From positions 1 through 22,522 of IMG/VR virus record IMGVR_UViG_3300031565_000408: a stretch of DNA of 22,522 nucleotides; one strand, given 5' to 3'. The notes beneath the pieces were generated by a model, which worked only from the letters and a program-made list of their open reading frames with translations, had not been told where the DNA came from and searched no databases. The translations under genes and the position numbers were made by a program. Each line of letters begins with the position of its first letter. Within the stretch, counting starts at the first letter, position 1. Positions 1 through 22,522 of the stretch are shown piece by piece. Source of the DNA: a virus.

Positions 1-301
1 CGTAGTGCGCGGCCGCCGGCTCGATGCCCGCCAGGATCGGAACGTCGAGGCTGAACAGCTCTTCGTCCTGGGTCGGGGTGATGGCCGGGCCGCTGATCCC
101 CAGGATGTCGTTTGCGGCGCGGGCGGCGCCGCATTGGTTGTCGATCTGGCAGACGCCCGCGGATCTCTGCCCGGCCAGGTCGCCCAGGCTCGGCCGGAAA
201 CCGTGGCCGAGGGTGTGCTCGGAGGCCGCGAGGATCGCGTTCCATTCCTCGGCCGGTACGGCGAGCGGCTGGCCTGGCGAGACCCGGGGGAAGGTCCTCA
301 T
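1..301 (-). CDS. Phage tail-region protein, 3' end outside the window (partial)
   Basis: The reading frame starts at an ATG (301-299) that overlaps the stop codon of the preceding gene in an ATGA junction, then stays open to the window edge for 100 codons. The visible N-terminus begins MRTFPRVSPGQPLAVPAEEW and contains a short cysteine pair (VCQIDNQC). There is no signal peptide or membrane segment. It lies two genes downstream of the tape measure, where siphophages encode distal tail, baseplate or receptor-binding parts, so a minor structural role is inferred from position only. I do not recognise the family. Tight coupling to the upstream gene makes it very likely to be a real gene; what it does is unknown. 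Confidence 0.7.
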   Translation of the reverse strand, partial: MRTFPRVSPGQPLAVPAEEWNAILAASEHTLGHGFRPSLGDLAGQRSAGVCQIDNQCGAARAANDILGISGPAITPTQDEELFSLDVPILAGIEPAAAHY

Positions 302-1131
302 GCCGTGATCTCCACGAGGGCGTCGAAATCGCCCGGGGGGTAGACCTGCTCGGCGTAGGCGCTCCGCGGCCGGCGGGCCATTCGGTTGCTAACGGCGTCG
401 CGCTTGCGCTCCCACTCGACCCACAGGTATTCGTGGGCGAATCGGTCGATGGCTGCGATGTCTCCGATCACGATGCCAATCTCATCCTGATCGACGGCAA
501 AGTTCGTTGTGATCTCGTCGGCCGCGTCGCCCCGGCTGCGGCCGGCGGCGCCAAGGAAGAGGACTTCGCCGGCCTGGAACCCGAAAAACTCCGCAGCGTT
601 GACGTGCGGGGTCGGCTGGCAGAGGTCGCGGATCGCCGCGATGAGCTGGGGGGTGATCGTCCCGCCGGGGCAGGCCTTCGTGATGGAAAACTCGAAGATG
701 CCGACGTGGATGTCGCAGCCCTCGACACCGTGGTCGCTGACGTTGATCGCCAGCTTATGGTCGGTGGCGGTCTTGCCCGCCGGCGCCTGTGATTCGCTCG
801 TGGAGAGGGACTTATAGATCCGCTGGCTGCCGCCGATGGTGGTGAAGCTGATCGTCCTTTCGCCGACGTCCAGCGGCCGGGACCAGGCCATCGCCTGCAT
901 CGCCCGGGCGGCGTAGGGTACGCGGCCGTCCCAGACGTCGAGCGTATCGGGGACGAGGCGGACCTGGCAATCGCCCCGATCGTATTCGCCGGTCGCCTCG
1001 GGGGTGCCGGCCTTGAGGGCCTCCACGGCGGCGACCTGGTCCTCGGTCCCTGTAACCTTGTACATGACCTCGTAGGATTGGCCGTCGATCAGCGTCCGGC
1101 TTCCATAACATTCGCCAACGACGATCGGCAT
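298..1131 (-). CDS. Putative distal tail / tail-tip structural protein (277 aa)
   Basis: This is the first complete gene after the tape measure, which is normally where a distal tail protein or baseplate hub component lies. The 277-aa product starts MPIVVGECYG and has alternating beta-strand-like stretches. It has no signal peptide, no membrane segment and no enzymatic motif that I can identify. The gene starts 18 bp after the tape-measure stop and shares an ATGA overlap with the next gene. A start at 1131 is the first ATG of the frame, with only a weak Shine-Dalgarno (GCGAG). The role in tail-tip assembly is inferred from order alone; I do not recognise the sequence family, so 'hypothetical tail protein' is the safe reading. 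Confidence 0.6.
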   Translation of the reverse strand: MPIVVGECYGSRTLIDGQSYEVMYKVTGTEDQVAAVEALKAGTPEATGEYDRGDCQVRLVPDTLDVWDGRVPYAARAMQAMAWSRPLDVGERTISFTTIGGSQRIYKSLSTSESQAPAGKTATDHKLAINVSDHGVEGCDIHVGIFEFSITKACPGGTITPQLIAAIRDLCQPTPHVNAAEFFGFQAGEVLFLGAAGRSRGDAADEITTNFAVDQDEIGIVIGDIAAIDRFAHEYLWVEWERKRDAVSNRMARRPRSAYAEQVYPPGDFDALVEITA

Positions 1132-1149
1132 GAGGTTCTCGCTTCTGGT

Positions 1150-2940
1150 CTAGGTGAATCGCGGCATGAAGGTTTCCATTCCGTCCGCGATGCGCCGAGT
1201 GTTGTCGGCGGTCTCGCGGCCGGATTGCTTGAGCGACTCGATGCTCGGGTCCGTCTGGAATGCCCGTCCGCCCAGCGCCCTCCAGGCACCGCCTGCCGTG
1301 ATCCCCTTGCCGACACCGAGGAGCTTCTCCCGCAGCCGGAACTCTTCCTTCACCGCGTCGAGGTTTTCGCCGGCGGCCACGGCGGCGATGATGGCCCGCT
1401 CGCGCTCGAGGTCGAGGAGCTTTTCCTGGAGCTCGACTCCCTCGTACTGTGTCCGCAGGCGCAGCACCTCGATCCGATCCTTCTGGTCGAGGCCCTTCGT
1501 CCAGGCGTCCAGCTGCCGGGAGAAGATGGCCGCTTGCCCTTCCTGGGATTCCTGCTGGGCCTTTTCGGTCGCCCGCTTGTACTCCGGGATGAGGGCGAGC
1601 CGCTCCGCCTGGTCTAGCAGGTCGTGGGCGCGGGCGGAGGCGTGGAGCTTGAAGAGCTCCTTCCGCTCCAGTTCGTACCGATGCCGAATCAGGGCGACGT
1701 TGCGCTGGTGCTCGTCCTCGATCGACTGGAGCTTGAGGATCGCGAGGCGCTTATTGATGTCGAGCTCGACATCGGCCCTGGCCTTGGCCGCGGCCCGCTC
1801 GGCCTGGGTCGCGGTCGAGCTGGCCTTCTTGCGCTCCTCTTCCCGCTCGGCCAGGTGCTTTTCGTACATCGCGATATTGTGCTTGAGCTCTTTATCGAAC
1901 TCCGTATCCGGCCCCCCGCCGACGCCGATCTCGCCGTGCGGCTGGAACTTTTCCATGAGGTACATCACGCCCAAGGCGGCCGCGGCGATCGCGGTGAGGC
2001 CGAGGACGATCGGGTGTGCTTGCAGAAACGTCAGCGAGGCCGCGAAGACCTTGACCGCGATTGCGCCGGCGTAGAAGAGCTTGCTGAGGACGACGAGCGA
2101 GCCCCCGATCACGAAGGTCCACTTCACGACCTGGGCGCCCACCACCACGAGTTGCCGGTGCTGGTCTACGAATTCCTTTGCCGAGGCGGCCGTGTCGGTG
2201 AAGTCCTTGGCCCAGGTTTGCAGCTGCTCCGCCAGCGCCGCGCCGACGGTGAAGAGCCCCTGTTTGATCACCTTCCAAAGGTCGGCGATGATGTCGGTGA
2301 ACTTCTCGGCCGCGGCGGCGTCCTCCTGGCTGATCGTGAGCCCGAGCCGGCGGGCGGCCGCCTGCAGCTCCTCGATGCCGGCGGCGCCCTTCTCGAACAT
2401 CGGGAGAAGCGCGGTGCCGGAGCGGCCGAAGAGCACCATCGCCATGGCCGCCCGCGTGGTGGGGTCCTCGATCTCGCTGAGCCGTTGGGCCATGAGCTTG
2501 AACTGCTCTTCGGGCTTGAGGCCCTGGAGCTCGCCGAGGCTGAGGCCGAGGTTCGCCAGGCCGTCAACGGCCGTGCTGAGCCCCTCGCCGGCGTCGTAGA
2601 TGGTGCGCTGCATTCGTCGCAGGCTGTTTTCCAGGGCCTCGACGGTGGTGCCGCTGCGGCTGGCGGCATAGCTTAGTTCCGAGAGGGCCTCCGTCGACAT
2701 CCCGGTCCGCCGCGCCATCTTGGCGATTTGATCGCCCATGCTCGAGAAGACCTTGGCGCCGGCCACGAGCGGGGCGGCCATCATCGCCCCCATCTTGAGC
2801 ATCGACATTCCGACGGCCCCGACCGAGTCTGCGAATCGCTTCATCTTGGCGGAGACGGCCTTGAGGCCGGCGGACGTCTTATCGTCGACGCCGAGCTCGA
2901 CGAAGGCCCGGCCGGCCCGGATGCCTGATGCCTTGCCCAT
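1150..2940 (-). CDS. Tail tape measure protein (596 aa)
   Basis: This protein sets tail length and is packed inside the tail tube until DNA ejection. The N-terminal 130 residues carry the usual tape-measure pattern: a helical segment with MLKMGAMMAAPLVAGAKVF, then GDQIAKMARRTGMSTEALSE, then SLRRMQRTI. Next comes the AMVLFGRSGTALLPMF motif seen in many tape measures. The middle (about residues 265-335) holds long hydrophobic stretches (LVVVGAQVVKW, FVIGGSLVVLSKLF, IVLGLTAIAAAALGVMYLM), consistent with membrane insertion at ejection. The C-terminal third is a charged coiled coil rich in E, K, R and A. The ATG directly abuts the stop of the HK97 gp10-like gene, so translation is probably coupled. 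At about 1.5 angstrom per residue, 596 residues imply a tail of roughly 90 nm, which is shortish. Confidence 0.93.
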   Translation of the reverse strand: MGKASGIRAGRAFVELGVDDKTSAGLKAVSAKMKRFADSVGAVGMSMLKMGAMMAAPLVAGAKVFSSMGDQIAKMARRTGMSTEALSELSYAASRSGTTVEALENSLRRMQRTIYDAGEGLSTAVDGLANLGLSLGELQGLKPEEQFKLMAQRLSEIEDPTTRAAMAMVLFGRSGTALLPMFEKGAAGIEELQAAARRLGLTISQEDAAAAEKFTDIIADLWKVIKQGLFTVGAALAEQLQTWAKDFTDTAASAKEFVDQHRQLVVVGAQVVKWTFVIGGSLVVLSKLFYAGAIAVKVFAASLTFLQAHPIVLGLTAIAAAALGVMYLMEKFQPHGEIGVGGGPDTEFDKELKHNIAMYEKHLAEREEERKKASSTATQAERAAAKARADVELDINKRLAILKLQSIEDEHQRNVALIRHRYELERKELFKLHASARAHDLLDQAERLALIPEYKRATEKAQQESQEGQAAIFSRQLDAWTKGLDQKDRIEVLRLRTQYEGVELQEKLLDLERERAIIAAVAAGENLDAVKEEFRLREKLLGVGKGITAGGAWRALGGRAFQTDPSIESLKQSGRETADNTRRIADGMETFMPRFT

Positions 2941-3486
2941 CTATCGCCTGCCCTTCACACTGTTGCGCCATACCTTGTCCAGGTCGGCGAGCCCCTTCTC
3001 CAGGGCGGGGGCCATAAACGGCCGGGCGGCGACGTCGACCTTCCGCAGCCGGGTCGGCAGGTCGGCGTTCCGCCGCCGGGAGCGGAGATCCGCCCGTCGC
3101 CATCGGCGCCACTTCCAGACCTCGCGGATGAAGATGTCGCCGCCGTGCTCGAGGACCTCCGGGGTCGTGCCGCTCACGGGCCGGCCATCGTTCCCGAAAA
3201 AAACCTGGTTCGTCTTGGCCGGGCCGATCACGACCGACTCGCGATCGGGCTCGTAGGCGAAGAACAGGAACCGCTTGAGCGTGCCTTCGTGACTACTGGG
3301 GGGCTTGCCGGGTTGATTGGACTTCTTGCGGCTGCGGATCGAGGACCTGGCGGCGGTGCGGACGAACGCGCCTTGGCGGGACAGGTTTGCACGCTTCGCC
3401 GCGTCCACGGCGGCTTTCACAAAATCGGTGTCGAAGAAGTTCATCTTCGACGGGCTGCCGACGAGTTTCATCTTGAAGGCGACCAT
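2941..3486 (-). CDS. HK97 gp10-like head-tail/tail completion protein
   Basis: The 181-aa product is very basic (RSSIRSRKKSN, WKWRRWRRADLRSRRR). It ends with ARPFMAPALEKGLADLDKVW, which resembles the C-terminal RPF-x-x-PAL signature of HK97 gp10-type tail completion proteins. The N-terminal helix (FVKAAVDAAKRANLSRQGAF) also fits that family, which sits at the head-tail interface. In classic siphophages this gene precedes the major tail gene; here it lies just upstream of the tape measure and downstream of the membrane-protein cluster. It starts 6 bp after the stop of the holin-like gene and abuts the tape-measure start. The assignment rests on remembered family features and is moderate; another basic tail protein is possible. 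Confidence 0.6.
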   Translation of the reverse strand: MVAFKMKLVGSPSKMNFFDTDFVKAAVDAAKRANLSRQGAFVRTAARSSIRSRKKSNQPGKPPSSHEGTLKRFLFFAYEPDRESVVIGPAKTNQVFFGNDGRPVSGTTPEVLEHGGDIFIREVWKWRRWRRADLRSRRRNADLPTRLRKVDVAARPFMAPALEKGLADLDKVWRNSVKGRR

Positions 3487-3492
3487 CGCGTC

Positions 3493-3798
3493 TCAGGCGT
3501 CCTCCGAGCTGCCGAGCAGCCGGGTGACGGCGCCGGTTGCGGCCTTGCCGCCGGCCGACCAGAGGCCGCTTGCGATCAGCCCGGCCTGGAGGCCGCCCCA
3601 GAGGATCTGGCCGACCACCTGGGGGGCGGCCGCGTCCGCCGGCGGCTGATAGATCGTCCAGGCGGCCGTCACGACCAGGCCCAGGCCGATGGCGACCCAC
3701 GGCAGCAGCCACGAGCGGGCCTCGGCCGCGAGGGCCGGGATCCGGCGGGCCTGCTGGACGAGCACCATCACGAGTGCGGCGATCAATGCGAGGTCCAT
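3493..3798 (-). CDS. Small three-helix membrane protein, holin-like
   Basis: The 101-aa product has three hydrophobic segments: residues about 3-15 (LALIAALVMVLVQ), 30-50 (centred on LPWVAIGLGLVVTAAW) and 61-80 (VVGQILWGGLQAGLIASGLW). Size and topology match class I holins, which make pores that release the endolysin, but no conserved holin motif is recognised. An AGGATAGG ribosome-binding site stands ahead of the ATG at 3798. It belongs to a run of membrane-associated genes (a lipoprotein gene and a one-helix protein gene lie upstream in the same operon) inside the tail module. No endolysin is visible in the window. An alternative is a membrane protein involved in DNA ejection. Confidence 0.55.
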   Translation of the reverse strand: MDLALIAALVMVLVQQARRIPALAAEARSWLLPWVAIGLGLVVTAAWTIYQPPADAAAPQVVGQILWGGLQAGLIASGLWSAGGKAATGAVTRLLGSSEDA

Positions 3799-3828
3799 GC
3801 GTCACCTATCCTTTCTCGCCTTCGGCGG

Positions 3829-4098
3829 CTAGAGCTCGATGCCGAACAGGCCGGCGGCCGCCCGGATGAGGGCGACGGCGCCGGTCGCCGTGGACAGCTC
3901 GCCTTCGGCGACGCCGAGGCTCGTGAGGGCCTGCTGGACTTCCGGCGACGGCCTGGCCGTCTGGAGGTCGGGCGTAACCGGGACGTCGGTGTCGAACGTC
4001 GGGCCGGCCTGCTGGACGCGCGAGATCTCGACGCTCAGCAGAGCGGCCTCGGAGAGGATCTCCCGAAGGCGGGCTTTCTTGATTTCAATTTCGGTCAT
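3829..4098 (-). CDS. Small conserved-looking protein of unknown function (89 aa)
   Basis: The frame is open far upstream, but the credible start is the ATG at 4098 because a strong GGAAGGA ribosome-binding site lies 8-10 bases ahead and the lipoprotein gene ends just before it at 4116. The product begins MTEIEIKKARLREILSEAAL, an amphipathic helix. It continues with a proline-containing linker and a C-terminal Ala/Leu helix ending in AAGLFGIEL. There is no signal peptide and no cysteine. It sits between the lipoprotein and the three-helix membrane protein, so it may work with them at the membrane. The function is unknown. Confidence 0.6.
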   Translation of the reverse strand: MTEIEIKKARLREILSEAALLSVEISRVQQAGPTFDTDVPVTPDLQTARPSPEVQQALTSLGVAEGELSTATGAVALIRAAAGLFGIEL

Positions 4099-4115
4099 TT
4101 CTGTGGTCCTTCCGG

Positions 4116-4952
4116 TTAGGGTCCGCTGGCCGGTGCTGCGATCGGCGGCGGCTTGTTTGCGGCGGCGGCCGCCGTGACGTATGCCCGGGCCTTTTGCTGG
4201 GCGACGGCCCGGAGCGTCTCGACGCCCGGCATGATTCTGAAGAGGCTGTACCATCCACTGATGAGCCGGGCCTGGCGATCGGTGAGTTCCGCCTGGAGCT
4301 GGGCGTTGTCGACGGCCTGGCCGTATTCGCGGACGGCGGCGGCGCGGGCGTCGGCGAGCTGCGCCCGGGCGCCCAGGTACGCGGCGAAGACGGCCGCGGC
4401 GGCGGGCCGGTCGGTTGCCGCCTGGAGCTGCCGGGCGAGGTCGGCCTCGGCCTGCGCCAGGCGGCCGTCGATGGTTTCCAGCTCGGCCGCGGCGATCGCC
4501 CGTTCGGCGAGCAGCTTCTCGCGAGCGGCGACGTGCTCGGCAAAGATGGCCTCGGCGGCGGCGCCATTGGGCGCCGCGGCCATGAGCTTGCCGGCCGCGG
4601 CCTCGGCTAGGACGAGCCGCATATCGAGGATCCTCACTTCCTGGGCGGCCTTGGCCCGGCCCTCTTCGAGCTGGTTTCGGGCGGCGAGGTATGAGCTGAA
4701 GGCGGCCGCGATCGCGGAGCCGTTGTCGGCCGCGGCGATCTGCCTGGCCGCGTCGGCGTCGGCCCGGGTGAGCTTGGCGTCGACGAATTCGATCTGTGCA
4801 GCGGCGACCTTCCGCCAGTTGTCCAGGTTCACGGCGTCCGCCTTGCCCCGGGCTTCCTGGGCGTCCATGAGGGCGACGGCGGTCCCGCAGCCGCCGGCGG
4901 TGATCAAGCTGACCAGGGCCCACAGGGCCAGGGCTAGTCTCGACGTTCGCAT
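4116..4952 (-). CDS. Ala-rich coiled-coil lipoprotein (278 aa)
   Basis: The start at 4952 is chosen because AAGGAG stands 8 bases ahead and because the product then begins with a lipoprotein signal peptide: MRTSR, a hydrophobic stretch LALALWALVSLIT, then AGGC with Cys22 as lipidation site. The rest is almost entirely long alpha helix, with near-repeats of about 60 residues ('AR..L...RA.AAAE...ID.RLA.AEA..AR.L.AA' style), so it probably forms an extended rod on the inner face of the outer membrane or on the cytoplasmic membrane. A phage-encoded lipoprotein beside small membrane proteins recalls an outer-membrane spanin, though 278 aa is far longer than typical o-spanins. Superinfection exclusion is another option. 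Confidence 0.65.
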   Translation of the reverse strand: MRTSRLALALWALVSLITAGGCGTAVALMDAQEARGKADAVNLDNWRKVAAAQIEFVDAKLTRADADAARQIAAADNGSAIAAAFSSYLAARNQLEEGRAKAAQEVRILDMRLVLAEAAAGKLMAAAPNGAAAEAIFAEHVAAREKLLAERAIAAAELETIDGRLAQAEADLARQLQAATDRPAAAAVFAAYLGARAQLADARAAAVREYGQAVDNAQLQAELTDRQARLISGWYSLFRIMPGVETLRAVAQQKARAYVTAAAAANKPPPIAAPASGP

Positions 4953-4983
4953 ATTCGATCTCCTTTTCGAGCGTGGTCTTGTG

Positions 4984-5301
4984 TCAGCCGCCTTCCCGGC
5001 GTCCATTTTCCCTCGCGTTGTCCGCCTCGAGCCGCCGGTCCAGCCGGTCGATGACGGTGCAGGCCTTGTCCTGGCTCCTGGCGACCTGCCTGAGCTCGTC
5101 TTTGAGGGCCATGCTCGCCTGGGTGTTGGCGATGAGAACCGTGATGAGCTGGCTGCGGTCGAATGTGGCCTCACCCAGGACCGCGGCGTATTTCGCGGCC
5201 CGCTTGTCCGATCGGACGAAGAGGATGAGCAGGACGATAAAGCCCAAGGCCAGGATGCCCGTCGAGCCGTACTCCAGGAAGATCGGGATCGTCTTGTCCA
5301 T
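4984..5301 (-). CDS. Single-helix membrane protein, holin/BhlA-like candidate
   Basis: The 105-aa product starts MDKTIPIFLEYGSTGILALG, with one membrane helix at residues about 14-30 (ends FIVLLILFVR). A cytoplasmic amphipathic tail follows, containing RSQDKACTVIDRLDRRL. One N-terminal helix followed by a charged coiled coil is the layout of BhlA/UviB-type holin-like proteins and also of inner-membrane spanins, so both are possible. The ATG at 5301 overlaps the stop of the tail chaperone extension by one base (TGATG), so translation is coupled. A GTG one codon upstream is an alternative start. It is followed by the lipoprotein gene, making an i-spanin/o-spanin-like pairing conceivable; this is inference from topology. 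Confidence 0.6.
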   Translation of the reverse strand: MDKTIPIFLEYGSTGILALGFIVLLILFVRSDKRAAKYAAVLGEATFDRSQLITVLIANTQASMALKDELRQVARSQDKACTVIDRLDRRLEADNARENGRREGG

Positions 5302-6055
5302 CACTCATTCTCCGTTGCTGGTTTCGGCGCCGGGCCGGACGCGGGCTGGCCGAAGGCCTGGCGGAGCTCGGCCATCGTCATCGGCGCCGCGGCCGACTTC
5401 TCCAGCAGCGGGTGGAAGTCGGCCGGCTTGAACGGGCCGTGCTTCTTCGGGTCGCGATGTATGCTCGCGAGCATTGCCATCACCGATGCCGTCCTGTCCC
5501 AGCCGGCGACGAGCCTGGCCCGGGCCGCCCATTCCAATTCGCGGAGGCTCCAGCGCCCCGGATCTACGCCGGCGATTCCGGCGAGCTCGTGGATGTAGCG
5601 CCAGGCGGAGGCGCTGGCGGGCTCGGGGCTTCCGTCGGCTCGGCGGCGGGCTTTTCGGGAACGTCGCCGGCGGCGAGCTTGGCCTCGATCGCCGCCAGGT
5701 CCTTCTCCGCCAGTTCCTCCGCCCTCGCCAGGAGCTGCCGAAGGATCGCCCTCCGGCGGCTCGGGAAAAAATCCGCGAGGGCCTCCAGCAGCGCGTTGCC
5801 CGCCTTCTCGATCGCGTCGCCGGTGAGGCCCTGGCCGAACTGTTCGGGCGAGACCTTCGCGGCTTCGGCCTGGGCGGCGCAGAGGGTGTGGAGCGTATCG
5901 ACCAGGAGTACCGGGTCGCTGGCGAGTCGGATCAGGAGCGGCCCGTCGAGGACGCCCATCAGGTCGATGGCGGGGTCGGCCCGGACGCGGCGGATCGCGT
6001 TGACGTCGATCGTGAGCGTCCAGCGGCGATCGCGGTTGTCGAGAAAGTCGGCCAT
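5301..6055 (-). CDS. Tail assembly chaperone, extended form made by -1 frameshift (gpGT-like)
   Basis: The chaperone frame (6055-5564) contains a canonical slippery heptamer TTTTTTC at 5771-5765, exactly in the X-XXY-YYZ register (codons GAT TTT TTC, residues D95-F97). The -1 frame has no stop from there to 5303. The downstream part reads WRYIHELAGIAGVDPGRW, SLRELEWAARARLVAGWDRT, then HRDPKKHGPFKPADF. That resembles the C-terminal half of tail chaperones, usually seen as YxxAGxAGVDPxxxTLRELxWMAEG. No ATG or GTG start exists for this frame; the only candidate is a TTG at 5537, in the middle of the conserved stretch. A slip at the heptamer gives a product of about 251 aa with a Gly/Pro/Arg-rich linker. 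The exact slip point is inferred; the existence of the extension is well supported. Confidence 0.6.
5564..6055 (-). CDS. Tail assembly chaperone, short form (gpG-like)
   Basis: This 163-aa ORF lies between the major tail protein and the tape measure, the standard place for tail assembly chaperones that coat the tape measure during tail polymerisation. The sequence MADFLDNRDRRWTLTIDVNA continues into a helical domain with QFGQGLTGDAIEKAGNALLE and ALADFFPSRRRAILRQLLAR, a pattern I associate with gpG-type chaperones. Its last residues (TSTSSPESPA) are Pro/Ser-rich and are merely the out-of-frame reading of the conserved IHELAGIAGV of the extended form. That is typical where a frameshift joins two frames. 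ATG at 6055 has an AGAGG-type ribosome-binding site. Confidence 0.75.
   Translation of the reverse strand: MADFLDNRDRRWTLTIDVNAIRRVRADPAIDLMGVLDGPLLIRLASDPVLLVDTLHTLCAAQAEAAKVSPEQFGQGLTGDAIEKAGNALLEALADFFPSRRRAILRQLLARAEELAEKDLAAIEAKLAAGDVPEKPAAEPTEAPSPPAPPPGATSTSSPESPA
5765..5771 (-). promoter_or_regulatory. Programmed -1 frameshift slippery site (T TTT TTC)
   Basis: Minus-strand bases 5771-5765 read TTTTTTC and fall in register with codons GAT-TTT-TTC of the tail chaperone. Both tRNAs can re-pair after slipping back one base. It is the only canonical heptamer I found in the overlap of the two frames (5564-5771). It is unusually far (67 codons) from the zero-frame stop, so a non-canonical site closer to 5650 remains possible. 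Confidence 0.5.
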
Positions 6056-6089
6056 GTCGGGACCTCTGCCTCCGTCGGGCTCGCCCGCT

Positions 6090-6494
6090 CTAGGCGATCG
6101 CCACGGCGGACTTGTTGATCGCCAGGTTGATCCGGGTGATGGTGACGCCGATGCCGAGGACCGTGACGAAGTCGCCGGATGCGCGGTCGACGATGTCGGA
6201 GATCCCGCCGGCGGTGTCGGTCACACCGTAGACGACGCCGACGACGACGGCGCAGCCGAGGTCGATGCCTCCGGCCTTGGCGTAGGTGATCGGCTGGCCG
6301 ACCGCCCCGCCGTTGAGGGCGATGCCGAGGGCCGCGGCCTTGATCGCGGTCGTGTCGTCGGCCAACTGGAGGACGCCGGTGGAGTCGCGGTAGATCACCT
6401 GGCCGGCGACGATGGCTGCGCCGGCGATCCCGGTGTCGATCTGGGCGCCATCGTACTTGAGGACATCTGCTGCGACGGGTATTAGGTCGGCCAT
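6090..6494 (-). CDS. Small beta-rich virion protein (134 aa)
   Basis: The product begins MADLIPVAADVLKYDGAQID and has short beta strands punctuated by glycine: AGQVIYRDSTGVLQLADD, then GIALNGGAVGQPITYAKAGG, then a C-terminal NLAINKSAVAIA. This resembles small structural proteins that I recall near tail-tube genes in many phages, sharing a GIALNGA..GQPVT-like core with capsid decoration proteins. It has a good AAGGAG ribosome-binding site ahead of ATG 6494 and lies between the tail tube gene and the chaperone. A tail-tube or capsid decoration role is inferred; no enzymatic motif is seen. Confidence 0.6.
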   Translation of the reverse strand: MADLIPVAADVLKYDGAQIDTGIAGAAIVAGQVIYRDSTGVLQLADDTTAIKAAALGIALNGGAVGQPITYAKAGGIDLGCAVVVGVVYGVTDTAGGISDIVDRASGDFVTVLGIGVTITRINLAINKSAVAIA

Positions 6495-6522
6495 GCTTTG
6501 CTCCTTCTCGGATTAGCTTTCC

Positions 6523-6543
6523 AAAAGGCCCGGGCGGCCGGGC
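6523..6543 (-). terminator. Terminator/attenuator-like hairpin after the tail tube gene
   Basis: On the minus strand GCCCGG-CCGC-CCGGGC forms a 6-bp GC stem, followed by C and four T residues. It lies 34-54 bp beyond the stop of the major tail gene and before the next gene. It could reduce read-through so that the tail tube gene is expressed at higher relative level. The T-run is short, so activity is uncertain. Confidence 0.4.
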
Positions 6544-6576
6544 GGCCTGCTGGTTTTGTCGCCCTCGCCGGGCTGC

Positions 6577-7011
6577 TTACGCGACGTCGACCCATTCGTC
6601 GAAGGTCGACAGCTTGACCGATGCGGGGACGATCATCGCCTCCTCGAGGGGCTCGCCGCGGCTGAAGCTGGTAACCGCGAACGAGCCCTTCGGGCCCTGG
6701 GCCCCGCTGGTTTCGCGGGCCTGGTCGAGGACGGCGAGCTCGATGGTCGCGTTGGTGAGGAAGGCCGCCAGCAGGGCATCAAAGCCGGCATCGCCGGGCT
6801 TCCAGACCATCTCGAAGTCGACGCTGCACTCGCGCAGCGTCGGCGCCGTCGCCCGCCAGCCGGAGTTGGCCCGGGTGGTGATGTCGGCCTCGCCCGCCTC
6901 GAGGTTGACCGTGACGTCGCGGGCGTTCGTGAGCTCCGTCAGGGCCCCGAGCGCGGCGCCGGCCGCGCCCCAATACATCTTGCCGTTCATGCCGAGGATG
7001 AATTCAGGCAC
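6577..7011 (-). CDS. Major tail tube protein (144 aa)
   Basis: This is the subunit that polymerises into the non-contractile tail tube. The sequence MPEFILGMNGKMYWGAAGAA is followed by the signature segment EADITTRANSGWRATAPTLR with SVDFEMVW. It ends in GSFAVTSFSRGEPLEEAMIV, all features I associate with a widespread family of phage tail tube proteins of about 140-150 aa. It starts with GTG at 7011, chosen because AAGGAG lies 6 bases ahead and because no ATG fits the conserved N-terminus. It stands between the tail-terminator candidate and the tail chaperones, the expected order, and is followed by a hairpin. Confidence 0.85.
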   Translation of the reverse strand: MPEFILGMNGKMYWGAAGAALGALTELTNARDVTVNLEAGEADITTRANSGWRATAPTLRECSVDFEMVWKPGDAGFDALLAAFLTNATIELAVLDQARETSGAQGPKGSFAVTSFSRGEPLEEAMIVPASVKLSTFDEWVDVA

Positions 7012-7030
7012 CGTTGTCTCCTTCCATCGT

Positions 7031-7471
7031 TCAGGTCTGGTAGCCTGTTCGGATCACGCTCGTGAACTGGCCCATCCTGGCCAGGTGCTCGGCCGAGTAA
7101 ATCGGCTCGATCGCGATCCGCACGAGCTTTGCGTCCGGGCAGGCAGCCAGTGGTTGACTAGAGATCCAGCCGACGATCTGTTCGGTGAGCTCCAGGAGCC
7201 GGGCGGTCTCGTCGGCCAGGGCCAGCTCGGCGTCGAGTCGCTGCTGGATGCCGACGTCGAGGCTCCAGACCCACCACCACCGGGTCCGGTCCGCCCGGAC
7301 CAGCTCGACTCCGGCCGGGACGATCGTAACGTGGAGGACGCCCAGGGCGTCCAGGTCGAACTGCGGGCGGGGGCTCCAGGTCGCGCTCACGCCCTCGCCC
7401 AGGGCATAGGGGGCTTCGGCGCTGTTGAGCAGCTCGGCCAGGGCGGTCGCAATTTTCTCGATCGTGCTCAT
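7031..7471 (-). CDS. Putative tail terminator / tail completion protein (146 aa)
   Basis: The product starts MSTIEKIATALAELLNSAEA, an amphipathic helix, and continues with a beta-strand rich middle (VLHVTIVPAGVEL, WWWVWSLDVGIQ) and a C-terminal helix and strand ending FTSVIRTGYQT. The alpha/beta layout, length and position just before the major tail gene match tail terminator proteins, which cap the tail tube and join it to the head. The ATG at 7471 overlaps the stop of the large beta-repeat protein (ATGA). The frame is open further upstream to 7552, but the coupled start is preferred. The family match is by fold pattern and order, so it is moderate. Confidence 0.6.
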   Translation of the reverse strand: MSTIEKIATALAELLNSAEAPYALGEGVSATWSPRPQFDLDALGVLHVTIVPAGVELVRADRTRWWWVWSLDVGIQQRLDAELALADETARLLELTEQIVGWISSQPLAACPDAKLVRIAIEPIYSAEHLARMGQFTSVIRTGYQT

Positions 7472-9051
7472 GCCGCATAATCCAGTTGGTCGGGCGGGAC
7501 GGGGAAGAAGTCGACGCCGCTGTTGCCGCCGCCGTCGACGACGCCGCACCATGCCCGGAGGTTCTGAACGGTGACGGTGAGGTTCGAGACGGTGAGGACG
7601 TCCGCCCCGTTGCTGAAGGCGTCACCGCCGGCACCCACCACCGCCAGGGCTCCAGCGCCGTTGAGCGTGTAGCTGCCAGAGGGGATGATCGCAGACGTTC
7701 CGAGGTCGACGGTGATGTTGTCGAACGCCCAGGCCCCGCCCATCGCGACCTTGGCATTGTTGAAGGTGACGGCGTTGAGCGTTCCCGTCCCGGCAGCCGC
7801 CAGCGATCCGATCTCATGGTCGCCGCTGTTCAGCACAATCGCCCCACAGCGGTTATTGACGGCCTCGCCTACGACCATCGCGCCGACCTGGAGCTTGCAG
7901 CCGGCGTTCATCGTCAGCGTCCACAACCCGTCTACTCCAGAGTTGGCATAGACTGCCAGGGCCTTCGTGCCGGCGAGGAAGTCGCCTGTCATCGTCAGGG
8001 ACTTCGTATCGGCCCCCTTCACCACAACGCTGGAGAAGCCGGTGACGTCGATGGCGCCGTTGGAATAACTTGCGTTGGGTGAAATGACCAGTGCTCCAAC
8101 GCCTGTTATGCTGCCAGGGAAGCTCCAGAAGCCACTCGCGATTGGAAGAATGTAGAATGAGCCGGCATTACCAACGAATGTGGCTCCGGCCTCGCCCATG
8201 AACTCCCTGATGGCGACGGTGCCAGCCTGTGTAGCCTGCACGCCGGCGGCGACCTCCAGCCTCAAGTAGCTGCCGCTCACCGCAACTGTCCCGTCGTCGG
8301 TGAGCCTGAACTTTCCCAGGAAGCCGGCCAGCCCTTCGCCCGCACTCGCGAGACCCGTCGCGTGGATGGAAGAGTCGGCGGTGCCCGTCAGTACGCCGCC
8401 ATCGACGCGGGTAAATGCCCCCGTGGCGACGACGCTTCCACTTCCAAGGGCTAGTGTACCAGCGGCACCGACAATCACGTCGCCCTGGGCGTCGATGTGG
8501 GCGTCGGGCGTGGCGAAAATCGTCGCCGTACCCGCCGAGATCGTAAAGTCGCCCGTCTGGAAGGCGTCGCCAGCGACGTTGCAATCCAGGCTCAGGTTCC
8601 CAGCGCCGGTCTTTTCGACGTTCGCCCGGCCCGTCAGATCGTACATGCTGACCGTGGCGAGTACGGCGATGTTCCAGACGAACTTGCCCGCGAACCCGGA
8701 GAAGTCCACGTCCGCAATGTCCGCAACGCCCCCACCGCCCACAGCCGCCGTGGTCAGGACCGCCCCCGCGCCACCAGTGATTACCGGCGTACCGCCGCCG
8801 GTGTCTATCAGGTCTGCCGTGAGATCATACTCGCCCATCGCCAAGACGCCGGTCGTGCTATGCATCCAGAAGTATGCCAATGTAGCAATGTCTCCGTCCA
8901 TCGTGACGGTGATTCCGTTGCTGTTGGCATCAAACCAGACGGTGTCGGTGTTGCCGGGAGCGCTGGCGCCTGGGGCTCCGCCTGACGTTGCTGACCAGAC
9001 AGCAACCGCCGACCAAGCTCCAGTCGCTACTGCATATCGAGTTACTGCCAT
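7468..9051 (-). CDS. Large beta-repeat virion protein, possible fibre/adhesin (527 aa)
   Basis: The whole protein consists of short Gly/Ala/Thr/Val-rich strands, for example GDFTISAGTATIFATPDAHI and AGTLALGSGSVVATGAFTRV. This is the pattern of a right-handed beta helix or repeated beta solenoid. The N-terminus includes WSATSGGAPGASAPGNTDTV and VWFDANSNGITVTM, a start I associate with surface-exposed phage and bacterial beta proteins. There is no signal peptide and no catalytic motif. DNA from about 7900 to 8950 looks less GC-rich than its neighbours and uses more A/T-ending codons, a sign of a different origin. It is placed among head and neck genes rather than after the tape measure, so a head- or neck-attached fibre is an option. 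Function is inferred only. Confidence 0.6.
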   Translation of the reverse strand: MAVTRYAVATGAWSAVAVWSATSGGAPGASAPGNTDTVWFDANSNGITVTMDGDIATLAYFWMHSTTGVLAMGEYDLTADLIDTGGGTPVITGGAGAVLTTAAVGGGGVADIADVDFSGFAGKFVWNIAVLATVSMYDLTGRANVEKTGAGNLSLDCNVAGDAFQTGDFTISAGTATIFATPDAHIDAQGDVIVGAAGTLALGSGSVVATGAFTRVDGGVLTGTADSSIHATGLASAGEGLAGFLGKFRLTDDGTVAVSGSYLRLEVAAGVQATQAGTVAIREFMGEAGATFVGNAGSFYILPIASGFWSFPGSITGVGALVISPNASYSNGAIDVTGFSSVVVKGADTKSLTMTGDFLAGTKALAVYANSGVDGLWTLTMNAGCKLQVGAMVVGEAVNNRCGAIVLNSGDHEIGSLAAAGTGTLNAVTFNNAKVAMGGAWAFDNITVDLGTSAIIPSGSYTLNGAGALAVVGAGGDAFSNGADVLTVSNLTVTVQNLRAWCGVVDGGGNSGVDFFPVPPDQLDYAA

Positions 9052-9059
9052 CTGTCAGG

Positions 9060-9455
9060 TCACTCCGCCGAGTAGGTGATGAAGCCCTTGCCGGATCCGC
9101 CGGTCGTGGTGAGTGTCAGCCCCTTGTCGGCGGCGAGCTGTCGGCCGGCCGTTCGCGGGATGATAAGGGGGAGAATCTTCTGCCCCGTTGCCGCGAGGTT
9201 CCAGGTCGCGAACACGGTGCCGTCGCTGTCCTTGAGAACGATGGTTCCGGCCACGTCGAGGGAGAGATTGACCTCGTGGATGTTGACGGTCTTGCCGGCG
9301 TCGGCCGCGACGATTACGAGCGTCCCGGCGCCGGCCTGGGCGACGGGGACCGAGACGTGATCATCCCCGCCGCCGCTGGTGTCGACGAGCAGGGCCGCGG
9401 TTTGATCATCGACGGCCACGTCGGCCGAGGGCAGGTGCTTTCGTGACTTCGCCAT
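9060..9455 (-). CDS. Small beta-rich phage protein of unknown function (131 aa)
   Basis: The product begins MAKSRKHLPSADVAVDDQTA and is dominated by beta strands: AGTLVIVAADAGKTVNIHEV, TIVLKDSDGTVFATWNLAAT, then a C-terminal GKGFITYSAE. This could be a compact beta sandwich. A good GGAG ribosome-binding site stands 7 bases ahead of ATG 9455. It lies between the neck protein and the large beta-repeat protein, whose ATG follows 8 bp after its stop. It could be a decoration protein or the base on which the beta-repeat protein is mounted. I do not recognise a named family. Confidence 0.6.
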   Translation of the reverse strand: MAKSRKHLPSADVAVDDQTAALLVDTSGGGDDHVSVPVAQAGAGTLVIVAADAGKTVNIHEVNLSLDVAGTIVLKDSDGTVFATWNLAATGQKILPLIIPRTAGRQLAADKGLTLTTTGGSGKGFITYSAE

Positions 9456-9481
9456 TTTCTATCTCCAGTCCGTCATGCTCG

Positions 9482-9868
9482 TCAGGATCGGCCGACCTCC
9501 ACCGTGTGAATCCGCAGGGTGAGCCGCCAGGTGTCGCTCCATCGCCAGACGGGCTCGTCGCCGGGGGCGGCGACCTCGTGGATGATCTGGCCGGCGGGCG
9601 CCGACTCGAGGATGCGGTCGCCGGCCTGGGGCCGGCCGATCGCCCCGTCGACCATCAGGTCGTCGGCCCGGACGAGAAAGTCCCGGCTCACCGCCATGAT
9701 CGACGCCCCGGCCTCGTCGTTGCGCATGAACTCCGTTTGCCCGATCGTCGCCCGGAGGCTCACCTGTTGCGCCCCGCGGCGGTAGATGATCGTTTGGGCG
9801 GCGTGGTCGTGCCGTTTTCCCTGGAGCCACGACGAGGCCCAGGCCAGGATGTTCGTCTGCGCGGTCAC
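9482..9868 (-). CDS. Putative head-tail joining (neck) protein (128 aa)
   Basis: The product starts MTAQTNILAWASSWLQGKRH and contains YRRGAQQVSLRATIGQTEF, VSRDFLVRADDLMV and a C-terminal WSDTWRLTLRIHTVEVG. The 'DFLV..DDLMVDG....P..GDRI' and 'RIHT' pattern is one I associate with head-tail connector proteins encoded after the capsid gene in several phage groups. The start is taken as GTG 9868 with a GAGG 9-11 bases upstream; no nearer ATG preserves the N-terminal helix. Its position after capsid and decoration genes and before tail genes supports a neck role. Confidence 0.6.
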   Translation of the reverse strand: MTAQTNILAWASSWLQGKRHDHAAQTIIYRRGAQQVSLRATIGQTEFMRNDEAGASIMAVSRDFLVRADDLMVDGAIGRPQAGDRILESAPAGQIIHEVAAPGDEPVWRWSDTWRLTLRIHTVEVGRS

Positions 9869-9905
9869 TGTCGGAATCGCCTCTTTGCCGCGCCCGGCGG
9901 CGGCG

Positions 9906-9951
9906 GGCCCGGGCGCCGGGCAGGAGGCCTGTGCCGCCCGGCGCCCGGGCC
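9906..9951. terminator. Perfect 16-bp GC hairpin between decoration and neck genes
   Basis: Bases 9906-9921 and 9936-9951 are perfect reverse complements (ggcccgggcgccgggc and its complement) with a 14-base loop. All but one or two pairs are G-C, so the RNA hairpin would be extremely stable. There is no T-run on either side, so a classical intrinsic terminator is doubtful; an mRNA-stabilising or attenuating structure is more likely. It occupies most of the 111-bp gap after the decoration gene. Confidence 0.55.
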
Positions 9952-9979
9952 GCGCCTTGTCCGTTGCGGACGCCCTGGA

Positions 9980-10717
9980 CTACGAGGTCACCCAGATCCC
10001 GCGCTTGCCGACGCAGCGCCAGCTGGTCGCGGCCACGTTGCAGACCAGGTGGAGGAAGTCGCCGCGGAGGCTGGTGGCAAGCGTGTTGATCGCGGTCTTG
10101 GTGGCCGCGATCGTCAGGTTCTGGCCTTCGATGATCTCGTTCCCGTTCAGGTCGACGATCATGCCGTTGATGCCGTCCGCCTCGTCGTTCTGGATCACCC
10201 AGTCCATCCCGACGACGCCCACCGGCAGGGTGATGGTCGTGTCAAAGCCGACGTCGGCGGTGACGTGGATCACGCCGCCGCTGTGGGTGGCCGCGGCGAG
10301 GGTCAGGTCCACGGCGGTCAGGATGTGGGTTTTTTCCTGCCACGCCGGCAGGTTCGGGTTCGCCCGGTTGAGGGCGATGTCGCAGACGGCGTCTGCCGCG
10401 ACGGCCGCCTTCACGAGCGTGCCCACCCACCAGTCGCCGTCGGGGGCGCTGCAGGTGAACGCGCCGTCGGCCGCCCCGCCGTAGGGGGTGCCGTTGGCGT
10501 CCCACCAGACGTTGTCGCCGATGTTGGCGGCGCCGCCGACGTAGGGGCCGCGGATCACTCCGTCGATGTGGAGGGCCCCCACGGCCGAGGCCGCCACGTC
10601 GCGCGGGGTGAAGCCCGACAGCGCGCCGATGTTGATGATGTTGCCGGCGTAGATCGCCGCGGCCGGGGTGTGGTCGATCGCCCGGCCTTCCTGATAGTAC
10701 TGGCTGATGTTGGCCAT
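9980..10717 (-). CDS. DUF2190-type capsid decoration protein with extra C-terminal domain (245 aa)
   Basis: The N-terminal 110 residues match capsid-associated DUF2190 proteins: MANISQYYQEGRAIDHTPAA, AGNIINIGAL, FTPRDVAASAVGALHIDGVI. These are typically encoded next to a major capsid gene and are thought to decorate the shell. Residues about 130-245 form a second beta-rich region (GGVIHVTADVGFDTTITLPV, GMIVDLNGNEIIEGQNLTIA, ending SWRCVGKRGIWVTS) absent from the usual short family members. This region looks like a phage surface or carbohydrate-binding module. A GGAG ribosome-binding site precedes ATG 10717. The gene follows the capsid gene after a 100-bp gap holding a hairpin. Confidence 0.75.
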   Translation of the reverse strand: MANISQYYQEGRAIDHTPAAAIYAGNIINIGALSGFTPRDVAASAVGALHIDGVIRGPYVGGAANIGDNVWWDANGTPYGGAADGAFTCSAPDGDWWVGTLVKAAVAADAVCDIALNRANPNLPAWQEKTHILTAVDLTLAAATHSGGVIHVTADVGFDTTITLPVGVVGMDWVIQNDEADGINGMIVDLNGNEIIEGQNLTIAATKTAINTLATSLRGDFLHLVCNVAATSWRCVGKRGIWVTS

Positions 10718-10761
10718 GATTGTCTCCGTGCGGAGCTCGGTTGCCCCGCGGTGTCATTTCG

Positions 10762-10779
10762 TCGCGACAACGGTCGCGA
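10762..10779. terminator. Short hairpin between capsid and decoration genes
   Basis: TCGCGAC (10762-10768) and GTCGCGA (10773-10779) pair around a 4-base loop. On the plus strand it is followed by AAA, on the minus strand by CGAAAT, so there is no T-run for minus-strand termination. It may be an mRNA processing or stability element, or have no function. Confidence 0.3.
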
Positions 10780-10817
10780 AAACGTTCCAAAGGCCCGAGC
10801 CGAACGCGGCGGGCCGT

Positions 10818-13124
10818 CTATGCGCCGGCGCTCTTGACGCCCGCCCGCCACTCGGCGGCGCCGACGCCGAAGTCCCAGTAGACCCGCCAGGTCATGCCGA
10901 GGACGTCCGCCTGGGACTCGAGGCCGAAATACTCGACGATCGGCGTCTCGGCGCCGTTGAGGTACGCGATCTCAAAGCAGGGGTACTGGTTGGGGTCGGC
11001 CAGCAGATACCAGTACGCGGCAGAATGGCCGGTGAGGGCGGCGTTCTCCAGCCAGGGGCTGATGAGCGGGGCCCCGCCGAAGCGGCCGGCGTACACGTTC
11101 GCCGAGCTGCCGATCGACTTGGCCGCACCGACGCCGTACATGACCACGTTGCTGCCGGTCGCCAGCAGGCGGCGGCCTTCGTCCTCGAGGGTCGGGGGCA
11201 GCAGCAGGACGGCGGGCTCTACCATGATCGGGTCGCCGTCGGGGCCCTTGAGCCCGCGGAAGGCGACGATCGCCGTCGCCATCGCGGCGGCGCTGAAGGC
11301 GGTGCCGGCCCCGGTCAGGTAGTTGCCGTGGGCGGCGGTGAAGTGGGTGGTGCCGGCCCCGGTGACGCAGACGGCGGTGAAGAGGGCCTTCTCGCGGGTC
11401 GTGTAGCTCTTGCGGGCCAGGCCCGAGGCGTTGCGGGTGAACACGCCCAGGTCGTCGTTGATCACGTCGGTGCGGCTGAGCCGCAGGATGGCCCCGCGGG
11501 TCGACACCTGGCGGGTGTAGGACTCCTCGGAGAACTTCATGTGCTTCAGTTCTCCGGTCGGGCCCACCGGCAGGAGTTCGCCCGTCATGGCCAGGCTGTA
11601 GACGGTATGCGAATGGAAATTCGCATGGCTGGCCTTGCCGGTGATCAGGGGCGCGAGCCACTGGGGCTCGCCGGCGACGGCGGCGAGGGCCTTGTAGGCG
11701 ACGGCGCCTAGGATCCCGGTCAGGTCGACGGTGGAGAAGCCCGCCGCCTGCACTGGCGGCGGTGCAGCCCACGAGAGTACCTCGCGCCAGTTGCCGGGGG
11801 TGATCCGGGCCCGGCCGGTGTAGCCGTTGGCCGCGGCGGCCTCCAGGATCAGCTCCTGGAGGCCTATCGTTTGCCCATAGCGGCGAGACGCCGCCTCGAC
11901 GGTTTCCTGGCCGAGCGATCGGACGAGTCCGTCGCCGCCGAAGCCGGCCGCCATCAGGGCCGCGGCCTCGAGGAGCGGCTGGCCCACCTGCTGGGTCCGC
12001 GCGTGGATCGCCGGGGCCTTCGGCCGCGTGACGCGGAGGATGGCCAGCTCCAGGTCCTTGACGGGCCAGGATTCCGTGGTTGCCTTCGCCGCGATGTCCT
12101 CGAGCGCTTCGATGTCGGCGCCGGGGGTGCTGGCGGCCTCCTCGACCATCGCCGCGATCTGCCGCACCCGCTCGCGCTCCGCCTTGGCGGCGGCGATGAT
12201 GGCGTCCACGTCGCCGCTGCCGGAGTTGGCCGGTGCCCGGCGGCGTTTCTTGGGCGCCGTCGGCAGGAACTCGGCCGGGGGCTCTTCGCCGGCGTCGTAT
12301 GCCGCCCGCAGCGTTGCCGTCTGGTCGTCGTCGAGCCCGGCGGCATCGATGCCGTATTTGGTAAGCCACTTTTCCCAGTCCATTTGCGTGTCTCCCATAT
12401 TGGATGCCGCGGCCTTCGCGGCGACCTTCACGGACGTTCCCGGGTCGGCCGGCACGTCCACGAAACTTATTTCCAGAAGGGTTGATTTGCGGACGATGTT
12501 GACGGGGCCGTCGAAGTCGCGGCCGTTGACCGTCGCCTTTTGGTTCTCTTTCACGAACTCGAACTGATCGACCGACGCCCCGATGCTCGCCTTCCAGGGG
12601 AAGCCGTTCTTGGCATCGTCGACGACTTCCTTTGCGGCCGGGCCGGTGCAGGAGATTGTGCCGGACGCGGTGAGGTTTCCGTCGACGACGGCGATGCTCT
12701 GCGCGTGCCCGATCCGGCTCTGGTGGGATTCGCGGATGGGGGCGTTCTGGTTCGGGATCGCCAGGCCGGCCAGGTCGACGACGACGGGGTATCTCCACAG
12801 GGAGATCCGCATCGGCCCGCCGGTGTAGGCGATCATCTTGAACCGCGGCAGCCTGGGCGTGCCGTCGGCGCCGGCCGCGGCCTCGAGGTCGAAGTCGACC
12901 GGCCCGGAGAGCTCGAGCGTGGCGGGGGCCTCGGCCCCGCCGTCCCACCGGCTGCCGGCCAGGCCGATGGCGGGGCCCTCGCTGGCGGCCGCGGCGGATT
13001 GCCCTTCGCAGATCGCCCGGCGCTGCTCGGCGTCTGGATACTCTTTGACCATCTTCGCATCGGCCATGCAGCGATCAACGAAGGCTGCTTTCTTCTCTCC
13101 CTTGCGTCGTTTAGGCAGGGGCAT
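10818..13124 (-). CDS. Head maturation protease fused to Mu gpT-like major capsid protein (768 aa)
   Basis: One uninterrupted frame contains three parts. Residues 1-45 begin MPLPKRRKGEKKAAFVDRCM with EYPDAEQRRAICEGQ, a short N-terminal motif I recall from phage proteases. Residues about 90-235 are an S78-like prohead protease with ESHQSRIGHA (likely catalytic His134), GNLTASGTIS and PWKASIGAS (likely nucleophile Ser180), ending LLEISFVDVPADPGT. Residues about 250-370 are charged and helical like a scaffold (DAIIAAAKAERERVRQIAAM). The remaining roughly 390 residues are the capsid domain, whose ending (GMTWRVYWDFGVGAAEWRAG) matches the W-x-V-x-x-DFGV pattern of Mu gpT-like capsid proteins. Protease, scaffold and capsid must be separated by self-cleavage. 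The start overlaps the portal gene end by 14 bp. Confidence 0.85.
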   Translation of the reverse strand: MPLPKRRKGEKKAAFVDRCMADAKMVKEYPDAEQRRAICEGQSAAAASEGPAIGLAGSRWDGGAEAPATLELSGPVDFDLEAAAGADGTPRLPRFKMIAYTGGPMRISLWRYPVVVDLAGLAIPNQNAPIRESHQSRIGHAQSIAVVDGNLTASGTISCTGPAAKEVVDDAKNGFPWKASIGASVDQFEFVKENQKATVNGRDFDGPVNIVRKSTLLEISFVDVPADPGTSVKVAAKAAASNMGDTQMDWEKWLTKYGIDAAGLDDDQTATLRAAYDAGEEPPAEFLPTAPKKRRRAPANSGSGDVDAIIAAAKAERERVRQIAAMVEEAASTPGADIEALEDIAAKATTESWPVKDLELAILRVTRPKAPAIHARTQQVGQPLLEAAALMAAGFGGDGLVRSLGQETVEAASRRYGQTIGLQELILEAAAANGYTGRARITPGNWREVLSWAAPPPVQAAGFSTVDLTGILGAVAYKALAAVAGEPQWLAPLITGKASHANFHSHTVYSLAMTGELLPVGPTGELKHMKFSEESYTRQVSTRGAILRLSRTDVINDDLGVFTRNASGLARKSYTTREKALFTAVCVTGAGTTHFTAAHGNYLTGAGTAFSAAAMATAIVAFRGLKGPDGDPIMVEPAVLLLPPTLEDEGRRLLATGSNVVMYGVGAAKSIGSSANVYAGRFGGAPLISPWLENAALTGHSAAYWYLLADPNQYPCFEIAYLNGAETPIVEYFGLESQADVLGMTWRVYWDFGVGAAEWRAGVKSAGA

Positions 13125-14595
13125 CGGCAGTCTCCCTCTTCTCGTCGAGCTTCTCGTCGATCTTCTCGTCGAGATCCTCGTCGGGGTCTTTGGCGGGGGC
13201 GGCGCCGGTCGGCTCGGGCAGGCCGCGCTTTTTCCGGCCTTCCGCTTCGCGCTTGCGCTGGTCCTGCTCCTCTTCCCAGTCCATCCCCTTGCGGGCGCAG
13301 TACTCCGCCTCGGTCAGCAGGCCGGCCCCCAGGAGCGCGGTCGCGGCGGTCGCTTCCTTGTTGGGGTCGACGTGCTCGTGGCCGGTCCAGAACCACTGGT
13401 GCGGCCACTCTTCCAGATCCTGCAGATCGTCGAGGACTTTCACGGCCTCGACCATCCAGGCGTTGAGGATCGGATCGAGCACGACGCCTTCGCAGTGCGT
13501 CTGCTCGACCCGGATGCTCTTGAAGTACATCTGGTGGTCCAGCCTGCCGGAGGCGTAGTTGTAGCGGGCCGAATTGCCGGCGGCGATGTTGTAGGGCATG
13601 TTCAGGCAGCGGGCGATCTCGTTGACGATCTCCCGCTTGAACATCTCGTAAGTCGTCGGGGGCTGCTCGGCCTTGATCTGGGACGGCTCCCAGCCCTCGG
13701 GGGCGAAGACGGCCATCCTCGGGCTGAACTCCATTTCCGTATTGACCGCGATGGGCGTGGCCTCGCCGTCGGCCGGCATCGACGTTTTCATGAAGACGGC
13801 GATGTCGGCGGCCGTCTCGGCGGCGGCGATCACGGCCAGGGTGTAGCGGCGGAGCTGGGCGAACAGGGGCAGCGCCGGGGTGATGTCGGGCACGCCGCGG
13901 GACTGGCCCGGCCGGTCCGCCCGGAACCAGTGCACCATGTTTTTCGCGGGGACCAAATCGTATTCCGTGCCCGGCGGGGCGATGCTCGCGCCGGGGTGGC
14001 TCTTGAGGACGTGGTATGTGATCGGGTTGCCGTGGTCGTCGAATACGATGCCGTCCACGGCGGCGGTCGGCATGCTCGCCACGACGGGCGTGGTGACCTG
14101 TTCGGCCTCGATGAGGCGGATGTCCAGCTGGACGTCCGATTTGAGGTTTGGATTGCTGACGAGCATCGCGAAGGCCTCGCCGTCCTCGGCCCGGGCCATT
14201 CGCATCGTGCGGAGCTTCGCGGCCAGGTCGATCGTTTTCATCCAGGCGGCGAACTCTCGCTCGATGAGCCGGTTGGCCTTGGGGTCCTCGCTGAGCATCT
14301 GAAGGCGCGGGCCGGTGCCGATCACGTCGTTGGCCAGGGTGAGGACGATCCCCTTGGCATAGGAGTTATTGGCGACCTCATAGCGAGCCCGCATTCGGAG
14401 GATGCGCCGGACGTCCGGGGTCATCGCGGCGTTCGCGGAGAGGGCGTCGGCGTTTGCCCAGTGCCGGCGGTTCTCGGGCGTGGTTTGGGCGGCGTCGTAC
14501 TTGGCGCGGACGGCCCGGGCGCCCGCGGCGTAGGCGGAGGCGAAGGCCGCGGCCGCGGCGGATCTTTGCCGCTTGCGGGATCCAAACCATCCCAT
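13111..14595 (-). CDS. Lambda-family portal protein (494 aa)
   Basis: The portal forms the dodecameric ring at the capsid vertex through which DNA enters and leaves. The 494-aa product starts MGWFGSRKRQRSAAAAAFAS. It carries hallmark stretches of the lambda gpB/Phage_portal_2 family: RARYEVANNSYAKGIVLTLA, NDVIGTGPRLQ, EFAAWMKTIDLAAKLRTMRM, HWFRADRPGQSRGVPDITPA and LNMPYNIAAGNSARYNYASG. The C-terminus (from about 450) is a charged, probably disordered EEEQDQRKREAEGRKKR region. It lies directly after the small pre-portal protein and overlaps the protease-capsid gene, the standard head-gene order. Length is usual for the family. Confidence 0.95.
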   Translation of the reverse strand: MGWFGSRKRQRSAAAAAFASAYAAGARAVRAKYDAAQTTPENRRHWANADALSANAAMTPDVRRILRMRARYEVANNSYAKGIVLTLANDVIGTGPRLQMLSEDPKANRLIEREFAAWMKTIDLAAKLRTMRMARAEDGEAFAMLVSNPNLKSDVQLDIRLIEAEQVTTPVVASMPTAAVDGIVFDDHGNPITYHVLKSHPGASIAPPGTEYDLVPAKNMVHWFRADRPGQSRGVPDITPALPLFAQLRRYTLAVIAAAETAADIAVFMKTSMPADGEATPIAVNTEMEFSPRMAVFAPEGWEPSQIKAEQPPTTYEMFKREIVNEIARCLNMPYNIAAGNSARYNYASGRLDHQMYFKSIRVEQTHCEGVVLDPILNAWMVEAVKVLDDLQDLEEWPHQWFWTGHEHVDPNKEATAATALLGAGLLTEAEYCARKGMDWEEEQDQRKREAEGRKKRGLPEPTGAAPAKDPDEDLDEKIDEKLDEKRETADAPA

Positions 14596-14597
14596 TC

Positions 14598-14795
14598 TTA
14601 CACCGTCCCTGGGGGCACGATCTTGAGCCGGAGCAGGGCCAGGCGAGGGTCGACCCTGGCGCGCTTGGCGGCGAGGTACTTGTCGGCCGCGATCATCGCC
14701 CCGAGGTCGTGCTGCCGCATGCTGGTCCCGTCGCCGGAGGCCTGGGCGGGCCCCTCGGCGTTGCTGGTGATGGCGTCGTCGAGGTTGGTGGTCAT
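14598..14795 (-). CDS. Small pre-portal protein (65 aa)
   Basis: The product starts MTTNLDDAITSNAEGPAQAS and ends ALLRLKIVPPGTV, with DGTSMRQHDLGAMIAADKYL in between. I recall small proteins with this 'NAxGPxxxxxDGxSxxQHxLxxxIAADRYL...VPPG' pattern placed just before portal genes in phages of similar hosts; their role is unknown but may be in head-tail joining, comparable in size to lambda gpW. The stop is followed after two bases by the portal ATG, so the two genes are coupled. The ribosome-binding site ahead of ATG 14795 is weak. Upstream is a terminator-like hairpin and the inverted-repeat island. Confidence 0.7.
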   Translation of the reverse strand: MTTNLDDAITSNAEGPAQASGDGTSMRQHDLGAMIAADKYLAAKRARVDPRLALLRLKIVPPGTV

Positions 14796-14835
14796 ACCCG
14801 GGTCATCGCCCCCCGGACGAACCTCCGGTCAGCCG

Positions 14836-14859
14836 AATCTGCCAGAAAGGCAGATTTTT
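14836..14859 (+). terminator. Terminator-like hairpin upstream of the head genes
   Basis: AATCTGCC (14836-14843) pairs perfectly with GGCAGATT (14849-14856) around AGAAA and runs into TTT, giving a plus-strand intrinsic terminator shape (five T residues in all). On the minus strand the stem is flanked by an A-run instead. It may shield the late operon from antisense transcripts coming from the left. A TATACA box lies just upstream in the minus direction (about 14865-14870), but no good -35 was found. Confidence 0.4.
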
Positions 14860-14921
14860 CGATATGTATAGCGCTGGGGCGGGAAAATTCGTCCACGAAG
14901 GGGGGTTGAGAAGCGAAGAGT

Positions 14922-14949
14922 TGTCCACGAATTACACGAATTACACGAA
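14922..14949 (+). repeat. Left arm of a perfect 28-bp inverted repeat
   Basis: The arm reads TGTCCACGAATTACACGAAT onward and contains a direct doubling of the unit attacacga. It is the exact reverse complement of 15181-15208. A partial third copy (GTCCACGAA) lies at 14891-14899. The composition is far more AT-rich than its surroundings. I recall similar 'ttcgtgtaattcgtgtaattcgtgg' sequences as dispersed intergenic repeats in bacteria of the PVC group; that is memory, not a search. Confidence 0.85.
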
Positions 14950-15017
14950 CGCAACCGATTAACTGATCAACAGATTAGCAGATCAACTGGCCCCTGGTTC
15001 TCCGCAGAGGTCCTACA

Positions 15018-15125
15018 TCAGCGAATCGATTCGTCCGGCCATAGTACGGAAAGAAGAAGCAGCACCAACACGCCCCCCAGGGCCAGCCCAACCGCCAGGA
15101 GGTCACAGTCGCGCAGTTTGCTCAT
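15018..15125 (-). CDS. Tiny single-helix membrane peptide (35 aa)
   Basis: The ORF reads MSKLRDCDLLAVGLALGGVL then VLLLLSVLWPDESIR: a charged N-terminus, a 20-residue hydrophobic helix and a charged C-terminus, all in 35 codons. AAGG lies only 3 bases ahead of the ATG, with a better GAAGGG further upstream, and the ATG lies inside the end of a 20-codon ORF. The size and layout recall small phage membrane peptides, lysis peptides or type I toxins. It lies wholly inside the inverted-repeat island between the zinc-ribbon and pre-portal genes. No homologue is claimed; it could be chance, although such a clean membrane helix is uncommon by chance. Confidence 0.4.
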   Translation of the reverse strand: MSKLRDCDLLAVGLALGGVLVLLLLSVLWPDESIR

Positions 15126-15165
15126 CAGCCTTGCCCTTCGCGGGGTGCTTCCTGGGTTGCTTCAT
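15103..15165 (-). CDS. Possible 20-aa basic leader peptide
   Basis: MKQPRKHPAKGKADEQTARL is encoded from an ATG preceded by GGAAGGA with 9-base spacing, the best ribosome-binding site in this region. It overlaps the start of the 35-aa membrane peptide, so its translation could control initiation there as a leader. Evidence is limited to the start signal and position; no family is known to me. Confidence 0.3.
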   Translation of the reverse strand: MKQPRKHPAKGKADEQTARL

Positions 15166-15180
15166 GGTCCCGATCCTTCC

Positions 15181-15208
15181 TTCGTGTAATTCGTGTAATT
15201 CGTGGACA
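15181..15208 (-). repeat. Right arm of the perfect 28-bp inverted repeat
   Basis: Bases 15181-15208 are the exact reverse complement of 14922-14949. The arms enclose 231 bp containing the two tiny ORFs and a stretch of short gat(t/c)aac repeats near 14955-14990. No target-site duplication is visible outside the arms. The structure could be a MITE-like insertion, a folded RNA element or a recombination site. Confidence 0.85.
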
Positions 15209-15220
15209 GATCTTCCGTCG

Positions 15221-15559
15221 TCAGCCCTCGGCGTCGGCCGCGTTTTGCTCGACCGTGGTGATCCTCCGGCCGCAGTTGCGGCATTCCCGCCGGCGGACCA
15301 GTTGCCCGGGGCGGGGCCGCACGTACAGCACCCAGAAATGCCGGCAGCCGCAGGTGCGGCAGACGAGGCCCTCGTCGGGCTCCGCCGGCGGCTCGAGCGG
15401 CGGCGGGATCCCGGCGTCGGCCAGGTCGGGCATCTGGTCGGCCAGGTCGCCGACCGGGATCGTCTCGCCTTCGTGGAGGTCGCCGTCGGCGGCGGCGAGG
15501 GGCCGGCGTTTGGGCCTGGTCGGCTTTCGGCGTTTTGCTCTTCGCGATTTTGATTTCAC
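15221..15559 (-). CDS. Zinc-ribbon protein coupled to the large terminase (112 aa)
   Basis: The C-terminal half carries a four-cysteine zinc ribbon: CRTCGC at about residues 67-72 and CRNCGR at about 93-98. These are separated by a beta hairpin (HFWVLYVRPRPGQLVRRR), similar to the zinc ribbon of NrdR-like and other nucleic-acid binding proteins. The N-terminus is strongly basic (MKSKSRRAKRRKPTRPKRRP), followed by an acidic linker, so DNA or RNA binding is likely. It starts with GTG 15559 overlapping the terminase stop (GTGA), with GAGG 8 bases ahead. The position between terminase and portal suggests a packaging accessory role, or regulation like phage zinc-finger proteins. The function is not established. 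Confidence 0.7.
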   Translation of the reverse strand: MKSKSRRAKRRKPTRPKRRPLAAADGDLHEGETIPVGDLADQMPDLADAGIPPPLEPPAEPDEGLVCRTCGCRHFWVLYVRPRPGQLVRRRECRNCGRRITTVEQNAADAEG

Positions 15560-17856
15560 AGTCGCGTCCTCGGCTTATTGAAATCGGCTTGGGTCAGCAT
15601 CCTCCGTTCCGGCCTGGCGGTGGTGCGCATGGCGGCGCTGGCGCAGCCGGCCATTGCCGCGGCGCAGGCACAGGCGACGAGGCAGTCGAACCAGTGATTG
15701 TCGGGGCGGTTGGCCCGCTGCCGCCATTCGTGCACGACCCGGCCGCGGCCGAACGTCTCCACCCAGGATTCCGAGGCGGCGATGTGCTCGGCCAGCATCT
15801 GGTGGGCATCGGCCTTGCGGCCGAAGAGGGTGAGGCTGCCGGGCTCGCCCGGGGCGGCGATGAAGGCGGTGTGCACGAAGGATTTCCAGTAGTTTACATC
15901 GATTTGAACGTGCGGGAATTCGGAGGTGCCCTTGACGTTGGGGATGTAGTAGTGGTGCCCGTATTTCTCCCCGGGCTTGCGGCGGTACTGGCTGATCGGG
16001 CGGTTTCTCGCCCCGATGCCCATGCCGCGGGAGAGCATCATCGCGCTGCCGCCGATCTTGTGCTTGACGGCGCCGACGATGGTCGGCTTGTAGCCGCTGT
16101 CGACCAGCAGCCGTTCGATGCGCAGCACGCCGCCGCCCTGGCGGGGCCAGGGGCGGTTCAGCAGCCGGCTGACGAGGTCCTCCAGGCCGGCCTGGATGGC
16201 CCCGTCGTCGCCGATTCCGGGGTGGCCCCGCCGCAGTGTGCGGCGGCAGCTCCGCAGGTCGAACCACGCCTCCGACTGTTCCGGCTCGGTGCCGTAATCC
16301 ACCACGTAGCCGGTGAAGTCATCCATCCAGGCGCACGCCACCCAGTACAGCAGCCGGTCGTGGATGTCCACGGCCGCCGTCAGGTGGGCGGTCGCCAGGG
16401 GCGCCGAGCCGCGGGCCCGGCCGCTGCAGCGCTCGGTCACCTGGCGGGAGGTGAGCTGCTCCTCGCTGACCTGTTCGGCGACGGGCTCGTTCTGGTATTC
16501 GGCGGCGAAGGCCTCCGGCGACCGCAGGCGGAGGTTCATGGCGTGCTGTATCGCCGACAGCTCGACGCCCCGGGTGTATCGTTCCGCCCAGGCCGTCTTG
16601 GCCCCGAGGTCCATCGCCTCCCGGTGGTCGCGGTAGAACTTCGTGGCCGGGGCCATGCCCAGGCCGCGGCGCAGGGCGTCGGCACGGATGGCGGCGTATT
16701 CCTCCCAGAGCTTGGTGTTGGTCGGCCAGGCGTAGACGAGGCGGGTGCACTGGCCCTGCCAGTCGGGGAACTTGCCGCGGTCGAGGAGCTGGTCGGCCAG
16801 GTCGCCCGCGTACATCTTCGTGCAGGTGAGCATGGCGGAAATCTGCTGGCCCGGGCCCGCCATCGGGAGGACGTCGCCGTAGAGCAGGTCGAGGCGGAAC
16901 TTGGTTTGCGCCGGGGACCTGGCGGACTCGCGCGTCTGCGGGTCGTCGAGAAAGACCAGGCTCGGCCGGATGACCGTTCCGTCCGGCCGGGCGTGGTGCT
17001 GGCCGCGGATGTTGGCGTCCAGGCTCGTGACGGAGATCACGGCCCCGCCGGAGGGGCTGGCCATCAGGCCGCGCTCGCGCAGGCCCGGGGGCAGGTCCTC
17101 GGCGGCCAGTGTTGGGAAGACGAGCTTCTCCTGACCCCAGCGGACGTGGGTGAGGCGGCCGCCGACGTGCTGCTGGAGTTGGCGCTTGGACGAGTTCTCC
17201 AGCGCCCGCAGCGGGTGGATGGCTTCCGGCCAATCGGCAAGCAGCAGCGCGTTCTCCAGGATCGCCATTCGCAGCGGGGCCAGGATCTCGCGGCCGCGTT
17301 CCTTGGAGCCGCCGATGAGGCAGGGGAACGCGCGGCGGCCGGTGAGGGTCGCCCACAGCGCGGCGATTCGGGCCAGGCAGGTCTTGCCGGAGCCGCGGGG
17401 CATGGCGAAGGCAAAGAGGCCGGGGTCGGTGATCACCCGTTCGATCGTGGCGAGGGCATTGAGGTGATCGTCGGACCAGGGCCAGGTGAATGTCTCCGCG
17501 AAGTGGGTTTCGCAGAATTTCCGCAGGGATTTCTCGGCGGCCTGGCGGCGGGGCATGTCGGCGACGTCGGGGATCGGCCCGACGTCCTGGCCGGCTTTGG
17601 TCGCGGCGCGGTTCCGCTCGGACTGGCGGCGGCGGGCCTCGGCGTAGTCGGCCGGGCTCGCGCGCGGCCGGTCGTGCTCGAGGATCAGCCAGCGGATGTA
17701 CTTCAGCAGGTGGACGGTCTTGCCGTCGCCGATGCGGCCGGCGGCGGCGTCCATCTGTCGGCGGAGACGCGAGCGGGTCAGGACGGTGCCCAGGGGCGTG
17801 CCGTTCAGCAGCTGCAGGAGCTGGCTCCGCGTCAGTCTGGTCAGATCGGTTGGCAT
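15556..17856 (-). CDS. terL: Terminase large subunit, ATPase plus nuclease, with N-terminal HTH-like module (766 aa)
   Basis: This is the DNA packaging motor. The ATPase domain has Walker A AMPRGSGKTC (about 151-160) and Walker B SLVFLDDPQT (about 299-308). The nuclease domain has LTAAVDIHDR (D497), ERLLVDSGYK (D586) and DNHWFDCLVACACAAAMAG (D719/D724), the acidic residues that coordinate metal in RNase H-like terminase nucleases. The ending resembles GpA-like terminases. At 766 aa it is longer than usual because residues 1-60 (LTRSQLLQLLNGT, HLLKYIRWLI) form an extra helical module that looks homologous to the two small proteins encoded directly upstream. ATG 17856 is 9 bp after the upstream stop; its ribosome-binding site is weak, so coupling is likely. 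Confidence 0.93.
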   Translation of the reverse strand: MPTDLTRLTRSQLLQLLNGTPLGTVLTRSRLRRQMDAAAGRIGDGKTVHLLKYIRWLILEHDRPRASPADYAEARRRQSERNRAATKAGQDVGPIPDVADMPRRQAAEKSLRKFCETHFAETFTWPWSDDHLNALATIERVITDPGLFAFAMPRGSGKTCLARIAALWATLTGRRAFPCLIGGSKERGREILAPLRMAILENALLLADWPEAIHPLRALENSSKRQLQQHVGGRLTHVRWGQEKLVFPTLAAEDLPPGLRERGLMASPSGGAVISVTSLDANIRGQHHARPDGTVIRPSLVFLDDPQTRESARSPAQTKFRLDLLYGDVLPMAGPGQQISAMLTCTKMYAGDLADQLLDRGKFPDWQGQCTRLVYAWPTNTKLWEEYAAIRADALRRGLGMAPATKFYRDHREAMDLGAKTAWAERYTRGVELSAIQHAMNLRLRSPEAFAAEYQNEPVAEQVSEEQLTSRQVTERCSGRARGSAPLATAHLTAAVDIHDRLLYWVACAWMDDFTGYVVDYGTEPEQSEAWFDLRSCRRTLRRGHPGIGDDGAIQAGLEDLVSRLLNRPWPRQGGGVLRIERLLVDSGYKPTIVGAVKHKIGGSAMMLSRGMGIGARNRPISQYRRKPGEKYGHHYYIPNVKGTSEFPHVQIDVNYWKSFVHTAFIAAPGEPGSLTLFGRKADAHQMLAEHIAASESWVETFGRGRVVHEWRQRANRPDNHWFDCLVACACAAAMAGCASAAMRTTARPERRMLTQADFNKPRTRL

Positions 17857-17865
17857 CGGCGGCGG

Positions 17866-18111
17866 TCACTTCGCTGGCGTGCGGCGTTTGTCGACCTGCC
17901 CGGCCAACCACGCGGCGTACCTGGCCAGGCGGAGTCGGCCGCGTTTGTCTGCCGGAGCCCCGTCCTTGATGTGGCGGGGAATGACGGCGGGGTCGATCCG
18001 CTTGCCGGCTTCGGAGATCAGCCTTGCCAGCTGTACGGCCGACATCGGCGTCTCCAGCATTTTCCGGGTGAGCTTGGTCCGACCAGCTGAATGTATTGCA
18101 TGCTTCCTCAT
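17866..18111 (-). CDS. Nu1-like HTH protein, terminase small subunit candidate 2 (81 aa)
   Basis: The product starts MRKHAIHSAGRTKLTRKMLE, and its core MSAVQLARLISEAGKRIDPA, IPRHIKDGAPADKRGRLRLA, RYAAWLAGQV is the layout of small winged-helix/MerR-like DNA-binding modules of terminase small subunits. ATG 18111 has AAGGAG ahead. The core GAPAD..GRL.L..YAAWL is shared with the neighbouring 86-aa protein, so the two are paralogues. It lies 9 bp upstream of the large terminase, the usual place of a small subunit that recognises the packaging site. It is short for a complete small subunit, which also needs an oligomerisation region. Confidence 0.65.
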   Translation of the reverse strand: MRKHAIHSAGRTKLTRKMLETPMSAVQLARLISEAGKRIDPAVIPRHIKDGAPADKRGRLRLARYAAWLAGQVDKRRTPAK

Positions 18112-18182
18112 GGCTGACACTCCTTGCTGGTGTCTGCCCAGGGGACCGGCGCGTTCGCGCGCGTGCGGTCCCCGCTCTTTTC

Positions 18183-18443
18183 TCAGGACGGCGTGGCCGA
18201 CTCGGCAAGCTGGCGCAGCAGCCAAGCGGCGTAATGGATGAGGTTCAGTCGGCCTTCCGGATCCGCCGGGGCGCCCAGTTCGATGTGCCGGGTGATGGCC
18301 TCGACCGGGACTCGGAGGAGGCGGGCGGCGGCGGCGGCGGTGAGCGACGTGGGGTCGGCGGCGGGCGGCGGCGAGGTGCTTCGGGGCGGCTTGGCGGGCT
18401 TGCGGGTCCGCCGGCCGCTGGCCTTCGCGCGTTTTCTTGCCAT
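18183..18443 (-). CDS. Nu1-like HTH protein, terminase small subunit candidate 1 (86 aa)
   Basis: The start at 18443 is preferred over the ATG at 18473 because GGAG stands 6 bases ahead; the product then begins MARKRAKASGRRTRKPAKPP, a basic disordered tail. The core is LTAAAAARLLRVPVEAITRH, IELGAPADPEGRLNLIHYAA, WLLRQL, which is paralogous to the downstream 81-aa protein and to the N-terminus of the large terminase. It is probably a sequence-specific DNA-binding protein; packaging-site recognition is the natural guess, transcription regulation the alternative. It is the first gene of the late block and faces the divergent plus-strand promoter across a 238-bp gap. Confidence 0.65.
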   Translation of the reverse strand: MARKRAKASGRRTRKPAKPPRSTSPPPAADPTSLTAAAAARLLRVPVEAITRHIELGAPADPEGRLNLIHYAAWLLRQLAESATPS

Positions 18444-18681
18444 CCAGATCTCCAGGGCCTGGCCGGCTGGCATTGTCCTCTATCGGCGGGGGCGGGGGCA
18501 ACGCGCGAGGTGTTCTGCTGGCGGGGGTTGCAGCTGACAGCGGGGGCCGCGGCGCCCGGGGGGCGGCGGAAGTCGAGGCGGGAAAGGGGGTTGCGGGCAA
18601 AATCCACATTCTTTTTTCGCCCGTAACTGGCGAACACGCGGCCACATGCGTCATAAGTCGAATTGGCGACATACTTTAGGG
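18444..18681. other. Divergent intergenic region between late and plus-strand operons
   Basis: No gene is supported here. It should hold the promoter of the minus-strand late block, but I cannot point to a convincing -35/-10 pair. Visible elements are a 6-bp hairpin TTCGCC-(7)-GGCGAA at 18617-18635 beside a T6 run, and a small inverted repeat GTCG-(6)-CGAC at about 18657-18670 just ahead of the plus-strand promoter that could be part of an operator. The part next to the promoter is AT-richer than average. Confidence 0.5.
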
Positions 18682-18709
18682 TTGACGTCCTGGCGGGGCA
18701 TGGTATTAT
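18682..18709 (+). promoter_or_regulatory. Extended -10 sigma70-like promoter of the plus-strand operon
   Basis: TTGACG (18682-18687) and TATTAT (18704-18709) are separated by 16 bases. A TGG directly ahead of the -10 box supplies the extended -10 TGn element. The predicted start of transcription is near 18716, leaving a leader of about 60 nt to the first gene. It is the best promoter in the window and stands out against GC-rich surroundings. Confidence 0.75.
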
Positions 18710-18778
18710 GTGTTCGGTTGAACGATGGACGTCGAAATCAAAAACGCGAATCCGAACGAACGGAACGAGGAGAATGTC

Positions 18779-19156
18779 ATGGTCGCGAAAGCGGATACGG
18801 TTTACGGTCGCTGGACGACGGTTCCGGTTGCTTGGTCGGGGCAGCGTCTTTACGACTGGGGCCGCGGCGGCCTCCGGTCGCAGGGGAATGTGCTGGTTCG
18901 GCCGGCTCGCGGCCGGGCCCGCAAAACCTTCCATTACCACCAGGGCACGGTCGAGCTGGTATCGATGGCCGTCGGCGGCGATCGTCGCCTGCTGTATCGG
19001 GTCAGGGCGTTGGCGCCGGGCGAGACGTGGCCGGTGTATGAGCGGTCGGGAAAATTCTGGTCGAGGCGGTACTACCTGGTGCCGCCGGCGGCGCTGGCGA
19101 CGGCGCGGGACGAGCTGGCGGGCGAGGCCGGCGAGCAGCTGGCGGCGGCGGGCTAG
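18779..19156 (+). CDS. Plus-strand operon gene 1, unknown (125 aa)
   Basis: The start at 18779 is chosen because GAGGAG lies 7 bases ahead; an in-frame ATG at 18725 has no ribosome-binding site and sits only about 9 bases from the predicted transcription start. The product begins MVAKADTVYGRWTTVPVAWS and has aromatic-rich strands (SGQRLYDWGRGGL, RKTFHYHQGTVELVSM, WSRRYYLVPPAALATARDEL) and an Ala-rich C-terminal helix. It is soluble, without a membrane segment. It is the promoter-proximal gene of a five-gene set separated by repeats. I do not recognise the family; an early phage host-takeover or anti-defence protein is only a guess from position. Confidence 0.7.
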   Translation: MVAKADTVYGRWTTVPVAWSGQRLYDWGRGGLRSQGNVLVRPARGRARKTFHYHQGTVELVSMAVGGDRRLLYRVRALAPGETWPVYERSGKFWSRRYYLVPPAALATARDELAGEAGEQLAAAG

Positions 19157-19220
19157 TCGGGCCCGCGCCCGGGCGCCCCGCGGGGCGGCCGGGCATGGGC
19201 CCGGCAATGGTGCCGGGGCC
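19157..19220 (+). repeat. Intergenic repeat copy A (diverged)
   Basis: This copy fills the gap between gene 1 and gene 2, directly after the stop codon. The last 30 bases (GCAATGGTGCCGGGGCCAAG and flanks) match copy B closely. The 5' part is also GC-palindromic (GCGCCCGGGCGCC) but of different sequence. It is followed by the ribosome-binding site of gene 2. Confidence 0.7.
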
Positions 19221-19237
19221 AAGGAAAGGGCAGAACG

Positions 19238-19537
19238 ATGACGAAGCAGAAGCGGCCGAAAACGTACGAGGCGAAGGTGAACGGGCGATCGGTGCAGGTG
19301 ACGGTGCCGCCGCGGGAGGCGGTAGCGTACAGCGGCGACCTCACGGAGGTTCTGCGGGACGTCATCCGGGACAACCTCAGCCCGCATGCCGTGGCGGCGG
19401 TGGTCTCCTGCCTGCGGATCAACCGGACCAACAACCCGCAGGTCGATGGGCAGGTCCACTGGTTCGCCGAAGAACTGGTGAAGATGCTCGGCGGGCCGGA
19501 GGAGCAGGTGCGGCTCGGTGAGGAGCTGGGGCTGTAG
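19238..19537 (+). CDS. Plus-strand operon gene 2, unknown (99 aa)
   Basis: The product starts MTKQKRPKTYEAKVNGRSVQ, forms a short beta hairpin (VQVTVPPREAVAYSG) and then a helical domain (DLTEVLRDVIRDNLSPHAVA, AVVSCLRINRTNNPQVDGQV, HWFAEELVKMLGG). It has a GGAAAGG-type ribosome-binding site and lies between repeat copies A and B. The helical part, with its VSCLRINR..NPQVD.QV.WF pattern, looks conserved and I believe I have seen similar hypothetical proteins in planctomycete-type genomes, without a known function. No catalytic motif is visible. Confidence 0.7.
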   Translation: MTKQKRPKTYEAKVNGRSVQVTVPPREAVAYSGDLTEVLRDVIRDNLSPHAVAAVVSCLRINRTNNPQVDGQVHWFAEELVKMLGGPEEQVRLGEELGL

Positions 19538-19543
19538 CGCGGC

Positions 19544-19618
19544 CGTGCGGGCCGGGCCCGCACGCGGGCGTCGCTGTCGGCGGCCTCCGCGTCCGGGCCT
19601 GGCGATGGTGCCGGGGCC
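19544..19618 (+). repeat. Intergenic repeat copy B
   Basis: This 75-bp element starts 7 bases after the stop of gene 2. It folds into a 5' hairpin (CGTGCGGG-CCGG-CCCGCACG) and a 3' hairpin (GGCCTGGC-GATGGT-GCCGGGGCC region), joined by GCGTCG/CGGCGGCCTCCGCGTC. It differs from copy C at only a few positions. The ribosome-binding site of gene 3 follows about 10 bases later. Confidence 0.85.
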
Positions 19619-19637
19619 AAGGCGAAAGGACAAGGCC

Positions 19638-19895
19638 ATGAAAATCACGCAGATCATTGTCGAGGGCGCTCGCGGCTGGGCGACGATTCTCCGCAGCGGT
19701 TTGGACGTCATGGTGAACTGGGAGGTTTCGACCGGGTCGCCGCGTCAGGGCTCTTGGGTGATCTCTCCGGGCGACTGGCGCGGGCAGGGCGGCTGGGCCT
19801 GGGCGGCGCGGCTGCACCGGCAGCTCGAGGGTTCCGACGGATGCGCGGGCGACGTCGCCCCGTATCGGTTGGCGCTCGAGCACTTCTTTGGGTGA
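19638..19895 (+). CDS. Plus-strand operon gene 3, unknown (85 aa)
   Basis: The ATG at 19638 follows AAAGGACAAGGCC. The frame is open upstream through repeat B, but the ribosome-binding site and the end of the repeat favour this start. The product begins MKITQIIVEGARGWATILRS, continues DVMVNWEVSTGSPRQGSWVI and SPGDWRGQGGWAWAARLHRQ, and ends LALEHFFG. It is a small, tryptophan-rich soluble protein, probably a compact alpha/beta fold. No family is recognised. Its flanking by two nearly identical repeats (B and C) makes it one of the cassette-like units. Confidence 0.65.
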   Translation: MKITQIIVEGARGWATILRSGLDVMVNWEVSTGSPRQGSWVISPGDWRGQGGWAWAARLHRQLEGSDGCAGDVAPYRLALEHFFG

Positions 19896-19899
19896 TGCT

Positions 19900-19973
19900 C
19901 GTGCGGGCCAGGCCCGCACGCGGGCGTCGCCGGCGGCGGCCTCCGCGTCCGGGCCTGGCGATGGTGCCGGGCC
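19900..19973 (+). repeat. Intergenic repeat copy C
   Basis: This copy starts 5 bases after the stop of gene 3. It has the same double-hairpin layout as copy B, with a G-to-A change in the first loop (GGGCCAGGCCC) that keeps the stem intact. The central CGGCGGCGGCCTCCGCGTCC is the same as in copy D. Confidence 0.85.
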
Positions 19974-19994
19974 GGTAGCTTGAAGGAGATTGGC

Positions 19995-20198
19995 ATGGTT
20001 TCTGTTGTGATCGAGACGGGTGTCGCTCGGGACGGCGTCGGGGCCTTTGCCCAGGTCCTCGCGCAGGGCGCGGGCGGCGGGCTCCACTGCACGGCAGATT
20101 GCGGCAGCTCGCGGGCCGCGATCTTGCGGGCCCGCCAGTGGGCGAAGCGTGCCGGCCACGTGGTCGGGTACGTCAACGGCCGGCGGGTGCCGACCTAG
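19995..20198 (+). CDS. Plus-strand operon gene 4, unknown (67 aa)
   Basis: The start at 19995 is set by a GAAGGAG ribosome-binding site 5 bases ahead, so the TTG/GTG openings further upstream are ignored. The product begins MVSVVIETGVARDGVGAFAQ, contains LHCTADCGSSRAAILRARQW and ends AGHVVGYVNGRRVPT. Two cysteines five residues apart (HCTADC) might be structural, but no full zinc site is present. It is a small basic protein without a membrane segment, flanked by repeats C and D. No family is recognised. Confidence 0.6.
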   Translation: MVSVVIETGVARDGVGAFAQVLAQGAGGGLHCTADCGSSRAAILRARQWAKRAGHVVGYVNGRRVPT

Positions 20199-20204
20199 TC
20201 GCGT

Positions 20205-20277
20205 CGTGCGGGCCGGGCCCGCACGTGGGCGTCGCCGGCGGCGGCCTCCGCGTCCGGGCCTGGCGGGTTGCCGGGCC
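20205..20277 (+). repeat. Intergenic repeat copy D
   Basis: This copy starts 7 bases after the stop of gene 4. It is nearly identical to copy C, except that GCGGGCG becomes GTGGGCG and the loop GATGGT of the second hairpin becomes GGGTT. The stems are conserved while the loops vary, which argues for a folded RNA or DNA element. Confidence 0.85.
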
Positions 20278-20302
20278 GGTCACTTTGGGAAAGGATCGTG
20301 TC

Positions 20303-21034
20303 ATGAAGAAGCAGGACGTAGTTGTGGGCGAGCTGTATCGGATCTCGTATCGCGGCAAGACCACGGTTGCGCGGGTCACCGGCGAGCGGGATGGGAAGCC
20401 GGGCTGGGACGGGCTGGACATCGCCACCAGGCGGCCGGTGATCGTCGCCGCGGCCTCGAGGGTGCAGTGCCGCTGCGATCGGAACGGGAAGGCCCTCGAG
20501 CCGGCCGCCAAGCCGGCCGCGGCGGCGAACCGGGAGAACGCCCGTCTGGCCGCGGAGCGGCGGAAGTCGACCGACCGCATGACGGCCAGCGAGCGGGCGA
20601 TGTCGGCCGCGGCGCCGGCCGTGGTCGCGGAGCTGGCGAAGAAGGCCAGGGCGAAGCCGGGCGTGGCCGCAACGGTCGCGGCGGTCGAGAAGGGGGACTT
20701 GACCAAGGGCGTGACGGTGCCGACGGCGAGGCGCAAGCGGCCGACCCCGCGGGCGACGCCGAAGGTCAAGGCCAAGGGCAAGGGCCGCAGCGGCCTCGAC
20801 GCGGCGGTCGCGGTCCTGGCGAAGGCGGATGGGCCGCTGGGGGCGCAGGCCATCGTCGATCTGGCGCTCAAGCGGGAGCTCTGGTCGACGAAGGGCAAGA
20901 CGCCGGCGGCGACGATCTACGCGGCCATGATCCGCGAGATCGCCAGCAAGGGCTCCGCTTGCCGGTTCCGCAAGACCGGGCCGAACGCGTTTGATCTGAC
21001 CGACATCGGGAGGGCGATTGCGCCGCCCCGGTAG
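20303..21034 (+). CDS. HARE-HTH (winged-helix) DNA-binding protein (243 aa)
   Basis: The C-terminal part from about residue 168 (GLDAAVAVLAKADGPLGAQA, IVDLALKRELWSTKGKTPAA, TIYAAMIREIASKG, FRKTGPNAFDLTDIG) matches the HARE-HTH domain, a winged helix thought to link DNA binding to chromatin, restriction or modification functions. Residues 1-60 form a separate beta domain (VVVGELYRISYRGKTTVARV). The middle is an Ala/Lys/Arg-rich disordered linker with AT-hook-like basic runs (KAKGKGRS, RRKRPTPR). ATG 20303 follows GGGAAAGGATC. As last gene of the plus-strand operon it may regulate the operon or read DNA modification; that role is inference. Confidence 0.8.
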   Translation: MKKQDVVVGELYRISYRGKTTVARVTGERDGKPGWDGLDIATRRPVIVAAASRVQCRCDRNGKALEPAAKPAAAANRENARLAAERRKSTDRMTASERAMSAAAPAVVAELAKKARAKPGVAATVAAVEKGDLTKGVTVPTARRKRPTPRATPKVKAKGKGRSGLDAAVAVLAKADGPLGAQAIVDLALKRELWSTKGKTPAATIYAAMIREIASKGSACRFRKTGPNAFDLTDIGRAIAPPR

Positions 21035-21035
21035 A

Positions 21036-21057
21036 CCGCCGAGGCTATCTTCGGCGG
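21036..21057. terminator. Hairpin between convergent genes
   Basis: CCGCCGA (21036-21042) pairs with TCGGCGG (21051-21057) across an 8-base loop, two bases after the stop of the HARE-HTH gene and just before the stop of the convergent minus-strand gene. No clear T-run is present. Its placement fits a bidirectional terminator. Confidence 0.5.
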
Positions 21058-21059
21058 GC

Positions 21060-21353
21060 TCACTTCGCCCTGGACGAGGCCCCGACCCGATCGGCCGGGG
21101 CCTTTCCTTTGCGCGGGCGGATGGAAAAGGGCACGTTCGCCGCGGCGAAGGCGGCGACCATGGCGCCCTGGGCGTCGGCGATCTTCTCCTGGGCTCGCCG
21201 GGCGAAGGTGCGGGCGGCGGCCAGGTCCTGGCGGATGGTGCGGATGGTGGTGCGCTTGGCGGCGTCGGCGACGGCCAGCTCGAGGCCGATCAGGCAGCCG
21301 CGGGCGATGCGGAGCTTGGAGAGGGCCCGGTTGGCTGGGCTCGTCTTGCTCAT
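21060..21353 (-). CDS. Small helical basic protein, unknown (97 aa)
   Basis: The product begins MSKTSPANRALSKLRIARGC and is mostly helical (LIGLELAVADAAKRTTIRTI, ARRAQEKIADAQGAMVAAFA), ending in a basic tail RPRKGKAPADRVGASSRAK. No membrane segment or metal site is seen. The ATG at 21353 overlaps the TGA of an upstream Arg/Pro-rich frame (ATGA) and has GGAG immediately ahead, which is too close for normal initiation, so translation by coupling is likely. It converges on the HARE-HTH gene. The function is unknown. Confidence 0.65.
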   Translation of the reverse strand: MSKTSPANRALSKLRIARGCLIGLELAVADAAKRTTIRTIRQDLAAARTFARRAQEKIADAQGAMVAAFAAANVPFSIRPRKGKAPADRVGASSRAK

Positions 21354-21676
21354 CTCCGGGCACGCCCTCCAGGCGGGGGTCCTGGGGTGGCCCGGGCGGG
21401 CGATCGGCGGCGGGGCGGGACTTGGCGGCGGCCGGCTGGGGCTTTGCTCACACGGGGCAACCTGGGGGGGGCTGGCGTGCCGGCCGGCCGGGGCGTCCGA
21501 AACCGTGGCCTGGGGGTCCCTGTTTGGCGGGCGACCTGGCGGCGTCGGGCCCCGGGGCCGCGACGCGGGGTCCCTGTGTCGCACGGGCGGGCGATCGGCC
21601 GCGGGGCGGGCCTCCGGGCGGCCCGGGGGGTTCGAGCTGACACGGGGCGACCTGGGGGTTTCGGCCTGGTGGTCAT
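21350..21676 (-). CDS. Arg/Pro-rich ORF linked by ATGA overlaps on both sides (108 aa)
   Basis: This frame starts with ATG 21676, overlapping the stop of the ParB-like gene (ATGA), and stops at 21350 overlapping the ATG of the 97-aa gene (ATGA). Two such junctions at both ends of one open frame are unlikely by chance and point to a translated, coupled gene. The product (starting MTTRPKPPGRPVSARTPRAA) is about half arginine and proline, disordered and strongly basic, and is encoded by DNA with a 190-bp-spaced direct repeat. It may be a degenerating or fast-changing nucleic-acid binding tail. The alternative is repetitive non-coding DNA that happens to be open in GC-rich sequence. Confidence 0.4.
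   Translation of the reverse strand: MTTRPKPPGRPVSARTPRAARRPAPRPIARPCDTGTPRRGPGARRRQVARQTGTPRPRFRTPRPAGTPAPPRLPRVSKAPAGRRQVPPRRRSPARATPGPPPGGRARR
21393..21468 (+). repeat. Direct repeat, unit 1
   Basis: CGGGCGGGCGATCGGC (from 21393) and, 53 bases on, GCTCACACGGGGCAACCTGG (from 21446) recur in the same order and near-same spacing about 190 bp further right. The sequence between the matching blocks is diverged. The two units together fill the stretch between the ParB-like and the 97-aa gene. Confidence 0.65.
21584..21658 (+). repeat. Direct repeat, unit 2
   Basis: This is the second unit: CGGGCGGGCGATCGGC (from 21584) followed by GCTGACACGGGGCGACCTGG (from 21636), matching unit 1 at 21 of 23 positions in the second block (compared over 23 bases). 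Such a spaced duplication may have arisen by tandem duplication of about 190 bp. It could serve as binding sites for a ParB-like protein encoded next to it, which is speculation. Confidence 0.65.
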
Positions 21677-22398
21677 CGGTGTGGTTTCTTGCTGGGGGCC
21701 TTGCGGGCGGTCCCGGGGGCCCGGCGGGGGCGGCGGCCCGGGGCGGCCGGTTTCGGGGTGGTCCTCTCGGCCTGGCGGCCGGTGAAGGCCTGCCATCGCT
21801 GCACGATGACGTCGCAATAGGGCGGGTCGGTGTTGACCAGGTGGATCTTCGCCCCGTCGAGGAGGCGGTCGACGTCGGCGGCCTTGCCGGCGTCGCCGCA
21901 CAGGAGGCGGTGGTCGCCGAGGACGTAGAGATCTCCGGGCTGGGTCGTGGCCTTGTCGGGCGGCTCGGGGACGGCGTCGGGGTCGGTGAGGCCCTCGGCC
22001 AGGCCGGGCTCCAGCAGGCTGCCGAGCTGGTCGGCGGGAAATCCCAGGGCCTCGAGGTCAAAGTCGACGTCATTCAGCTCGCCCAGCTCGGCCAGGAGCA
22101 GCTCGTAATTCCAATCGGACAGGTCGGAGGTCTGATTGTCGGCGAGGCGGTACGCGCGCACCTGGTCGGGCTTGAGGTCGGTCGCGACGTGGACGGGGAC
22201 GCGTTTGAGCCCGAGCTGCTGGGCGGCCTTCCAGCGGGTGTGGCCGACGATGATGACGTCGGCGGCGTCGACGACGATCGGCTGGCGGAATCCGAACTCG
22301 CGGATCGACCGGGCGACGGCGGCGACGGCCGGATCGTTGACGCGGGGGTTGCCCGGGTACGGGCGGATCGACTCAATCGGTCGCAGGACCACCTTCAT
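21673..22398 (-). CDS. ParB-like nuclease-domain protein fused to a collapsed DNA methyltransferase (241 aa)
   Basis: Residues 1-95 are a ParB/sulfiredoxin-like domain: RPIESIRPYPGNPRVNDPAV, REFGFRQPIVVD, VIIVGHTRWKAAQQLGL, then YRLADNQTSD. Residues 153-194 match the opening of a beta-class adenine/cytosine-N4 methyltransferase (PGDLYVLGDHRLLCGDA, then NTDPPY at 189-194, the catalytic motif IV). The next residues CDVIVQRWQAFTG are what normally closes such enzymes (after ELDPxY). The roughly 200 residues between, including the SAM-binding FxGxG motif, are missing in frame, so it cannot be an active methyltransferase. The tail is basic (RRPRRAPGTARKAPSKKPHR). ATG 22398 has GGAGG ahead; the longer frame to 22506 lacks a good start signal. 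Confidence 0.8.
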   Translation of the reverse strand: MKVVLRPIESIRPYPGNPRVNDPAVAAVARSIREFGFRQPIVVDAADVIIVGHTRWKAAQQLGLKRVPVHVATDLKPDQVRAYRLADNQTSDLSDWNYELLLAELGELNDVDFDLEALGFPADQLGSLLEPGLAEGLTDPDAVPEPPDKATTQPGDLYVLGDHRLLCGDAGKAADVDRLLDGAKIHLVNTDPPYCDVIVQRWQAFTGRQAERTTPKPAAPGRRPRRAPGTARKAPSKKPHR

Positions 22399-22522
22399 GG
22401 CTGCCTCCAGGCCATCCGTGCCGCGCCGCGGAAGGCGGTTTTCTTTTGCGCCGTTCATTCTCGCCGGCGGCGGGGCGGGCGTCCAGGTGGCCGCGCAAAC
22501 AAACAAAAAGCGGCCGCGTGGC
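22399..22522 (-). other. Leader region of the ParB-like gene at the window edge
   Basis: The frame of the ParB-like gene stays open through most of this stretch, but no convincing upstream start exists; MNGAKENR at 22458 has a weak signal. On the minus strand GCGGCCGC followed by TTTTTGTTTGTTT (22489-22515) looks like the end of a terminator whose first arm may lie outside the window, closing a gene further right. Confidence 0.4.

Follow-up and report, generated by a model that had tools for sequence, protein, structure and literature searches.

Repeated intergenic elements in front of small phage genes have been described in several systems. SAS and ESAS are known from mycobacteriophages of cluster K and from Microbacterium phages of cluster EF (PMC3203893, PMC7302621). 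There they sit in intergenic gaps longer than 50 bp, ahead of the start codons of many small non-structural genes that belong to different families; most copies point in the direction of the gene, and the host has none. The SAS itself is a box of 13 bp located at the ribosome-binding site, and the ESAS, an imperfect inverted repeat, lies directly upstream; gene exchange at SAS was not what those reports were about. The promoter-terminator stem-loops (PeSLs) of T4-type phages (Arbiol 2010 and Comeau 2014, as cited in PMC4503421 and PMC3950731) are presented in the citing papers as intergenic stem-loops that are repeated among small genes and tied to modular shuffling of those genes. Haloarchaeal virus HGTV-1 carries a TATA-like plus inverted-repeat motif that is conserved before most genes of one genome half, and regulation and shuffling have been proposed for it (PMC3950731). 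Integron attC sites, in turn, are imperfect palindromes that lie between small genes in one orientation.

We analyzed an operon with an element of this general kind in a 22,522-base IMG/VR record (hereafter the window, meaning the whole stretch of DNA analyzed), a phage contig that is possibly a fragment. An earlier note, made from the letters of this DNA, had stated that no phage element of this form was described; this was too strong, since SAS/ESAS, PeSLs, and the HGTV-1 motif are of the same general kind. The minus strand of the window carries genes for a lambda-type portal, a gpA-type terminase large subunit (TerL), a capsid, and a cement protein. Relatives of TerL were found in at least 80 listed viral contigs and at 74 loci of bacterial genomes, nearly all from Planctomycetota, and the closest among the matches listed were approximately 60% identical. 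The window phage is a virus of Planctomycetota bacteria, and its relatives sit in planctomycete genomes. Among GenBank phages, the operon had no DNA match, o5 had no homologue, and TerL was matched at only approximately 26%. The small-gene operon lies on the plus strand between the ParB/methyltransferase gene and the terminase genes, with the following features.

18682..18709, plus strand: putative sigma70-like promoter TTGACG-16-TATTAT (TG-extended); 1 found against 0.2 expected
18779..19156, plus strand: o1, 125 aa, function not assigned; homologue in phage L187, 58% amino acid identity
19157-~19222, plus strand: repeat copy A, leader of o2; diverged, with a strong long hairpin (z -3.5)
19238..19537, plus strand: o2, 99 aa; family in 28 loci, immediately 5' of o5 in nearly all
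19544-19615, plus strand: repeat copy B, leader of o3; near-identical to C and D
19638..19895, plus strand: o3, 85 aa; family in 48 loci, upstream of o2 in relatives
19900-19971, plus strand: repeat copy C, leader of o4; core of 54 bp shared with copy 2 of L187 at 96% identity
19995..20198, plus strand: o4, 67 aa, orphan; AAGGAG Shine-Dalgarno
20205-20276, plus strand: repeat copy D, leader of o5; near-identical to B and C
20303..21034, plus strand: o5, 243 aa, HARE-HTH domain protein (PF05066, E 1.4e-9)

The five genes look real, judging from their sequences: o2, o3, and o5 because their families occur in many relatives, o1 because of its homologue in L187, and o4, although an orphan, because of its good Shine-Dalgarno and coding-like GC by codon position. 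The HARE-HTH gene o5 was found in approximately 60 related operons at the same place and in the same orientation, usually as the last gene or nearly so. The structure model of o3 predicted a fold of four strands plus helices; no solved relatives were found for the models of o2 and o3, and single-protein scans with o2, o3, and o4 gave no close relatives.

As the earlier note had claimed, one repeat family fills all four spacers of this operon. All copies are in gene orientation and start at or just after a stop codon, the gap being 0 nt for A, 4 nt for C, and 6 nt for both B and D. Identity among B, C, and D was 91–96%, whereas copy A was 62–64% identical to them overall, in agreement with its description as diverged. 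The score of the A-B alignment (80 columns) was reached by 0 of 300 dinucleotide shuffles, and the 3' half of A contained 41 nt with an 80% match to B. The four spacers measured 81, 100, 99, and 104 bp; over 270 spacers of this operon from relatives, with these four counted in, the median was 30 bp. No further convincing copy was detected in the rest of the window, and exact 21-mers of the repeat had no match among viral contigs. The arrangement resembles that of ESAS in that inverted repeats precede the starts of non-structural genes of different families (o2, o3, o4, and o5). Unlike the SAS box, the repeat ends 18–26 nt before the ATG in copies A–D; the ribosome-binding site lies outside it, and the ribosome-binding regions differ between the copies.

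Other repeats were also observed in the window. A second direct repeat, unrelated to A–D, occupies 21376-21468 and 21567-21658 (80% identical over 95 bp), between a small ORF at 21063-21353 and the methyltransferase gene. An inverted repeat with TTCGTGTAATTCGTG units lies between the portal and terminase genes, at 14903-14949 and 15181-15227 (85% complementary, 47 nt). The ParB/methyltransferase protein (21673-22398, minus strand) has 241 aa, compared with 440–545 aa in relatives. Its DPPY motif runs straight into the C-terminal CDVIVQRW stretch, and approximately 200 or more residues, the FGGSGST motif among them, are missing in frame. This short form is either an internal deletion or an assembly collapse.

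The folding of the element was then considered. It can be drawn as hairpin 1 (CGTGCGGGC/GCCCGCACG) followed by hairpin 2 (GGCCYGGC/GCCRGGCC), or as one long bulged hairpin (GCCRGGCCCG...CGGGCCTGGC) that competes with them. In copies B, C, and D, the two arrangements differed by 0.5–2.4 kcal/mol, and these near-equal energies suggest that the element may be bistable. The "double hairpin" of the earlier note is thus one possible fold, in competition with the single long one, and the variable loop it reported (GGGCCG/AGGCCC) is a loop in hairpin 1 but is paired in the long hairpin, where G.U changes to A-U. Across seven copies of the element, 91.7% of cells of the long hairpin were paired, a value that 0 of 500 shuffles reached, and its covariation score was matched by 3 of 500; the aligned copies are few, and their relatedness inflates the pairing test. 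The four copies alone gave weaker support for pairing (24/500). In hairpin 2, 92.9% of cells were paired, with U.G, U-A, and C-G at one position, and the shuffle control was not significant. Folding z-scores against dinucleotide shuffles were weak for B (-0.75) and D (-1.26), owing to the high GC content of the DNA.

Palindromes that recur at set positions ahead of start codons might also be operators or stoperator-like sites bound as DNA by a phage regulator, and the authors of the ESAS report favoured DNA-binding sites for that element (PMC3203893). Changes among ESAS copies, however, do not support RNA pairing (PMC3203893), whereas substitutions in the window element keep it, including G.U pairs, which break DNA symmetry. 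In the seven-copy listing, the coding strand had 17 G.U cells against 3 A.C cells, counted over related copies that are not independent, and this excess favours a coding-strand RNA over a DNA palindrome. The coding strand also folded better than its complement in the two copies that were folded on both strands, and no copies lay at promoters elsewhere in the window. We regard DNA-binding sites as very unlikely.

The hairpins are very stable and stand right after stop codons, as would be expected of termination or attenuation elements that create an expression gradient along the operon, possibly by sensing ribosomes through competing folds. The two folds, nearly equal in energy, have arms in common; the 5' arm starts 4–6 nt past the stop codon and would be covered by a ribosome terminating there. 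Against this, no stem followed by a T-run was found between 18000 and 21400, and the element matched no Rfam family. The ordinary intrinsic terminator, one of the roles considered in the earlier note, found no support here, and termination or attenuation in general appears unlikely. It is conceivable, though doubtful, that the leaders are ribosome-sensing bistable RNA switches, portable per gene, which would make up a recombinase-free cassette format of planctomycete phages. A ribosome terminating on the upstream gene would then mask the 5' arm, with the long hairpin replacing hairpins 1 and 2, and translation of the preceding gene would set the expression of the next. Each small gene would carry its own portable switch, and genes would be pluggable in any order.

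Several features separate the element from the described systems. Unlike PeSLs as characterized in the papers that cite them, the window repeats carry no sigma70-like promoter, the only type covered by the search; between 18000 and 21400 no second one was found besides that at 18682..18709, which precedes o1. They also have no T-run of the terminator type, again in contrast to PeSLs as those papers portray them. The HGTV-1 motif includes an archaeal promoter (PMC3950731), and none was seen in the window element. The element is closest to SAS/ESAS and PeSLs in its placement and its link with shuffling, and is a member of neither because it lacks the ribosome-binding-site box, the promoter, and the terminator that define them.

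Neither blastn with the repeat nor a covariance model built from A–D only revealed a significant copy in the relatives selected by TerL. A profile scan with the o2 family detected phage L187, in which the order is o1-rep1-o2-gX-rep2-o5, gX being an orphan gene. Copy rep1 (3409-3495) precedes o2 and rep2 (4040-4106) precedes o5, and these are the only two copies on its 43-kb contig. The rep2 copy was 96% identical to window copy C over 54 bp, compared with 61–64% DNA identity for o1, o2, and o5, and 59% protein identity for TerL. Two prophages of one genome also carry the element, with the order o3-leader-o2-o5 in L154 and o3-leader followed by an unrelated 59-aa gene in L208. Between them, o3 was 80.5% and the leader 86.9% identical (84 bp, equal length), and the similarity broke off at the start codon of the gene after the leader. 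The L208 copy was the eighth to be detected, by a covariance model built on the seven others (genome G046, which also holds L154; E 4.7e-7). Conservation of the element thus extends to two phage lineages besides that of the window. Strictly homologous copies were present more than once only in the window and L187, so multiplication of the exact element within a phage rests on these two phages. When 72 spacers from relatives were ranked by similarity to A–D, o2 leaders (L013, L025, and L154) took three of the first four places, and the element most likely began as a leader of o2.

Near-identical palindromic copies, with a core more conserved between phages than the genes, could also point to selfish REP- or MITE-like palindromes inserted into intergenic gaps. 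The earlier note had named a host-wide REP-like distribution as evidence against its own idea, and this distribution was looked for. A class-wide model search gave any match at E 0.01 in only 3 of 150 genomes, with the best two matches both in prophages of one genome, and a repeat search in four genomes returned low-complexity matches only. The many copies across a host chromosome that mark REP/BIME elements were not seen in the class genomes searched. Moreover, there were no copies elsewhere in the window or in the 43 kb of L187, and the element always lay exactly between a stop codon and a ribosome-binding site, always in gene orientation. Selfish palindromes are a highly improbable explanation.

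The earlier note had read the locus as a gene-cassette system or a modular accumulation of accessory genes. Units of gene plus repeat in the same orientation, with imperfect palindromes of 70–75 bp, a length similar to that of attC sites, do recall integron cassettes, in which a site-specific recombinase would act on the repeat. The GTTRRRY core or its inverse occurred in no copy, as the note itself had remarked; no recombinase adjoins the repeats in the window; and the element is also found where no cassette array exists, as one copy each in L154 and L208. The placement and the exchange pattern differ from those of attC sites as well, and no association with an integrase was seen. Among the window proteins scanned there was no integrase match, and an integrase-like ORF lies near the L208 operon; recombination genes of the window phage were not seen because the window is a 22.5-kb fragment. 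The integron-like reading found no support, and a recombinase acting on the repeat is extremely improbable, whereas modular accumulation at the repeat was supported by the gene orders of relatives.

Gene order was compared with iterated HMMs for o2, o3, and o5, which replaced a Louvain label (F2) that merged several unrelated families. Genes in relatives were called with a simple codon-usage caller, with profile matches as backing, and where the same contig appeared twice among the loci (e.g., L171 and L028) only distinct ones were counted. In all 16 relatives having both genes, o3 lay upstream of o2; as L022, L023, L024, and L044 are near-duplicates, these represent at most 13 (approximately 13) distinct phages. 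The window alone showed the reversed order, o1-A-o2-B-o3-C-o4-D-o5, which indicates that o3 changed place and that the orphan o4 was added. Copies B, C, and D, which are near-identical, enclose exactly these two genes. A fixed gene order, which the earlier note had proposed as a refuting outcome, was not what the relatives showed. L187, with the same repeat, has another gene between o2 and o5, and the two prophages of one genome have the same leader before different genes. Genes have been gained, replaced, and relocated at these leaders. In one further relative (L012, 12683-14554), the o3 and o5 homologues were observed downstream of terL and on its strand, whereas their usual place is upstream of terL and on the other strand; it looks as though the whole operon moved as one block.

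Elements without a demonstrated relation to that of the window mark the same kind of gene gain and movement. Element R is a 66–70-bp spacer common to L009, L019, and L090. The order is F13-R-F14-R-F31 in L009 and F13-R-F31 in L019, and the one R in L019 can be aligned with each of the two in L009; the extra gene is accompanied by an extra R. L090 and L092 are 88% identical over 1.9 kb, yet have different spacers and different genes after F13. Element M, with the core GCATGGCTCATGTGTG, is present in 4–6 copies in each of three Pirellula-type prophages (L138, L121, and L125), where it precedes small genes upstream of terL, and it also occurs in L190–L194. In L138, genes G97 and G85 stand upstream of o5; in L121 and L125, both are found on its downstream side. 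Each of the two has its own M copy in L138 and L121. The modular shuffling that the citing papers attribute to PeSLs was seen for the window element and also for R and M. Some copies of M include, on their upstream side, a stem with T after it, which resembles a terminator joined to a leader and places M closer to PeSLs as those papers outline them.

A start-associated repeat of another type was observed in L028 (2713-2777 and 2981-3041) and L043 (6445-6506 and 6713-6770). It is 85% identical between neighbouring genes and covers the ribosome-binding site, the start codon, and the first codons (MSTKNA). Self-repeats in L048, L042, L072, and L038 were rejected as counterparts, as they lay in coding sequence, did not fall in the spacers between genes, or were unrelated.

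Ordinary phage mosaicism, that is, illegitimate recombination plus selection for intact genes, would likewise place exchanges at gene boundaries, with the leader kept for expression and not driving exchange. The retention of the leader in L154 and L208 could reflect selection only; their identity stops at the start codon and not inside the leader, and most related operons shuffle genes with short, unique spacers. Mosaicism alone, however, leaves unexplained both the three near-identical copies in one operon and the extra gene with an extra element copy in L009 compared with L019. We consider it possible but rather unlikely as the full account.

We find it probable that the element is a leader/spacer hairpin acting in cis in the mRNA, that it moves together with small genes, and that phages recombine at it as at a homology seam. 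From the comparisons above, we infer that the element acts as RNA, that it affects expression, and that leader homology drives exchange. The repeat would be a start-associated leader/spacer of a polycistronic phage operon, reaching from the stop codon to the ribosome-binding site. In the mRNA, the leader would form one highly stable hairpin, or else two hairpin arrangements that compete, and its most likely role would be to separate and protect the cistrons and to keep each start site independent. Leaders would be inherited or copied along with their genes. Since the copies are alike between and within phages, a leader would offer 50–80 bp of homology at gene boundaries, and recombination there, most likely of the phage annealing type or the host RecA type, would add, remove, and move leader-plus-gene units. 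Lambda Red recombines diverged sequences well, at 22% divergence (PMC2327257). The ancestral arrangement was probably o1-leader-o2-leader-o5, as in L187, and the units B-o3 and C-o4 would have been added between o2 and o5 in the lineage of the window.

It is an open question how phages can take up and swap small accessory genes and still keep their operons intact. To our knowledge, clear molecular seams for gene exchange have been found in few phage groups. Here, one operon at a fixed place between methyltransferase and terminase genes can be traced across dozens of planctomycete phages, and at least three intergenic elements (that of the window, R, and M), with no demonstrated mutual relation, stand where genes of this operon were gained, replaced, or moved, a pattern that suggests a convergent use of hairpin or leader elements as seams. 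Because genes come, go, and change places at the leaders in related viruses, the leaders are likely seams at which these phages rebuild their gene sets, and named sites are now at hand for testing whether leader homology drives the exchange.
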